Shown piece by piece: positions 1 through 64,000 of a DNA stretch of 64,000 bases (positions are counted from its first letter, which is position 1; each line of letters opens with the position of its first letter). Source of the stretch: Bacteroidia bacterium (lineage in GTDB: Bacteria > Bacteroidota > Bacteroidia > JADZBD01); the NCBI GenBank assembly GCA_020852255.1, contig JADZBD010000002.1, forward strand, positions 409,531 to 473,530, given 5' to 3'. A program made the position numbers and the translations under genes. The notes below the pieces were generated by a model. It ran no database searches. It saw only the letters and a program-made list of their open reading frames with translations, and was not told the origin of the DNA.

Positions 1-587
1 TCAATATATACCGCTGGACAATAACCAACGGAACCTGCCCTCCGAATACAGATGATGTAAACATTTTTGTTGATCCCTTCCCCGACGCAGCGGATGCAGG
101 ACCAGATCAGATCGTTCATATTCCATTTGCTTTCATGGATGCCACCGACCCTGTAACAGGAACCGGGCGATGGGAAGTGGAAAGCGGAAGCGGGCAGTTC
201 TCCGACGTGAACAACCCCAACAGTTCCGTTACCAACCTCAGTGCGGGTGTAAACATTTTCCGCTGGATCATGAGCAGCGGCACCTGTCCGGAAGACACGG
301 ACAAAGTAATGCTCCGGATGGATCCGCTGATGATTCCGGAAGGGTTCTCTCCCAACGGCGATCAGGTGAATGACCATTTTGAAATCAGTGGCTTACTTGA
401 ATTCAGCGAGGTAAAACTAACCGTATTCAATCGCTGGGGAACAGAAGTGTACTATTCGGCGGATTATAAGAACGACTGGAACGGAAGGAATAACGGGAAC
501 AGTGCGCTTGCGGAAGACACGTATTTCTTTATTCTGGAAATACCGAACACCTCCCCTTATAAAGGTTATGTGATATTGAAACGATGA
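1..587 (+). CDS. T9SS type-B sorted surface protein, C-terminal part (5' end outside window)
   Basis: The reading frame is open from base 3 to the TGA at 585-587, so only the last 194 residues are visible. The tail contains GFSPNGDQVNDHF followed by LTVFNRWGTEVYYS and ends in GYVILKR. This is the gliding-motility-type C-terminal domain (type-B sorting signal) found on T9SS cargo. Two short repeat-like stretches (NGTCPPNTDDVN and SSGTCPEDTDKV) precede it and suggest Ig/PKD-like or SprB-like repeats upstream. The stop overlaps the next start (ATGA), which places a PorP/SprF-family gene in the same operon; type-B cargo are commonly encoded beside such a partner. The function of the passenger is not visible. 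Confidence 0.88.
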   Translation, partial: NIYRWTITNGTCPPNTDDVNIFVDPFPDAADAGPDQIVHIPFAFMDATDPVTGTGRWEVESGSGQFSDVNNPNSSVTNLSAGVNIFRWIMSSGTCPEDTDKVMLRMDPLMIPEGFSPNGDQVNDHFEISGLLEFSEVKLTVFNRWGTEVYYSADYKNDWNGRNNGNSALAEDTYFFILEIPNTSPYKGYVILKR

Positions 588-1471
588 GAAAACGCTTTTT
601 TATACTGTTTAATGCTTTCCTTCTCTCCGCATCTGCCCAGCATCTGGAATTGCTGAGCGGAGCGAACACAGAGGCGTTTTTGTTTAATCCCGCGGCGGCG
701 GGAGAAAAGGGGTATCTTGCCTTTACCGCTGGGCGGCGATACCAGTGGCTGGGATTCGACGGCGCACCGAAGAATTTATATGTCTCTCTTCACACCCCGC
801 TGATCAGTAAAAAAGTGAATCTTGGCTTTCTGTATGTCCGTGATGAGATCGGTATTTTCACCCGCAACAGGCTGCAGGCCGCCTACGCCTTTCGCATGAA
901 AATGGGAAAATGGAATGCTGCGCTGGGTTTGAATGCCGGAGTGTCGGCAGGCCGCAGCGCCTGGTCAGGAGTGGCACTGAACCAGAATCCTGACGTTGCA
1001 TTCCCTCTCACCGATTCCAGGTTTCTTTTTCCCGAAGCAGGTGCCGGAATACAGCTGTACCATCCTGTATTTCACTTTAATTTCAGCACACAGAATCTGC
1101 TGCCGCAAGAACAACTTTCCCGTACATCCTATCCATCCTACACAACCAGCGCTGAATGGTTCATCAAGCGACCGCAGATCACATGGTCGTTACTCGGTAT
1201 GGTGCGACATTTACATCATTCGCCGGTACAGTATGAATTTCAATGGAAGGGAACCTTCAGCCAGGCCTTTACCATTGGTGCCGGATACAGAATGGGAGAT
1301 GCTCTGCTACTGATGGCCGGTTTCAAGATCAACCGGCAGATCTACCTTTATTATTCTTATGAAAACGGACTTACTCCGCTTGCGGATCAGCACACCGGTT
1401 CACATGAAATACTTTTCAGGTATGAATTTGGCTATCCTGTAAGATCCGAAGATCCCAGAACTGCGCAATGA
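584..1471 (+). CDS. PorP/SprF family type IX secretion membrane protein
   Basis: A 295-residue outer-membrane beta-barrel candidate. It has a signal peptide at residues 1-19 (MRKRFFILFNAFLLSASAQ) and the family hallmark FNPAAAGEKGY soon after cleavage, then alternating short hydrophobic strands. Length matches the PorP/SprF family (about 300 residues). SprF-like proteins act in secretion or surface attachment of type-B T9SS cargo; the gene directly upstream encodes such a cargo tail. It overlaps that gene and the downstream OmpA gene by 4 nt each, so translational coupling is likely. The specific cargo pairing is inferred from adjacency only. Confidence 0.9.
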   Translation: MRKRFFILFNAFLLSASAQHLELLSGANTEAFLFNPAAAGEKGYLAFTAGRRYQWLGFDGAPKNLYVSLHTPLISKKVNLGFLYVRDEIGIFTRNRLQAAYAFRMKMGKWNAALGLNAGVSAGRSAWSGVALNQNPDVAFPLTDSRFLFPEAGAGIQLYHPVFHFNFSTQNLLPQEQLSRTSYPSYTTSAEWFIKRPQITWSLLGMVRHLHHSPVQYEFQWKGTFSQAFTIGAGYRMGDALLLMAGFKINRQIYLYYSYENGLTPLADQHTGSHEILFRYEFGYPVRSEDPRTAQ

Positions 1472-3591
1472 AAAAAACTGTGCTCCTAACCGTTGCTAGT
1501 CTTGCAGGGCTCCTACATACGAGTGCACAGGAAGGATTTTCATTTGATTCCACAGAATATGTTGTAACTCCGGCGCCGTTCAATACTTCCGCCTCTGAAT
1601 ACGGTGCATACGGTTTCAAAGACGAAGTGTTTTTTGTCACTGACCGGGAAAACCGCTTTGGTGTTTCTCATTATGATGAGAAAACACAGCAACCCTTTCC
1701 GGACATCTATCACTGCCTGCGCAGGGATACCGGATTCAGCAAACCACACCCTTACGATGCGACCGTAAATTCTCCGTTCGCCGAAGGACCTTCGTGCATC
1801 TCTTCGGATGGCGAACTGTTCTTCTTCACAGCCACACGTCGCCCGAAAGAAATAGCCGGTAAACGTATTCTCGGGATTTACTGGTGCAAAAAAGAAGGAT
1901 CCGGGTGGTCGCCGCCTCAACTTCTCCCGTTCATCAAAGATGAATTTTCCTATGCATATCCATCGCTCAGCGCCGACGGCGATCAACTTTATTTCAGTTC
2001 AGACCGCGCGGGAGGAGCCGGAGGAATGGATATATATGTCTGCGAATTCCTCGGTAACACCTGGGGCAAGCCGGAAAACCTGGGACCGCTTATCAATTCC
2101 ACCTTCGATGAAATGTTTCCCTTCATCGAATCCTCCGGACTTCTGTTTTACTCTACTGCACGGAAATCAAAAGGAGGTCTGGATATTTTTGTAGCGGAAA
2201 AGATTTACCCCTTTGACGAATATGAAGTAGAACGACTGGGGGAGCCATTTAATACCCCTTACGATGATTTTGGTTTTTTCATTTATCCCGATCACCGCTC
2301 CGGTTATTTTTCATCCAACCGGACAGGCCAGGATGACATTTACCGGTTTCGCTCTATTCGTCCGCGCTTTGAAGACTGCATACCTACGAAACAGGTTTCC
2401 TACTGCTTTACATTTTTCGAAGAAAATTCCGCATTGGAAGGCGACACCACCCGGCTCAGTTACGAATGGGATTTCGGCAACGGTATAAAGGTTCGCGGAA
2501 AGGAAGCAGATCACTGTTTTGCACAGCCGGGAGTATACACGGTTCAATTGAACATTGTGGAGAAAGAATCCGGCCTGCTGTTCTTTACACAAGCCTCGTA
2601 TGAGATCACCGTAGATCCTGTCACCTCCCTTTTTATTGACGTACAGGATACACTGCCGGCTGGAAAGACCATCCTTTTTGATGGAGCCGGATGTGTGATT
2701 CCGAATCATAGTATAAAAGAGTACTTCTGGGAATTCGGATCCTGGCGTGAACGCCGGGGAATGCAGGTGCAGTATGCCTTCCGGAAGCCGGGAAAATACA
2801 AGGTTATACTGGGCGTAAGAGCTGTAAGTGACAGCTCAGCAGCGTCCATTTATCAATGCGTGTTTAAAGATCTGGTTGTTGTGAATGAAAAAGATTACCT
2901 GACCATCTACCGGAATAAGCCGTTCCGGCAGCAATCCGATAATACAGGGCTAAAAACCGGTCTGAACATTGACCCGAACGATGACAGTATATCGTATCGT
3001 CTGAATCTCGGGTACTCAGCATCACAAATTCCCCTTACCTCCAAAATGTTTGACGGCATTAAAGACGTGAAAGAGATCTATGCCGACGGCGTTTACCGGT
3101 ATACAGCCGGAGAAACAAAGAAAATGATCGACTTGTTCCCGTATTTTGTGAAGGCCAAACAAAAAGGCTTTCGCGACGCCAGTGTTCTCGCCTTCCGCAA
3201 TGATCAGCTCATCCCGGGGCAGGCAGGATCCCAGGTCCAGATCTTTGATTCTACAGTTGTTAAAGCATATACTGTTTTCTTTCCCAACCGTGAATTCATT
3301 CTTCTTCCCGGCCAAACAATAGTTCTTGACAGTCTGGTACGCGATTTGAAGAAGAAATCGGACCTCAGAATATTCATTTCGGGACACTCGGACAACATGG
3401 GGGATGATTACCTTAATTTCAGGCTCTCGGAAAAACGCGCACAAGTAGTGAGGGATTATCTCGTGAAAAAAGGAGTCAATTATAAGCGCATTGCCATTCG
3501 TCCGTTCGGTTCCGACGTTCCCATCGCTCCGAATGATAATGAAGACGGAAGGAAATTCAACCGGAGAACAGATATTATCGTTCACTTCTGA
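1468..3591 (+). CDS. PD40-repeat / PKD / OmpA-domain outer-membrane protein
   Basis: This is a 707-residue secreted protein with a signal peptide at about 1-20. WD40-like (PD40) propeller repeats follow at about 70-290, for example SADGDQLYFSSDRAGG and the variant GLLFYSTARKSKGGLD. PKD-like segments lie at about 310-470 (YEWDFGNG, CFAQPGVYTVQL). A C-terminal OmpA peptidoglycan-binding domain at about 600-707 contains ISGHSDNMGDDYLNFRLSEK and NRRTDIIVHF. The same architecture occurs in T9SS-associated OmpA proteins of Bacteroidota, including PorE-like ones. It likely anchors an outer-membrane assembly to peptidoglycan. Overlaps of 4 nt upstream and a 2-nt gap downstream indicate one operon. 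Confidence 0.88.
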   Translation: MKKTVLLTVASLAGLLHTSAQEGFSFDSTEYVVTPAPFNTSASEYGAYGFKDEVFFVTDRENRFGVSHYDEKTQQPFPDIYHCLRRDTGFSKPHPYDATVNSPFAEGPSCISSDGELFFFTATRRPKEIAGKRILGIYWCKKEGSGWSPPQLLPFIKDEFSYAYPSLSADGDQLYFSSDRAGGAGGMDIYVCEFLGNTWGKPENLGPLINSTFDEMFPFIESSGLLFYSTARKSKGGLDIFVAEKIYPFDEYEVERLGEPFNTPYDDFGFFIYPDHRSGYFSSNRTGQDDIYRFRSIRPRFEDCIPTKQVSYCFTFFEENSALEGDTTRLSYEWDFGNGIKVRGKEADHCFAQPGVYTVQLNIVEKESGLLFFTQASYEITVDPVTSLFIDVQDTLPAGKTILFDGAGCVIPNHSIKEYFWEFGSWRERRGMQVQYAFRKPGKYKVILGVRAVSDSSAASIYQCVFKDLVVVNEKDYLTIYRNKPFRQQSDNTGLKTGLNIDPNDDSISYRLNLGYSASQIPLTSKMFDGIKDVKEIYADGVYRYTAGETKKMIDLFPYFVKAKQKGFRDASVLAFRNDQLIPGQAGSQVQIFDSTVVKAYTVFFPNREFILLPGQTIVLDSLVRDLKKKSDLRIFISGHSDNMGDDYLNFRLSEKRAQVVRDYLVKKGVNYKRIAIRPFGSDVPIAPNDNEDGRKFNRRTDIIVHF

Positions 3592-3593
3592 CC

Positions 3594-4547
3594 ATGAAAC
3601 TGCCTTTTCTATATCTTGTCCTGCTGCTGCCGCTTCTTGCGCAAACACAGGCCCTACCCTCCTCCGAAGAGAATATTCCTTTTCTGGTAACCTTTGGGTC
3701 GGCAGCTGAAAAAAACTGGGGAGATGATGATTTCACACAGGTAGTATTCTTCTCTGTTCCTGTCGGTCGGAAAGATCCTGTTTATGTACGGATCTTTGAT
3801 GCAGATGTCGGCGGAAAACACGATGAGAACCGCTCCGGCTTCAATACACGCACCAAGTTCAGCATGTACGGAGGAAAGGGCGCACATTCCGATCCCGACG
3901 CTAAAAAAGTGAATCCGGCAGGAAACTATAAAGCCGGAGTGCTGCTGAACAGCAAATCGTTCGGCATGGATGCCACCGCAGATAATACCTGGTATACCTT
4001 CGGACCGTTTAATCCAACAGAAGGTGAGCTACAACCCGAATATGGAGGATACGTTTTCAAACTGATTGTAGAAGGTGCAGAAGGCGACGACGGCAACCTG
4101 TATAAACTGTACTTCTCCTCCAAGGAAAAAGACAATGCTCCGGTAGAGGGCGGGAACGGTTTTACCTACGAATACTGCTTTAGAACCAACGAACAGCCCA
4201 ATACGGTCTGCCATTTATATCCCTTTGTAAATCCTGCCGTTATCTCTGTAAAAGTACATACCTTCGACTTCGACAGTGAAGGAAAGATGCGTATGATCTC
4301 GGTAAAAAAGAAAGGAGAAACCCTGAAAACATCCGGTGACGGTGACTGGGCTCTCACGGAATTGAAAATTGAAAAAGAAGAATTGAATACCTCGCTGGAT
4401 GTTCAACTGATTAAGACTTCCGCGGTAGCCAATAACAACGTAGTGGTGTACATCACCAACCAGTACGGAGAAACGATGCCCTTCTTCACGATCCCCATCG
4501 GAGGAATTCCGAAGTACAAATATAAGATCGGGGTAAAGCCCAAGTGA
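3594..4547 (+). CDS. Secreted protein of unknown function in the T9SS-type operon
   Basis: I do not recognise this 317-residue protein. A signal peptide (MKLPFLYLVLLLPLLAQTQA) is clear. The mature part is rich in beta-type sequence and aspartate/glycine, for example RIFDADVGGKHDENRSGFNT and DATADNTWYTFGPFNPTEGEL. It has a Ca-binding or C2/jelly-roll look but no motif I can name. There are only two cysteines in the mature part (YEYCFRTNEQPNTVC). It sits 2 nt after the OmpA gene and overlaps the sensor gene by 4 nt, so it is made with the secretion and signalling proteins of this operon. A periplasmic or cell-surface accessory role is a guess. Confidence 0.8.
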   Translation: MKLPFLYLVLLLPLLAQTQALPSSEENIPFLVTFGSAAEKNWGDDDFTQVVFFSVPVGRKDPVYVRIFDADVGGKHDENRSGFNTRTKFSMYGGKGAHSDPDAKKVNPAGNYKAGVLLNSKSFGMDATADNTWYTFGPFNPTEGELQPEYGGYVFKLIVEGAEGDDGNLYKLYFSSKEKDNAPVEGGNGFTYEYCFRTNEQPNTVCHLYPFVNPAVISVKVHTFDFDSEGKMRMISVKKKGETLKTSGDGDWALTELKIEKEELNTSLDVQLIKTSAVANNNVVVYITNQYGETMPFFTIPIGGIPKYKYKIGVKPK

Positions 4548-7500
4548 TGAAGCGTACTCCCCTGACTCTTCTTTTCAGCATATGCCTGACTCTTCTCAGC
4601 GCGCAAACCTATAATTTTCGTGTTTTCGGAATTGATGAAGGACTTGCCAATCCCTATGTGTATCACATTACACAGGATACCATGGGGTTTCTCTATGCCG
4701 CCACCGGTGACGGCCTTTCCGTTTTTGGAGGCAACCGCTTTGTAAATATCACACAGGCGGAAGGACTTGCAGAGAATTTCATAAACACCCAGTATCTCGA
4801 CCGAGGCGGAAATCTCTGGCTGGGCCATTACCAGAAGGGGATTACCGTAAAGCACGGCATAAAATTCCTGGACCTCCGGCTGGCCGGGCTTCAAAGCGTC
4901 AGGATCACCAGGATCCTTGAGGATTCTTCAGGAAACTTTCTTATTTCCACGTTCGGGCAGGGAGTGATGAGCATACCTTCCCATGGAACGCCCGGTTTTA
5001 TCACCGGATTACCTTCAGACATGATCAACGACATTGAGATTACCCTGGACGGTAAACTCCTGGTTGCTACCAATGAATCCTTTGGCGTTTACCGGCTCAA
5101 TCCGGAAATGACAAAAGCAGAAGCGATCTATGAGCTGAAAGAGCATGCGGGTAAAAACACCCAGCAAATTATCCGCAAAGGAGCGAATGATTATTTCATT
5201 ACCGTAATGGGAATTGGAATTGTTCACCTGGAGTACTTGCAGGGCGAATGCCGGCTCCGTCCGTTCAACAATGATCTTTTCAAGGGATCTGTCTTTGATA
5301 TCCGCGACGGGGTGATAGACAACGACGGAAACCTCTGGCTGGCAAGCTTCGGAGAAGGACTGAAAAAACTGATTCCGGGAGACGATAAATTTGAGATTGC
5401 AACCCTTTTCGTGATTGATCATGAAAATGGGCTTCCTACGGATCATCTGCAAAGTCTCTTCTTCGACCGTGAAGGAAACCTATGGATCGGGACCTACGGG
5501 AAGGGACTGGTACAGATGATTAACGAACGGTTTTCGCTGTTTACGGGTTTTGGAACGGAGCTGGACCCGGGCGTGTACTCTGCTTGTTCCGATGCTACCG
5601 GCAATCTCTGGATTGGCACCCGTAACGGACTGGTAAGGTTTGTTCCCGGATCGAGACAGAACGACCTCCACCCGATTGCAGGAATTGAACAAGAAAAAAT
5701 CACGGCTCTTCAGCCGGATAATCAAGGAAAAATATGGGCGGGAAGCGAAAGCGGGATGCTGTACGTGGTGGATGCGGAAACGAAAAAAGTGATCCGGCAT
5801 TCTCTCTCCGGAAAATCAAAATACATCAATACCATTGACCGGGTGTACGATAAACTTTACATCGCCACGTCTGCAGGATTATTCATTATAAACCTGAAGA
5901 ACGGGGAAACCGAAACACTAACAACCAATGAAGGATTGCTGCACAACAACGTAGTTAACACCTTATACAGTTACGAAGGAAAATTGTGGATAGCATCCCA
6001 TGAAACACCGCCATACTTTTTTATGGACGGAAAGGCAGAAGTATTTAATAACGTTCCGGGCATACGCACTTTTGACCTGAACGACCTGGCTGAAGATAAG
6101 GACGGCCACATTTGGATCGCTACGGGAGGCGACGGACTGTTCCGCTACAACGGTAGCGAGTTCCTTCATTATTCCATAGAAACAGGGCTGGGTTCCAACT
6201 TTTGCTATGCGGTGGTGGTGGATGTGAACGGAAACGTATGGGTGACCCATAAAAACGGAGTCAGCCGGATGAAACGTGGTGAAACATGGTTTGAACATAT
6301 CGGCAAGAGCAAAGGCATACTTTCATCAGAAAACAATCTGAGCGCAGTGTACGCCGATCCCACCGGCACCGTATTTTTCGGAACAGAAAACGGTGTGGTA
6401 AAGTATGACCCGCGGAAAGAAAAGATGAACCCGGTAGAAAATAAGACAAGCATTCTCGGCATCACACTCAACGGAAAATATATCGGGTTGCCTGAAGATA
6501 CGCTGATCGAATACGGCGACCATTCGGTTCGCATTGATTTCATAGGCGTGTGTCTTTCAGATCCGTCGCAGGTACGCTACCGGTATATATTGGAGGGCTT
6601 TGATCCCGGCTGGGCAGAAACGGACCACACGCAGCGCTTTATCTCCTATCCCCGTCTTACAGATGGGATCTACACATTCCGTTTACTGAGCCGCAACAAT
6701 ACGGGAGCATGGAACAAACAGCCGGTGACCATTTCATTCCGGATTAACATGCCCATATGGAAACGCTGGTATTTTTTTGTTTTCTGCGCTGCCATTATTA
6801 CCACCATCAGTATCCTGTACACCCGCATGCGTACCCGCCGCCTGGTAAAACAGCGGCAGATCCTTCAGCAGCAGGTACACGAGCAAACGCTGGTGATCCG
6901 CAGAGAAAAGGAAGAAGTAGAGAGGATCAACGCGATTGTGGAAGAAAAAAACCGCGATATCACCAGTTCCATCAATTACGCGGTGAAGATCCAGGAGGCC
7001 ACACTTCCCAAAACGCAACTGATGGAGAAGGTGATCAACGGGATCATTTTTTACAGGCCGAGGGATATTGTGAGCGGTGATTTTTTCTGGTACTACATAC
7101 TCGAAGATGAGCGGTTGGTGGTGGTTGCGGCCGACTGTACGGGTCACGGTGTTCCAGGCGCATTTGTTAGTCTGGTGGGAAAAATGCTGCTGGACAAGAT
7201 CATCATTGAGCGCAAGATCACCGAACCTTCAAAGATCCTGAAGATGATGGATGAAGGGATCAAAGAAAGCCTGCATCAGAAGGGGGAAGATCTGACCAGT
7301 CAGGACGGCATGGAGCTGGCATTGCTGATAATTGATACAGATCGTAAAGGACTCGTATTCAGCACCGCCAACAGACCCGTCTTGGTCGTTCGAAAAGGGG
7401 TATTAAGCGAATATTCCGGATCTCCTTTCGGAATTGGCGGAACCTATGGTAAATTGCACAAGGAATTCGGAGAGGAAAGGGTTGAATTACAGGCAGGAGA

Positions 7501-7711
7501 CATGATCTTTATATTCTCGGACGGGTACGCCGACCAGTTCGGAGGGGAAAGAGGCAGGAAATTTTCGACCAAAAACCTGAAGAATCTTCTGACAGAAACG
7601 GCGAATTCGAAACTGGAAGAACAACGAGCCATTATAACAGGTACTTTTGACCGGTGGAAGGGGGAACAGAAACAAATTGATGATGTATTGCTGATTGGTA
7701 TCAGGATATAA
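4544..7711 (+). CDS. Two-component-regulator-propeller sensor with SpoIIE-type PP2C phosphatase domain
   Basis: This 1055-residue membrane sensor has a signal peptide at 1-20. A large periplasmic beta-propeller region (about 25-660) carries repeated GNLWLG, GNLWIGT and GHIWIAT blades. A Y_Y_Y-type domain (YRYILEGFDPGWAETD, about 680-735) precedes one membrane helix (about 742-762) and a charged coiled coil (about 765-830). The C-terminal SpoIIE phosphatase (about 840-1055) has the metal-binding motifs VSGDFFW, AADCTGHGVPGAFVS and FIFSDGYADQFGG. In hybrid sensors this periplasmic module drives a histidine kinase; here it drives a Ser/Thr phosphatase. The next gene, 11 nt on, encodes a SiaC-like protein, the type of substrate such phosphatases use in the Pseudomonas Sia system. 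Confidence 0.92.
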   Translation: MMKRTPLTLLFSICLTLLSAQTYNFRVFGIDEGLANPYVYHITQDTMGFLYAATGDGLSVFGGNRFVNITQAEGLAENFINTQYLDRGGNLWLGHYQKGITVKHGIKFLDLRLAGLQSVRITRILEDSSGNFLISTFGQGVMSIPSHGTPGFITGLPSDMINDIEITLDGKLLVATNESFGVYRLNPEMTKAEAIYELKEHAGKNTQQIIRKGANDYFITVMGIGIVHLEYLQGECRLRPFNNDLFKGSVFDIRDGVIDNDGNLWLASFGEGLKKLIPGDDKFEIATLFVIDHENGLPTDHLQSLFFDREGNLWIGTYGKGLVQMINERFSLFTGFGTELDPGVYSACSDATGNLWIGTRNGLVRFVPGSRQNDLHPIAGIEQEKITALQPDNQGKIWAGSESGMLYVVDAETKKVIRHSLSGKSKYINTIDRVYDKLYIATSAGLFIINLKNGETETLTTNEGLLHNNVVNTLYSYEGKLWIASHETPPYFFMDGKAEVFNNVPGIRTFDLNDLAEDKDGHIWIATGGDGLFRYNGSEFLHYSIETGLGSNFCYAVVVDVNGNVWVTHKNGVSRMKRGETWFEHIGKSKGILSSENNLSAVYADPTGTVFFGTENGVVKYDPRKEKMNPVENKTSILGITLNGKYIGLPEDTLIEYGDHSVRIDFIGVCLSDPSQVRYRYILEGFDPGWAETDHTQRFISYPRLTDGIYTFRLLSRNNTGAWNKQPVTISFRINMPIWKRWYFFVFCAAIITTISILYTRMRTRRLVKQRQILQQQVHEQTLVIRREKEEVERINAIVEEKNRDITSSINYAVKIQEATLPKTQLMEKVINGIIFYRPRDIVSGDFFWYYILEDERLVVVAADCTGHGVPGAFVSLVGKMLLDKIIIERKITEPSKILKMMDEGIKESLHQKGEDLTSQDGMELALLIIDTDRKGLVFSTANRPVLVVRKGVLSEYSGSPFGIGGTYGKLHKEFGEERVELQAGDMIFIFSDGYADQFGGERGRKFSTKNLKNLLTETANSKLEEQRAIITGTFDRWKGEQKQIDDVLLIGIRI

Positions 7712-7722
7712 AGGAGAGAAAA

Positions 7723-8133
7723 ATGGATACTTCTAACGTCACACAAAAAATGCAAACGCTGGAGATCAAGCCAACGGAGCGGACACCCTGGGTGATTGTA
7801 GACCGAGAGTTTCAGCTTTTCTACATTGCCGGCAATTCATTTCCCGATAACGTACTTGAATTTTACCAGCCTGTTTTGAAATGGATTGATGAGTATGTGA
7901 ACAATCCGGATCCCAAGATGCTGTTTCATTTTCGTTTCAACTATGTAAATTCTTCCACAAAAAAACTGTTGCAGCTGATCATGACAAAGCTGTCCAAAGT
8001 GCATACTTCCGGTAAAGTAGTTCGGGTGCTATGGGAATCAAAAGAAACGGATGAAGACCTTGTGGATATGGGCCGTGAATTTGCCCTGATGTACGATTTT
8101 CCTGTAAAAGTTCAGGAGAGTCCCGCCGAGTAA
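7723..8133 (+). CDS. SiaC-like regulatory phosphoprotein (DUF1987)
   Basis: A 136-residue cytosolic protein matching the SiaC/DUF1987 pattern: TPWVIVDREFQLFYIAGNSFP near the N terminus, FHFRFNYVNSSTKKLLQLI at about 68-86, and a C-terminal GREFALMYDFPVKV. In Pseudomonas, SiaC is phosphorylated by the kinase SiaB and dephosphorylated by the SpoIIE-type phosphatase SiaA. The NSST run (residues 76-79) is the likely phospho-acceptor neighbourhood by analogy. The gene lies 11 nt after the propeller-phosphatase gene with AAGGAGAG before the ATG. No SiaB-like kinase is seen in the window, so the opposing kinase must lie elsewhere or be absent. Confidence 0.85.
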   Translation: MDTSNVTQKMQTLEIKPTERTPWVIVDREFQLFYIAGNSFPDNVLEFYQPVLKWIDEYVNNPDPKMLFHFRFNYVNSSTKKLLQLIMTKLSKVHTSGKVVRVLWESKETDEDLVDMGREFALMYDFPVKVQESPAE

Positions 8134-8181
8134 TTAGTCTATATGTTTGATTTTTAGACGTTTATGCAAAGGCATTTCTAT

Positions 8182-8212
8182 TTTGCAATCCACCTCAATT
8201 ACTCTATTTTTG
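8182..8212 (+). promoter_or_regulatory. Bacteroidota-type promoter of tRNA-Glu
   Basis: A -33 element TTTTGC (8181-8186) and a perfect -7 box TATTTTTG (8205-8212, TAnnTTTG) are separated by 19 nt. The tRNA 5' end is 15 nt downstream of the box. Spacing and sequence fit the principal sigma factor of Bacteroidota. Confidence 0.75.
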
Positions 8213-8227
8213 CAACCCTCTAATCAC

Positions 8228-8299
8228 GGCCCGTTCGTCTAGGGGTTAGGACATCTCCCTTTCACGGAGGAAACAGGGGTTCAATTCCCCTACGGGCTA
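8228..8299 (+). tRNA. tRNA-Glu (anticodon UUC)
   Basis: This 72-nt cloverleaf has acceptor GGCCCGT (8228-8234) paired to ACGGGCT (8292-8298), with one G-U pair at the end. The anticodon stem TCTCC/GGAGG encloses loop CTTTCAC, giving anticodon TTC. The T arm is GGGG-TTCAATT-CCCC. The discriminator is A (8299) and no CCA is encoded. The 3' 13 nt (8288-8300) recur near 15.64 kb, so this gene may have been an integration target. Confidence 0.95.
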
Positions 8300-8312
8300 C
8301 TAGGTGACAATT

Positions 8313-8350
8313 AAACCCTCTGCATCTCAAGTGATTGCAGAGGGTTTTTA
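8313..8350 (+). terminator. Rho-independent terminator after tRNA-Glu
   Basis: AAACCCTCTGCA (8313-8324) pairs perfectly with TGCAGAGGGTTT (8336-8347), giving a 12-bp stem with an 11-nt loop that runs into a T tract. It ends the tRNA transcript. Confidence 0.9.
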
Positions 8351-8356
8351 ATTTAA

Positions 8357-8376
8357 GGGGACAGTGGAGGGGACAG
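8357..8376 (+). repeat. Two direct copies of GGGGACAG, 12 nt apart
   Basis: GGGGACAG occurs at 8357-8364 and 8369-8376, just past the tRNA terminator. Short phased direct repeats next to a tRNA can be arm-type recombinase sites. No integrase is present to support that, so the function is unknown. Confidence 0.5.
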
Positions 8377-8410
8377 AAATTTGCTATAGATTCTGTCTAT
8401 CTTAGTACAG

Positions 8411-8418
8411 TAGATTTG
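8411..8418 (+). promoter_or_regulatory. -7 promoter box (TAGATTTG) upstream of the secreted paralogue
   Basis: TAGATTTG fits TAnnTTTG and lies 61 nt before the ATG at 8480. The best -33 candidate (TTTG, 8380-8383) is 27 nt away, which is too far, so this is a weak call. Confidence 0.35.
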
Positions 8419-8451
8419 AATAGCTGCTGCCTTTCATAACTTCCTATTCAC

Positions 8452-9078
8452 TTGAAATAACTGATAAGCAATCTCTAAAATGAACACATCATTACGTTTA
8501 TTCCTATTACGGGTTTTCTTGACTCCGATTGTTGCTGCTTTTGGTTTTTTAATCCTCACGTCATTCCAAAAGGATGAACAGTCCATTGAAATCCCAGCCG
8601 ACTTGGATAAAGAGACCGTTGTATTCAGCAAATCTATCATCATAAAAGCGTGGGTAGCTAACGCAGGGGGATATTTTGGACAGAAAGGGGAAGTTGAGAA
8701 AACTGAAAGAAAGCTTGTTGATAAAGAATTTAACGAATGTAAGAAAGCCTTTGAAAAATATCCTTTCAAATGTGTATTTGTAGATGCCAATTGCATTGCC
8801 ACTACCTTTTCTGATACTGGCTGGGCAATGAATTGTAAGGATATTGACTTCCCGAAGGATGCCAAGTATGAATTCATTCTTCCTGAGGACAAATCCGACA
8901 TTCTTCAAAATTACAACCTTCAAATTAGGGAAATCAGTTCAGGTAAGACATTCAAAATTATCAAAGTTTCGCATGGTATGGACTTTACGGATCGTTCTGC
9001 AAATAAAGTTATTAGGGCTATTAAGGAGAAGTATAGCAAATAATATGAATTGAAATAACTGACGAACAATAATTAAAA
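8452..9078 (+). repeat. Tandem gene duplication including the upstream leader (paralogue 1 and 2 units)
   Basis: The leaders at 8452-8480 and 9050-9078 both read TTGAAATAACTGA, then an AT-rich stretch containing CAAT and ending AAAATG. The downstream proteins are paralogous along their full length. The unit length is about 598 nt. The second copy lies at 9050-9647. Confidence 0.6.
8480..9043 (+). CDS. Secreted/membrane-anchored protein of unknown function (paralogue 1)
   Basis: I do not recognise this 187-residue protein. An N-terminal hydrophobic segment (about 8-28) suggests export or anchoring. The mature part is lysine-rich with the conserved phrases EIPADLDKETVVFSK, KYPFKCVF and DAKYEFILPE, and the C terminus is VIRAIKEKYSK. 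The next locus (9078-9647) encodes a clear paralogue of nearly the same length with EIPDDLDREKIIFSK, KYPFK and VIKEIKKKYGK. The 5' leader is also shared (TTGAAATAACTGA before both starts), so the pair arose by tandem duplication of the whole transcription unit. It lies in the accessory region after tRNA-Glu. Confidence 0.75.
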   Translation: MNTSLRLFLLRVFLTPIVAAFGFLILTSFQKDEQSIEIPADLDKETVVFSKSIIIKAWVANAGGYFGQKGEVEKTERKLVDKEFNECKKAFEKYPFKCVFVDANCIATTFSDTGWAMNCKDIDFPKDAKYEFILPEDKSDILQNYNLQIREISSGKTFKIIKVSHGMDFTDRSANKVIRAIKEKYSK

Positions 9079-9647
9079 TGAGGAAGCGCATGAAAGGATT
9101 TGCTAAACTAATTCGGCTCAAACCAGCCATGATTTGCCTTTCATTTGTAGTTTTTACATCTTTCAATTCATCAGATATTAAAACAGAGATCCCTGATGAT
9201 CTTGATAGGGAAAAAATAATATTCAGCAAGGGTGCCCTGATGAACGCAAATAAAATCTGGGCATATAAAGAATATAAGGACGAACTTAATTTCGCTTACA
9301 AAAAATGTATTAATGAATTAAAAAAATATCCGTTCAAATACTTAACTGTTTAGGCAGAGGGGCATGTGCCGAATCCGACATTTCTTGACACAGCTTCAAT
9401 AACGGTTACAGAACTTGCAAAGCCAACGGCCGACGAAGCTAAATATGAATTCAAATATGTATTTCATCATAAAGATAAGAATCCAAGCGGTCCATTTCCT
9501 AAAGATTTTTACGCATTAATAATAGTAGACAGAAAAACGGGCAAGGTTTATCAACCTTATAAGAAAACTGTGGGGATGGCCGGCGTAGGGGCATCCGTAA
9601 ATCTTAAAGAAGTAATAAAGGAAATCAAAAAGAAATATGGTAAGTAG
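9078..9647 (+). pseudogene. Second copy of the secreted paralogue, interrupted by an in-frame TAG
   Basis: The frame starting at ATG 9078 reaches TAG at 9351-9353 after 91 codons and then stays open in the same frame to the TAG stop at 9645-9647. Read through, it would be about 189 codons, almost the same as the 187-residue neighbour at 8480. Similarity continues on both sides of the stop (KYPFK before; DEAKYEF and VIKEIKKKYGK after). It is therefore one gene broken by a nonsense codon, not two genes. A GTG at 9366 could start the second half, but that half would lack a signal peptide. A sequencing error is possible. Confidence 0.8.
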
Positions 9648-9699
9648 GAGGCAATTCGGATCGAACTTATAGCGTTTTTATTCGTCAAATATTCACACA

Positions 9700-12246
9700 A
9701 TGAAAAGTAACGTTCTTTTTGTTTTAATTTTCTTCCTGCACTCCACTTCCTTTTCCCAAAGTTGCCCTGCCATTTTTCCTCAGGATACCGCTTTGTTTTC
9801 TGTTCCCTTTTGGACCAGCGCCTTTGTCACCGGCGACTTCAATACAGATGGCCTTTCAGACCTGGCATACGTCAATCGTAATGATGGCACCCTAAGTGTT
9901 CGAATCGGAAACGGGAATCTGAGCTTTCAGCCAGAAGTTAACTATGCCACACAATCCAATGCCTTTGATATTCTCACGGACGATTTTAACAATGACCTTA
10001 TTCCGGATCTCGCCGTAACAAATCCATCAGCACAAGGAGTTTCGGTGCTTCTTGGAAATGGCAATGGCACCTTTCAAGCTGCTGTCCTTTTTGTAACAAT
10101 CACCGGAAATCCATATCGTATTGCATCCGGTGATGTGAATGGAGATGGCAACAGGGAAATACTGTATTCCAATCTGAATGATGATGTAGTCGCTCTTCTT
10201 CCCGGCAACGGTAACGGAACATTCCAGCTTGGCGCACTCTATTTTTGTGATGCCAACGGCGAGGGGCTTACCTGTGCTGATTTTAACGGGGACGGGCGGG
10301 CCGACGTTGTAGTTGCAAATAACCCTTCAAATTCTGTATCATTTCTGGCCGGTAATGGTAATAATTCCCTGCAATCCCCGGTGAATTATTCCGTGAGCGC
10401 AAATCCACTGGACGTGGCTACTGAAGATATTGATCTCGATGGAATTAAGGATTTGCTCGTTGTAACATATAATAATCTTTGTATCCTAAAAGGAAACGGA
10501 AACGGGACATTTCAAAACAGCATATCCATCCCCACCCAGGCAATGGGTGGTTGCCGCTTGAATATTTCCGATCTCAATTCAGATGGATTCGTAGATATTG
10601 TCATCGCTAACTCCTACAGCGCAGACGTGAGCGTTTTTCCGGGAAATGGAACTGTAAATCCATCTGCACCGGTGGTATATTCCGCGGGAGCTTTTATTTC
10701 TCTATTTTGTATTGATATTGCAGATTTCGACCAGGACTCTTATCCGGATATCGCTTATATGGATTTAACCAATTACGAATTTCATGTTCTTCGGGGTAAT
10801 GGAACCGGTGTATTTCCTGCGGCGACAAATTATCAAATTACCGGCGGATGGGGCCCCCGTGCGCTTGCTACAGCTGATCTGAATGGTGATGGGAATCTTG
10901 ACCTCGTGACGGCAAATCAAAATACAAATAATCTAAGTGTAATGTACGGATCCGGATCAGGAACGTTTCAGTCGAGTACCAATTATTCAGTTGGAACGAG
11001 CCCATTCGCTATAATTAGCGCCGACTTAGAGGGGGACGGGGACAGTGATCTCGTTGTAACAAACGAAGGAAGTGCGAATATTTCTATTCTCTTAAATAGT
11101 GGTACAGGCATATTTGCGCCAGCTGTGAATTATTCTGTAGGCACAAATCCAAGGCATATTGCTGTGGCCGATTTCGACACTAACGGTATCCGGGACATTG
11201 CCGTTACTAATATCGGTAGTGCAAATGTCTCTGTGCTCCTGGGATTGGGAAGCGGTCTTTATGCTTCTGCAGTGAATTTTATTGTAAATGCGCAGCCTGA
11301 CGGAATAGCTGCTTCTGATTTTGATGGCGATTCTATTCTCGATCTTTTCGTAGTCACAAATTACAGTTACTGTTTCCTGAAGGGTATAGGGAATGGAAGT
11401 TTTGCCCCTTCTATCCCTACCGCTACCACCTCATACCGGCTGGCAATGGTCTACGATTTCAATCAGGATTCTATTCCTGACGTTGCCTGTAACCGGGCTT
11501 CAATTCCTGCAATTACTATTTTCCTGGGACAGGGAAATGGAACATTCCTCACTTCCTCCACTGTATCCACCTTTATTGGGATTCAGTCCTTTGTACTTTC
11601 TGATCTTAACGGGGATCTCAAACCCGATTTCGTGGTGGCGGAGGGCGCCTCGTCACAGTTGATCTGCACGGTTTTAAATTTGGGAAATCTATTCTTCAGC
11701 ACACCAAATATTTATCGAACGGATTCAGAGCCATATTGGATTGCGCCCGGAGACTTTAACGGCGATTATAAGAATGATATAGCGGCCATTGCCAAACGAT
11801 CAAATACCGTTTCGGTTTTATTGAATAATACTCCTAATTACTTTATTCATGATACCACAGTTACAATTTGCGCAGGCGACAGCTTCTTGCTATATGGCAA
11901 TTACTATTTAACAGGGGGCATCTATTATGACAGCATGTTTGTCGCAGTTAATGGCTGTGACAGTCTACATTTCTCGGAAATTGAGGTGATTCCCTGTACA
12001 GGTATAAGTGATTCAGACTTCGGACCTGAAATGTTACGTATTTTCCCTAACCCGGCAAATGATTGGGTAACCGTCCTAGGCTCAGGTGATTTTAATCTAT
12101 TCGACATGACAGGAAATTCTGTTCTGGCAAAGCGTAACGTGAGCGGCCGAACGGAGATTTGTGTTTCATCCCTTTGTCCGGGAATCTATGTAGCTGAACT
12201 CATCAGCAGTAGCGGCGTTCTTAGAACTAGGTTGATTCGTAATTAA
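9700..12246 (+). CDS. FG-GAP/VCBS-repeat secreted protein with T9SS type-A sorting domain
   Basis: This 848-residue protein has a signal peptide (MKSNVLFVLIFFLHSTSFSQ). About a dozen FG-GAP/VCBS-type repeats fill residues 30-715; each has a calcium-loop-like core such as DFNTDGLSDLAYV, DVNGDGNREI or DLNGDGNLDLV, followed by LGNGNGTF. This is an integrin-alpha-like beta-propeller fold. A short segment at about 720-765 contains CAGDSFLLYGNYY and NGCDSLHFSE. The C-terminal type-A T9SS signal begins at about 778 (LRIFPNPANDWVTV) and ends in RTRLIRN. It is probably surface-bound or released, with an adhesion or matrix role by analogy. It is followed by 677 nt without a credible gene. Confidence 0.9.
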   Translation: MKSNVLFVLIFFLHSTSFSQSCPAIFPQDTALFSVPFWTSAFVTGDFNTDGLSDLAYVNRNDGTLSVRIGNGNLSFQPEVNYATQSNAFDILTDDFNNDLIPDLAVTNPSAQGVSVLLGNGNGTFQAAVLFVTITGNPYRIASGDVNGDGNREILYSNLNDDVVALLPGNGNGTFQLGALYFCDANGEGLTCADFNGDGRADVVVANNPSNSVSFLAGNGNNSLQSPVNYSVSANPLDVATEDIDLDGIKDLLVVTYNNLCILKGNGNGTFQNSISIPTQAMGGCRLNISDLNSDGFVDIVIANSYSADVSVFPGNGTVNPSAPVVYSAGAFISLFCIDIADFDQDSYPDIAYMDLTNYEFHVLRGNGTGVFPAATNYQITGGWGPRALATADLNGDGNLDLVTANQNTNNLSVMYGSGSGTFQSSTNYSVGTSPFAIISADLEGDGDSDLVVTNEGSANISILLNSGTGIFAPAVNYSVGTNPRHIAVADFDTNGIRDIAVTNIGSANVSVLLGLGSGLYASAVNFIVNAQPDGIAASDFDGDSILDLFVVTNYSYCFLKGIGNGSFAPSIPTATTSYRLAMVYDFNQDSIPDVACNRASIPAITIFLGQGNGTFLTSSTVSTFIGIQSFVLSDLNGDLKPDFVVAEGASSQLICTVLNLGNLFFSTPNIYRTDSEPYWIAPGDFNGDYKNDIAAIAKRSNTVSVLLNNTPNYFIHDTTVTICAGDSFLLYGNYYLTGGIYYDSMFVAVNGCDSLHFSEIEVIPCTGISDSDFGPEMLRIFPNPANDWVTVLGSGDFNLFDMTGNSVLAKRNVSGRTEICVSSLCPGIYVAELISSSGVLRTRLIRN

Positions 12247-12326
12247 TGGAAATTCTGCCGAAACAGACCCAATAACTACTCGAGCCCTACCTAAAAAAGA
12301 GCCGTAAACTTCCAGAACAAACTCAT

Positions 12327-12535
12327 ACAATTGGATGGCAATGCTTTACCTTTTCCATTACAATACCTTAGATTTTCCTACGCAAAGCCTAGAATTACCC
12401 TTGAAAATCCTTGTCTTTTCCTTGATTTTCCCTTGTTATTACCGTCTTTTATCGGCCTTTTGTCGTGGGTTTATCGTAATTGCAATGTAATTGAGTCGTG
12501 GTTGAGCCGTGGTTTAGTCGTGGCTTGGTCATCTT
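12327..12535 (+). repeat. Degenerate tandem array with an 11-nt period (about 19 units)
   Basis: Read in steps of 11 from 12327, most units share a T/A-rich first half, a C-C/G core at positions 6-7 and a T-G-rich end. Examples are AAAATCCTTGT (12404), TTTTCCCTTGT (12426), TTTATCGTAAT (12470), TGAGTCGTGGT (12492), TGAGCCGTGGT (12503) and TTAGTCGTGGC (12514). The phase is kept for about 200 nt with almost no slippage. The units are too degenerate and spacer-free for CRISPR, and 11 is not a coding period. The function is unknown. A related, shorter array in the opposite orientation is at 15512-15577. Confidence 0.65.
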
Positions 12536-12571
12536 AGAACAGGGCAATTCCTGGCTTTTGCGTTGGCGTTA

Positions 12572-12678
12572 TCATTTTTCCGCCTCCTTTGCATCCCGTT
12601 TTGCCAAACTTACCAGATTCCGGCAGGCGTTAGAACAGTAAAGAGCATTTTTCTTCCATGCCCAGTACTCATCAGTTT
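12572..12678 (-). pseudogene. Short decayed coding fragment with a CSNAC motif
   Basis: The minus strand reads about 34 codons without a start codon, from just after an in-frame TAA to a TGA at 12572-12574. The translation includes EYWAWKKNALYCSNACRNLV. The CSNACR part resembles small zinc-ribbon-like proteins common on mobile elements, but this is weak. Its stop overlaps an ATG that opens a 13-codon frame ending at 12534. It is best treated as a remnant, or possibly chance. Confidence 0.3.
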
Positions 12679-12710
12679 AAGCGGAATTTCCAACCAGATT
12701 ATACCCTAAA

Positions 12711-12777
12711 ATACCCCCCTTTCAGGTTTCCTAATGGGTTTCCTTTTTTCTCATCCAAAAATTGGAAACCTAATCGG
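12711..12777 (+). repeat. 67-nt flanking repeat, copy 1
   Basis: This copy begins ATACCCCCC and contains CAGGTTTCC, a run of pyrimidines, then CCAAAAATTGGAAACCT. It matches 15862-15928 in the same orientation at 54 of 67 positions by hand alignment. GGTTTCC and GGAAACC inside it form an inverted pair. The two copies bracket the toxin-antitoxin, transposase and kinase genes. Confidence 0.75.
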
Positions 12778-12896
12778 AGCTGATTTTCTACAACTAATGA
12801 GCGGAGAAGCGGTCAATATGATGTTTATAACAGGCTGAATATCAACAGATGAAAAAATACATGTAGACCTTTAGTGCTACTTCAGAAAATAGTCAG

Positions 12897-12904
12897 TATA
12901 TTTG
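12897..12904 (+). promoter_or_regulatory. -7 promoter box (TATATTTG) of the toxin-antitoxin operon
   Basis: TATATTTG is a perfect TAnnTTTG box ending 19 nt before the toxin ATG at 12924. No convincing -33 TTTG is seen at the usual 19-21 nt. It is the best promoter candidate for the higBA-type pair. Confidence 0.5.
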
Positions 12905-12923
12905 TAATTCAGAGGTGATATAA

Positions 12924-13262
12924 ATGCAGGAAATAAAAGTAGAATTCCTCAAGGAGGCCGAAGACTTTCTTGATGAAGTGAATCCCAAGGCGAGAAAAAA
13001 GATTTTCTCGGACATCAGTAAGACCAGGGCAGGACTACGTGGAGAGTGGTTCTGCAAAATGCCAGGAACGGATGATATTTGGGAATTCCGAACATTGTTT
13101 AACAAAACGTACTATCGGGTGTTTGCGTTTTGGCATAAAAGAGGGGAACAGGAAACACTCGTGATTTGTACCAACGGAATAGTTAAGACCACGGCAAAGA
13201 CTCCGAGGGGCGACATTGAACGAGCGGAAAGAATAAAAAAGGAATACATGGAAGGCAGTTAG
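12924..13262 (+). CDS. higB: HigB/RelE-superfamily (Gp49-like) toxin
   Basis: This 112-residue basic protein fits the phage-derived Gp49-like/HigB toxin family. It has an N-terminal helix (EFLKEAEDFLDEVNPKARKKI), then WFCKMPGTDDIWEFRTLFNKTYYRVFAFW, then TTAKTPRGDIERAERIKKEY at the end. Family members are ribosome-dependent mRNA endonucleases. The central ElWEfR-type strand (DIWEFR) and the C-terminal basic helix are the recognised features. The toxin gene comes first and a helix-turn-helix antitoxin follows 91 nt later, the order typical of higBA loci. It lies in the accessory region beside a transposase remnant. Confidence 0.85.
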   Translation: MQEIKVEFLKEAEDFLDEVNPKARKKIFSDISKTRAGLRGEWFCKMPGTDDIWEFRTLFNKTYYRVFAFWHKRGEQETLVICTNGIVKTTAKTPRGDIERAERIKKEYMEGS

Positions 13263-13353
13263 CTGAATACAATTACCAAATGATACGCTTTGAATTTTCA
13301 AAAGGGGAATCACAAAGCAGGTTTCTAATAACGAGAAAAAGAAACTCAAGGAC

Positions 13354-13698
13354 ATGCAGACGCAAAAGAAAAGTGTAAAAAGGCAGACCAAAAGCCTGGA
13401 AGAACTTGAAGACAAGTACTTCGGAAAAAAAGGTTCTCAAGAAAGAGAAGTTTACGAGAGTCAGGTCCGACTTGAAATAATCGGTGAATTGCTCAAGCAA
13501 ATGAGGGAGGACAATAATTTAACGCAATCGCAGCTTGCCAAAAAACTGGGCATGCACAAGGCGTATGTGTCAAAAATTGAGAACAACGTCAAAACGCAGC
13601 GGCTGGATACCATTTTAAAACTTATGAAGGTCCTCAAGGGACATCTCTTCATCAGGTTATCCGATAAGGAGGGAACCAGAGAAGTTGAACTTGTTTAA
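13354..13698 (+). CDS. higA: XRE-family helix-turn-helix antitoxin (HigA-like)
   Basis: This 114-residue protein has a charged N-terminal part (about 1-40) likely to bind the toxin. An XRE/Cro helix-turn-helix at about 50-100 (NLTQSQLAKKLGMHKAYVSKI) follows. The C terminus is a short strand-rich tail (LFIRLSDKEGTREVELV). HigA-type antitoxins neutralise the toxin and repress their own promoter, here probably the box at 12897-12904. The 91-nt gap from the toxin gene is longer than usual, so some independent expression is possible. A strong terminator follows at 13722-13749. Confidence 0.85.
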   Translation: MQTQKKSVKRQTKSLEELEDKYFGKKGSQEREVYESQVRLEIIGELLKQMREDNNLTQSQLAKKLGMHKAYVSKIENNVKTQRLDTILKLMKVLKGHLFIRLSDKEGTREVELV

Positions 13699-13721
13699 CG
13701 CAGTTTCCACTAATGAACCCC

Positions 13722-13749
13722 AAGCCTCAGAGCAATCTGGGGCTTTTTT
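13722..13749 (+). terminator. Rho-independent terminator after higA
   Basis: AAGCCTCAGA (13722-13731) and TCTGGGGCTT (13736-13745) form a 10-bp stem with one G-U pair, closed by a GCAA tetraloop and followed by six T residues from 13744. It ends the toxin-antitoxin operon. Confidence 0.9.
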
Positions 13750-13776
13750 ATTACCTTTAAGACGCGTGAACGTGGA

Positions 13777-14445
13777 TTGATCACCGCTCCACATCATATT
13801 GTTTTGAGTGCGGCCAATGAGTTCAAAAGAAAAACAACTTTTGTGAATGAAATGTGGCAGACTGATTTTTCTTATTTCCGCATCACTGGTTGGGGCAATT
13901 ATTACATGAGTTCGGTGATGGATGATTACTCTCGATTTCTCATCGTTGGAGATTTGCTCTCCACCATGAAAGCAGAAGATGCCAGAGCAACAATTGATAA
14001 AGCGATCATCAGCTCCGGCATATCACCCAACAAAATGCCGAAGCTTTTATCTGACAACGGGTCCTGTTACATTGCTCAGGAGTTCAGGGCATACTTAAAG
14101 CTCAAGGGCATCCACCAGATAAACGGCGCTCCTTGTCATCCCCAAACCCAAGGTAAAATAGAACGGTATCATCGTACAATCAAGAATGTTGTCCTGCTCG
14201 AGAATTACTATTCTCCCGAAGAATTGCAACGTGCCATTACTAAGTTCGTCCATTATTACAACTACGAGCGCTACCATGAATCACTTGACAACATGACACC
14301 AGCCGACGTTTATTTTGGCCGGGCAGAAAAAGTGAGGAGAAATCGAGAAAAAATTAAACGAGAAACAATGTTTAAAAGAAAGGAGGACTACTTCAAACAA
14401 AAGCTCATTTTAGAAAAACAAAAATTAGAAGTAACTTTGAATTAA
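13777..14445 (+). pseudogene. 5'-truncated IS3-family transposase (rve catalytic domain)
   Basis: The 222 residues cover the integrase catalytic core of an IS3-type OrfB. The catalytic triad is present: D30 (WQTDFSYF), D93 (LLSDNGSCY) and E129 (QGKIERYHRT), with the 35-residue D-E spacing of the family. The helix-turn-helix and orfA parts are missing. In-frame similarity to the family starts at about 13759 (KTRERGLI), directly after the higA terminator, and the listed start is only a TTG. The 3' end ends in a lysine-rich helix. It is most likely an IS remnant whose left part was deleted; no terminal inverted repeats were identified. Confidence 0.8.
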
Positions 14446-14736
14446 ATGCTCAAACACTATATAAGTTCATGCAGCAATCCTCAACACTTTATCCTGAAGA
14501 TGTACAAATTGGAAGACTTCATCTGTGAACACGACAGGCAAGTTCTCTTAAGAATTACTGGATCGGATGATGTGAAGCAGGCACTTATTCTACTCTACCA
14601 CGAGCAAGAGCACATAAGGGAAGATTTTTTCAGAAATTTACATGCTGAAACCAAATCGAATCTGACGGAGTTGATAGAAAGAATTAATAGCCTTATTTCA
14701 AAGCAGGCCGCGGCTGATATTCTGAGTTCGAATTAA
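14446..14736 (+). CDS. Small protein of unknown function after the transposase remnant
   Basis: I do not recognise this 96-residue, mostly helical protein (for example HDRQVLLRITGSDDVKQAL and LIERINSLISKQAAADIL). Its ATG immediately follows the transposase stop with no gap, so translation may be coupled. An alternative start is the later ATG of MYKLEDF. There is no signal peptide or cysteine motif. It may be a genuine accessory gene or a chance frame within the remnant. Confidence 0.5.
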   Translation: MLKHYISSCSNPQHFILKMYKLEDFICEHDRQVLLRITGSDDVKQALILLYHEQEHIREDFFRNLHAETKSNLTELIERINSLISKQAAADILSSN

Positions 14737-14782
14737 TCAATATGCCGAATGAGCGTTACATTATGAATACTAATTTGCCCTA

Positions 14783-14813
14783 TTGCCAAATTTGGCTGAA
14801 AATCGTACCTTTG
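14783..14813 (+). promoter_or_regulatory. Promoter of the polyvalent-type kinase (leaderless)
   Basis: A -33 TTG (14783-14785) and a perfect -7 box TACCTTTG (14806-14813) are 20 nt apart. The ATG at 14819 begins 5 nt after the box, so transcription should start at or next to the start codon. Confidence 0.7.
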
Positions 14814-14818
14814 TATAA

Positions 14819-15469
14819 ATGTCCGTAAAGCATGAATTACAGGATATCATTTCAGGAAATGGACCGGTTAGGAATGGAAAAACTATCCAGGCAATCACCG
14901 GCTACCTTAGAGGAAAAAAGAAGGCAGTTCAGGGAGCTGAAAAAGCGAAGCAGGTCAAAGAACAGGAAACGCAGACCCTCATAGAGTATATTGATATCAA
15001 TAAGCTCTGGTACAGTGCCATCGATGAATCAAAATATATCGGCGAAGGTGCTGAACAAAAGATTTACGACTCCCCGGATCCTGATTTCATCATTAAACTC
15101 AACGACGGAATATTTTACGAACAGTGGGAAGACTATTTTAACAGCCTTCTGATCCATAACTATTTTTTTCCGCACCTGGCCTACGAGCTCCTTGGATTTT
15201 ATATGCCTGATGATAAACTTTTCACCGTTGTCCGGCAGCCCTTCGTACGGGCGACAGGCAACACCGACCTTGAAAATGTCAAAGAATTTCTGACTGCGAA
15301 CGGTTTCCTGAATAAAAAGGGAAATGATTACTACCATCCCGGGCTTGGACTTATCCTGGAGGATCTGCACGATGAAAATGTACTTACGGAAGACGGCGCG
15401 CTGCAGTTCATTGATACTGTTTTTTTCCTGACCCCTTCCTTTTATGAAAAAGATCTGGGAAAAGTTTGA
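14819..15469 (+). CDS. Stand-alone polyvalent-protein-type atypical kinase
   Basis: This 216-residue protein has a basic helical N terminus (about 1-50), then a compact kinase-like domain. Visible parts are the nucleotide loop GEGAEQKIY (75-83), the lysine in FIIKLND (K93), the catalytic-loop equivalent LEDLHDENVL (about 180-189) and the metal-binding aspartate in FIDTVFF (about 197-203). This matches the Ser/Thr/Tyr kinase domain described in phage and mobile-element polyvalent proteins. There it is one module of a huge protein; here it is alone with its own promoter. A role in modifying host proteins or in element conflict is inferred from the family. The stop is followed by 593 nt without a gene. 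Confidence 0.75.
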   Translation: MSVKHELQDIISGNGPVRNGKTIQAITGYLRGKKKAVQGAEKAKQVKEQETQTLIEYIDINKLWYSAIDESKYIGEGAEQKIYDSPDPDFIIKLNDGIFYEQWEDYFNSLLIHNYFFPHLAYELLGFYMPDDKLFTVVRQPFVRATGNTDLENVKEFLTANGFLNKKGNDYYHPGLGLILEDLHDENVLTEDGALQFIDTVFFLTPSFYEKDLGKV

Positions 15470-15511
15470 TCCTGATTTCAATGTGTAATTACTGCACATC
15501 GAATTCAAATC

Positions 15512-15577
15512 CCAGTAACCATCCAGTAACCAAAAAAGGTAAAACAAGGTCAAAAAAGGGGTAGGCAAGGAGAAATC
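15512..15577 (+). repeat. Short array with an 11-nt period, including two copies of CCAGTAACCA
   Basis: CCAGTAACCA occurs at 15512-15521 and 15523-15532. The phase continues as AAAAGGTAAAA, CAAGGTCAAAA, AAGGGGTAGGC and AAGGAGAAATC in 11-nt steps. On the opposite strand these units look like those at 12327-12535 (CCTT cores). Function is unknown. Confidence 0.5.
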
Positions 15578-15633
15578 GAAAATGTTAATCTGTTGACTTT
15601 GTTTACTTTAATTTCCTATGGTTTACCGGGTGT

Positions 15634-15772
15634 TAGCCCTACGGGCTACACTTCAACGCCGCCGCATCCGCTGCGGCGTTTTCGTTTCGCCCTGCGGGGT
15701 CCATCACGCAAAGTCCCGGCTCCTCATTCGTAAAGCCACCGGCTTTACTCATTCGGCCCTCCTACGGGCTAC
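15634..15772 (+). repeat. Cluster of short GC-rich stem-loops with two tRNA-Glu 3'-end matches
   Basis: At least four small hairpins follow one another: TAGCCC/GGGCTA (15634-15648), AACGCCGC/GCGGCGTT (15655-15680), TAAAGCC/GGCTTTA (15731-15747) and GCCC/GGGC (15756-15769). ATTCG or TTTCG precedes several. CCCTACGGGCTAC at 15637-15649 is identical to the tRNA-Glu 3' end at 8288-8300, and CCTACGGGCTAC recurs at 15761-15772. No protein is encoded. It may be an attachment-site remnant, a REP-like element or both. Confidence 0.6.
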
Positions 15773-15790
15773 GAACCTAAAATTGAGGCT

Positions 15791-15833
15791 TACCTAAAGT
15801 GCCTGAGAACTCACTTCTTAGGTACTTTTTTTT
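15791..15833 (+). terminator. Rho-independent terminator downstream of the kinase region
   Basis: ACCTAA-AGTG pairs with CACT-TC-TTAGGT across 15792-15823, with a two-base bulge, and a run of eight T follows (15826-15833). It could end transcription from the kinase gene 320 nt upstream. Confidence 0.7.
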
Positions 15834-15861
15834 GGAGCAATTGCTCAAATTTTACCCATTT

Positions 15862-15928
15862 ATACCCCCTTTTCAGGTTTCCAAACAGGTCGCATTTTTC
15901 AAGCTCCAAAAATTGGAAACCTGATCGG
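15862..15928 (+). repeat. 67-nt flanking repeat, copy 2
   Basis: This is the partner of 12711-12777, identical at 54 of 67 positions by hand alignment, same orientation. A further partial copy of its end, GGAAACCTGATCGGG, recurs at 15972-15986. The stretch 15834-16062 otherwise shows no gene. Confidence 0.75.
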
Positions 15929-16062
15929 GCACTTTTCTTTACAATCCTCCAGTGAAAACAGTGTTTTTCCAGGAAACCTGATCGGGTTTTTTCAACCTGT
16001 TTTCCCGTGCAAAGAGGATCCTTTCATGCTCCAAAACTCTTTCCCAACTTTATTCTCATTAG

Positions 16063-17760
16063 TTAATGAGCCACCATGAATTTATTTACGTATATCCTGT
16101 CGGATGAAACTGAAATAAACAGGTAAATGCCGTTTTTGTACCCGGAGATATCTATCTCGCCAATCGGCTCACTCAACACCCCATTTTCTATGGATCTTCC
16201 GTATAAATCGCTAATGCTAAAGGCAAGCCCGTTCGTGCATGTGGAGCTTATAAAGACCTTCTCGATTGCAGGAATGGGATATAGCCTGATCGGTTCCGTG
16301 TTTTGTGGGACATTTTCTTCGTTCGTCATTGGATTATATTCGAGACAGCCGATTTCTGGATTTGCCAGAACGGGGACATTGCTGAAGTCGGAGGCATAGC
16401 CGAGGGGTAGTCCCTGATTGATCAAAAGGGAATTTAATTGCGGATGATAGTCGCCGGCCGGCGGATCAACCAGCAGCGGGTTGGTATAAAATCCGTTTTG
16501 CTCATGGTTGTAGGTTGTTTGCAGCGTAGTGAAACTGAAGGACATACTATCGAAAAGACGGTAGAACTTGTTCCCGGTCAGATTCAGGTAACAATTATAG
16601 TTCAGTTTATAGCCGGAATAGTCAGGCAAAACAGCACCATTTAAAAAGCGGATGAGTGTAGGGCCCGAATTCAGCAACGTATCGTTTTTCCTGGTCAAGA
16701 TATTATTATAAAACTCAATAGTGTCGGCAGATCCACCAAAATCCACCATGGCGGTACCGAATCCGTTCCAGGCAAACACATTATTATGAAGTTTTACCTG
16801 CCTGCTGTTCCCCGTTATATCTACGAACCGGTTAACATTACCTTCGAAAATATTATAGTATAGGACGATATTGCGGGCATTCCCATTGCATAAAAATGCC
16901 GAGTTTTGCACGATGGTGGCATCATCAGTGCTGCGGTGCCGACTGATGTAAACGTTTTTAACATTCCAGCCGGTAACGATTCCGCCTCGTTCGTTTATGG
17001 CGGAAGTATTACCAATCAGGGCAATACTGTCGCCCGAAGTAATGTCAAATCCCTGTTCGAAGCATTGTTCGGAATGATTGTTCCTTAAAATAAAATTCCT
17101 CCCAACCGTGTTGCCGGATATATCGTTATGGATGACTATTCCATCATTGGCAAATGTTTTCTTTACATAACAGTTTTCGACAACCACATAACTCATCTTA
17201 TCACTGATAGAGCCGTCGAAATATATGGCGTTTTCCCTGGTATAGATTGCAGTATCATAAAACAAGCGGATATTATTCCCACCCCCGTAAAATGCGAACC
17301 CTCCTTTGGAAAAGGTGGAATCAACGCGCACATTCGAAATGGTAATATAATGGCCCTTGCTTATTAAAACACCTTCACGTTTTGATTTGATAATATAAAG
17401 AGAATTCAATTGGATGTGATCACACTGCACAAGACGAACCCCGTTATCGTACAGGTTACTGAGTATGATCCTGGGCTTGGAGCCTGATCCGTAATTTGAA
17501 AAAACAATGGGATTTGCGAAAGTGCCGCTTTTGTTGTAGAAATAAATGGAATCATTGATCCAGACCGACGATTTTGCCAGGAATACGGAATCGCCTGCCT
17601 GTAAATTGACTGCGTTTAGCCGGGTTAGAGTTTTAAAAGCCATGGCAGGCGTTAACCCGGAATTCCCGTCATTACCAGTGTTGAAGTCGACAAAATAATT
17701 AATGGCGACTGCCGGCAAATTAAATGCCAGGAGCGCAAGGAAGAATAAGTACGATTTCAT
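16063..17760 (-). CDS. Secreted right-handed beta-helix protein with T9SS type-A sorting domain
   Basis: This 565-residue protein has a signal peptide (MKSYLFFLALLAFNLPAVA). It starts with FVDFNTGNDGNSGLTPAMAFKTL, the typical opening of parallel beta-helix (pectate-lyase-like) surface proteins. Repeats such as YITISNVRVD, RNFILRNNHSE and NVYISRHRSTD follow to about residue 470. The C terminus is a T9SS tail (IRLYPIPAIEKVFIS, ending NKFMVAH). Polysaccharide binding or cleavage is likely for the fold, but no catalytic residues can be assigned. It is 40 nt downstream of the TPR/SpoIIE gene on the same strand. Confidence 0.88.
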   Translation of the reverse strand: MKSYLFFLALLAFNLPAVAINYFVDFNTGNDGNSGLTPAMAFKTLTRLNAVNLQAGDSVFLAKSSVWINDSIYFYNKSGTFANPIVFSNYGSGSKPRIILSNLYDNGVRLVQCDHIQLNSLYIIKSKREGVLISKGHYITISNVRVDSTFSKGGFAFYGGGNNIRLFYDTAIYTRENAIYFDGSISDKMSYVVVENCYVKKTFANDGIVIHNDISGNTVGRNFILRNNHSEQCFEQGFDITSGDSIALIGNTSAINERGGIVTGWNVKNVYISRHRSTDDATIVQNSAFLCNGNARNIVLYYNIFEGNVNRFVDITGNSRQVKLHNNVFAWNGFGTAMVDFGGSADTIEFYNNILTRKNDTLLNSGPTLIRFLNGAVLPDYSGYKLNYNCYLNLTGNKFYRLFDSMSFSFTTLQTTYNHEQNGFYTNPLLVDPPAGDYHPQLNSLLINQGLPLGYASDFSNVPVLANPEIGCLEYNPMTNEENVPQNTEPIRLYPIPAIEKVFISSTCTNGLAFSISDLYGRSIENGVLSEPIGEIDISGYKNGIYLFISVSSDRIYVNKFMVAH

Positions 17761-17800
17761 ATAGAATGATTTGACTATATATCACCCTGCCATTCCCCAT

Positions 17801-20044
17801 TCACACCCTTACCCCGATAACGCACACATCATCCACCTGCTCCAGCGTTCCTTTCCAGGAAGTAAATCTTTCATGGATGAGGTTTCTTTGCTCGTCCATT
17901 CTGTGCTTTTGAATGCTTAACAGGTATTCCTTAAGGTGTGATTTCTTGAATTTCTTCCCCTTTTCGCCGCCAAATTGATCCTGAAATCCGTCGGTGAAAA
18001 GGTAAATGGTGTCGCCTTTATAGAGCAACTGCTTTACTGTTGAAAACGGAACCGGATTTTCCGTTTTGCAAATCGCCTGCTTCGTAGGTTTGAACTCCTG
18101 CAACGGTGGGTCGGGATGATTCCGGGAAGCGGCACGAATGATCCATAATGGAAGGTTCGCACCGGCCCATTCCAGCTCAGCGCATGCTTCTTCCTTTTTT
18201 CCAGGTGTGATAAAACGCAGGGAGACAAGGGAAATGTCCATTCCATCCATCACAGCATCATTATTTTTGCTCAGCTTCTCCACCACAATTTCTCTGGTGC
18301 GTGACAGAAGCTTGCCCGTATCCTCGATTTTTTCCTCCATGAGTGCCTTCGTTAAGGCATTACTGCAAATCACGCTCACAAGGGCTCCCGGAACCCCGTG
18401 CCCCGTGCAATCGGCCGCCGCAATAAATAAATTCTGATTTAATTTCTCCTGCCAGTAAAAATCTCCGGCAACAATGTCTTTGGGAGCATAATAAATGAAA
18501 TGCTCGGGCAATAATGTTTGGATCTCCCTGGTGGAAGGTAAAATCGCCTCCTGTATGCGCTTGGCGCAAGTGATGCTGTCCAGAATATCCTTGTTCTTGG
18601 CGCGAATGATGTTGTTTTGAAGGCGGCTGACCTTCAAATTCCTGAATATCAATATTGAAATGATGATAAGTGAGAGCAATCCTCCGGCAGCCGCATAAAT
18701 CACGAGCGTTAATCGCGTCTCATTCATTTTTAAATCCTGTATTTTTCTCTTGTTCTCCTCCCTCACGATCACCTCCTTCTTTTCAAAGTCATATTGCATC
18801 TGCTGCTGAAGATTTTTCCTGGAATTTTCCTGATTCATAATGCTGTCTCTCAGGACAATGTACTTTTTGTAATGTTCCATCGCCTCCGCATATCGCCGGG
18901 TGGTGTCATAAAGCGTATAGAAATAAAACTCATGATCCCTCTGAATGCCGGGTGCCTGTAAGCCCGTGGACATTTCAAGCGCTGTATCTAAATAGTATTC
19001 TGCTTTTACGTATTCACCCGAATGCATGTAAAACGCGCCTAAATTTCCTAGCGCTACAGCTTCGTAATACTTGTTCCCTAATTCCCTGCACAGGATCAAC
19101 ATCGTGTCAAAATCCTGCAATGCTGCTTTCTTCAACACGTTTCTCTCTTCCGGACTCTTCGTTATATTGTATCGTTCGGAGAGAATGGCTGCTATGTTTA
19201 GCAATACCACCGCCCTGGTGTTCTTGTCGTTGAGCGTGCCGGCAATCTGCAGCGCTTCCTTGTAGTACTCTTCCGCACTCTGGAGCAATGCGCCTTTCTC
19301 CAAATCTGTTTTTGCGCTGCCGCTTTGTTCAGCATAAACGGTGCCCAAATTGGCGTATTGAACCATTTTTAAGCGGCTCTTGCCCAGCGAATCGGCTTTG
19401 TGCATGACCTTCTGATAATACTCAATGGCCTTGGGATAATTTTTTTCCTCTACATATACAATCCCGATATTTCCCAAATTGACCAGGATCCCTTCTATAT
19501 TTTTTATCTCTTCATTAATGCGGAGTGCCTTGAGGTGAAATTCCAGGGCTTTTGGGTGATTGGACTGACTCAGGTATACCAGGCCCATACCTGAATTCGC
19601 CTGGGCAAGACCATATTTATATTTTCTGTTCTCTGAAGATTGTGCGGCCACCTGAAAACAATCCATAGCAGGTGAAAACTCGCCATTGTTGTAGTAATAG
19701 TCTCCCAGTCTATTCAGTGCGTCAATCATACCCCGGATGAATTGGGCTTTTCGCGACAACCTGTATGCCTTGATACTGTATTCAAGACATTTTAAATTAT
19801 CGGAATACAAGACCGCGGCCGACAACTGGATATACGCATTGATCTTTTGAGTGTCAGGTGCGGTAGAGCCTGTTATCGCGATTAAGGAATCTGTAAGGGA
19901 CGTTCTCCCCGTAGAAGAATTAAACGAGGCGAGAAAAATTAAAATCAGTAGCCGGCAGCCACCTACTCTCCCGTGTGGTGATAAATGATCGGATATTCCG
20001 GAAATCCATCTTGTCATACTGCCCGCCGCCACTAAAACTGCCAT
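17801..20044 (-). CDS. TPR-repeat membrane protein with SpoIIE-type phosphatase domain
   Basis: This 747-residue protein has a hydrophobic N-terminal segment (LLILIFLASF, about 32-41) followed by tetratricopeptide repeats at about 60-380. A coiled coil, one membrane helix (LVIYAAAGGLLSLIIISILIF, about 445-465) and a C-terminal SpoIIE/PP2C phosphatase (about 515-747) follow. The phosphatase has VAGDFYW, AADCTGHGVPGALVS and YLFTDGFQDQFGG. The catalytic domain is a paralogue of the one at 4544-7711, so both may act on SiaC- or anti-sigma-like substrates. The start is uncertain (ATG at 20044 or 20017). The first 30 or so codons lie in a sequence resembling the 3' end of 5S rRNA. Confidence 0.88.
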   Translation of the reverse strand: MAVLVAAGSMTRWISGISDHLSPHGRVGGCRLLILIFLASFNSSTGRTSLTDSLIAITGSTAPDTQKINAYIQLSAAVLYSDNLKCLEYSIKAYRLSRKAQFIRGMIDALNRLGDYYYNNGEFSPAMDCFQVAAQSSENRKYKYGLAQANSGMGLVYLSQSNHPKALEFHLKALRINEEIKNIEGILVNLGNIGIVYVEEKNYPKAIEYYQKVMHKADSLGKSRLKMVQYANLGTVYAEQSGSAKTDLEKGALLQSAEEYYKEALQIAGTLNDKNTRAVVLLNIAAILSERYNITKSPEERNVLKKAALQDFDTMLILCRELGNKYYEAVALGNLGAFYMHSGEYVKAEYYLDTALEMSTGLQAPGIQRDHEFYFYTLYDTTRRYAEAMEHYKKYIVLRDSIMNQENSRKNLQQQMQYDFEKKEVIVREENKRKIQDLKMNETRLTLVIYAAAGGLLSLIIISILIFRNLKVSRLQNNIIRAKNKDILDSITCAKRIQEAILPSTREIQTLLPEHFIYYAPKDIVAGDFYWQEKLNQNLFIAAADCTGHGVPGALVSVICSNALTKALMEEKIEDTGKLLSRTREIVVEKLSKNNDAVMDGMDISLVSLRFITPGKKEEACAELEWAGANLPLWIIRAASRNHPDPPLQEFKPTKQAICKTENPVPFSTVKQLLYKGDTIYLFTDGFQDQFGGEKGKKFKKSHLKEYLLSIQKHRMDEQRNLIHERFTSWKGTLEQVDDVCVIGVRV
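19953..20043 (-). other. 5S-rRNA-like sequence at the 5' end of the TPR/SpoIIE gene
   Basis: On the minus strand, CGGGAGAGTAGGTGGCTGCC near the end of this segment closely matches the conserved 3' end of bacterial 5S rRNA (GGGAGAGTAGGTCGCTGCC-type). The 5' end TGGCAG can pair with CTGCCG at the 3' end, as in 5S helix I, and TTTTAGTGGCGGCGGG resembles the 5S 5' region. The segment is only about 91 nt and lacks the conserved central CCATTCCGAAC-type loop, so it is not a working 5S gene. Confidence 0.45.
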
Positions 20045-20064
20045 AAAAGTACCTTAAGAATTAA

Positions 20065-23000
20065 CTACTTAATGACCAGTCGTACCGGTGTACTGCCGTT
20101 ACAACGCAGAAAATACACCCCCGGCGACAGCAATGAAACATCCCATCGCGCACTTCCACCCTGCAAACGTTCTGCTATTACCGTTCTTCCGAGTACATCT
20201 GTAAGTACAACGCTCAGGTCACCAAAACCACGCAGCTCAATGTAATCCGTTGCAGGATTCGGATAAACCTCAAAATGGTCGGATCCTGCCTGCCCCGAAA
20301 CTCCTGTGCACAGATCTACCGTGATCATTGATGTATCGGAATTCGTGCAGCCATTCCCGTCGGTGTATGAGTACACAATTGCAAAGGTTCCTGCACCGGC
20401 GGAACCGGGATCAAACTGGTTGCCGGTGACCGATGTTCCACTGTAGCTTCCTCCCGGAGGTGTGCCGGGTGTAAGTGTGATGGCGGACCAGGTGATGCAA
20501 ACTAAGTTTTGTGTTTCGTTGTACACTACCGTTGGCAATGCGTTGACCGTAACGGTATGGCTTGCGGTATTTGTGCATCCGTTCCCGGCGGTGCCTGTAA
20601 CCGTATAAACAGTTGTAACTGTAGGACCCGCATTGATCACGGCCGTAGTGGCAGATGTGCTCCAGAGATAAGTTTGTGCGCCTCCCGCGGTAAGAGGAAT
20701 CGTATCCCCTGCGCAGAGTGTGAGGTTGCCGCTGATGGTTACATTGGGAATTGTATTGATGGTAACATTAATGGTATCTGCATCGGTACATCCGTTCACA
20801 TCGGTGACAACCACAGAATAGGATCCCGAACTGCTTACAGCAAGCGTTTGAGCTGAGGAATTATCGCTCCAGAGATACGAGGCTCCCGGATTACCTGCAT
20901 CAAGCTGCACACTGCCTCCGCACTGTGTAATATCATTTCCGAGGGTTACTGTGGGAAGGGCATTCACTGTAACTACAATGGCGGTTCGCGAACCTGAGGA
21001 ACAGGTACTGTCCTGTACATAATACGTTGTGCTGGATGTTAGAACGGGAGTAGTAAAACTGCCACCGCCGCCCAGGTACGTTCCTCCGACCGAAGCATTA
21101 TACCAACCAAGAATACCGCTGCCCGAGGCACTCAGCGTTGTGCTGTTACCATAACAAATACTTTGCGCAGATGGGTTGCTGGTGTTGGCCGGTGCCGGCG
21201 GTGCGTCGCACAGTTTTACCAAAAAATTATCCTCGCTGCCTCCTCCATACAGTTCCTGGTGGGAACCTACGGAGCTCATGTTACTGGTGCTCGAAGTTGC
21301 CCCTGCAAAATAGATCTGGCTATTACCGCCCGGGGCGCATCGGTATCCATAATCCCACCCTGCACCACCATAATATGTTCCCCACTGTCGGACTCCTCCG
21401 GTGGAAAAGGTTGCCAGAAAAGCATCCATATTTCCGGCAAACACCGGTTGGTAACTGCCGGCTGTTGCAATGACACCGGAAGTGGAAGTGCTGGCCTCTC
21501 CGCAAACATAGATCGTGGAACCCTGGCAGAAAATATCTCTGATCCTTTCCGTTCCAACTCCTCCGTAATACGTTCCCCACTGCCGTACCCCGGAACTATT
21601 CAGCAGGGTCAGGAAACCGTCGGTCGCACCCATATATACCTGCTGATGCCCATTCAACGTAGCGATCGCATCTGGTGAATCGGTCCACCCCCCCAACAGG
21701 ATATTGCCAGAACCGTCAATAGCACAGACTGAAAAATCATCCTCCCCGCTGCTTCCTCCATAGTAGGTACCCCATTGCCGTGTCCCGCTCCCGTCAAATG
21801 CTGCCAGGTAAGCATCTGTTACTCCGCCGTTGTGAATGGACTGATGACTTCCTGTGGTGGCGATACTTGTTCCGTTAGTTGATTCTGTGGTTCCTGCAAT
21901 AATCACCACACTGCCGGAACCGTCACAAGCTACATCATATCCGCGGTCAGTGGCACTTCCCCCGTAATACGTTCCCCATTGCCGGACCCCGCTGCTGTTA
22001 AATTTAACAAGAAAGGCATCATAGGCAATGTTACCATCACCATGTACCGGCTGATGACTGCCCGGGGTGGCGATCTCATTGGTATAAGAGTAATTTTGCT
22101 GTAGCACCATTCCAACGAGATAAACATTTCCCACTGCATCGGCAGCACAGGAAGTGCCGTAATCATATCCGGCGCCGCCGTAATATGTTCCCCACTGTCT
22201 TACGCCATTACCATCGAATTTCACCAGAAAGGCATCATCCCCGCCGCCGAAAACCGGCTGGTGAGATCCTGGCGTAGCGATCAAACCCGGGGTGGTGGTA
22301 TAAGTTTGTCCGCAGATAAAAACATTCCCCATTCCATCTGTACAGCCTCCCCGCATATATTCAGCAGGTGTTCCTCCATAATATGTTCCCCATTGCCGTA
22401 CGCCGGCCGCATTGAACTTTACCAGAAAACAATCCGTACCACCACCGCCATAGGTGGATTGGTGACTGCCGGTAGTTGCAATTTCTGTACCGAATGCAGA
22501 ACTCGTGTGGCCTCCAAGAAAAACATCTCCGCTTGTGTTCGTTGCCATCATGCGGTTCACGTCACTTCCCGTCCCTCCGTAATAGGTTGCCCACAACCGC
22601 ACCTGGGGATCTACGATATACGATTCGCCCGGATTCAATCCTTCTATTTCAATTCCTGCAATGTTCCCGTGAAGCACCCAGCGTGCAGGAAGTTTCCTGC
22701 CACCCTGGAAAACCACGGGAGCATCCTCTGCCATACTGCCCAAGGGCGACTCGATCACGAGCGCTCCCTTATCATTGATAAATATTTTTTCTGCTCCTTC
22801 TATTTTCATACGCAGTTTCCCCGGATCTGCACCCGCTGCCGCGATGTAATCATATTTTACACTGCCTTCATGCAGGTACCATTTCAGGTCGGTAAGCGGA
22901 TATATGTTTTTGTAAACAACTGTTCGGTAGACAGGAACATTTACGATACCGTTCGGACAAACTTCATTATAGTAATGGCGGAGTTCGCCTGTGGCATCAC

Positions 23001-23328
23001 TCCCCGTTGCTGTTGCAAGCCCTGCATTCAACCAGGTGATATCTATACGGTAGATCTCTGTTGAAGGAGGCGCCGCCTTCTTTTTTCCCGGTTCACAGAT
23101 ATCGGGGCCGGTACCGGCACTTACTTTGCTGAACTGGTAAGATATTCCGTTTTTACGAAGGTGAAATACCACTCCGTTGCGCGTTCCGGAAAATAAAACA
23201 TCCGCATTCGCTTTGTTATGCTGATTGTAGACCTGGCCCATGTTTGGAATAAAGCCTTCCGCCGTGTGCCGGCCTTCAAGCGTACTAACAACCATTAATA
23301 AAGAGCTGAGAAGAACGATAGCTTTCAT
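20065..23328 (-). CDS. SBBP-repeat surface protein with Ig-like domains and T9SS type-A sorting domain
   Basis: A 1087-residue secreted protein when started at the ATG of MKAIVLLSSLLMVVS, which gives a proper signal peptide; the open frame extends 23 codons further upstream without one. Residues about 25-230 form a conserved N-terminal domain (FIPNMGQVYNQ). Seven SBBP-type repeats follow at about 240-680, one RLWATYYGG and six RQWGTYYGG, predicted to form a propeller. Then come Ig-like/PKD domains (SICYGNSTTLSASGSG, DTINVTINTIPNVTISGN) and a T9SS tail (FEVYPNPATDYIELRG, ending PVRLVIK). It is probably a large surface protein; the ligand is unknown. It is 20 nt upstream of the TPR/SpoIIE gene. 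Confidence 0.9.
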   Translation of the reverse strand: MKAIVLLSSLLMVVSTLEGRHTAEGFIPNMGQVYNQHNKANADVLFSGTRNGVVFHLRKNGISYQFSKVSAGTGPDICEPGKKKAAPPSTEIYRIDITWLNAGLATATGSDATGELRHYYNEVCPNGIVNVPVYRTVVYKNIYPLTDLKWYLHEGSVKYDYIAAAGADPGKLRMKIEGAEKIFINDKGALVIESPLGSMAEDAPVVFQGGRKLPARWVLHGNIAGIEIEGLNPGESYIVDPQVRLWATYYGGTGSDVNRMMATNTSGDVFLGGHTSSAFGTEIATTGSHQSTYGGGGTDCFLVKFNAAGVRQWGTYYGGTPAEYMRGGCTDGMGNVFICGQTYTTTPGLIATPGSHQPVFGGGDDAFLVKFDGNGVRQWGTYYGGAGYDYGTSCAADAVGNVYLVGMVLQQNYSYTNEIATPGSHQPVHGDGNIAYDAFLVKFNSSGVRQWGTYYGGSATDRGYDVACDGSGSVVIIAGTTESTNGTSIATTGSHQSIHNGGVTDAYLAAFDGSGTRQWGTYYGGSSGEDDFSVCAIDGSGNILLGGWTDSPDAIATLNGHQQVYMGATDGFLTLLNSSGVRQWGTYYGGVGTERIRDIFCQGSTIYVCGEASTSTSGVIATAGSYQPVFAGNMDAFLATFSTGGVRQWGTYYGGAGWDYGYRCAPGGNSQIYFAGATSSTSNMSSVGSHQELYGGGSEDNFLVKLCDAPPAPANTSNPSAQSICYGNSTTLSASGSGILGWYNASVGGTYLGGGGSFTTPVLTSSTTYYVQDSTCSSGSRTAIVVTVNALPTVTLGNDITQCGGSVQLDAGNPGASYLWSDNSSAQTLAVSSSGSYSVVVTDVNGCTDADTINVTINTIPNVTISGNLTLCAGDTIPLTAGGAQTYLWSTSATTAVINAGPTVTTVYTVTGTAGNGCTNTASHTVTVNALPTVVYNETQNLVCITWSAITLTPGTPPGGSYSGTSVTGNQFDPGSAGAGTFAIVYSYTDGNGCTNSDTSMITVDLCTGVSGQAGSDHFEVYPNPATDYIELRGFGDLSVVLTDVLGRTVIAERLQGGSARWDVSLLSPGVYFLRCNGSTPVRLVIK

Positions 23329-23471
23329 ATATATGTTTTTATACCTGGCAAAATACAAAAACTGCGTGTTACCAGTTATGAGTAGCGTTATGTGCACAGA
23401 GGATCCCCTAGACTATATTGCTACAAATATGAAATTCAGTTGGTTGCATTCCCTTCTAAGGCAAGTTTTGA

Positions 23472-23696
23472 GAATTTCAGGTGACACTTTTTCCGACAAC
23501 TCTAGTGCATATCGTGTTCCCGGGCTCGGATAAAGGAGTCATAAAAATATTTCTGATAGATGGGAAAAAAGTCCTTGAACAGGATTGGAACTCAAGTAGT
23601 CTTACTCTTGATTTAAGCACGTATCAAAGGGGAACTTACCTGTTCGTTTTTGAGTCACCGGGGAGGAGGATATCCAGGCGGGTAGTATTGCACTGA
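23472..23696 (+). pseudogene. Orphan T9SS type-A sorting domain (gene remnant)
   Basis: An open frame of 74 codons, preceded by an in-frame TGA at 23469-23471, encodes a near-complete T9SS C-terminal signal. It contains TLFPTTLVHIVFPGSDKGVI, KIFLIDGKKVLEQ, LDLSTYQRGTYLFVF and RRISRRVVLH. The usual NP in the PNP motif is missing. There is no ATG, signal peptide or passenger; the earliest start would be GTG 23481. It reads as the last piece of a deleted cargo gene on the strand opposite the SBBP gene. The rest of 23329-23471 holds no feature I can support. Confidence 0.65.
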
Positions 23697-23702
23697 ACTT
23701 CG

Positions 23703-23710
23703 TATCTTTA
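23703..23710 (+). promoter_or_regulatory. -7-like box (TATCTTTA) before the GTG-start gene
   Basis: TATCTTTA matches TAnnTTTG except for the last base and ends 5 nt before the GTG start at 23716, the same spacing seen at other leaderless candidates here. No -33 element is convincing. Confidence 0.35.
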
Positions 23711-23715
23711 CCAGT

Positions 23716-24240
23716 GTGAAACGGGCATTGGCAATCATCTGGCTTCTCGTCCTTCTCACCGGATTATTCGGTGTGATGCCCTATTTCTTTTTCAAGCAAT
23801 CCCAGATCAGAAGTGCCGTAAAACACAAATTGAAATCTCATGTGCCGGAGACGGAACTCCATGCCCTGCGTTTCAATACCAATGCACACATCCTGTGGGT
23901 ACGCGAAGGAAAAGAATTTAAACTGAACGGGCTTTTCTATGACGTGGTCAAAACAGAAACAGATGGCAAAACCATAATCTACTATTGCGTAAACGATACA
24001 GAAGAAAAAATCCTGTTTGAAAAACTTGAACTTCTCTGCCAGCAACAAGCCAGACAAAACGGCGACCCGGCAGGAGCCGCCGTCCAGCAATTTGTCAAAT
24101 TATTTTCCATAGATCTTCCGTCCATAAATTCATCCTGCCTGCTACCCGCTTCCTCCTGCTTACTTACTGCCTTTTGCACACTACCTACACGCGCTCCCTT
24201 CCTCGTCCCTCCCACCCCTCCGCCCGATCTTAAAGGTTAA
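23716..24240 (+). CDS. Small membrane-anchored protein of unknown function next to a TonB receptor
   Basis: The 174-residue protein starts with GTG and has an N-terminal membrane helix (LAIIWLLVLLTGLFGVMPYFFF). A periplasmic part follows with the pattern HALRFNTNAHILWVREGKEFKLNGLFYDVV, seen in small Bacteroidota proteins I cannot name further. From about residue 130 on, the sequence becomes serine/cysteine/proline-rich (SSCLLPASSCLL, PPTPPPDLKG) and may be unstructured. The TonB receptor gene begins 40 nt downstream, suggesting co-expression. No function can be assigned. Confidence 0.65.
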   Translation: MKRALAIIWLLVLLTGLFGVMPYFFFKQSQIRSAVKHKLKSHVPETELHALRFNTNAHILWVREGKEFKLNGLFYDVVKTETDGKTIIYYCVNDTEEKILFEKLELLCQQQARQNGDPAGAAVQQFVKLFSIDLPSINSSCLLPASSCLLTAFCTLPTRAPFLVPPTPPPDLKG

Positions 24241-24280
24241 CGGTATTCATCCATTCTCGTTAAACCTTATTTTCCAGATT

Positions 24281-26491
24281 ATGAAACGACTATTAGTCGT
24301 CCTGTCTGCATTGCCGCTGATGGTAAATGCACAGGATTTGAACGATACTACCCGGGTCAACGAACTTGATCCTGTGCTGATATCCGCAGATAAATACGGA
24401 GAACGTAAAAAAGAGATTCCGTATACAATGGAACTGATTGATATCAAGCAGATCGAGTTTCAGAATGCACAGAATACCGGCGATATGCTGATGAACTCAG
24501 GATCTGTTTTTGTGCAAAAATCCCAACAGGGCGGAAGCAGTCCTTCCCTGCGCGGATTTGAAGCCAGCCGGGTGCTTCTGGTGGTAGACGGGGTACGAAT
24601 GAATAATGCCATTTACCGGGCCGGACATCTGCAGGATGTGATTACGCTGGATCAAAGTATGTTTGACCGGACAGAGATCCTTTTCGGCCCGTCTTCCGTG
24701 ATGTACGGAAGCGATGCGCTGGGAGGCGTCATGTGCTTCTATACGCGCAAGGCTGTTTTCGGAGACGACTCCGGCATGTATGTCAATAGCAACTCCTGGT
24801 TCAGATGGTCTTCCGCCAATAACGAATTTTCGGGTCATGCGGATATCAATCTGGGATGGAAAAAACTGGCCTCTATTACCAGTTTTACACACAGCACCTT
24901 CGGCGATCTGAGAGCAGGCAGCAACCGTCATCCCTTCTACGATCAGTACTGGAGAAGAGATTTTTACATTGATACCATCAACGGTACCGACACCCTGCTG
25001 AAGAATCCTGACCCTAATACACAACTCTACAGCGGATATTCCCAATATGATCTGTTTCAGAAATTCTCCTGGAAAGTCCGCGAGAATATTCTTCAAACCG
25101 TGAATCTCCAATATTCCAATTCGTCGAACATTCCCCGTTACGACCGGCTCACCGACACCTCCGCCAACGGAGATCTCCGGTTTGCCGAATGGTATTACGG
25201 GCCGCAGCTGCGGCTGATGAGTATCCTGAATACAAGGGTACTTGCCGAAAATAAAATTTTCAACAGCCTGAGCATTTCGCTGGCTGCCCAGAAAATCCGG
25301 CAGCAGCGAATAACCCGTCGCTATAAGAATAATGACCGGAATATACAGGAAGAAAATCTCCTGGTTTTCTCATTCAACACCGACTTCGTTAAGTTTCTTT
25401 CTGAAAAACATGATATTCATTACGGGATTGAAGTAACGTACAACGATGTTCAGTCTGATGCTCACACCCGTAACCGGATAACCGATGAAAAGACACCTTA
25501 CCCCACCCGGTATCCGAATGGCGGCAGCACCATGAGCAGCTATGCCGGATATTTCGCCTACAAAGGGAAAGTGGCGAAGAACAAGATAATACTTACGGCC
25601 GGTCTCCGGTATTCAGCAGGCAGTATTTCCGCCGATTTTTCAGATACCGCTTTTTATCCCTTCCCCTACGCAGCTATCGGGCAAAGAAATTCAGCACTTA
25701 CCTGGACAGCGGGTGTGGTGTGGAACCCCAGCGAAAAATGGAAGTTTGCACTTATGAATTCCTCCGGTTTCCGCTCACCGAACGTAGATGACCTGGCAAA
25801 GGTATTCGATTCCTCACCCGGAATGCTGATTGTTCCTAATCCGGATCTGGCGCCTGAGAAAGTAATTAACACCGAAATCAGTGCAGATGCCCGATTGGGA
25901 AAACACCTGCATGCCTTTATTGCGGGCTGGTATACCGTGCTGACAGATGCTATTGTGGTGAAGGATTTTATCTTTGACGGGAAGGATTCCCTGCTTTATG
26001 ACGGGCAGATGAGTCAGGTACAAGCTGCGCAAAACGCCGACGACGGCATGATTACCGGGCTTACCGGCACCCTGCATTTCCTGTTCAACGACCTGTTCAC
26101 ATTGAAAAGTTCCGCAACATATACCTACGGGCGCTATCATGACTCCGATAACGATACAGTGATTCCGCTGGATCACGTACCTCCTGCTTTCGGTCAGACT
26201 GCGTTGAATATCAAGAGTAAGAAAGCAGAAACAGAGATTTATGTCCGATACAACGGGCCGAAACTGCTGCGGGATTACTCTCCCAGCGGGGAAGATAATC
26301 TTCAGTATGCTACCGCGGAGGGGATGCCATCCTGGGTAACGCTGAATTTCAAGACCGCTTTCCGGATCAATCGCATGATCACTGTCAATACCGGGGTAGA
26401 GAATATTCTGGATACACATTACCGGCATTTTGCTTCCGGGATAAGCGCACCGGGAAGAAATTTCTTTGTCACATTACGAGGAAAGTTTTAG
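24281..26491 (+). CDS. TonB-dependent outer-membrane receptor
   Basis: A 736-residue receptor with a signal peptide (MKRLLVVLSALPLMVNAQ). A plug domain lies at about 45-160 (MLMNSGSVFVQKSQQGGSSP, SLRGFEASRVLLVVDGVRMN, NAIYRAGHLQDVITLD, FGPSSVMYGSDALGG), followed by a beta barrel to a C-terminal aromatic residue (FFVTLRGKF). The RGFEASRVLLVVDGVRMN and YRAGHLQ phrases resemble hemin/hemoglobin-type receptors. The substrate is not certain; heme or another iron source is the best guess. It is preceded by the small membrane protein gene and followed by a gene with its own promoter. Confidence 0.9.
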   Translation: MKRLLVVLSALPLMVNAQDLNDTTRVNELDPVLISADKYGERKKEIPYTMELIDIKQIEFQNAQNTGDMLMNSGSVFVQKSQQGGSSPSLRGFEASRVLLVVDGVRMNNAIYRAGHLQDVITLDQSMFDRTEILFGPSSVMYGSDALGGVMCFYTRKAVFGDDSGMYVNSNSWFRWSSANNEFSGHADINLGWKKLASITSFTHSTFGDLRAGSNRHPFYDQYWRRDFYIDTINGTDTLLKNPDPNTQLYSGYSQYDLFQKFSWKVRENILQTVNLQYSNSSNIPRYDRLTDTSANGDLRFAEWYYGPQLRLMSILNTRVLAENKIFNSLSISLAAQKIRQQRITRRYKNNDRNIQEENLLVFSFNTDFVKFLSEKHDIHYGIEVTYNDVQSDAHTRNRITDEKTPYPTRYPNGGSTMSSYAGYFAYKGKVAKNKIILTAGLRYSAGSISADFSDTAFYPFPYAAIGQRNSALTWTAGVVWNPSEKWKFALMNSSGFRSPNVDDLAKVFDSSPGMLIVPNPDLAPEKVINTEISADARLGKHLHAFIAGWYTVLTDAIVVKDFIFDGKDSLLYDGQMSQVQAAQNADDGMITGLTGTLHFLFNDLFTLKSSATYTYGRYHDSDNDTVIPLDHVPPAFGQTALNIKSKKAETEIYVRYNGPKLLRDYSPSGEDNLQYATAEGMPSWVTLNFKTAFRINRMITVNTGVENILDTHYRHFASGISAPGRNFFVTLRGKF

Positions 26492-26524
26492 GAAGCGCTG
26501 TGAATGTTTATATGCGCAGTTTAG

Positions 26525-26532
26525 TATCTTTG
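26525..26532 (+). promoter_or_regulatory. -7 promoter box (TATCTTTG) of the DUF2157 pair
   Basis: TATCTTTG is a perfect TAnnTTTG box ending 4 nt before the ATG at 26537. That spacing implies a leaderless transcript. A clear -33 TTTG is not visible. Confidence 0.5.
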
Positions 26533-26536
26533 ATAC

Positions 26537-27511
26537 ATGTGGGCAACCGAAGAGCTGAAAAAAAAGCAAATCATCGGAGATGAACAGAAGAACACCTTAG
26601 ACGATCTCGAAATAACACACCCTCTTTCCATCCACTGGGAACTGCGGGTCATTTTGTACCTCGGCGTAACGCTACTTAGCACCGGACTGGGTATTCTCAT
26701 CTATAAAAATATTGATACGATTGGTCATCATGTGATCATTGCATTAAATGCACTTGCCTGCACTGCCTGCTTCTGGTATATATGGAAACATAAACTGCCC
26801 TTTCACTGGGGCAGCATGCAACACCCGTCTCCATTTTATGATTATGTGCTTTTACTGGGCGTGCTGTTGCTTGGAATATTAACCGGTTATATTCAATACC
26901 AGTACGAAATCTTTGGAACTCATTACGGGCTGGCTACCCTTCTCCCTTCCCTTGCTTATCTTTTCCTTGCATACAGGTTTGACCACAAAGGTGTACTGTC
27001 TCTCTCCGTTACCGGTTTAGCTGCCTGGGCCGGCATCAGCGTATCCTTGCATGATCTTCTGGAGAATAATTTTGATTCGGAACGTGAGCTGATGTATACC
27101 GGTATCGCTTTCGGCATCTGTACCGGAGCCGCCGCCTGGTTTACAGAACAGAAAGAGAAGAAGAAGCATTTTGCATTTACCTTTCACAATTTTGCAGCGA
27201 ATATTTTCTTTATTGCAGCCCTTTCCGGGTTATTTTCAGGCGAAGCCGAAGTGCTTATGGTTCTGCTGATCGCCGCCGGCGTGTATTTCTATATTTACTA
27301 TGCAAGAAAAATGAAGTCCTTCATCTTCCTGCTTTATTCAGTTATCTACGGATATATCATGTTCTCTTACCTTTTTATCCTGTTGATGGACTGGATGAGC
27401 GGAAATGATGATCTGATGATCACACTCGGATTCCTGTACTTTATGGCCAGTGCAGGGGGAGTTGTACTCTTCTTTATCCATTACAAAAAACTCCTGGGTA
27501 TCAAAAAATGA
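26537..27511 (+). CDS. DUF2157-type polytopic membrane protein
   Basis: This 324-residue protein has a short cytoplasmic N-terminal helical part (ELKKKQIIGDEQKNTLDDLE) and about eight to ten membrane helices. The layout and the opening (helical cap, then a helix starting LRVILYLGVTLLSTGLGILIYKNI) match DUF2157 proteins. The molecular role is unknown. It overlaps the next membrane gene by 4 nt (ATGA), so the two products probably act together. Confidence 0.7.
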   Translation: MWATEELKKKQIIGDEQKNTLDDLEITHPLSIHWELRVILYLGVTLLSTGLGILIYKNIDTIGHHVIIALNALACTACFWYIWKHKLPFHWGSMQHPSPFYDYVLLLGVLLLGILTGYIQYQYEIFGTHYGLATLLPSLAYLFLAYRFDHKGVLSLSVTGLAAWAGISVSLHDLLENNFDSERELMYTGIAFGICTGAAAWFTEQKEKKKHFAFTFHNFAANIFFIAALSGLFSGEAEVLMVLLIAAGVYFYIYYARKMKSFIFLLYSVIYGYIMFSYLFILLMDWMSGNDDLMITLGFLYFMASAGGVVLFFIHYKKLLGIKK

Positions 27512-28710
27512 TCATCTATTCCAAAGAAAATCTCCATGGGTTGCACATCACTAATGCAGCTAAACGCTGGTTTGCCCGGAACTGGATCAGTGCCGGCATC
27601 CTTGAAAAGACACAAACAGCATATCCTGTCACCTTTTACAGTCCGAATGTTTTCATTCGTATTGGCCTGTTTCTCTTCACCCATTTCATCATCAGTTCGG
27701 CCTACGGAATGTTTATTTTCTGGTTTAACTTCATTGATTCCTCCTCCTGGGAAACGGCCATGGCATCCATGCTGATTTTTTTCGCCGTTTTGTGCACGGG
27801 GACGCTCGAATTCGGGATCCGCCGACTGGTTAAAGGCAGAGAGCTGTATAACAGTGGAATCGGGGAAGCGCTGATCTACTCAGCACTCGGCTTTCTGGCA
27901 GGGGGTCTGTTCTGGTTGCTTTCAGGAACAAGTATGAATGACGAGGATGCATTTCTCACAACCTGTTTCCTCTTGTTGCCTGTACTGCTCGCCGGTGCTG
28001 TTCGCTACCTTGATCTGGTCTGCGCGGCGGGATCGGTCATCTGCTTTTATCTCATCGCATTTTTGATACTTATTAAAACCGGCGACTCAGCCAAATACAT
28101 CATTCCCTTCGCCTTTATGCTTTTATCTGCCGCTTTTCTGCTGGGATTCGCCCGGATCAGAAGACTGCAGAAATTTCTATTCTGGAAAAAGGTGATTACG
28201 GTGGCACGACTGATCAATATGCTCGTACTCTATTTCTCAGGAAATTATTTTGTAATAAGAGAATCGTCCATTGAATTCTTTCACATGTCGCAGGATTCAG
28301 AAGTACCGCTCTACTGGTTCTTCTGGGCATTTACTTTTCTGGTTCCCCTTGCCTACCTGTTTTTGGGGCTTGCCCGAAAAGATAAGGTCTTTCTCTGGAG
28401 CGGACTGATCCTGATCGGCCTGTCGGTGATGACATTCCGAAATTATTACAGTGTTGCGCCCCCCGAAGTAGCCTTGAGCCTTGCGGGGTTTGTGCTGATC
28501 CTCCTGGCCTGGGTGGGAATAAAATACTTCAGGGAAGGAAGAAAGGGAATCACTTATGTGGCTGAACCGGATGAAGACAATTTTTTAAAGGAGCATGCCG
28601 AGGCACTGATCATAGCTCAAACAATGGGAACTACCGGACCGTCTGCAGATGAAAGCGTAGGCCCAGGTGGCGGAGATTTTGGAGGTGGCGGGAGTGAGAC
28701 AAAGTGGTAG
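27508..28710 (+). CDS. Polytopic membrane protein with Gly-rich tail, partner of the DUF2157 protein
   Basis: This 400-residue protein has roughly ten membrane helices (for example ALIYSALGFLAGGLFWLL and VALSLAGFVLILLAWVG). The soluble C-terminal tail ends in VGPGGGDFGGGGSETKW. DUF2157 genes are often paired with a second membrane gene (DUF4401/DUF4407-like), and the position here fits, but I cannot confirm the family. The Gly-rich tail ending in tryptophan is reminiscent of tails on TPM/YgcG proteins. Function is unknown. Confidence 0.65.
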   Translation: MIIYSKENLHGLHITNAAKRWFARNWISAGILEKTQTAYPVTFYSPNVFIRIGLFLFTHFIISSAYGMFIFWFNFIDSSSWETAMASMLIFFAVLCTGTLEFGIRRLVKGRELYNSGIGEALIYSALGFLAGGLFWLLSGTSMNDEDAFLTTCFLLLPVLLAGAVRYLDLVCAAGSVICFYLIAFLILIKTGDSAKYIIPFAFMLLSAAFLLGFARIRRLQKFLFWKKVITVARLINMLVLYFSGNYFVIRESSIEFFHMSQDSEVPLYWFFWAFTFLVPLAYLFLGLARKDKVFLWSGLILIGLSVMTFRNYYSVAPPEVALSLAGFVLILLAWVGIKYFREGRKGITYVAEPDEDNFLKEHAEALIIAQTMGTTGPSADESVGPGGGDFGGGGSETKW

Positions 28711-28755
28711 TGAGCGTGAGCAGCAGGCAGTAGTAATAGATTTGCAGTATTCAGG

Positions 28756-28763
28756 TATCTTTG
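28756..28763 (+). promoter_or_regulatory. -7 promoter box (TATCTTTG) of murI
   Basis: TATCTTTG ends 5 nt before the ATG at 28769. It supports that start over the upstream in-frame starts and implies a leaderless message. Confidence 0.5.
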
Positions 28764-28768
28764 TCTTT

Positions 28769-29566
28769 ATGTCATCTCAAGCTCCCATTGGTATTTTTGA
28801 CTCCGGAATCGGTGGCTTAACGGTATTGTCGGAGATCCGGAAATTGATGCCACATGAAGAGCTCATCTACTTTGCAGACTCGGCGAATCTGCCCTATGGA
28901 GAAAAACCCATGGAGAAGATCCTGGAGCTCAGTAAAAATATCGTGGAATTGCTTCGCTCCAAAGGTTGTAAGCTTATTGTGATCGCATGTAACACTGCGA
29001 GCGCGGCAGCCCTTAAACCCCTCAGGGAACTCTATCCTGATTTTCCTTTTGTAGGAATGGAACCGGCAGTGAAACCGGCTGCGGAGCAAACAAAAACAAA
29101 AACGGTTGGAGTGCTTGCCACACCCGCTACATTCCAGGGTGAATTGTATGCTTCTGTTGTGGAACGATTTGCACAGGATGTAGAAGTCATTCGTCAACCC
29201 TGTCCGGGGCTTGTACAACAAATAGAAGCTGGAAAATTACACACTCATGATACCGAAGGAATGCTGAGAGGATGGATAGAGCCCATGCTGGAGAAAAATA
29301 TTGACACGCTGGTGCTGGGATGTACGCATTATCCATTTGTAAAAGAACTCATCAAAAAAATTGCTGGAGAAAAGGTGCGCATCATAGATCCTGCTCCGGC
29401 AGTAGCTAAACAGGTACAGCGAATATTAGAACAAAAAGATCTGCTGGTCAGCGGAACCAAAGCAGCAGATATTACCTATTTCACCAGCGGTTCTGTAGAG
29501 CAGATGAAAAGTGCATTGAGTATGCTGGACATGAAGCCGGGGGAAGTGATTGAATTACAAAGCTGA
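28769..29566 (+). CDS. murI: Glutamate racemase
   Basis: A 265-residue enzyme that makes D-glutamate for peptidoglycan. The family opening IGIFDSGIGGLTVL is followed by the SANLPYGEK loop. Catalytic cysteines lie in IACNTASA (about C73) and LGCTHYPF (about C185). The frame extends upstream to 28667, but those codons overlap the preceding gene's tail and lack family similarity. The ATG at 28769 places the conserved motif at residue 8 and follows a -7 box, so it is the better start. Confidence 0.96.
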   Translation: MSSQAPIGIFDSGIGGLTVLSEIRKLMPHEELIYFADSANLPYGEKPMEKILELSKNIVELLRSKGCKLIVIACNTASAAALKPLRELYPDFPFVGMEPAVKPAAEQTKTKTVGVLATPATFQGELYASVVERFAQDVEVIRQPCPGLVQQIEAGKLHTHDTEGMLRGWIEPMLEKNIDTLVLGCTHYPFVKELIKKIAGEKVRIIDPAPAVAKQVQRILEQKDLLVSGTKAADITYFTSGSVEQMKSALSMLDMKPGEVIELQS

Positions 29567-29596
29567 GATTGAAGAGGGAATGGGAAAGGAATCCGG

Positions 29597-30109
29597 TTAT
29601 TTAAACCAGGATGAATACATCACATAGTTTCCGGCGATGCGGTTTATTTCGCCGGCGATAAGTTCCTGAGAAATATCCTTTACCTTTTTGGCCGGAACAC
29701 CGGCATAAATACTCCCCGACTCTACTTTGGTTCCTTCAAGTAAAACGGCTCCGGCAGCAATAATAGAATTGCTTCCCACCACACAGCCGTCCATCACAAT
29801 CGCTCCCATACCAATCAATACATTATCCTGAATGGTGCATCCGTGTACTATGGCATTATGACCGATGGAAACATTGTTGCCAATGTTGGTAGGAGCCTTC
29901 TGATAGGTGCAGTGAATGATGGCGCCATCCTGAACGTTCACTTTGTTCCCCATTTTAATGTAATGCACATCTCCCCGCACTACAGCATTAAACCAAAAGG
30001 AACACTGATCACCGCAGGTAACATCACCTACGATGGTAGCATTCTCAGCAATAAAAACTTCTTTTCCGAATGCGGGGGAAACTCCTTTTACGGGTTTAAT
30101 TACCGGCAT
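29597..30109 (-). CDS. Gamma-carbonic-anhydrase-like left-handed beta-helix protein
   Basis: The 170-residue protein consists of hexapeptide repeats forming a left-handed beta helix: AENATIVGDVTCGDQCSFWF, NKVNVQDGAIIHC, NVSIGHNAIVHGCTIQDNVL. Metal-ligand histidines sit in AIIHC, IGHNAIVHG, as in gamma carbonic anhydrases and the YrdA/PaaY group. Whether it has carbonic anhydrase activity cannot be told from sequence. It follows 1 nt after the HMA gene on the same strand and may be the last gene of the copper operon. It is convergent with murI. Confidence 0.9.
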   Translation of the reverse strand: MPVIKPVKGVSPAFGKEVFIAENATIVGDVTCGDQCSFWFNAVVRGDVHYIKMGNKVNVQDGAIIHCTYQKAPTNIGNNVSIGHNAIVHGCTIQDNVLIGMGAIVMDGCVVGSNSIIAAGAVLLEGTKVESGSIYAGVPAKKVKDISQELIAGEINRIAGNYVMYSSWFK

Positions 30110-30110
30110 A

Positions 30111-30458
30111 CTATTTCTCTTCCGGTGTATGCGGATTCACAGGTTTGTTCCCGTCTTTATTCAGTTTATTCTTCGGCTTCACATCGTCGGCTTCCCATCC
30201 GCCTCCGGCAATGGTCTCGCGAATCACGTCCACGCTGGTTTTCTTTGTCAGAAAAACTACGGTGAGCGTTTTTGTAGAGAGGTCCACTTCCGCCTTTTTC
30301 ACACCTTTAATGCCCTTGACCAGTTTTTCAATTCCGGTCTTGCACTTATCGCATTCGGCATTTACCTTAATCTTAACCTCCGTTTTACGCTGCGCCATGC
30401 CGGCAGATCCGAAGGATACGAAGAGCGCAATGAGTGCGATGAGAATTTTATTGTTCAT
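30111..30458 (-). CDS. Secreted heavy-metal-associated (HMA) domain protein
   Basis: A 115-residue protein with a signal peptide (MNNKILIALIALFVSFGSAGMA). One ferredoxin-like HMA domain follows with the metal motif ECDKC (CxxC) and KGIKGVKKAEVDLSTKTLTV. The C terminus is a lysine/proline-rich tail. It probably binds copper or another soft metal in the periplasm. It follows the second HMA gene by 5 nt in a TonB receptor operon. Confidence 0.88.
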   Translation of the reverse strand: MNNKILIALIALFVSFGSAGMAQRKTEVKIKVNAECDKCKTGIEKLVKGIKGVKKAEVDLSTKTLTVVFLTKKTSVDVIRETIAGGGWEADDVKPKNKLNKDGNKPVNPHTPEEK

Positions 30459-30463
30459 AGGAG

Positions 30464-30847
30464 TTATTTATTGGGTTCGCAGAAAATGACTTCAACCTTA
30501 TACTTGTGTTCACTGCCTTCTCCCGGATTAAAATTTTCTATTGCTGCAATAATCTTTTCTTTTGAAATCTTCACCTCGTCAAATATAAATGTACCGGTCA
30601 TGCTTTCAAAATCCACGGTGCTGGATTTTACTCCCTTCAACTGGTAGACATTATCCTCAATTCCCTTGGCGCAGCCATGGGCACATGTCATCCCGGAAAT
30701 TTTCACCTTTAGCACCATCATTGAACGCTTTGGGGCCTTCGGGTCCTTTTTACTGTTTTCCTGCGGCACTGGCGTTTCTTGAGATGCCAAAGCCCCCGCC
30801 ATCAAAAGGCACAGGCTAAAAAGCGCTATTTTCAGATATGCTTTCAT
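30464..30847 (-). CDS. Secreted HMA-like metal-binding protein with a CAHGC motif
   Basis: This 127-residue protein has a signal peptide (MKAYLKIALFSLCLLMAGALA) and a short linker. An HMA domain follows with GMTCAHGCAKGIEDNVYQL, where the cysteines are separated by three residues instead of the usual two, with a histidine between them. The domain ends in KYKVEVIFCEPNK. Metal chaperone or sensor function is likely, probably copper. It is 42 nt downstream of the TonB receptor. Confidence 0.85.
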   Translation of the reverse strand: MKAYLKIALFSLCLLMAGALASQETPVPQENSKKDPKAPKRSMMVLKVKISGMTCAHGCAKGIEDNVYQLKGVKSSTVDFESMTGTFIFDEVKISKEKIIAAIENFNPGEGSEHKYKVEVIFCEPNK

Positions 30848-30889
30848 GTTTTCAATGTTAGTTTGCGATTCTATTTATCTAATATATTG

Positions 30890-33097
30890 TTAATCAATAT
30901 GATACCTCCATCCCAGATAAATTTTTCTCCCTTCTGTAGGCCCCCAGATAAACGAAGTATCAAAATACGGGCCATAGGGGTTTGCGGAGGAAATAATGGC
31001 ATCCTTTTGAATGAAGTTAAGAAGATTCTCGGAACCCAGGTAAAGTTCATGACGCTTCCAAATGCGGTTCACCTGCATATTCAGTTTAAAATATGGATCG
31101 GAGTAATCAGGCCGGCGGAAAGGAACCGGATTAAATAAGGTATAGGGTAAGCGCTTCTTACCAAACCATTGTGTGGTTAAACTCGCATTCCACTTCCTGT
31201 TAAATGTTTCATAGTAAAGAGTAGCCAGAACCCGGTGCCGGGCAATGAAGGGAAGTTCCTCCCTGTTTCCGTCCTTCTCCTTTTGCACATCCAGGAATTT
31301 CCAGGCGAGTTTGATATCCAGGTTTTTGATTACTTCCCAGCTGAATTCGGCCTGAATGGCGGTAGACCATGTTTTCCCGTTAAAATTTGCGAAATGTACT
31401 TCGGTAAAATCAAAGCTGTAATCGGGAATCACCATATTCCTGAACCGGGTGTGGTAGGCATCCAGGATAAAAGTTCCTTTACGGTACAGCCATTTGAATT
31501 TCTTAACAAGACTGATCCCTGTATTTACCGATTCCTGCGGCCTCAGGTCACCGTGAATGAGAATAACCTTAGAAGAAGCCAGGATATTTGGATTTTCAGC
31601 AAGAATATAACTGTGCTTCCATCCGGTTCCGATATTCGCGCGCAGATCAAAATTTTCACTGAATGAATATTTCATGCTCAGCCTGGGAGTGAGGAACACT
31701 TTCCCATCGGAAAGATCGGCCCTTACCCCGGCGATAAAAGCCAGTATTTGATTTTTGTTAAATGTGTTCTCAATGAACACGCCGGGAACGCTCTCCCTGC
31801 GTTTAATGGTAAGGGTATCGAATGTTTCCTGTGTATCATCGTACCTATAACTGAAACCTGCATCGAGGCTATTGTATTCATTCCACCGGCGGTTATAAAT
31901 CATACGCAGATTTCCGTTCACCTCCTTGCCTTCATATTGCCTTAGCCCGTAGAAACCGTACTGACTGTGGTAAACCCCCGAATACTGGAATCCGATGCTG
32001 TGTTCCTTCTTTCCTTTTAAAGCCCTTCCGATCCGCCCGTTGAAATCCAATTTGTTCGTGGTCAGCTCCTGTCCCCACCCGCCTAGTGTATCATGGTGAT
32101 GTTCCCCGTGTTCAAATCCGGTTTGTCCGCCCATTCGCTGCTCGTACAGATACCGTATCGTATTTTGGGAAATAGTACCCTGCTTACTCAGGTATTTCCA
32201 TTTGCTGGCCAGGCTCACGCTTTGGAGCATCGGCATATCCATGAATCCATCATTATTAAGATCCTCCTCTTTATCCGAATGATCGGCGTGTATCATAAAA
32301 ATAGTGGAGAGCTGGTCGTTGAGTTTCCACTTCTTGTCAATGTTCAGCTCTTTTCGCAGGTCGTCATCCAGGTAAGCATTTACAAATAAACTTTTTGTAT
32401 TCATCGGATCTTTCAGATCCACATTCACCATACCGGCCATCGCTTCATGACCGAAGATCACGGTGCCCGGTCCTTTTACAATATGGATTGCATTGATCTG
32501 ATTTCCTGGTACGCTATTCAGCCCATAGGTTTGGGAGAGCCCACTGAGCAGCGGGGCATTCTCCGTAAGTAATAAAGTGTAGGCTCCCGACAATCCCAGA
32601 ATCTGAATCTCCTTGCTGCCTGTAACAGCATCTTTGTATGTAATATCTACGCTGGCATTGGTTTCAAAACTCTCCCCCAGGTTACAACAGGCCATTTTAG
32701 TCAGCTCTTTGGGAGTAATAATTTCAGTTTTTATGGGAGAATAGGAGATGAAATTTCCGTCTTTCTTTTCTGTAATGTTTACCTGTCCCAGCGTTTTCAC
32801 GTTATTCATGCGCACCGTCAGGGACTTTTTCAGTGAATCTGTCAGAAGAATGGTATCGGTCACAAACTCTGTGTGAAGAACCACTAAGCGGGCGGGGAAG
32901 CTGTCGGGCCAGCCAATGAATGCCAATCCCTTCTCGTCTGTTTGTGCTGCATTTTTGGTTCCCAGCCAGGCTATTCCGGCAAATTCCACGGGTTGTGCAG
33001 AATCGCCCAGGACCTGCACACGAAGGCCCTGACCGAAAAATTCAGTGACAAAAAATAAAGCGAAACCTGTAAGAAGAATCCTGAGCATGATGAGCAA
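30890..33097 (-). CDS. TonB-dependent receptor of a metal (probably copper) operon
   Basis: The 735-residue receptor has a signal peptide (about 1-22). A carboxypeptidase-regulatory-like N-terminal domain (about 25-105) is followed by a plug with ACCNLGESFETNASVDITYKD, ILGLSGAYTLLLTENAPLLS and VKGPGTVIFGHEAMAGMVNV, then a beta barrel. The two adjacent cysteines in the plug and the flanking HMA and HYC_CC_PP genes point to a metal substrate, most likely copper. The barrel has a His-rich loop (FEHGEHHHDTLGG) that may bind metal. The assignment of copper is inference. Confidence 0.88.
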   Translation of the reverse strand: MLIMLRILLTGFALFFVTEFFGQGLRVQVLGDSAQPVEFAGIAWLGTKNAAQTDEKGLAFIGWPDSFPARLVVLHTEFVTDTILLTDSLKKSLTVRMNNVKTLGQVNITEKKDGNFISYSPIKTEIITPKELTKMACCNLGESFETNASVDITYKDAVTGSKEIQILGLSGAYTLLLTENAPLLSGLSQTYGLNSVPGNQINAIHIVKGPGTVIFGHEAMAGMVNVDLKDPMNTKSLFVNAYLDDDLRKELNIDKKWKLNDQLSTIFMIHADHSDKEEDLNNDGFMDMPMLQSVSLASKWKYLSKQGTISQNTIRYLYEQRMGGQTGFEHGEHHHDTLGGWGQELTTNKLDFNGRIGRALKGKKEHSIGFQYSGVYHSQYGFYGLRQYEGKEVNGNLRMIYNRRWNEYNSLDAGFSYRYDDTQETFDTLTIKRRESVPGVFIENTFNKNQILAFIAGVRADLSDGKVFLTPRLSMKYSFSENFDLRANIGTGWKHSYILAENPNILASSKVILIHGDLRPQESVNTGISLVKKFKWLYRKGTFILDAYHTRFRNMVIPDYSFDFTEVHFANFNGKTWSTAIQAEFSWEVIKNLDIKLAWKFLDVQKEKDGNREELPFIARHRVLATLYYETFNRKWNASLTTQWFGKKRLPYTLFNPVPFRRPDYSDPYFKLNMQVNRIWKRHELYLGSENLLNFIQKDAIISSANPYGPYFDTSFIWGPTEGRKIYLGWRYHID

Positions 33098-33151
33098 CTT
33101 AATATAACGAACAGACGGTCCCCGGAGGGGAAATCCACATTATATTCAGTC

Positions 33152-33550
33152 TCAGATCAGGAGAATTTGTATGAGGCGAAGAATACTAACGCCGAGATTG
33201 GGCGGATCGAAATCGGAAGGCTTTTCATCCTGTCCCTCACTTTCTGAATCCGAGGCGGGTGAAAGGAATGGAATACCCACAATCTGGATCGGCTCATCGG
33301 AAGACTCCGGTTTAACTGTTGCTGTATGTGCCCCGGTATTCATTTCCGAAACACTCATCAAACAGCAATCAGGAGAAACACATGCGTTGTGGTGATCCGG
33401 ATCCTTTTTGCACTTTTTCATTTGCCCCAGTTCATAGGTGGTGTGCCCGCTGCCGGTACAGATCATGCGCGAAAGGGTAAATCCTCCTCCCGCCGCAAGG
33501 GTAAGAAGAATCATCACAAAAAGAATACTATGCCTTAGAATGAATTTCAT
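33152..33550 (-). CDS. HYC_CC_PP-type small secreted protein
   Basis: The 132-residue protein starts with a hydrophobic segment (HSILFVMILLTLAAGGGFTL). It has conserved-looking cysteines in SRMICTGSGHTTYELGQMKKC and SPDCC, an acidic linker, and a C terminus of DPPNLGVSILRLIQILLI. This pattern (early Cys, then CC, then PP with a hydrophobic end) matches small Bacteroidota proteins called HYC_CC_PP, usually next to metal TonB receptors. It is the first gene of this operon. Metal binding is plausible but unproven. Confidence 0.7.
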   Translation of the reverse strand: MKFILRHSILFVMILLTLAAGGGFTLSRMICTGSGHTTYELGQMKKCKKDPDHHNACVSPDCCLMSVSEMNTGAHTATVKPESSDEPIQIVGIPFLSPASDSESEGQDEKPSDFDPPNLGVSILRLIQILLI

Positions 33551-33650
33551 TCACAACAAAGATAGATCAAAGAGCGAGAATGGTACAAGTACAAAAAGAG
33601 CGGTTAACGTAGATTAACAAAGCTCGCAAAGCTTTACATCATGTTGTATT

Positions 33651-35237
33651 TCAAGCACTTACCTTTGCTCCACGATGATGGGGCGGATAATCAATCGTAT
33701 AATGCAGTCCCCGGCTTTCCTTTCTGGCCATTGCATGCTTGATAATAATATACCCCACCTTGATCAGGTTTCGCAGTTCACACAGACCGGGGAAGATAGT
33801 AGTGCGTTCATAAAGCGTTTCCGTTTCACGGTGAAGGATCAGCAAGCGGTCGAAGGCCCGTTTGAGACGAAGATTAGACCTGACGATGCCTACGTAATTA
33901 GTCATGATAGCCTGCACTTCCTGCAGGCTTTGGGTGATGAGTACCATTTCCTCGGCATTGATGGTACGTTCTGCGTTCCAGTCAGGAATATCGTTTCTGT
34001 ATTGCACCGAACCTGCATGCGAAAGGGCATATTGAGCTGCATGATGAGCATAAACAACTGCTTCCAGCAGGGAATTGGATGCCAGGCGGTTCGCTCCGTG
34101 TAATCCGGTACGTGAACATTCGCCCACGGCGAGAAGGTTTTTGATACTGGTTCGCGCCTGTTTGTCCACACTGATTCCTCCGCACATATAATGGGCGGCG
34201 GGCACCACGGGAATAGGTTGTTTTGTGATATCAATTCCCAGCGAGCTGCATTTATTCATGATATTGGGAAAGTGTTTCTTCATTCCGTCGCGGTCAAGCT
34301 GCGTACAATCGAGCCAGACAAAATCTTCTCCGCGAATTTTCAGTTCGTTATCAATACTGCGGGCCACAATGTCTCGAGGTGCAAGCGATCCACGTGCGTC
34401 GTATTTGCCCATAAATTCCTTGCCATCGGCTGTTTTAAGCACTCCACCAAAACCGCGCATGGCTTCGGTGATAAGAAAGGCCGGTTTTTCATTGGGATTA
34501 AACAAGGACGTGGGGTGGAACTGAAAGAATTCCATATCCTCCACTCTGCCTTTAGCACGATAGACCATAGCCACCCCATCACCCGTAGCGATCAGGGGAT
34601 TGGTGGTGCTGGCATATACATGTCCTGCACCACCTGTTGCCATAAGCGTCACTTTAGACAAAATCTGGTCCACCTGCTGATTACGGGTGTTGAGTGCATA
34701 CACCCCAAAGCACTCGATATCCGGAGTTCTGCTATTGACATACACGCCCAGATGATGTTGAGTGATAAGGTCAAGCGCAAAGTAATGATCAAAGATTTCG
34801 ATATTGGGATGCGCATGCACTTTCGCCAGAAGAGCCCGTTCTATTTCGAATCCGGTTTTGTCTTTAAAGTGAAGGATCCTGTTTTCGGAATGCCCTCCCT
34901 CCCTGCCAAGATCAAACGCTCCCCTGGCGTCTTTATCGAATTCCGCTCCATATTTTACAAGTTCCAGAATGCGGTCGGTTGATTCCTCCACCACCATCCG
35001 GACCACTTCCTGATCACACATTCCGTCGCCCGCGATCAGGGTGTCGCGTATATGCTTCTCGAAAGTATCCGGTGCATGCATTACTGCGGCAATTCCGCCC
35101 TGTGCATATTTGGTATTGGACTCCGCCTCATCCGATTTGGTAATGATCAGCACTTTTCCTTTCGCCGCTACCTTTAGGGCATAGGAAAGCCCCGCAATAC
35201 CGGAACCAATTACAAGGAAATCAGTATACCGTTTCAT
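33651..35237 (-). CDS. nadB: L-aspartate oxidase
   Basis: This 528-residue flavoenzyme oxidises L-aspartate to iminoaspartate in NAD biosynthesis. It shows the FAD-binding GSGIAGLSYALKVA, then TKYAQGGIAAV, FHPTSLFNP, APRDIVARSID, HYMCGGISVD and GLHGANRLASNSLLEA. Length and motifs fit the bacterial enzyme. nadA and nadC are not in the window. The gene is divergent from the Nfu gene at 35348. Confidence 0.96.
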   Translation of the reverse strand: MKRYTDFLVIGSGIAGLSYALKVAAKGKVLIITKSDEAESNTKYAQGGIAAVMHAPDTFEKHIRDTLIAGDGMCDQEVVRMVVEESTDRILELVKYGAEFDKDARGAFDLGREGGHSENRILHFKDKTGFEIERALLAKVHAHPNIEIFDHYFALDLITQHHLGVYVNSRTPDIECFGVYALNTRNQQVDQILSKVTLMATGGAGHVYASTTNPLIATGDGVAMVYRAKGRVEDMEFFQFHPTSLFNPNEKPAFLITEAMRGFGGVLKTADGKEFMGKYDARGSLAPRDIVARSIDNELKIRGEDFVWLDCTQLDRDGMKKHFPNIMNKCSSLGIDITKQPIPVVPAAHYMCGGISVDKQARTSIKNLLAVGECSRTGLHGANRLASNSLLEAVVYAHHAAQYALSHAGSVQYRNDIPDWNAERTINAEEMVLITQSLQEVQAIMTNYVGIVRSNLRLKRAFDRLLILHRETETLYERTTIFPGLCELRNLIKVGYIIIKHAMARKESRGLHYTIDYPPHHRGAKVSA

Positions 35238-35335
35238 TGTATAAAGTTAATAATACCTTGAACATGCGCTTTAAAAAGGATGATTCAGGAAATGGCTGCG
35301 CTGCAGAAATATAAACGGGATTAAGAAGAATTTCC

Positions 35336-35343
35336 GAAATTTG
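35336..35343 (+). promoter_or_regulatory. -7-like box (GAAATTTG) of the Nfu gene
   Basis: GAAATTTG differs from TAnnTTTG at the first base and ends 4 nt before the ATG at 35348. The spacing is the same as at other leaderless candidates in this window. The call is tentative. Confidence 0.3.
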
Positions 35344-35347
35344 CCCC

Positions 35348-35971
35348 ATGGAGAAACAAGCACCTGTTCTGTTCTACGCAGAAATGACACCCAATCCTCT
35401 GGTGATGAAATTCGTGTGCGACAAAAATCTTATTCAAGCCGGCGCGAGTGCTGAGTACACAAAGATGTCTGAAACCTCCGGATCTGCACTGGCAGCGGCA
35501 TTGTTTCAGTTTCCTTATGTACAGGGGGTTTTCATCTCCTCCAACTTCGTATCAGTAACGCGGAACCCGACGGCTTCCTGGGACGATGTAATGAATGAAT
35601 TGCGTGAATTCCTCCGGCAATTCATGGCCATGGATATTGATCCCGTTGCCCAATTGCCAATGAAAGAAGTCTTCTCCGATTCTTCTTTCAGCGAAACCCT
35701 GCAGGTTCCCACTCAGCATAATCCTCCCGGCAACGAAACCGAGCAAAAAATCGTGGAGGTACTTGATCAGTATGTTCGTCCTGCCGTGGAATCAGACGGC
35801 GGCCTGATCACCTTTATTTCATTCATCAATGGCCGTGTAACCGTACAGTTGCGCGGTGCCTGCAGCGGCTGTCCTTCTTCTTCTGTTACTCTAAAATCCG
35901 GTATTGAAGCATTGCTCAAACGCATGGTACCGGGCGTGGAGGAAGTGGTAGCGGAACTCCCCCGGCCATAA
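35348..35971 (+). CDS. NifU/Nfu-family iron-sulfur cluster carrier
   Basis: A 207-residue protein with an N-terminal Nfu scaffold domain (about 1-100, TPNPLVMKFVCDKN, ALFQFPYVQGVFISSNFVSV). A C-terminal NifU domain (about 125-205) carries the cluster-binding RGACSGCPSS (CxxC), with ESDGGLITFISF before it. It takes 4Fe-4S clusters to target enzymes, possibly including NadA of the NAD pathway whose nadB lies next to it. Its stop lies in a hairpin shared with the convergent alpha-2-macroglobulin gene. Confidence 0.93.
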   Translation: MEKQAPVLFYAEMTPNPLVMKFVCDKNLIQAGASAEYTKMSETSGSALAAALFQFPYVQGVFISSNFVSVTRNPTASWDDVMNELREFLRQFMAMDIDPVAQLPMKEVFSDSSFSETLQVPTQHNPPGNETEQKIVEVLDQYVRPAVESDGGLITFISFINGRVTVQLRGACSGCPSSSVTLKSGIEALLKRMVPGVEEVVAELPRP

Positions 35972-35999
35972 CCCCCGACCCAAAGGAAGGGGGCTATGG
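35966..35999. terminator. Hairpin between convergent genes (possible bidirectional terminator)
   Basis: CCATAACCCCC (35966-35976) pairs with GGGGGCTATGG (35989-35999) with one mismatch. It lies between the convergent Nfu and alpha-2-macroglobulin genes. There is no strong T tract on either side, so intrinsic termination is uncertain. Confidence 0.45.
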
Positions 36000-36004
36000 A
36001 AATC

Positions 36005-39000
36005 CTACCTTCCCACAAGTCCGCTCCCTCTTACAACTTCTACCCACATTCCGGGAACTCGTGCAGCAATGGTATTATCATACATTGCTTCTGTTTCTAC
36101 CGTTGGCAGATAAAACTTACCAAGATACGTTGCATTCAGTCTTATTTTGAATGTCTTTGTGCCATTCTTTTGCAGATTATAATAAGTGTATACCCTGTCG
36201 TCTCGCACATCCTGATATGTATATCCGGAGTTTCCGGTACTGAATTCATCCATCCGAGCATTATGTATCTCCCATCCGCTCGGAAAGATTTGGTTCAAGG
36301 CCATTTCATTCAGATTTCCCTTTGTTCCGGCGTGATCTACTTTCACCTCGGCGATAAAATCTGTTCCCTGGCTCAGCTTCTTCACATCAATAGGGTTGCC
36401 CTTTATGTCAGTGTATCGTACCGAAATCTTCACATGATTACTGAAAGCTGAAGGATCACCGATCAGCGGAATACCGCGTCGGATCATTTTTACATACAGA
36501 ACGGAAGTTCCGGTATTTCTAAGTTGCAACTTGCCATTTTTGATCAGATCCTTTCCTTCCATGCGAACATGCTTTACCGGCGTAGAAGAGGTGAAGGATT
36601 GCTCACCTGCACCGTTGAGTGAATACCCCGCGCTGATCACGGGAGTTGTTCCGTTCCCGCTCACATATTTAATCATAGCAATCAGGCCATACGCTGTTTC
36701 CTGGGTGCTCATCCACTGATCGGAGCTGAGTGATTTAGCTACTTCATCTGCCAGCGTTTTAGCGCCGTTCATTTCCTGAAGCAAGCTCAATGTTTCCAGG
36801 ATCATCGCCCGGTCACGATAATCAGAACCATAAGAATACGAGAGTTCCTTATAGGGTTTCACTAACCAGTTCAGTCCTTTAACCATATTCCGTGCTACTT
36901 CATCCTGTCCGACCAGCTGATAGGCCGCGGCCAGGCGCCATCTTGACTCGGTGCTAAGGTTTGGCATTTCACGCATCCGGTTCATCGATCCCATCTCAGG
37001 CTGTTTGGCCAAAGCAAGAGTGTAAAGGCGGTAAGCCTGAATCAGCTGGTAACTTTCCGATCCGTGCGGATGCGAGTATTTATTATTGGTTCCGGTCCAG
37101 TCTTTGGCCGCACGGGTCTGGTATTTTACCCAACGGTTTTTCATACTTGCTGGAACGCTGTAACCCAGCTTTTCTGCTTCCATTAAAAAATGGCCGGCAT
37201 AATTACTGCCCCACTCGCTGGTATAGCTTTCGCCCGGCCAGTAAGAGAATCCACCCGCTCCGGTCTGAAAGAGCTGTATTCTCTTGATTCCTGCCTTTAC
37301 ATTTTTTGTTATCTGATCCTTTTCTTTGGTGGTGAGTTCCAGCAGATTTCCCACGAGCAGCTGCGGAAATACAGAAGAAGTAGTTTGTTCAATACATCCA
37401 TGAGGATACATCATCAGGTACTGCAGACGTTTCTCCAGATCCATGGGAGGTACGGAACTGATTTCGAGAACACCTTTATTGGTGCCACCCATTCCGGTGA
37501 AACTATAATCCAGCGACCAGCTTTTACCGGGTTCCAGTACGATTTCATCGATATCTGTTACCTCCGGGTTCGGCGTTCTCACATCAATTTCGATCTCCGA
37601 AACAGATTTCTCACTGCCGGATTCCGCTATCACACGTACGGATCCCAATCCGGTTTTGGGCGCAACTTTCATTTTAAAGTTGATCACTTCATCTCCGATA
37701 TCCTTGAAGGTGAGTTCCTGAGTAGAAGAACCTTCCAGGGTGAAGAGTGAATTCACCTCTACCCTCACCTTTACATTCTTCACCTGCTTCTCCATGGCAA
37801 ACACATTCACAGGAAGCTCAACGGTTTCCTGAGGACCAAGCACACGGGGCAGCGTAGCTAAAACCATGAGCGGTGTACGCACGGCTACGGTTTTATCTGC
37901 AGAACCGTAGGCCCCGTTGTGCCCGGCCACAACCATCACCCTAACTGATCCCACGTAGTTAGGAATATCCAGGGTATGTGACTTTGTTTCTCCAGGAGCA
38001 ACATAGAAGGGTCCGATAAATCTGACCATTGGTTTGAAACGGTTGGCCTTTGCATTGTTTCCTTCTTCTTCCATTCCATCACCACCGATGCTGAGCATCT
38101 TGTCAACTTTTCCATACTGAGAGGCCATCACCTGGTCGAAGAGATCCCACGTTTTCACTCCCAGTGCCTCCCGTGCATAAAATGTGTTCCACGGTGCCGG
38201 TGTCTTATACTTTGTCAGGTCTAGTAATCCGTCGTCTACAACCGCCAGGGTGTAGGTCATGGGTTTCCCGTTTTTCTCTTTCACCATCACCGTTGCCTTT
38301 TCTTCGGGCTTCCACACATCCTTAGTGGTCAATACAGGATCCAGGTGTGTGGAAGGATCTTCCACCATCACGGGCAGTACACCATATAATCGGATGGGAA
38401 GATCTGTTTTAGTACGTGCGTGCGGCTGCATCAGCGTAACATGCACAAAAATATTCGGCAACATCTCTTTGGTAGCCGGTATCTCAATCCGGGTTTCACC
38501 CTCCGTTGTTTCAACCCAGCTCCGGCTGATGACCTTGCTACCCGTCTCCAGGCAAACCAACAAGCGGTTTCCCGATGCTGAAGGAATGGTAACTTTAATA
38601 GTTTCACCGGTAAAGTATTTATCCTTATCGGTAGAAAAATTCAGCATGGAGGCATTCTCGTTGTTGTTTTTATTTGATTTGCTCCACCAGGGGGCATCCA
38701 CATACACTACTTTACCGCAGGAATGGCCGCTGACCGGATCTGTGGCTACCACGAGGTAACGCCCCCAATGACTGTGTCCCAGCTTCAGTTTGAAGATACC
38801 TTTGCCGTTGGCAGTAACGAGTGCAGTATCCTTTACTGCCACCGTGCTGGTACGTGAAAGGTACCCGCCCAGATCTTCATCCTGATGATCCCACCACCAT
38901 CTCCATCCGATATTGTACACGCGTATATTTACGCCCTTCCGGTTAACAGGATTTCCGTTCTCATCCACGGTTGCCACTTCAATTGTATGGGTTTCTCCTG

Positions 39001-41590
39001 TTTCCAGCATTCCGCCGAAAAGCCGGCTTTCCGGAAAACGCATCCCAACATAGGAGCTGAAAGGTGAAACCTCTACGCTATGACGGTCAACGGAAAACTC
39101 ACCACCCTCTTCAAACACTTTGGTGGTAAAAAACGCCTTGAGTTTCCCCGGAGCATTCTCCGCAATCTTTAGTGACAGCGGGAAGGATGCATTGCCCTTA
39201 TCATCCACAGTTCCGTTAAAAACCGTTTCAGTATTGCTGTTGTAAAACCGAACAGGAGAATCGAATACGTATCCTATGTATTTGGGGAAAGTAGTGCTTC
39301 CACCTGTTACGTTCACGTCTACCTGTGCCTTCATATTCTTCGCCAGCGCCCCATGCAGCCATTTCACGGTTAGCTGACCCTGCTGCGTTTTATCGGTTGA
39401 GGAAATTCTCTCTTTCCCGAAGTCGAGATAAATCTTCAGCCTGTTCGGTTTGATCGTTTCCACTTTTAGGCTGCGCGTATAGGTCTTCTTTCCAACCGTT
39501 ACACGGGCCAGCCAGTTGCCGGTAATGGCATTGGGGTCCGTTGCCGTCCGGAAAGCATACATTCCGTTGAGGCTGCTGGTTCGGGTAATTTTATGAGCGG
39601 TTTCCCCGCGCGGACTCACCAGCTCAAATGTTACAGGGTGGTTGGTGGGTAATGTTTTCTGCTTGTCTTCCAGTAAAAAAGCGATGTAAATGGAATCACC
39701 GGGGCGCCAAACTCCGCGTTCTCCGTAAATATATCCTTTGATACCTTGCTGCACATCTTCCCCGCTCACATCAAATTTGCTGAGCGAATTAGAATACGAA
39801 TCCTCCATCTTCATATAGCCCCGCTGGTCCCCGCTCTTTGCCACCAGCAAAAAAGGTTTCTTGGGAAGGTTTATGCTCAGCATTCCCGTTGCGTCCGTTA
39901 CACCGCTTGTGATAACCTCCTGCTGATAATTCAGAAATTCGATGGTTGTTCCGGCCATGGGTCTGGTATCTACCAGACTGCTGACAAAAACATTCGCCAC
40001 CCTGTCGTTTCCGATCTTTGCGATTATTCCCAGGTCAGAAGCAAGTATATTCCTGCCGCGGGCACGGCCGTGGTAGTAATCGCGCGAACAAGGACTGTAC
40101 TGATCATAGTAATCCGACTCATAGGAATAAAACTCATTGTCATAGTAATTATAAAAGTCCTTATTCCGTGTATCAAACCATTCATCATCCTCCCTGCCAC
40201 CGAACCATCCGTTATTTTCCCCGGTATTTTCCTCCTCACCGGAACAATCACAGGCAGCGTACTCCTTTCTCATTTTCAATTCCACCCGGTAAATGGCACC
40301 GGGCTCAGGGCGGATATACTTCGCAATATCAATAGTGAAACGGTTCCAGGCATTCAGGTTCAGTTTTTTTCCTTTTTCCAGATCCACCTTTGTCTCTACA
40401 AGTTTGGAAGCCACCCTTCGCAATTCTTCATCGCCGTCAATGCTGTTCACTTGCAGGAACTGCGCTACATTCTTCTCATGAATACGAGAAATACGCACAT
40501 CCACAGCTTTCATTCCGATCACTTCAAAGGGGAATAGGAGATTTCCGGAATGCGGAAGGATATTTCCCTTGCCCACCAGACGAATCATAGGCTTCGGCGG
40601 TTCAAAGGAATATTCCCTTTCCTGGGGTTCATTCATCTTATAGCCTTTGGCATTCTTAAGTCCTGTGGAAATAGTCAGGACACGATTGCCTGTGATTCTC
40701 TCCGTAAGGAAAACATAGAGAGCATGCCCTTCGATCTGGAAACTCAGTTGATCCACTCCCTGAAGGCGCACGATCCCATCGAGGTTCTGACCGGCAAGCA
40801 GGGGATCCGAGAAATGGAGTTCGATGACCTGGTCCGGATTTTGCTTCAGATTGTCGTTACTGATGCTAAAATCGCCCATGCCGGGTACCCGCGACTCAAG
40901 TTTTCCGGAGTTGGGATCGCCCACTGGTTTTCCGTCATATTCCACCACTACTTTGGATTCTGCGGCGCCACGTTTCACGCTGTCAATCTCAAAATAATGC
41001 CGGTTACCTGAAGCATAACCCCAGCTAACGCGAAGCGGGCGTCCCTCCTGACTGGCCTTCAGTGTCTGATGAATCTCCGCCGTATCTGCCCAGTCGCTTA
41101 CCGTTACGTTTCCGTTGAGGTGCTGCCATTCATAATTATATGCATCATACGTTTCAGGTCCTTCAATATTCACCTGCAACTGCTGATTCTTAACGGTGAA
41201 CTGGAAACGGAACTCTTTATATTTATTGGGAACGTCAGCTACCTTATGGAGCTGAAAACCAGTTATATAGTGTGTGCTCACCGGAAGAGGCTTTGATGGG
41301 ATGAAGCGAATTGTTCGCTTGTTCTCCCACACCGCAGTTCCTTCCAGAGATGGCTCAAACTCGAACAGGGAGGCCAGCTCCTTGTTGTCCATAAATTTTC
41401 CATTGTACTCCTTTGCCAGAATAACAACGATCTGATCTTTCCGGGCAACCACACCTGAGGTGTATGCGGAAATATAGTTACCGAAAGCAGGGTCTGTTGA
41501 AACCGACTGGTTTTCGGGACCCATACAGGAAGAAAGGGTTATCATCACTGCAGTGATGATGACGAGGATGCGGATGCTGAACGTGCTCAT
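36005..41590 (-). CDS. Alpha-2-macroglobulin family lipoprotein with thioester motif
   Basis: Started at the ATG of MSTFSIRI, this is 1861 residues with a lipobox ending LSSC at residue 22, so it is probably lipid-anchored. MG domains fill the N-terminal half (GYIYGERGVWRPGDSIYIAF marks the typical bait-proximal region). The thioester motif PHGCIEQT lies at about 1398 and an alpha-helical TED plus receptor-like domain follows to the end. Bacterial A2Ms trap proteases in the periplasm; a pbpC partner is not seen here. The open frame extends 13 codons upstream, but those include a likely -7 box (TAATCTTG), which favours the later start. Confidence 0.93.
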   Translation of the reverse strand: MSTFSIRILVIITAVMITLSSCMGPENQSVSTDPAFGNYISAYTSGVVARKDQIVVILAKEYNGKFMDNKELASLFEFEPSLEGTAVWENKRTIRFIPSKPLPVSTHYITGFQLHKVADVPNKYKEFRFQFTVKNQQLQVNIEGPETYDAYNYEWQHLNGNVTVSDWADTAEIHQTLKASQEGRPLRVSWGYASGNRHYFEIDSVKRGAAESKVVVEYDGKPVGDPNSGKLESRVPGMGDFSISNDNLKQNPDQVIELHFSDPLLAGQNLDGIVRLQGVDQLSFQIEGHALYVFLTERITGNRVLTISTGLKNAKGYKMNEPQEREYSFEPPKPMIRLVGKGNILPHSGNLLFPFEVIGMKAVDVRISRIHEKNVAQFLQVNSIDGDEELRRVASKLVETKVDLEKGKKLNLNAWNRFTIDIAKYIRPEPGAIYRVELKMRKEYAACDCSGEEENTGENNGWFGGREDDEWFDTRNKDFYNYYDNEFYSYESDYYDQYSPCSRDYYHGRARGRNILASDLGIIAKIGNDRVANVFVSSLVDTRPMAGTTIEFLNYQQEVITSGVTDATGMLSINLPKKPFLLVAKSGDQRGYMKMEDSYSNSLSKFDVSGEDVQQGIKGYIYGERGVWRPGDSIYIAFLLEDKQKTLPTNHPVTFELVSPRGETAHKITRTSSLNGMYAFRTATDPNAITGNWLARVTVGKKTYTRSLKVETIKPNRLKIYLDFGKERISSTDKTQQGQLTVKWLHGALAKNMKAQVDVNVTGGSTTFPKYIGYVFDSPVRFYNSNTETVFNGTVDDKGNASFPLSLKIAENAPGKLKAFFTTKVFEEGGEFSVDRHSVEVSPFSSYVGMRFPESRLFGGMLETGETHTIEVATVDENGNPVNRKGVNIRVYNIGWRWWWDHQDEDLGGYLSRTSTVAVKDTALVTANGKGIFKLKLGHSHWGRYLVVATDPVSGHSCGKVVYVDAPWWSKSNKNNNENASMLNFSTDKDKYFTGETIKVTIPSASGNRLLVCLETGSKVISRSWVETTEGETRIEIPATKEMLPNIFVHVTLMQPHARTKTDLPIRLYGVLPVMVEDPSTHLDPVLTTKDVWKPEEKATVMVKEKNGKPMTYTLAVVDDGLLDLTKYKTPAPWNTFYAREALGVKTWDLFDQVMASQYGKVDKMLSIGGDGMEEEGNNAKANRFKPMVRFIGPFYVAPGETKSHTLDIPNYVGSVRVMVVAGHNGAYGSADKTVAVRTPLMVLATLPRVLGPQETVELPVNVFAMEKQVKNVKVRVEVNSLFTLEGSSTQELTFKDIGDEVINFKMKVAPKTGLGSVRVIAESGSEKSVSEIEIDVRTPNPEVTDIDEIVLEPGKSWSLDYSFTGMGGTNKGVLEISSVPPMDLEKRLQYLMMYPHGCIEQTTSSVFPQLLVGNLLELTTKEKDQITKNVKAGIKRIQLFQTGAGGFSYWPGESYTSEWGSNYAGHFLMEAEKLGYSVPASMKNRWVKYQTRAAKDWTGTNNKYSHPHGSESYQLIQAYRLYTLALAKQPEMGSMNRMREMPNLSTESRWRLAAAYQLVGQDEVARNMVKGLNWLVKPYKELSYSYGSDYRDRAMILETLSLLQEMNGAKTLADEVAKSLSSDQWMSTQETAYGLIAMIKYVSGNGTTPVISAGYSLNGAGEQSFTSSTPVKHVRMEGKDLIKNGKLQLRNTGTSVLYVKMIRRGIPLIGDPSAFSNHVKISVRYTDIKGNPIDVKKLSQGTDFIAEVKVDHAGTKGNLNEMALNQIFPSGWEIHNARMDEFSTGNSGYTYQDVRDDRVYTYYNLQKNGTKTFKIRLNATYLGKFYLPTVETEAMYDNTIAARVPGMWVEVVRGSGLVGR

Positions 41591-41728
41591 GGTTATGGTT
41601 TTATGCAATACAAGATTAAATCTGTTCATGTAAAAGAAAGAGGCCTATTGAGGGGGTGCGGGCACAGGGTTATTAAACGTTGGTTTCCGGGGAGTATGTT
41701 GCATGTGCATTTACTTCCGGCTGGTCGT

Positions 41729-42796
41729 TTACTTCCCAGCTTCCTCCCTTTTTTGCCTTGCGAAAACATATTGTGAAACGGATTTCCTGACCCATTCCCG
41801 CATCTCCTTCTTTGCGCCGTGAGCAAAGGAGATAAACCCTTTATCCGACCGGACCTGCACGCAAATATTGAGGGACTGTACATTTCCCTGGGTACCATCG
41901 TGCGCTTCAATAATCTCTTCGATATCATCCACATGAAGGTCCAGTCGTTTCAACTGCTGACCAAAGAAGGTTTGAAAAGTAATCACCCGGTCGTTCTGAA
42001 GAAGCAGATACTGGCCTCCCTTAATTGCCGCTCCTAACGCCAGCGTTCCTACAATAAGGAGTACAATTCCGGGCTGCCACAGGGGGCTCAGGAAAAAGCC
42101 GATGGCCACTCCGTACAGTACTACTACCCAGAAGGCCGCCAGGGGATATTTCCGTGTGATCATGAATCCGCCTTCGAGTGGAGTTAGAACGTAACGGTTA
42201 CTTTTGGGGAAAGCGGAAAGCGGTGTACTGATGTCCTCCTTTCGGGTACGCTCACTGAATTTCTTATCCAGGTCTTCTGCCTCCGTTTTTACATAATTCC
42301 CGTCATTCCCGGTTCGCAGCAACGGCAATCCGATCTGTTTGCAGCATTCCTCTGCGCGCAGATGCTGTGCCATCACATCCCGGTAGGCTCCCAGTTCATG
42401 ATTGTTTGTTTTTTCTCTGTGAACCAGCAGCACCGTGTGAAGGGTATAATTGTGTTTGTTTCTGCGCACCACCCGTGTGCCGGTAGTGATTCCCGAATAA
42501 TCGCTGAGAGGGATTTCCCGGCGTTTTGCAGAACCGATGAGGGGAGTGCGGGTGGATATCACATGTGTTTCGTTTACCAGCAGGTGTGTGCTAACACCGT
42601 TTTTAATCACTACCCAAACCGGAATAAGACCGAACAGTGCGAACAAGCCCAGAAAAGCGAACACAACGGGAGGTGTCCCCATTGACAGGATGGTCATGGA
42701 AATGAAACCGAGAATACTGAACCAAACCACACAGAAAACCACTCCCATTACCAGCTGGATGGTATTGGCCTTAGTGGTCATTTCAAATTTTGTCAT
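41729..42796 (-). CDS. Membrane protein of unknown function
   Basis: I do not recognise this protein of about 355 residues. It has two N-terminal membrane helices (about 10-55), a soluble part with LLVNETHVISTRTPLIGSAK, a second pair of helices at about 215-265 and a C-terminal beta-rich domain (LLLQNDRVITFQTFFGQQLK) that may be PH-like. The longest frame starts at TTG 42817 and overlaps tsaB by 35 nt; ATG 42796 preceded by AGGAC is more credible, and ATG 42781 is also possible. It follows tsaB directly on the same strand. Confidence 0.7.
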   Translation of the reverse strand: MTKFEMTTKANTIQLVMGVVFCVVWFSILGFISMTILSMGTPPVVFAFLGLFALFGLIPVWVVIKNGVSTHLLVNETHVISTRTPLIGSAKRREIPLSDYSGITTGTRVVRRNKHNYTLHTVLLVHREKTNNHELGAYRDVMAQHLRAEECCKQIGLPLLRTGNDGNYVKTEAEDLDKKFSERTRKEDISTPLSAFPKSNRYVLTPLEGGFMITRKYPLAAFWVVVLYGVAIGFFLSPLWQPGIVLLIVGTLALGAAIKGGQYLLLQNDRVITFQTFFGQQLKRLDLHVDDIEEIIEAHDGTQGNVQSLNICVQVRSDKGFISFAHGAKKEMREWVRKSVSQYVFARQKREEAGK

Positions 42797-43481
42797 GTAC
42801 TTTTTTTTGTCCTGCAATAAAATCCTTTAAATAATACGGTTCAAAATACGCAACATCCTCGAATTTCTTCCGGAGGTATCTCTCCTCCGCAAAAGGGACT
42901 AGGGCGGCAGCGGAAGGAAGCACCCGCGGATGATAATGCACCTCTCCGGGGGCCAGCAGGTCCATTGCCTTTCCAGCTCCGTCTCCCAACAAATGGATAG
43001 TTCCCTTTGCTCTCCACTTCTGAAACGATTCCGGTTGGAGAATGAGCGCCTGTACAGGTTCCCTTTCCGTCAATTGCCGGTCGTACACAGCACAATACAC
43101 CTCCTTCCGGCGGGCATCTATCATTGGAATAATGCTATCGTTTGTGCCGATTTCCCGGAATTCACTGACCAACCGGCTGGCCATAGCATGAAGCGTAGAG
43201 ACGCTGATCAGCGGTATCCCGAGCGCGAAGGCAAATCCTTTAGCGGCCGACACGCCGATTCGAAGGCCGGTATAGGAGCCGGGGCCCTTGCTTACGGCAA
43301 TGGCATCCAGCCCTGAAAACTTTCGTCCTGCTTCTTTGAGTACCTCTTCACAAAAAAATGTCAGGTGTTCCGCGTGAGAATAACCCTCATTCCGTTCTCT
43401 GAGAGAAAGTATTTCCCCGTTGCAGGATAATGCAACGGAACACACGGTGGTTGCTGATTCTATATTAAGAATGAGGGGCAC
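42783..43481 (-). CDS. tsaB: tRNA t6A biosynthesis protein TsaB
   Basis: A 232-residue ASKHA-fold protein needed with TsaC, TsaD and TsaE for N6-threonylcarbamoyladenosine on tRNA. Motifs are ILNIESATTVCSVAL at the start, the YSHAEHLTFF dimerisation region and SKGPGSYTGLRIGVSAAKGFA. Length fits the family. It lies between the efflux adaptor gene and the unknown membrane gene. Confidence 0.94.
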   Translation of the reverse strand: MPLILNIESATTVCSVALSCNGEILSLRERNEGYSHAEHLTFFCEEVLKEAGRKFSGLDAIAVSKGPGSYTGLRIGVSAAKGFAFALGIPLISVSTLHAMASRLVSEFREIGTNDSIIPMIDARRKEVYCAVYDRQLTEREPVQALILQPESFQKWRAKGTIHLLGDGAGKAMDLLAPGEVHYHPRVLPSAAALVPFAEERYLRKKFEDVAYFEPYYLKDFIAGQKKVHDKI

Positions 43482-43514
43482 GGAACAACCCCAAGTTACG
43501 GCATTTTCCGGTAA

Positions 43515-44885
43515 TCACTCCTTCGTGCCAAAGGAGATGCTTACTCCGCCTTTTTCCTCCTCCTTTTCCTTCACAGTCACCTCATCACCATCCTTTAAAT
43601 GGCGGGCTACAACGGTATAAGGACCAGCAATCACGACATCCCCTTCTTTCAGTCCTTCCAGAATTTCCATAAAATCCTCATCCTGTATTCCTGTTTTTAC
43701 TTTTACCAGTTTTGCCTTTCCGTCTACGAGCAGGAACACGCATTCCTCTCCCTTTGATTTAATTTCCTTCTTATCCTGTTTAGTGTCATTATGTGTCACT
43801 TCAAGATCGCCCACCTCTTCCATACTTTGTTCACCTTCCCCGTCCTTTTTATCCATAAATGCAGAATCGCTGCGTACCGTTACTGACTGGATGGGAACAG
43901 AGATGACATTGTTTGCGTACTTTGTCAAAATATCAACCGTTGCGGACATTCCTCTCCGGAAGGGGTTGTCGAGATCTTTATACGAATCCTGAAGGATACG
44001 GATCTTCACCACAAAGTTGGTAACCTGGTCGGCCGAGATTCCGATGGTATTCGCCGAGTGGGCAATTTCCGTGACAATTCCTTTGAACTTCCTGTTCAGA
44101 TAAGCATCCACTTCTACCAGCGCGGTGTCTTTCAGGTGCACTTTTACGATATCACTTTCATTCACTTCCACGCTCACTTCCATTTCATTGGAACTGGCGA
44201 GAACCATCAGCTCGGTTCCAGCCATTTGGGAAGTACCCACGATCTTTTCCCCTTTCTCCACATTCAGCCGGATGATGCGTCCATCTACCGGGGCTACAAT
44301 GGTTGTTTTTGTCAGGTTTTCATTTGCTTCCTTCAAAGAAGCCTCCGAGCTCATGACTGTGAATTCCGATGCTTTCACACTTTGCCATGCGGCCACCACT
44401 TCCCCCTTTGAAGTCTCATAAAGGGTTTTTGCCGTTTCAAATTCCGATTGCGAAATAGTTCCGGAATTATACAGCTTCGCGCTACGGGAATAGGATATCG
44501 AATCGTTCTTGAATTTTACTTTCATCTGCTCATACCGTGCCAGGCTATTAGCGAGATTGGCTTTCGAAGTATTCACCGCCGCAATCATCCGGTCCAGATT
44601 ACTTTGAAAAATATCCGGTTTGATCTTCAGAAGCAAATCTCCCTTTTTAACCATATCTCCCTCTTTAACGTTCAGCTCGGTGATCTCGCCCGGCACGTCA
44701 GAGCTGATCTTCACTTCTACCTCCGGCTGTATCTTTCCGTTGGCCGAAACACTCTCCACCACGCTGCGCTTCTCCACCTTCGCTGTTTCCACCTCCAGCC
44801 CGTCGCTGCCGCCGCAGGTCTTGATCATGATCAGAATAACAATGAGTAAAATACCGGAAAGGATGATGATAAGAGGACGTTTCAC
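43515..44885 (-). CDS. HlyD/MacA-type periplasmic efflux adaptor
   Basis: The 456-residue membrane-fusion protein has an N-terminal membrane helix (IIILSGILLIVILIMI). A biotinyl-lipoyl half motif (VKEGDMVKKGDLLLKI), a coiled-coil hairpin (about 90-195) and the second half (TIVAPVDGRIIRLNVEKGEKI) follow. Barrel and membrane-proximal domains follow, and a C-terminal insertion is rich in charged residues (KDGEGEQSMEEVGDLEV). It is 12 nt downstream of the TolC gene, so together they form two parts of an efflux pump. No inner-membrane pump gene follows, so the pump must be encoded elsewhere. Confidence 0.9.
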   Translation of the reverse strand: MKRPLIIILSGILLIVILIMIKTCGGSDGLEVETAKVEKRSVVESVSANGKIQPEVEVKISSDVPGEITELNVKEGDMVKKGDLLLKIKPDIFQSNLDRMIAAVNTSKANLANSLARYEQMKVKFKNDSISYSRSAKLYNSGTISQSEFETAKTLYETSKGEVVAAWQSVKASEFTVMSSEASLKEANENLTKTTIVAPVDGRIIRLNVEKGEKIVGTSQMAGTELMVLASSNEMEVSVEVNESDIVKVHLKDTALVEVDAYLNRKFKGIVTEIAHSANTIGISADQVTNFVVKIRILQDSYKDLDNPFRRGMSATVDILTKYANNVISVPIQSVTVRSDSAFMDKKDGEGEQSMEEVGDLEVTHNDTKQDKKEIKSKGEECVFLLVDGKAKLVKVKTGIQDEDFMEILEGLKEGDVVIAGPYTVVARHLKDGDEVTVKEKEEEKGGVSISFGTKE

Positions 44886-44897
44886 TTTTCTGTTTTT

Positions 44898-46349
44898 TTA
44901 TTCAAACTGTAATGGTTTTCCCTGATAATACTCCAGCACCTTAATTTTAAAAAAGAAATCAAATTTGGCCTGAGACAATTCCGAACGAACGCGGGCCAGG
45001 CGGTTCTTTGCATCTGCGTAATCAAAAGCATTCACCATGTTTACATTGAATTTCTCCTCTGTAAACCGGAAAGATTCCTCCAGTGCTTTAACAGACTGTT
45101 CGGTGGCCTGATACTTCTTGAGTGCCGCTAGTGCATCTGCGTAGGCCTGCTGAATATTTTTTCTCAGTGCATTCTTTGTCAGATCCAGCTGTAACTGTGA
45201 ATGAAGATAATTGATCCTTGAGCGCTGAATGTTGGATCTCACCGAATAGCCATTGAACAGGGGAAGGGAAAGATGCAGTCCTACGGAGCGGTTCAGATTC
45301 TGATCAATCTGATCGCCGAATGGAGTGGTTGTATAAGTGGTATTATACTCCGGGGTAAGCACGAAATCTCCGCCGGATGTAAAATAAAAAGTGGTATCCC
45401 AACTGCCGGTAGGAGTGATACTCATATCCTTACTTGCTCCCGAATATCCTGTTCCGTATGAACCACTCAGTACCAGCCGGGGGCTCATTCCCCCCCTCGC
45501 TACCCGGAGAGCCTTTTCTGAACTCTTCACTTTGTATTCAGAGCTTCTGATTTCCGGCATTCCCGAAAGTGCCATTTGGAAGATCTGTTCCGGAGGCATG
45601 GACAGTACGGAGAAATTGGGAATTTCAAGGTTGGGGCGTACTATTTTAAAATTTTTCGCATCCTGCAGATCCAGCATCTGTACCAGATTCAGATAGGCCA
45701 TCGTCAACTGGTTCTCCATATTCACCCTGTTGAGTTCCTCGGTGGCATACTGGGCCTCGATCTCAAACAGAAAACTTTTAGCAAGACTCCCCGCCTCTAC
45801 CAGCTTTTTAGTTCGGTCCACCTGCAGTTTGGTTATTCCGGCTTGTGCATCTGCAATGCTCAACAGCTCTTCTGCCAGAAGAATCTGGAGGTAGGCCGTA
45901 GCGATGCTAAGGGAAATGTCGTTCAGCATTTTCCGGTGATCTTCCTTCGACGCCAGCAGGTTGTACTTCTGCTCACCGATTGTGTTATAATTCTGCAGAC
46001 CGTTAAACAGCAGCAAACTGGAACTCAGCGAGAAATTCTGAGATAACACCGCGTCTGTTGCAAACTGGTTAGTAAACGGGTCAATGGTGCGTCCGTAATT
46101 ATTGATATGTGAAATATTGCCGTTCAGCGTGGGAAGCACATTCATTTTACTTTGCAGGTAATTAATGTCCGCCACTTTTAAATTCAGCTCACTTTGCTTA
46201 ATGGTAAGGTTGTGCTGCAGTGCGTAATCAATGCATTGCTTCAGCGACCATGGGGCGGTAAGATCCGGGGTATTCTGTGCAGGAATACTTACTGCGAGCA
46301 GTAGCAGAAGGGGCAGCAGGAGTGTTCGCAGAAGCAGTTGGTAGGGCAT
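44898..46349 (-). CDS. TolC-family outer-membrane efflux protein
   Basis: A 483-residue protein with a signal peptide ending near residue 25. It opens with APWSLKQCIDYALQHNLTIKQSEL, typical of TolC family members, followed by two structural repeats rich in long helices (about 30-240 and 250-480). It forms the outer-membrane channel for the adaptor encoded 12 nt downstream. Confidence 0.92.
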   Translation of the reverse strand: MPYQLLLRTLLLPLLLLLAVSIPAQNTPDLTAPWSLKQCIDYALQHNLTIKQSELNLKVADINYLQSKMNVLPTLNGNISHINNYGRTIDPFTNQFATDAVLSQNFSLSSSLLLFNGLQNYNTIGEQKYNLLASKEDHRKMLNDISLSIATAYLQILLAEELLSIADAQAGITKLQVDRTKKLVEAGSLAKSFLFEIEAQYATEELNRVNMENQLTMAYLNLVQMLDLQDAKNFKIVRPNLEIPNFSVLSMPPEQIFQMALSGMPEIRSSEYKVKSSEKALRVARGGMSPRLVLSGSYGTGYSGASKDMSITPTGSWDTTFYFTSGGDFVLTPEYNTTYTTTPFGDQIDQNLNRSVGLHLSLPLFNGYSVRSNIQRSRINYLHSQLQLDLTKNALRKNIQQAYADALAALKKYQATEQSVKALEESFRFTEEKFNVNMVNAFDYADAKNRLARVRSELSQAKFDFFFKIKVLEYYQGKPLQFE

Positions 46350-46417
46350 TTACAGACTCTAAATTACCGTAAAGCAGACTACAAATTAGAAAATGGGATG
46401 AGCGGCAACTATGTGAT

Positions 46418-47644
46418 TTACAGAGATATAACGCTGATCTCAACTCTTCTGTTCTCCTCCTCCTGTTTTGCGTTCAGTGGCTTTTTGTATACCATTTTTG
46501 AATTACCCGATCCCTTGTATTCGATACGGGAAGGTTCAATGCCTTTCTCTACAAGGTAATCGTACACTGCGTTAGCCCTGTCTTTTGATAGTTTTTTCAG
46601 TTTGGGAATATTTCGCATATCCGGAGCATTAACATGTCCGTTGACCAGTATTCTGGCAGTAGGATTATCCAGCATGAATCGGTACAAGCTTAACAAGGTT
46701 GGGCGCGAAACAGGCAGAAAGGCCACTTCATCTCCCACAAACTTGATGTTCTCCAGTTTTACAGGTTCGCCGATTTTCACCTTTTTTAAACGAACCTCAA
46801 AATTCACCGTATCCGGAATCTTCTTTGCATCGAAGGGTATCGGCGGGGCCATCATGGCTTTAGTAAAGAAAATATATCCTTTGGCGTTGCAGTTAAGGGT
46901 GATATTCTGAGACGAGGAAAGATCGAATGTATATTCCGACTTTTCATTCACTCTGAACGGTTCCCCGATCTGATATCCGGCCATATCAAAATTACAGGCC
47001 AACGGCATTCCGGATGCATCATCAATTACTTTTACCCGGAAAGGGGTTTTCAGTTCCACATACTTTTCATCCGTCACTTCCGGTTTTTTCATTCTCTTTT
47101 CTCCCAGATCAATTTGCAGGGTATATTCTCCTGCTCCGCTCACATTATCCACCACAAGGTAGAATACTTCATCCTTTTTTACCTGAATGGAATTACTAAA
47201 AGGGTTACCCGGTCCGGAATGAGCGAAATCCTGACCTGCACCCGGCTTCAATCCTGTTTCGGGAGGGCTCCCCATGCCGCTTCGTGCCAGGTTAGAACTT
47301 ACAGGGAGAAACTTTTTATTCCTGATGCGGTCACAAAATCCGTCGAAATCATACCGAAAAAGAATAAAATCAATATCATCCTGACCATTCACCGGATTAA
47401 TACTGAGCGTGAGTTCTCCATCCGCTCTGATCTGAAATTTATACCAGCCGGTGTTGTGCTCTTTTTCAAAAAAGTAAATAGACTTATTGTCGGTTTCCGA
47501 GATCTCCCTGACTTTCCCCGCTCCATCCGAAGTAAAGCTGTGCACCAGGGAATTTTTAATCTCCAGGGCGTCCATACAGTCGCAGTTTCCCTGAGGGAAA
47601 ACGACGAGCGGGAAGAAAAGTGTAAATGACAGTAAGCGAATCAT
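46418..47644 (-). CDS. OmpA-family protein with N-terminal beta domain
   Basis: The 408-residue protein has a signal peptide (about 1-18) and a jelly-roll-like N-terminal domain (GWYKFQIRADGELTLSINPV, DDIDFILFRYD), as in pre-peptidase-type domains. A middle beta domain follows (FRVKVIDDASGMPLACNFDM). The C-terminal OmpA domain (about 295-408) contains ILVNGHVNAPDMRNIPKLKK, LSKDRANAVYDYLVEKGIEP and ENRRVEISVISL. It probably links the outer membrane to peptidoglycan. It is transcribed after the kinase gene. Confidence 0.85.
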   Translation of the reverse strand: MIRLLSFTLFFPLVVFPQGNCDCMDALEIKNSLVHSFTSDGAGKVREISETDNKSIYFFEKEHNTGWYKFQIRADGELTLSINPVNGQDDIDFILFRYDFDGFCDRIRNKKFLPVSSNLARSGMGSPPETGLKPGAGQDFAHSGPGNPFSNSIQVKKDEVFYLVVDNVSGAGEYTLQIDLGEKRMKKPEVTDEKYVELKTPFRVKVIDDASGMPLACNFDMAGYQIGEPFRVNEKSEYTFDLSSSQNITLNCNAKGYIFFTKAMMAPPIPFDAKKIPDTVNFEVRLKKVKIGEPVKLENIKFVGDEVAFLPVSRPTLLSLYRFMLDNPTARILVNGHVNAPDMRNIPKLKKLSKDRANAVYDYLVEKGIEPSRIEYKGSGNSKMVYKKPLNAKQEEENRRVEISVISL

Positions 47645-47668
47645 TGGGTAAAGATATCAGATTTCAGA

Positions 47669-48529
47669 TCAAAGCCAGCTACGCACAGCCGACTCCGCTG
47701 CCAGCCGCCTCATTTCTATCCCCTTTCTCAATCCATACTTCTGCTGTGCCTTAGTCAATAAATTCGGAGGTTTTGAAAATACATGCTTCGCGGTTAATGC
47801 TTTGACCAGCTCCCTTGCCCCCTGATCTTTTATCTTTAATACATCTACCGGATAATTGATCATCATATTGGTCAGCAGTGCCGGATGAGCACCGGAATAC
47901 GGTTTTTCTCCTGCAAACAATTCATAGACTATGATGCCAAGGCTGAAAAAATCAGATGCCGAGCAAAAAAGATCATTGCAGTTAAGCATTTGCTCCGGAG
48001 GCGCATAATAAAAGGAGAAGGGGTATAGCATCCCGGGAAGTGTCCAGAAACTTTTGTTGTAACCTTCTGCTTCCTTCACTCTCTTTGTTGTGGGATATGC
48101 TAATCCGAGATCGATCAATTTAATTTCAGAAAAATCTTCGCTGATCAAAACGTTGGATGGTTTCAGATCCAGGTGCAGGATCTCTGCGTTGTGCAGTTCC
48201 TGCAGGGCCAGATGAATGCCCTTCACTACCCTCCACTTTTGATCAGTTGTTAAACCGGCTGCGAGTGTTTTCAGATCTTTCCCTTCAAAATAGGGGCGTA
48301 CGATCCATGCCTCGTTGTCTTCGGTGATGAGTTCTGCAGCGGTTATCGTATGTTTCAGAACAGGTCTCAACATTCCCTCTCTCAGGAAACGCCGGATCTC
48401 CACTGCATTCTTCGAATGGCGCGGGTGAAGTTGCTTAAGGATGACTTTACCATGATCTCCTTCTGCCAAAAAGGTCTCGGAATAGCGGGCCCCTGAATTG
48501 AGCAGCTTCTTTTCTACATACTGTTTCAT
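47669..48529 (-). CDS. Hanks-type serine/threonine protein kinase
   Basis: This soluble 286-residue kinase has the ATP lysine in GKVILKQL. The catalytic loop is HLDLKPSNVL (about 121), the metal-binding motif is DLGLAYP (DLG instead of DFG) and the APE equivalent is YYAPPEQML. The last 50 residues form a helical tail (LLTKAQQKYGLRKGIEMRRL). There is no membrane helix or sensor domain, so regulation must come from partners. It lies 35 nt after metH and 24 nt before the OmpA gene on the same strand. Its substrate is unknown. Confidence 0.88.
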   Translation of the reverse strand: MKQYVEKKLLNSGARYSETFLAEGDHGKVILKQLHPRHSKNAVEIRRFLREGMLRPVLKHTITAAELITEDNEAWIVRPYFEGKDLKTLAAGLTTDQKWRVVKGIHLALQELHNAEILHLDLKPSNVLISEDFSEIKLIDLGLAYPTTKRVKEAEGYNKSFWTLPGMLYPFSFYYAPPEQMLNCNDLFCSASDFFSLGIIVYELFAGEKPYSGAHPALLTNMMINYPVDVLKIKDQGARELVKALTAKHVFSKPPNLLTKAQQKYGLRKGIEMRRLAAESAVRSWL

Positions 48530-48564
48530 TCACGTAATCATGAGCGAAGCGCAAAGTTGAGCAT

Positions 48565-51500
48565 TTAATATCCCAGCACCGGTCCCAGCCATTTCTCAGC
48601 TTGCTCTAAGGAAATACCTTTACGCCGGGCATAGTCGGCCACCTGGTCCTTCCCGATTTTTCCCAACGTGAAATACCTTGCTTCAGGGTGGGCGAAGAGG
48701 AGTCCGCAAACGGAGGCGGTGGGATACATGGCCATACTCTCTGTGAGTTTTACCCCGGTATTCTTTTCAGCGTTAAGGAGTCTGAACAAAGCAGGCTTCT
48801 CCGTATGGTCCGGCTGGGAGGGGTATCCCGGGGCGGGACGAATACCCTGGTACTCCTCTTTGATTAATTGATCCTTGCTTAATTTCTCGGATGCAGCATA
48901 CCCCCACAGCGAAGTGCGCACTTTCAGATGAACGAGTTCTGCAAAAGCTTCCGCCAAACGGTCGGTGAGCGCCTTGAGCAGTATGGCCGAGTAATCATCG
49001 TGATCTTTCTCGAATTTCTTTACCCATTCTTCCATTCCCTCCCCCGCGCTTACCACAAACGCTCCTATATGATCCTTCTGAGGAGATACAAAATCACTAA
49101 GGGCCAAATTCTTACCTTCTCCGGGCTTTTGGGTTTGCTGCCGAAGCGTATGGAATACGGTCAGCTCTTTACCTGTCTGATCCTTCACCATAATATCATC
49201 CCCTTTTGACACCGCAGGAAACAATCCCACCACCCCGTGTGCTTTCACCCATTTTTCACGGATCATCCGTTGGAGCATGTGTTGGGCATCCCCAAACAAC
49301 TTCCTTGCTTCCTCTCCCCGGTTCTTATCCTGCAGGATCGCCGGGTAGGTCCCCTTCATCTCCCAGGCGTGGAAGAACGGTGTCCAGTCGATGTAGGCAG
49401 CGATCTCCGCAAGGTCATGATCCCTGAAAACCTGTACTCCCAGATGAAGCGGGGACTGCGGCAGAATGCCGTTAAAATTCAGGGAAGATTTATTCTCCCG
49501 TGCTTTTTCCAGAGGAATAATACTTTCATGGCTCCGCGAACGACTATTCTGCGCTCTCAACAATTCGTATTCCGCCTGTACCTTGCTGAGAAATTCTTTT
49601 CGTTGCCCTTTGGAAATAAGGCTTCCCACTACCGGAACGGAACGTGAAGCGTCGTTCACATGCACCACGGGATGTTCATACTCCGGTGCGATCTTCACGG
49701 CGGTATGAATTTTTGAGGTGGTTGCGCCCCCGATAAGGAGAGGAATATCCAATCCCACCCGTTTCATTTCTTTGGCAACATGTACCATTTCATCCAATGA
49801 AGGAGTGATCAATCCGCTGAGCCCGATGATCTGGACGCCTTCCCTTTTCGCTTCCGCCAATATCTTTTCACTGGGAACCATCACCCCAAGATCGATCACT
49901 TCATAATTATTGCATCCCAGCACAACAGAAACAATATTCTTCCCGATATCGTGTACATCGCCTTTCACCGTCGCCATGAGGATCTTCCCGGCCGTACTCC
50001 TTCCCTTTTCTCTGGAAGCTTCAATAAAAGGCTGCAGATACGCCACGGCCTTTTTCATCACGCGGGCACTCTTCACCACCTGGGGCAGGAACATTTTTCC
50101 GCTGCCGAAGAGATCCCCCACCACATTCATGCCGTCCATGAGAGGACCTTCGATCACTTTGATCGGCTGCCCATACTTTACACGGGCTTCCTCGATATCG
50201 GCATCAATATGATCCGTGATGCCTTTTACCAATGCGTGGGTAAGTCTTTCCTCGACTGATCCCTTTCTCCAGACCTCGTCCTTCACCTCTTCCTTCTTGC
50301 CCTTGCCTCTGAGCTTTTCCGCATGAGTGATCAGGCGTTCTGTGGCATCGTCTCTGCGATCCAGTAATACATCTTCCACGGCAACTAATAATTCCTTATC
50401 GATCGTGTCGTAGATCTGCAATTGGGAAGGATTCACAATACCCATATCCATTCCGGCTTTCACAGCATGAAAGAGAAACGCTGAATGGATGGCTTCGCGG
50501 ACATGGTCGTTTCCTCTGAAGGAGAATGACACATTGGAAACGCCGCCGCTGACTTTTGCGAGTGGTAAATTCTGTTTGATCCAACGTGTTGCTTCAAAAA
50601 AGTCGATAGCATTTTTTCGGTGCTCGTCCATTCCTGTGGCCACCGGGAAGATATTCGGATCAAAAATGATATCCTGGGCAGGAAAATGCACCTTGCTTAC
50701 CAGAATATCATAGGCGCGTGAACAAATTTCAATTCTTCGCTGCAATGTATCTGCCTGTCCTTGCTCATCAAAGGCCATAACAATAACGGCCGCTCCGTAA
50801 CGCCTGATCGTTTCCGCCTGCCGGATAAATTCATTTTCTCCGCTCTTCAGTGAAATTGAATTCACGATCCCTTTGCCTTGCAGCACTTTTAATCCCGCCT
50901 CGATCACCGAAAATTTAGAAGAGTCGATCATGACTGGCACCCGGGCGATATCCGGTTCAGCTCCCACGAGGTTTAAAAACTTCACCATGGCGCTTTCGGA
51001 ATCCAGCATACCTTCGTCCATGTTCACATCAATGACCTGAGCACCTCCTTCCACCTGTTCCTTCGCTACGCTCAGTGCATCGTCGTACTTATTTTCCTGA
51101 ATGAGTTTTAAAAATTTTCTGGATCCGGTGACATTCGTACGCTCGCCTACGTTCATAAAGTTTGAGTCAGGCCGGAGGGTAACCGGTTCCAATCCGCTCA
51201 GGCGCAGATAGGCCGGCACCTCCGGTATTGCCCTGGGTTTCGCTTTGCGAGCATGTTCCGCTATATGCCGGATATGCTCCGGAGTGGTGCCGCAGCATCC
51301 TCCCACAATATTCACAAATCCTGCCTGAATGAACTCATCGATCACGCAGGCCATAGCATGCGGTGTTTCGTCGTACTCACCAAACTGGTTAGGGAGTCCG
51401 GCATTGGGGTACACACTGATATAAAAAGGCGCCTTCATGGAAAGTTCCTCCAGGTAGGGGCGCATGTCTTTAGCTCCCAGGGCACAATTCAGTCCCACAC

Positions 51501-52206
51501 TGAGCAGGTCCATATGGGAAATAGAATTCAGAAAGGCTTCCGTTGTTTGTCCGGATAAAGTTCTGCCGCTGGCATCGGTGATGGTACCGGAAATCATAAC
51601 TGGAAGTTTCACCTTCCTCTCCATCATCACAAGATCCACTGCATACAAGGCTGCCTTTGCATTAAGGGTGTCAAATACGGTTTCAATAAGGAGAAGGTCC
51701 GCCCCTCCGTCAATGAGTCCGCGTGTCTGTTCAGAATAGGCCTCTACCAGTTCTTCAAAGCTAACACCCCTGAAGCCTGGATCATTCACATCCGGAGAAA
51801 GAGAGGCGGTACGATTCGTAGGTCCCAGGGCACCGGCCACAAACCGGGGACGCTCGGGGGTGATAAACTGCGCTGCGGCCTGTTTTGCAATTTTCGCCGC
51901 TTCGAAATTGATCTCATAGGCGAGATCCTCCATTTTATAATCCGCCAATGAGATCCGTTGCGCGTTGAACGTATTGGTCTCAACAATATCCGCTCCCGAT
52001 TCAAGATACGCTTTATGAATATCCAGGATAATCTGCGGCCGGGTTAGAACCAAAAGGTCATTGTTCCCTTTAAGATCCTGGTGCCAGCCGGCGAATCGCT
52101 TTCCGCGGTAATCCGCTTCCTGCAATTTATGGCGCTGGATCATAGTACCCATGGCGCCATCGATCACCAAGATCCTTTTATTAAGTATGTCGCGTATAGC
52201 TGTCAT
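48565..52206 (-). CDS. metH: Cobalamin-dependent methionine synthase, full length
   Basis: The 1213-residue enzyme has all four modules. The homocysteine domain (1-325) has zinc-ligand cysteines in GLNCALG (about 239) and GGCCGTT (about 302). The methyl-folate domain spans about 340-610 ([16 protein letters not shown]). The cobalamin domain (about 640-880) has GDVHDIGKN (about 750) with the axial histidine. The reactivation domain (about 920-1213) has [12 protein letters not shown] (about 1127). It transfers methyl from methyl-tetrahydrofolate to homocysteine. It is controlled by the SAM-I riboswitch directly upstream. Confidence 0.97.
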
Positions 52207-52237
52207 AAAAAAATCCCTCCTGTTTGTCAGAAGGGAT
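52207..52237 (-). terminator. Riboswitch-controlled terminator immediately before metH
   Basis: On the minus strand ATCCCTTCTG (52237-52228) pairs with CAGGAGGGAT (52222-52213), ten pairs including one G-U, followed by seven T (52213-52207). The ATG of metH (52206-52204) follows the T run with no gap. An alternative pairing of GTCAGAG (52271-52265) with the left arm and loop could prevent it. Confidence 0.88.
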
Positions 52238-52270
52238 CATATATTCATTTTCAATGATCGAACACTCTGA

Positions 52271-52378
52271 CTTATCTATTCCCGGAATTTCTTCCGGGAT
52301 ACGAGTTGGCACCTTGCTGAATTACCAGACGGTTGCCAAGGCTTCATCGGGCGTACTCCCTCTGCCTTTCTGGATAAG
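52271..52378 (-). ncRNA. SAM-I (S-box) riboswitch aptamer of metH
   Basis: The minus strand carries the S-box pattern: P1 CTTATC (52378-52373) paired with GATAAG (52276-52271). Inside are AGAAAGGCAGAGGGA, GCCCGATGAAGCC, TTGGCAACC and AAGGTGCCAA, and a P4-type hairpin TCCCGGAA/TTCCGGGA. Length is 108 nt, as usual. SAM binding stabilises P1, frees the terminator at 52207-52237 and stops metH transcription when methionine/SAM is plentiful. Confidence 0.93.
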
Positions 52379-52402
52379 TATGAAAAGAACGAATTACAGC
52401 CA

Positions 52403-52410
52403 CAAATATA
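52403..52410 (-). promoter_or_regulatory. -7 promoter box (TATATTTG) of the metH riboswitch transcript
   Basis: TATATTTG on the minus strand is a perfect TAnnTTTG box. Transcription would begin roughly 15-20 nt before the aptamer. No clear -33 element is seen. The rest of 52379-52454 shows no gene. Confidence 0.55.
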
Positions 52411-52454
52411 CGAAAGCAAACGGGAAGTTAGTTAAACTATTGAATAACAGCCAA

Positions 52455-52706
52455 CTACAAGTTATTTTTCTTGCGCATATTTCTTATCACAGACACAATC
52501 TGATGCCTGAAAATAAACATCAGTGCGAAATAAGGAACCGCCATAAGGTACAGGATAGCGGAATTGAGGTTTTTCGCAACAGAGGTGTAGCTGTTGGGAT
52601 CCTTTCCGTCTGCCACTTTTTTGCACATCGCGCATTGGGCATCAACGTCTAAACAAAGCAGGAGAACAAGGGAGCAGACTAGCAGGATTGGGATGTACTT
52701 TTTCAC
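52455..52706 (-). CDS. Small membrane protein with CxxC motif in the oxidase gene cluster
   Basis: The 83-residue protein has an N-terminal signal or membrane segment (IPILLVCSLVLLLCLDVDA). A QCAMCKKVADGKD motif follows cleavage, and a second membrane helix (LNSAILYLMAVPYFALMFIF) precedes a basic C terminus. The CxxC could bind copper or heme or act in thiol exchange. It is 18 nt downstream of the DUF420 gene, at the end of the cytochrome oxidase assembly operon, so a role in oxidase biogenesis is plausible. I do not know a named family for it. Confidence 0.7.
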   Translation of the reverse strand: MKKYIPILLVCSLVLLLCLDVDAQCAMCKKVADGKDPNSYTSVAKNLNSAILYLMAVPYFALMFIFRHQIVSVIRNMRKKNNL

Positions 52707-52724
52707 AAAACAAGTTTAATGAGT

Positions 52725-53258
52725 TTATTGAAAATTATAATGCGGGGAGATCATAAGATAAACCACCACACCGGTAAGACATACATAAAGCCATATCGGA
52801 AAAGTCCATCGGGCTAGTTTGCGGTGCTTTTGTACCTGGCCTTTTAACCCAAAGTAAAACGACAAGAGCACCATTGGAAACACGAGCATGGCCAGTAAAA
52901 TATGACTTGCAAGCACAAACAGATAATACGGCCGTAAAGGATCATCCTTCGGAAACGTTGTGTCTGTTTTAAAGAAGTGATACAATACATACGAGAGTAA
53001 AAAAACTGCAGAAAGCAAAAACACTGTCAGATTTACTTTTTTGTGGTTTTCCACCTGTTTTCTGCGGATAAAATAAAATGAGACCAGAAGCAATATAAAA
53101 CAGGTGCCGTTCACGCAGGCATGAAAGAGCGGTTGGTACTGAACGAATCCGGGAAGAGTTTCCGGCTTCGGTAATACATGGGCACTCAGGAGAGCAACCA
53201 GCATCAGCACCAGCGCAGTGGTTATAAACACCAGACGAAATGCGGCTTTGTCGCTCAT
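52725..53258 (-). CDS. DUF420 membrane protein (cytochrome oxidase assembly-associated)
   Basis: This 177-residue protein has about five membrane helices, with conserved histidines in FHACVNGTCFILLLVSFYFI, VLYHFF, SHILLAM and QKHRKLARWTFPIWLYV. The pattern matches DUF420, related to CtaM, which takes part in heme-copper oxidase maturation. It overlaps the SCO gene by 4 nt. Confidence 0.88.
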   Translation of the reverse strand: MSDKAAFRLVFITTALVLMLVALLSAHVLPKPETLPGFVQYQPLFHACVNGTCFILLLVSFYFIRRKQVENHKKVNLTVFLLSAVFLLSYVLYHFFKTDTTFPKDDPLRPYYLFVLASHILLAMLVFPMVLLSFYFGLKGQVQKHRKLARWTFPIWLYVCLTGVVVYLMISPHYNFQ

Positions 53259-53992
53259 TTTCGTTGCTCGATTTTCTCCTTTTGCGCCTGTGTCCTGCGC
53301 GCATAATCGGCCATCAGTACACGTATGTCATCCACCAGCGAATCGCAGGAAGAAACCGTAGTGCCGTCATAAAAACCGCGAATACATCCTTCCTTGTCTA
53401 CCAGCACCAGCTTTTCGCTGTGTATAAAATCTTCAGGCCCTCCGTTGCCTTCCACAGCAGTAATCAGATAGCCGTTCCGGGCCAGATCATACAGCGCCTT
53501 TTTCTCTCCGGTAAGAAAAAACCAGTTTGAAGTATCCGCATGTACCATCTGAGCGTATTGCAGCAATACCTCCGAACTATCATGCTCCGGATCCACAGTG
53601 TGTGAAATAAAAAGAAGACCCGGAGTATCCTTGAAGCGTTGCTGAATCCGCAACATGTTGGAGGTCATTTTAGGACAAATAGACTGGCAGGTTGCAAAGA
53701 AATAGTCCGCTACAAAAATCTTCCCTTTCAGATGATCCCGGGTGAATGGGCGTCCGTCGTGCCTAATCAGTGAGAAGTCCGGAATACGATGATAAACGGT
53801 ATCAGTCACCATTTCACCATTCTTTAGAATCTCCACGGGCTCGCGCGGACCGTAGTAAGGCAGCGTAATAAAATGCTCCTCTCCGGTGGAGAGGAAAAGA
53901 TAAGCTAATGAAGGGAGAAGAAGTATAACAAGCAGGAGAATCCGCTGAGACGTCTTGCTCTTAATGTCCTTCTCCTGATTTATGTTGTCCAT
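53255..53992 (-). CDS. SCO-family copper chaperone for cytochrome oxidase
   Basis: A thioredoxin-fold protein of about 245 residues with one N-terminal membrane anchor (ILLLVILLLPSLAYLFL). The copper motif CQSICPKM (CxxxC, about 104) is present and a downstream region reads FISHTVDPEHDS. SCO proteins deliver copper to the Cu-A site of subunit II. The open frame extends to a TTG at 54019; ATG 53992 (MDNINQEKD) is the likely start and still overlaps the subunit IV gene by 32 nt. Confidence 0.92.
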   Translation of the reverse strand: MDNINQEKDIKSKTSQRILLLVILLLPSLAYLFLSTGEEHFITLPYYGPREPVEILKNGEMVTDTVYHRIPDFSLIRHDGRPFTRDHLKGKIFVADYFFATCQSICPKMTSNMLRIQQRFKDTPGLLFISHTVDPEHDSSEVLLQYAQMVHADTSNWFFLTGEKKALYDLARNGYLITAVEGNGGPEDFIHSEKLVLVDKEGCIRGFYDGTTVSSCDSLVDDIRVLMADYARRTQAQKEKIEQRK

Positions 53993-54434
53993 CTGCGATC
54001 TTGCCATTGGCCCGGTCAATCGCCTCCTGGCGCTGTTTAATCCGCTGTTCGATCAGTACCTTATCCTCATACATCTTATGGTCACGTACAAAGTTACCTT
54101 CTGTAACAGTGCAGAGGTAGGTAAGATAAAGTGCAAAAATAACATACGGCCAGAGAATGACCTTACGGAGGAAGTGGTTTTCATCGCCCAAATGCATAAA
54201 AGAATAGACAATAAATCCAGCTTTCACCACGGTGAAAATAATGTAGATGAACTTCAGCATTACCGTGCCGGTCAGATGAAGGCGGTCCTGGCTGATTCCG
54301 ATTACGAGTTCCACCACTGTAATGGCCAGCATAATCCAGAATACCCGCCATAGTTTTTTACGAACTCCTTTCCCTTCTTCTTCCGAATGATGAGCCATCA
54401 TTTCGTACTGCGGGTAACCATCGTTGAATTCCAT
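53961..54434 (-). CDS. Cytochrome c oxidase subunit IV family protein
   Basis: The 157-residue protein has three membrane helices (LWRVFWIMLAITVVELVIGI, FIYIIFTVVKAGFIVYSFMH, VILWPYVIFALYLTYLCTV) and a charged C-terminal tail. The HLGDENHFLRK loop after the second helix fits the bacterial subunit IV family. It lies between the subunit III and SCO genes. Confidence 0.88.
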   Translation of the reverse strand: MEFNDGYPQYEMMAHHSEEEGKGVRKKLWRVFWIMLAITVVELVIGISQDRLHLTGTVMLKFIYIIFTVVKAGFIVYSFMHLGDENHFLRKVILWPYVIFALYLTYLCTVTEGNFVRDHKMYEDKVLIEQRIKQRQEAIDRANGKIADGQHKSGEGH

Positions 54435-54461
54435 GTTTCTTTCGCTTTGCGTTAATATTTC

Positions 54462-55175
54462 TTACAGCAGGTAGAAGAATGTAAATACAAATACCCAAAC
54501 CAAATCCACAAAGTGCCAATACAGCCCCGCTTTCTCCACCATTTCATAATGTCCTCTGCGCTCCATGGCGCCATTGAGCACCATCAACAGCACAATGATG
54601 TTAATGACCACACCGGAGAATACGTGGAAACCGTGAAACCCGGTAATGCCAAAGAAGAAATTGGCGAATAAGGGATGACCATATTCATTCACATGCATAT
54701 TGGCCCCCTGAAATTCCGCTGTGACCCATTGGCCCGTTGCAGGATCTATAAAATCCCGCAACACAGGATTCTCTCCCACAATAAAGCCGTACCACTCCCA
54801 TGCCTGTGAGCCCAAAAAGGCAAGTCCTCCGATAATTGTCCAGCTCAACCAGATCACTACCCCCCGCTTGTTGTTGCGGTGACCAGCCTCAACCGCCAGC
54901 ACCATAGTAACAGAAGACATAATGAGGATAAATGTCATCAGCCCCACATAATACAGGGGCAGCACATGACCATGAAGAAAAGGAAAGTGAACAAAAATAT
55001 CTGCCGGTGCAGGCCATTCCGCCGGGTGAACATGCCGGTGAAAACCATAAGCCGCCAGAAGAGAAGTGAACGTGAGCGCATCAGAAATCAGGAAAAACCA
55101 CATGAAGAGCTTCCCGTAACTGACCGAAAAGGGAGATGCCTTCCCTCCCCAGTTAATTTCCTTTGACTGCGCCAT
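54462..55175 (-). CDS. Cytochrome c oxidase subunit III (long form)
   Basis: A 237-residue polytopic protein with the subunit III features: FLISDALTFTSLLAAYGF, the FFGITGFHGFHVFSGVVINI helix and the C-terminal GLYWHFVDLVWVFVFTFFYLL. It stabilises the catalytic core of the aa3/caa3-type oxidase. A second, shorter subunit III gene lies 83 nt upstream on the same strand. Subunits I and II are not in the window. Confidence 0.94.
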   Translation of the reverse strand: MAQSKEINWGGKASPFSVSYGKLFMWFFLISDALTFTSLLAAYGFHRHVHPAEWPAPADIFVHFPFLHGHVLPLYYVGLMTFILIMSSVTMVLAVEAGHRNNKRGVVIWLSWTIIGGLAFLGSQAWEWYGFIVGENPVLRDFIDPATGQWVTAEFQGANMHVNEYGHPLFANFFFGITGFHGFHVFSGVVINIIVLLMVLNGAMERRGHYEMVEKAGLYWHFVDLVWVFVFTFFYLL

Positions 55176-55258
55176 GCTGAGTGCTATTTAGAATCATTTT
55201 GAACATCTTGATTTTATGATCTTAATTATGTTCAAATATGATAAAAAACAGGATTCGC

Positions 55259-55825
55259 TCAGCGAACAAAGTGTAAAAAGAGCAACAAATAAACCCACAA
55301 TATTCCCAAAAAGTGCCAATACATTGCAGTTACCTCTAAGCCAATGGTTTGGGATGGGAAATAGGCTTTATTGATTGAACGTACAAGCGTGAATATCAAT
55401 GATATAAGACCGGCTCCCAGGTGAATCAAATGAACCCCGCTCAGCATATAGAGATATTGACCGGTGGCATGATTAGAGAAAAACACTTCCTGGGATATCA
55501 GTTCCTGCCATCCTCTGAACTGAGTAAAAACAAAACCAAGGCCGAGAAATAAAGTGAGGATTAGCCCAAAGTTAACGCCGGGGAACGCCCCCTTTTTAGC
55601 TGAATGAACCGCATAAAGCATTGAAAAACTGCTGATTGCAATAATAATGGCAGAAATCCAGAACATCATTGGCATTTCCAGCACAACAAAACCGGGCTTT
55701 CCCATGGCCACTACATAGGCGCTGGTTAATCCGGCAAACATCATTGCGATACTAATGATTCCGAGCCACATAAGGTTCTTCCGGACCTTAATTCTGGCAA
55801 CTCTTTCCTCTTCTGCTGTTAACAT
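55259..55825 (-). CDS. Cytochrome c oxidase subunit III (short form)
   Basis: The 188-residue protein has five predicted membrane helices. It keeps the family histidine signature SGVHLIHLGAGLISLIF and the ending VTAMYWHFLGILWVYLLLFL. It is a paralogue of the following gene. Two adjacent subunit III genes next to heme O synthase are a common Bacteroidota arrangement. It starts 9 nt after ctaB. Confidence 0.92.
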   Translation of the reverse strand: MLTAEEERVARIKVRKNLMWLGIISIAMMFAGLTSAYVVAMGKPGFVVLEMPMMFWISAIIIAISSFSMLYAVHSAKKGAFPGVNFGLILTLFLGLGFVFTQFRGWQELISQEVFFSNHATGQYLYMLSGVHLIHLGAGLISLIFTLVRSINKAYFPSQTIGLEVTAMYWHFLGILWVYLLLFLHFVR

Positions 55826-55834
55826 GACATCTGA

Positions 55835-56680
55835 TTAACCTAAGACCATAGCCAATTGCACCACGGGTAAATAAAAAAACGATCCGAACATCAGTCGTCT
55901 GGCGGCCACTTCACTGCAATCGCGGTACAACACGTAGGCCTGCCAGCAGAAATAAACCCCTGCTGCAAAGATAACCAGCAAACCCGGTATACCGAACATT
56001 CCAAAAAGTGAGGGCACCAGACTAATGGGGATAAGGAAAAGGGTATACACCAGCGTTTGAAATGCACTGCTTTTATCGCGTCCTCCGGAAGGGAGCATGA
56101 TGAATCCGGCCTTTTTATAATCCTCATCCATCACCCAGGCGATAGCCCAAAAATGCGGAAACTGCCATATGAACTGGGTGAAAAAAAGTAACCAGGCGGG
56201 GTATTCGATACTCCCCATACCATCCTGTGCAGCCACCCACCCGAGCAGAGGAGGAATGGCACCCGGAAATGCTCCAACAAAAACAGCAAGGGGTGTGCGG
56301 CGTTTGAGCGGGGTATAAACAAGTGTATACAGGAGCAGGGAAAGCGTAGCAAGGGCACCGCTAAGATAATTGGTGTAAACAGTGATCACTGCCACACCGG
56401 TAAGCGCCATGATTATAGCCACTGTCCAGGCTTTTGTCAAGCTCATTCTTCCGGAAGGAAGTGGTCTGGACCTGGTTCTGACCATCAGCTTATCCAGATC
56501 CCGCTCAATGATCTGGTTGAATCCGTTGGAACTGCCAGCCACCAGAACACCACCGGCGAGCAGCATGCCAAACCTCAACCAGTCTGTGTCGTTTTCTGTG
56601 CCGATCATAAATCCGATAGCAGCAGAGAACACTACCAGAATACTGAGCCTGAATTTTACAAATTGTAGAAGGTCCTTCAC
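55835..56680 (-). CDS. ctaB: Heme O synthase (protoheme IX farnesyltransferase)
   Basis: This 281-residue UbiA-type prenyltransferase has about eight membrane helices. The first Asp-rich motif is in NGFNQIIERDLDKLMVRTRS (NxxxDxxxD type), followed by RPLPSGRMS. The second conserved region includes VMDEDYKKAGFIML. It farnesylates heme b to heme O for the oxidase encoded downstream. Start and length fit the family. Confidence 0.95.
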   Translation of the reverse strand: MKDLLQFVKFRLSILVVFSAAIGFMIGTENDTDWLRFGMLLAGGVLVAGSSNGFNQIIERDLDKLMVRTRSRPLPSGRMSLTKAWTVAIIMALTGVAVITVYTNYLSGALATLSLLLYTLVYTPLKRRTPLAVFVGAFPGAIPPLLGWVAAQDGMGSIEYPAWLLFFTQFIWQFPHFWAIAWVMDEDYKKAGFIMLPSGGRDKSSAFQTLVYTLFLIPISLVPSLFGMFGIPGLLVIFAAGVYFCWQAYVLYRDCSEVAARRLMFGSFFYLPVVQLAMVLG

Positions 56681-56710
56681 TGCATTGAAAATTCGAAGTC
56701 CGAAGGTAAC

Positions 56711-58234
56711 TTAATAGTCGGAATATATATTCCGCAATTCTGTTTTGAAACACAGGAAAAACCAAAGATTCTCCCGGTGGTAACCTGCCCTGTCCTGTTT
56801 ACGGTAACGGATTCCAGTTTCTATAACTACTCCTTTTATCGGAAAATTGAAGTAATAAAAAAGTACTCCGGCATTGAGAATGTCTTCCCGTTCTCCCTGC
56901 AACAGAAAGTTTCCGTATTCCCTGTCCCGTGAAGCGTACGATTGGAAAATATCACCGCCCAAATTTTTTCCGGCGCTGTCTTTACCTGTAATAGCCCGGT
57001 TTACAAATGCCTCAATCCCGAATTTCTGAGAGATGATTTCATAGCGCACTCTGTTCACAAATTCCACAAAGTTAGATCCCAGTGGATGTGCGAGAGAGAT
57101 TCCGGCATGACCATAATTCTGCTGAACACTCCCGTGAGAATAGGTGAATGGGCGAACCAGATTCAGTTCCTGATTCAGGTACAATCCTTTGATTTTTGCC
57201 AGGTCAAAGAACTTCCATCCGATCTGAAGCCCGTATTTGTTTGCCCACCAGCCACTATCCAACGTATCGTCCGGAGAAATTAACTCACTCATGTCGGCAC
57301 GTATTTCTTTCAGGTAAAATTCATCCAGCATAGCCTGGGCATACCAGTGAAAGGAGTTACATGTTTTATGCCGCAACGAGAAACCGATCATCGAATTATC
57401 AGAGGATCCCAGCGAATATTCCACCGGCCTGTAAAACACAACCGGGTTCAGGTAATTCACGTCAAAACTCCGCACCCGGTTTGTATCCTTTCCCTGCCAG
57501 ATCACATTTTCAAAAAAGGAGAAATTCCACTTTGGTGTTGCATTCCAGCTTAACAAATGAAACACTCCGAATTTTCTCCTGAAATCCTCTTTCATTCCGG
57601 TACCCGTGCTCTGATCTGAGTGCATTGCATACAACACGGCATATTTGATCTTCCACACATTTGCGCTGATACGCAGGTAAGGATAGGCCGCAGAAACATC
57701 GCTCAACCATAACGATCTGTATCCATCGCCCCAAAAGTGCTTCCCTTTTCCTGCCTGAAAATTAAACACCTGACCCGGCGACCAGGATACGTATCCCTCC
57801 AGATACTCGCTCGAATACTTGGAACCGCCATCGTGAAACGCTCTACCCGCTCCGGGAAAATATCCGGAATATTTCATGAGCGTATCCTGAAAGGAAGGAG
57901 AAGAAGAAGGCGGGATCACATATCCGGTGAAGGAAACACTCACTTTCTGCCCGGGAAGGCTAAGAAAGCCACGTAATCCCGACCCACCGTTGTAAAGCAG
58001 TGTCTGCTCACTCAATTCATACCCGGCTGACCAATTAACAGGGATCTGCATTTCAATCTGGCGTTTTGAAGCTGTATCATGGTAGGTGTACGGGCGAATG
58101 TTACAATGCAGGTCTTTCCCTAATTCCTGAAATTGGATTGTACGGTGGTCAAGCGATTGATTGAATTGGGAAAAGAGAGTAGCGGAGAAGAAAAGAAAGG
58201 AAACGATGGTCGAAAAATATCTTCCCGGATACAT
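56711..58234 (-). CDS. RemB/Wzi-like outer-membrane protein (paralogue A)
   Basis: The 507-residue protein has a signal peptide ending SATLFSQ and then a beta-barrel-like sequence. Key phrases are EGYVSWSPGQVFNFQAGKGK, HFWGDGYRSLWLSDV, YPYLRISANVWKIKY and HAGISLAHPLGSNFVEFVNR. These fit the group that includes capsule-assembly Wzi and the gliding protein RemB. A paralogue (59460-60974) lies on the other side of the WecA-type gene. It may hold or export surface polysaccharide. It overlaps the transferase gene by 1 nt. Confidence 0.7.
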   Translation of the reverse strand: MYPGRYFSTIVSFLFFSATLFSQFNQSLDHRTIQFQELGKDLHCNIRPYTYHDTASKRQIEMQIPVNWSAGYELSEQTLLYNGGSGLRGFLSLPGQKVSVSFTGYVIPPSSSPSFQDTLMKYSGYFPGAGRAFHDGGSKYSSEYLEGYVSWSPGQVFNFQAGKGKHFWGDGYRSLWLSDVSAAYPYLRISANVWKIKYAVLYAMHSDQSTGTGMKEDFRRKFGVFHLLSWNATPKWNFSFFENVIWQGKDTNRVRSFDVNYLNPVVFYRPVEYSLGSSDNSMIGFSLRHKTCNSFHWYAQAMLDEFYLKEIRADMSELISPDDTLDSGWWANKYGLQIGWKFFDLAKIKGLYLNQELNLVRPFTYSHGSVQQNYGHAGISLAHPLGSNFVEFVNRVRYEIISQKFGIEAFVNRAITGKDSAGKNLGGDIFQSYASRDREYGNFLLQGEREDILNAGVLFYYFNFPIKGVVIETGIRYRKQDRAGYHRENLWFFLCFKTELRNIYSDY

Positions 58235-59379
58235 CAGAGAATGATGTCTTTTTTAAATCCCGTTTTCATTTTTTTCAACAAATAAGGGAGCTGGGAGAAA
58301 AACAGCGACACTGCACCGATCACCATGAATCCGATACTGGAATCTATCTTGCGCAGAAGCACGGCCAGGGAAATGATGAAAATATTCACTACATACACGG
58401 AGATCACTGTCTGCCGGTGATTCAATCCCAGATCAATGATCTGATGATGAATATGGTTTTTATCCGCGCTAAATGGCGACACACCCCGCACCAGCCTGTA
58501 AATGAAAATGCGCAGGGTATCAATCAGCGGATACACCAGCACGCTCATGGCAAAAATGGGTTTTGAAATTTCGAGGAGAAAATTGCTTTCAATCGCACCC
58601 GGTTTATACTCGATCAGACGAATGGCTAATACTGAAATAATGAGTCCGATCACCAGAGATCCGGAATCGCCCATGAAGATCTTTGCAGGGTTAAAATTAA
58701 ACACCAGAAATCCCATCAGGGATCCCGCCAGGGAAAAAGAGAGTAAAGACATCACCTGATCGCCCGCCAGGTGGAACCACAATCCGAATGCAACGCAGGC
58801 GATCATACCCACGCCGGCCGCAAGCCCATCCACCCCGTCGATCAGGTTAAACGCATTGATCACAACAATGATTGTAAACAGGGAAAGCAGTATGCTGAGG
58901 TATTCAGGAAGCTCATGCACCCCGAAGATTCCGTACATGCTTGTAATTCTCACATTAGCCATCAGCACCAGGATGAGCCCGACCACCACGTGTGCGGCCA
59001 GCTTTTTAATTGGCGCAGTGCCTATGATATCATCCTTTACACCCACAAAGAACAGAATGATAACAGTGGCCAGCACATACTTGAAATCGTTAAGACTGTG
59101 AATTACCTTCTGAATTTCTGCAGTGTACTGCAGCGAAGGAATCAGATCAGGGAGCGGACCTTCGGGGAAAAAGCTATCGGTGGGAAACCAGATACCAAAG
59201 GTGAAGATGGTTGCTGCAAAAATGATGATGCCCCCGATGGTAGGAACCATACGTATATGCAGTTTCCGTCCTCCCGGCTCATCAAATATCCTTTTCAGGA
59301 TAGCAACCTTGATCAGCGGTGGTATGCATAGCAGCGAAATGAATAATGCTGTAACAAAAACTAACGCGAGGTATCCCAT
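58234..59379 (-). CDS. WecA/MraY-family undecaprenyl-phosphate sugar-1-phosphate transferase
   Basis: A 381-residue polytopic protein with the family motifs: RKLHIRMVPTIGGIIIF, VGVKDDIIGTAPIKKL (DDxxG), NAFNLIDGVDGLAAGVG (NxxNxxDGxDGL) and FNPAKIFMGDSGSLVIG. The cytoplasmic loop DKNHIHHQIIDLGL has the HxHH type signature of the WecA group. It starts assembly of a surface polysaccharide on the undecaprenyl carrier. The neighbours fcl and gmd suggest a fucose-containing glycan. Confidence 0.92.
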   Translation of the reverse strand: MGYLALVFVTALFISLLCIPPLIKVAILKRIFDEPGGRKLHIRMVPTIGGIIIFAATIFTFGIWFPTDSFFPEGPLPDLIPSLQYTAEIQKVIHSLNDFKYVLATVIILFFVGVKDDIIGTAPIKKLAAHVVVGLILVLMANVRITSMYGIFGVHELPEYLSILLSLFTIIVVINAFNLIDGVDGLAAGVGMIACVAFGLWFHLAGDQVMSLLSFSLAGSLMGFLVFNFNPAKIFMGDSGSLVIGLIISVLAIRLIEYKPGAIESNFLLEISKPIFAMSVLVYPLIDTLRIFIYRLVRGVSPFSADKNHIHHQIIDLGLNHRQTVISVYVVNIFIISLAVLLRKIDSSIGFMVIGAVSLFFSQLPYLLKKMKTGFKKDIIL

Positions 59380-59459
59380 GGGGTTTCTGACGGATCACAA
59401 AGATACAAATTATACTGAAAACCAACAAATTACCCGTCTATGCACTGAATCTGGTTTTA

Positions 59460-60974
59460 TTAAAAATCAAGGTATTGGTTCCAGAGATGTGTTCGGAGGG
59501 CCAGAAAGAACTCGAAAGAATTCTGGGAAAAGGCATCTCCTTGTCTCTGACGAATCCTCGCACCGGCTGCAATCTGAAAGTTGTATGAAGGATTGACCAG
59601 GTATCCAACATATCCGTTCATATTCATACTCCTTACTGAAATAAAACTACTGCTATTGTAGGTGGAGTCTGACGCCCAGATAAAAAAACCTGCATTTCCA
59701 CCTGGGACATCTTGCCCATGACCGGCGGCGATCAATGCACCATGCAATACAAATCTCTTTATTTTGTAATCCACTATTCCCACCACCTCTTTGAATCCGG
59801 CGCCTAATGGATGTGCCAATGGCTGATTGTAATGGGAGATATTCTGATCAACCACCGGACTTGCATAGGTGAAATGATTTACCAGATTGTACTCCAGTTG
59901 CAACATCAGATTCTTCACCGTGAATGCATTCAAATATTTTATTCCAAACTGAAACCCGGATTTTTTTTGTTCAACACTACTTCCGGAACCATCCAATACC
60001 AACTGTCCGTACACGAACAATCCTTTCGCAGCTTCCGCTCTGAAATTGATTCCCAGCCATACATTTTTCTCTGTATTTAAATCATACATGACAGGGGCTA
60101 CGAACATAACAGGCAGGAAATACCCGGCACCCATCTCAAGCCGGTTCAATGTATCCGAAACTGTCCAAATCAGTCCCTGAAATAATCCCAGTTCAAATTT
60201 TCGGTGCGGCTTCCAGCTCAGTGTATGGAACGCCATTGGTTTTTTTTGAAATAGTCTTTCTGTATTCGGCGGAGTCTGTACACCTCCGCTATGCAGGTTC
60301 ATACCCATTGCATAGACGTTGGTGTATTGCCATTTACCCCAAAAATGACTTAAACGGAGAAAAGGATAATTAAAGGAATTATCGCTCAACAGCAAGGATC
60401 TGTATCCTTCTCCCACAAAATGCTTTCCATGACCTGCAGTAAGTGCGAAGTGTTTACACATCTGCCAGGAAAAGTAGCCTGAAGAAAATGCGAAGTCATA
60501 ATCCGTGGTATCAAAGCTTTTCCAACGACCCATTCCCGGAATCACGCCATGCAGTTGAACGAAGGAATCAATATAGGGGTTAAATCTTCCCTGATTTTCA
60601 AGAAAGGAAGTCTCAAATGAAAAGTCTTTTCCGATTTGCCCGCGCACTCTGAATCCCCGGCTGTTCTGATACAGATTCTGCCCGGTAGAATCTTCCTGAT
60701 CTTTTCCCAGCTGGAAATGAAACAAAGGATCGATAGTGAAATGAAATCTGTTTGCTGAATCCCGGATTACGAACACATGTTCATGCAGCAACTTTCGCTT
60801 CAACCATGAACCCGGATACAGGCTGTCCGGTTCAGGTTTGGAAAAATACGGGCTGATAAAGGCATGTACACTATCCAATGAGGTAGGATGGTACAATGCT
60901 TGTTCGCGATTTAAAACAGAGAGCTGAGAAAAGACCTGAACCGGTAAAAAAAAGAGCAGGACCTGTAACCGCAT
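59460..60974 (-). CDS. RemB/Wzi-like outer-membrane protein (paralogue B)
   Basis: The 504-residue protein has a signal peptide (LQVLLFFLPVQVFSQ) and the same core as paralogue A: SSGYFSWQMCKHFALTAGHG, KHFVGEGYRSLLLSDNSFNY, YPFLRLSHFWGKWQYTNVY and NQPLAHPLGAGFKEVVGIVD. Both end in an aromatic residue-rich strand. The paralogues flank the transferase gene. It follows 1 nt after fcl. Membrane assembly of polysaccharide or a gliding-related role is inferred from similarity. Confidence 0.7.
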   Translation of the reverse strand: MRLQVLLFFLPVQVFSQLSVLNREQALYHPTSLDSVHAFISPYFSKPEPDSLYPGSWLKRKLLHEHVFVIRDSANRFHFTIDPLFHFQLGKDQEDSTGQNLYQNSRGFRVRGQIGKDFSFETSFLENQGRFNPYIDSFVQLHGVIPGMGRWKSFDTTDYDFAFSSGYFSWQMCKHFALTAGHGKHFVGEGYRSLLLSDNSFNYPFLRLSHFWGKWQYTNVYAMGMNLHSGGVQTPPNTERLFQKKPMAFHTLSWKPHRKFELGLFQGLIWTVSDTLNRLEMGAGYFLPVMFVAPVMYDLNTEKNVWLGINFRAEAAKGLFVYGQLVLDGSGSSVEQKKSGFQFGIKYLNAFTVKNLMLQLEYNLVNHFTYASPVVDQNISHYNQPLAHPLGAGFKEVVGIVDYKIKRFVLHGALIAAGHGQDVPGGNAGFFIWASDSTYNSSSFISVRSMNMNGYVGYLVNPSYNFQIAAGARIRQRQGDAFSQNSFEFFLALRTHLWNQYLDF

Positions 60975-60975
60975 G

Positions 60976-61911
60976 TCAGAACTTCATTTTTACCTCTTCA
61001 TACACCCTCCGGATTCCTTCTTCAAGGCCAATCTGATGTTTCCAGCCCATGGCATGAAGCCGGCTTACATCCATCAGCTTTCGCGGAGTTCCATCAGGTT
61101 TTTCGGGGTCAAAACGTAACTCTCCGTCGTATCCCACAATGCGTTTAATGAGAACTGCCAGATTGCGAATGCTGATATCCTCACCTACCCCTACATTAAC
61201 AAAACCGGAACTGCTATGCTTTTCCATCAGGAAAATGCAGGCATCAGCAAGGTCATCCACGTGCATGAATTCCCTGAGAGGCGAACCGGTTCCCCAAATC
61301 TCCACTACCGGTAAATGATTCTTCTTTGCCTCATAAAATTTTCGCAGCAAGGCCGGCAATACATGAGAATTCTGCAGGTCGTAATTGTCGTTTGGCCCGT
61401 ACAGATTGGTGGGCATGGCTGAAATAAAATTGCATCCGTATTGCGAACGGTATGCATCGCACATTTTTATTCCGGCAATCTTGGCGATGGCGTACGGCTC
61501 GTTGGTAGGTTCCAGCAAGCCGGTCAGAAGACTTTCCTCTCTTAGCGGCTGCGGAGCCATTTTGGGATAGATACAGGACGATCCCAAAAAAAGAAGTTTT
61601 TTCACTTTGTATTTCCAGGCCGCGTGAATCACATTGGCCTGGATCATCAGGTTATCATATAAAAATTCGGCACGATACGTATTATTGGCATAAATGCCGC
61701 CTACCCGGGCTGCAGCCAGAAACACATAATCCGGTTGTTCGGTCAGAAAAAGATCTTCTACCGCTTTCTGTTTGCGCAGATCGGTTTCGGAAGAAGATCG
61801 TAGCAGGAAGTTTCTGAAACCTGCTGATTGAAGACGGCGGTGAATAGATGACCCCACCATCCCTCGGTGGCCCGCGATGTAGATCTTCGCCCCCTTGTCC
61901 ATGATCTTCAT
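60976..61911 (-). CDS. fcl: GDP-L-fucose synthase
   Basis: A 311-residue epimerase/reductase of the short-chain dehydrogenase superfamily. It has the NADP loop [14 protein letters not shown], the substrate loop [18 protein letters not shown] and catalytic [10 protein letters not shown] (YxxxK). It turns GDP-4-keto-6-deoxymannose into GDP-L-fucose. It overlaps gmd by 4 nt, so the two steps are co-translated. Confidence 0.96.
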
Positions 61912-62996
61912 TCGTTCCTCCGCAGAATCTTATGCCCCGCCTCCGCGAGGTATTTTTCCCTTTCGAAAAGTTCAATATCACTCTGCACCATTTCCTTGGC
62001 CAGTTGTTCCACTGAATGCCGGGGGGTCCATCCAAGCTTTTTGCGTGCTTTCGACGCATCTCCGATAAGGCAATCCACTTCGGAAGGCCGGAAGTAGCGC
62101 TTGTCAATCTCCACCAGCGTTTTTCCGGTCTTTGGGTCAACACCTTTCTCCTTCGCTCCCTTCCCGGTCCATTCTACTTTCATTCCTGCATACTGGAAGG
62201 CCAATTCCACAAATTTCCTCACTGTAATCTTCTTTCCCGTTGCAAGCACATAATCATCCGCTTCTTTCTGCTGCATCATCAGCCACATTCCTTCCACATA
62301 ATCTTTTGCATGGCCCCAGTCACGTTCAGCGTCCAGATTACCCAGGTAAAACTTCTTCTGCATTCCCAGCTTCAGACGAGCCACTGCCCGTGTGATTTTT
62401 CTGGTCACAAATGTTTCACCCCGGATCGGACTTTCATGATTGAACAAAATTCCGTTGCACGCATAATATCCATATGCCTCTCTGTAGTTTTTTGCGATCC
62501 AGTATCCGTATATTTTGGCCACTCCATAAGGGGATCGCGGATAAAACGGTGTGGTCTCGCGCTGCGGTATCTCCTGCACCAGTCCGTACATTTCCGAGGT
62601 CCCTGCCTGATAAAAGCGCGTACGTTCCTTCAGTCCGAGAATACGAATCGCCTCCAGCAGCCGCAGCGTTCCCAGCGCATCCGCATTAGCGGTATATTCC
62701 GGGGTCTCGAATGAAACCATCACATGCGACTGTGCTGCCAGGTTATAAATCTCGTCCGGTTTCGTTTCCTGGACGATGCGAATCAGGTTGGTGCTGTCGG
62801 TGAGGTCTCCGTAATGCATATAAAAGCGAATACCTTTTTCGTGCTGGTCGTGGTAAAGGTGATCCACCCGGTCCGTATTGAACAGAGAGCTCCTTCGTTT
62901 AACCCCGTGAACGATATATCCTTTGGAAAGGAGCAGTTCGGCGAGGTAAGCGCCATCCTGTCCTGTGATCCCTGTGATCAGTGCCACTTTTGCCAT
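61908..62996 (-). CDS. gmd: GDP-mannose 4,6-dehydratase
   Basis: A 362-residue enzyme with the nucleotide-binding [31 protein letters not shown], the catalytic [12 protein letters not shown] (YxxxK) and the [16 protein letters not shown] loop. It dehydrates GDP-mannose for GDP-fucose synthesis. Length fits the family. fcl follows with a 4-nt overlap. Confidence 0.97.
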
Positions 62997-63034
62997 AGAA
63001 TCAGAATCTTACAGATAGCCGCGAAGATACGCTG

Positions 63035-63817
63035 TTATTTGCAAAGGAAGGACGGGTTGCGGAGATTCTCCCGGTTATAGCGAAGGGGCTGCATGGTTTC
63101 AAGGCTGTATACTTCCTTCCCCACCGCCATTACAAGCGCATGACCGGCAGCGGTATCCCACTCCATGGTGGGGCCAAAGCGTGGATATTCATCAGCGAGC
63201 CCTTCCGCCACGAATGCAAATTTCATTGAACTTCCTCCGGTGATGGTTGCCATTCCCGGCATCCCTGCGGCTTTTTCCTGCAAATAGGATTCTGTTTCGG
63301 AACCGCGGTGCGAACGTGACGCTACAACGGTATACGGGCGTGAACCGGAAGAAACGGGCAAAGCGATCCCATCTCCGGTATTCCTGAAATCTGCAGCCCC
63401 TACCTTTCGGGCTCCCAAGGCCGGTCCTCCGTAATAAATTTTTTCCGTGACCGGTGCATAAATAACACCGGCAAGGGGAATGCCGTTTTCTACCAATGCG
63501 ATATTCACTGTAAACTCTCCGTTGCGGCGCACAAATTCCTTTGTTCCGTCCAGCGGATCCACAATCCAGCAGCGCGTCCATTTCCGGCGAACGGTATATT
63601 CTTCGGCCGGTGTTTCCTCATCCAGAAAAGGGATACCGGCTGATTGCAAACACCTGCGGATGATCGTGCCGGAGCGCTTATCTGCTTCAGTTACCGGACT
63701 CCGGTCCTCCTTCATCTCCACCTTAAAACTGGTAGCATATACACGCATAATTTCTATTCCTGCCTCCACCGAGGCAAGAATAGCTCGCCGTGTGAGTTCG
63801 GCGATGTCAGTAGGCAT
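63035..63817 (-). CDS. cysQ: 3'(2'),5'-bisphosphate nucleotidase CysQ
   Basis: A 260-residue inositol-monophosphatase-fold enzyme. It has metal-binding motifs DEETPAEE, WIVDPLDGTKEFV and the late MEWDTAAGHALVM. It removes the 3' phosphate from PAP/PAPS made in sulfur assimilation. Its start overlaps the end of deoC by 11 nt. The gmd gene follows 38 nt later, so it may sit at the head of the polysaccharide transcript. Confidence 0.93.
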   Translation of the reverse strand: MPTDIAELTRRAILASVEAGIEIMRVYATSFKVEMKEDRSPVTEADKRSGTIIRRCLQSAGIPFLDEETPAEEYTVRRKWTRCWIVDPLDGTKEFVRRNGEFTVNIALVENGIPLAGVIYAPVTEKIYYGGPALGARKVGAADFRNTGDGIALPVSSGSRPYTVVASRSHRGSETESYLQEKAAGMPGMATITGGSSMKFAFVAEGLADEYPRFGPTMEWDTAAGHALVMAVGKEVYSLETMQPLRYNRENLRNPSFLCK

Positions 63818-64000
63818 TTCCGGGCATATTTTTTATTTCCTCACCTGCCAGTTGATCTACCAGCCTTGATGCTCCAATCCGGAATCGCTCGGGTGAAATC
63901 CACTCATTTCCCAACACAGCGCGCGTCATAGCGATGTATCCGCAAGCAGTTTTGGCATCCGGTATGCCACCGGCCGGTTTTATACCTGTTCGCTTTCCCG
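63807..64000 (-). CDS. deoC: Deoxyribose-phosphate aldolase, C-terminal part (5' end outside window)
   Basis: On the minus strand a frame open from the window edge to TGA at 63809-63807 encodes 63 visible residues. GIKPAGGIPDAKTA contains the lysine of the DeoC active site region, and FRIGASRLVDQL is the typical family C terminus. It cleaves deoxyribose 5-phosphate in nucleoside breakdown. It overlaps the cysQ start by 11 nt. Confidence 0.85.
   Translation of the reverse strand, partial: GKRTGIKPAGGIPDAKTACGYIAMTRAVLGNEWISPERFRIGASRLVDQLAGEEIKNMPGNAY

Follow-up and report, generated by a model that had tools for sequence, protein, structure and literature searches.

A degenerate 11-nt tandem array in a Bacteroidia bacterium as a possible orphaned operator of a mobile-element winged-HTH protein

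What could give rise to a strict 11-nt register that runs for about 200 nt of DNA while the letters drift from unit to unit? The question is raised by positions 12324–12546 (minus strand) of the window, i.e., the whole 64,000-nt stretch of Bacteroidia DNA that was analysed, where autocorrelation, a unit table and predicted curvature delineate a degenerate array of about 19–20 units, strongest at 12377–12530. An 11-nt phase over this length had been claimed in the first-pass annotation, with autocorrelation as the proposed check, and it is borne out: in 12327–12535, identity at lag 11 is 0.551, compared with a mean of 0.279 (sd 0.030) for 2000 dinucleotide-preserving shuffles of the same stretch, none of which (0/2000) reaches 0.551 at any of the lags 5–59, lag 11 included. 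The peak at 11, far above shuffles of the same composition, has echoes at lags 22, 33, 44 and 55. Nowhere else in the window is the lag-11 value as high, and over all periods from 5 to 30 no other stretch there is as strongly periodic. When lags 11, 22 and 33 are summed, it ranks first in the ~2.2 Mb scanned for period 11 (about two-thirds of the genome, with coding DNA masked by crude ORF calls), and no other non-coding 11-nt array in these 2.2 Mb of the Bacteroidota-like source genome is as strong.

On the minus strand, 20 units follow each other in unbroken 11-nt register from 12546 to ~12327. Units 1–7 are TGCCCTGTTCT, AAGATGACCAA, GCCACGACTAA, ACCACGGCTCA, ACCACGACTCA, ATTACATTGCA and ATTACGATAAA; units 8–14 are CCCACGACAAA, AGGCCGATAAA, AGACGGTAATA, ACAAGGGAAAA, TCAAGGAAAAG, ACAAGGATTTT and CAAGGGTAATT; and units 15–20 are CTAGGCTTTGC, GTAGGAAAATC, TAAGGTATTGT, AATGGAAAAGG, TAAAGCATTGC and CATCCAATTGT. 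The unit type changes in order from CCACGACTCAA-type to AAGGAAAATCA-type and then to TGGAAAAGGTA, and the core drifts correspondingly from CCACG to AAGG/TAGG and to TGGAA, in agreement with the drift of the consensus described earlier. Neighbouring units are the most alike, and unit positions 8–11 are mostly A/T-rich. TRF detects the last three units only (12491–12523), because the others are too divergent for it. As the first-pass annotation stated, the array is not a CRISPR: its 11-nt units include no constant repeat, and no cas genes are among its neighbours. Rfam gives no match to it, and RNA folding of the region is no better than that of shuffles (z +1.2). A second short 11-nt stretch lies at 15513–15580, 3′ of a Kinase-PolyVal gene, and consists of CCAGTAACCAT twice, AAGG-type units and then a TTTG sequence; it is weak alone (z 2.6).

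As no DNA homologue of the array is found in 99 relatives, counterparts were sought by form instead. Non-coding arrays with a period of 10, 11 or 20 are few in the ~2.2 Mb: they occur on contigs C18, C15, C16, C14 and C1 and in the window, and all except that of the window sit in apparent integrated mobile elements. The C1 and C14 elements encode a serine recombinase, in C1 beside a tRNA-Leu-like sequence. Relatives of one element gene (VHPAA, named after a motif) were fetched from other genomes of the class, and their loci have arrays at the equivalent place with quite different unit sequences. The view that the array has no known counterpart is thus wrong, as similar arrays exist both in the source genome and in other genomes. 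The positionally equivalent 10/11-nt arrays are accompanied by small winged-HTH (wHTH) genes. Their unit sequences are unrelated and their period is mostly 10 or 20, a period of 11 being common only to C14, C1:140360 and L242.

The element family on L161:11467-16796, L178:1-3300, L143:1-6000 and L115:1-17000 (contigs C18, C15, C16 and C1) shares HTH-M78 (ImmA/IrrE-like) regulators, small wHTH genes, the VHPAA gene and a protein of 500–540 aa with no Pfam or PHROG match. Other repeats were also seen, such as a 25-nt array of GTACGGATTACGGATCTATACGGAT built from TACGGAT pieces at L106:190-310 (C2:360190). Many intergenic regions of Bacteroidota contain degenerate arrays with periods of 6, 7 or 8 (L028, L014, L039, L051, L078, L084 and others; units such as AACTTTG and GAGAATGG), the period being seemingly typical for each genome. 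The literature searched held nothing relevant on 11-bp arrays in Bacteroidetes and no description of arrays of this kind.

The arrays of the elements end at a block of constant spacing, GGAAAG-N22-TTTG, which lies ahead of a gene and has the array directly upstream. The block is a putative promoter, and its TTTG fits the Bacteroidota −7 element. Blocks absent from the 11 loci on which a PWM was trained (the window was likewise not in training) also have arrays upstream, at L178:455 (z 7.3), L115:14598 (z 5.2), and L143:2921 and L128:19450 (z 4.3). In all, a helical-period array (z of at least 4) is present at 13 of the 16 blocks outside the window, or 14 of 17 including it, compared with 3/17 blocks when ten control periods are used and 1.3% of random 300-mers. 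The window array itself ends at a weak promoter-like block, GTAAAG-N22-TTTG (12310–12351, minus strand), with the layout seen in the relatives, whose blocks are strong. Its PWM score of −0.73 lies near the 99.9th percentile for positions in the window. Its occurrence in the expected place is suggestive, although not proof, of a counterpart to the element blocks. A plus-strand block at 12558 scores −10, and the minus-strand block is preferred.

In addition to arrays and blocks, the array-bearing elements of the source genome encode one to three small wHTH proteins each (70–90 aa, MerR/Xis-like), with the alignment consensus KPYTxxELAxIYGIxxRTLxxWL..GRYYTIxQVKxIFxxLxLP. Matches of the family to the models for HTH_17, MerR_1, phage excisionase and BldC are weak. 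Its predicted structure is a helix-turn-helix, a wing and a helix (mean pLDDT 79), for which the first structural neighbour in the PDB is BldC on DNA (E 0.3). Later neighbours include RacA, MerR proteins and the excisionase RdfS, and every E value exceeds 0.1; a PDB profile search gave nothing significant. In the genome, a profile search identifies 12 wHTH genes on six contigs, and a wHTH gene is present in the same element as the sibling arrays on C1, C14, C15, C16, C18 and C22. For C14, a locus not inspected beforehand, an array was predicted from the wHTH gene alone, and an 11-nt array indeed lies directly 5′ of this gene (z 6.6). In a class-wide sample, helical arrays (z of at least 5.5) are found at 10 of 31 wHTH loci and control periods at 1 of 31, and 86 control pieces give 4 and 5; as some of the 10 loci overlap those already seen, L262 is a 7-nt repeat and L278 may be coding, the independent support from this sample is modest. 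No wHTH relatives were found in viral contigs. At the window array, a tblastn search with 2328 element open frames against 11.5–17 kb of the window reveals neither a wHTH gene nor any other element protein nearby.

The main rival to a protein-binding function, although a rather unlikely one, is that the array is a decayed minisatellite, i.e., tandem 11-mers produced by slippage, later mutated and functionless. The likeness of adjacent units and the drifting consensus are consistent with this, as are the lack of a DNA homologue in the 99 relatives and the many slippage-like intergenic arrays of other Bacteroidota. Like those arrays, the present ones are non-coding and consist of degenerate, drifting tandem units; unlike them, they have a period of 10–11, and the period 6–8 loci seen show no tie to a promoter-like block. 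Slippage alone does not predict that periods of 10, 11, 20 and 22 recur, in unrelated units and across genera, at one position by the block. The order of columns within the window units, which fits a planar bend, also argues against a minisatellite.

This bend is predicted from a dinucleotide wedge model, with the caveat that its parameter values call for caution. The array is predicted to bend 12–14° per turn, compared with a window median near 2.7, and ranks 4th over 2.2 million genome positions, so that the curvature prediction suggested at the outset supports a bent structure. When the columns of all units are permuted in the same way and the period is kept, the observed curvature is reached in 0.4% of trials (p 0.004), indicating that the base order within the unit, beyond the period itself, fits a planar bend. 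Intrinsically curved DNA might act alone on the nearby promoter, or through contacts with a general nucleoid protein or RNA polymerase, with no dedicated binder, and the strength of the predicted bend and the phased A/T-rich stretches would be in line with such a role. Yet no strong curvature is predicted for the positionally equivalent arrays of the mobile elements, which means that curvature is not a trait of the family and that what its members have in common is the register. Moreover, base identity between units exceeds that expected from A/T phasing alone and the wedge parameters carry the above caveat, and curvature without a dedicated binder is considered unlikely.

The surroundings of the array provide a further alternative. 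On one side of the array is the 3′ end of an FG-GAP/T9SS gene (9700–12246), and on the other is an island that includes genes for a Gp49-type toxin, an HTH protein and Kinase-PolyVal as well as a fragment of an rve transposase. A single-copy 447-bp segment (12247–12693) contains the array and has inverted IS21-type terminal sequences at both ends: 12247–12267 on the plus strand, and 12672–12693 on the minus strand, the latter matching IS ends of contigs C8 and C14 in all its 22 nt. Elsewhere in the window this end pattern does not occur (expected number 0.02), and in the fetched loci it matches only the ends on C8, where the neighbouring gene reads as IstA-like, and on C14. The segment shows no visible target-site duplication. 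On the minus strand, the array is preceded by a gene end, a short open fragment at 12572–12673 (..DEYWAWKKNALYCSNACRNLVSLAKRDAKEAEK, stop at 12572–12574) whose translation (..YCSNACRN..) is zinc-finger-like by eye and which has no family match and no homologue in 395 genomes.

In this setting, the array might be the interior of a non-autonomous IS21-derived element, its repeats being transposase-binding sites near the ends. The inverted ends agree with that, and the C8 IS end itself has repeats spaced by about two turns. However, the array units are unlike the repeats of those IS ends (AAACTGACCCC), similar arrays are found away from such ends, and neither a second copy nor a duplicated target site speaks for transposition of the segment, leaving this origin improbable. 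ParR/parC systems have an 11-bp period and a comparable order of repeat number, as here, but a plasmid-type partition centromere (parC, with 11-bp iterons) or a set of replication iterons is largely refuted by the neighbourhood and highly improbable, since no ParM/ParR or replication gene is among the neighbours tested (FG-GAP/T9SS, Gp49-type toxin, HTH, rve transposase and Kinase-PolyVal), the contig is chromosomal (578 kb), and the unit drift is too large for a single sequence-specific binder.

The island itself (toxin-like/HTH pair, rve fragment and Kinase-PolyVal gene) is flanked by the two copies of a 100-bp direct repeat, at 12695–12793 and 15846–15944. These are 75% identical, the genome has no further strong copy, and they may represent old attachment sites. 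The Kinase-PolyVal (PF18762) gene at 14819–15469 stands alone, with 3′ neighbours that vary among relatives; it has 399 relatives in genomes, and the best 80 of the 399 are nearly all from Bacteroidota. A tie of the array to this gene was considered and rejected, as the 3′ flanks were examined in 25 relatives and none has such an array (in one relative, the flank was too short for scoring). A SAM riboswitch (RF00162) is located elsewhere in the window, at 52269–52380 on the minus strand.

The operators of recombination directionality factors (RDFs) are among the closest parallels to the arrays of the elements. The RDF type exemplified by Apl places one monomer on each of a series of direct repeats spaced by about one turn; binding is strongly cooperative, bends DNA and discriminates poorly against non-specific DNA. 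Apl is also a promoter regulator, its sites in phage 186 being pR-pL and attP with 5 and 7 repeats (PMC7498355). RdfS of ICEMlSymR7A lacks a consensus motif and assembles into filaments (PMC11963761). As in the Apl and RdfS operators, degenerate direct repeats with 10–11 bp spacing lie here beside promoters of integrative elements, and a small wHTH protein is encoded by the elements; the low sequence specificity of an RDF-type binder would explain the drifting units. Unlike the 5 and 7 units of Apl, the present arrays have up to ~19 units, and the GGAAAG-N22-TTTG block is not described for Apl or RdfS operators.

BldC of Streptomyces, a small MerR-like wHTH protein, oligomerises head to tail on direct repeats whose number varies (PMC5859096); at its long site, successive protomers are one DNA turn apart (PMC11963761). 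The variable number of direct repeats is similar here. In contrast to the BldC consensus AATTXXXX(C), the cores here are CCACG, AAGG, TAGG and GYAY, and BldC is a chromosomal developmental regulator, whereas the wHTH genes here are in mobile elements. At the window array, the RDF/Xis-type trait of direct repeats about one turn apart is present over ~20 units, but the cognate small wHTH gene of an element is absent, and, unlike at Apl and RdfS operators, no integrase gene is adjacent either. The window copy is thus classed as a remnant that would work like such an operator, not as a proven member of the group.

Overall, the best explanation, held tentatively, is that the window array is an extended, degenerate, cooperative operator for an element-type wHTH protein, orphaned as a remnant in the IS21-bounded segment. 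A small MerR/excisionase-like wHTH protein would bind with low sequence specificity, head to tail and with one protomer per 10–11 bp, building a filament on DNA (predicted to be pre-curved in the window) that would control the promoter at the array end. The fixed feature would then be the one-turn register and not the sequence, leaving units free to drift along an array and to differ between elements. Such a binder would select for register and shape over letters, as the arrays show, which is why they are read as extended wHTH operators. In the window, the missing wHTH gene and the small IS21-bounded segment suggest that operator and promoter are what remains of a mobile element whose served gene has been lost. 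Of the earlier proposal, one-turn phasing, bending and putative cooperative binding thus form the best-supported part, whereas a recombinase or nucleoid protein as the binder is not supported. Weighing against the operator reading are the lack of an element protein nearby and the weak window block (GTAAAG versus GGAAAG), the period of 10 or 20 in most relatives, the E value of the BldC match, and the smaller effect in the wider wHTH sample.

A broader and more doubtful proposal concerns a whole class of Bacteroidota mobile elements. Their operons would be regulated through very long operators, of up to ~20 turns, in which only position and helical register are conserved; the letters of an array would be free to evolve, and small MerR/Xis-like proteins would recognise DNA phase and shape. 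If this is true, these arrays would constitute a natural set of operators with common position and helical period and differing sequence, on which indirect (shape) readout by oligomerising winged-HTH proteins could be tested directly. They would also help to locate regulatory regions in mobile elements of Bacteroidota where motif searches fail.
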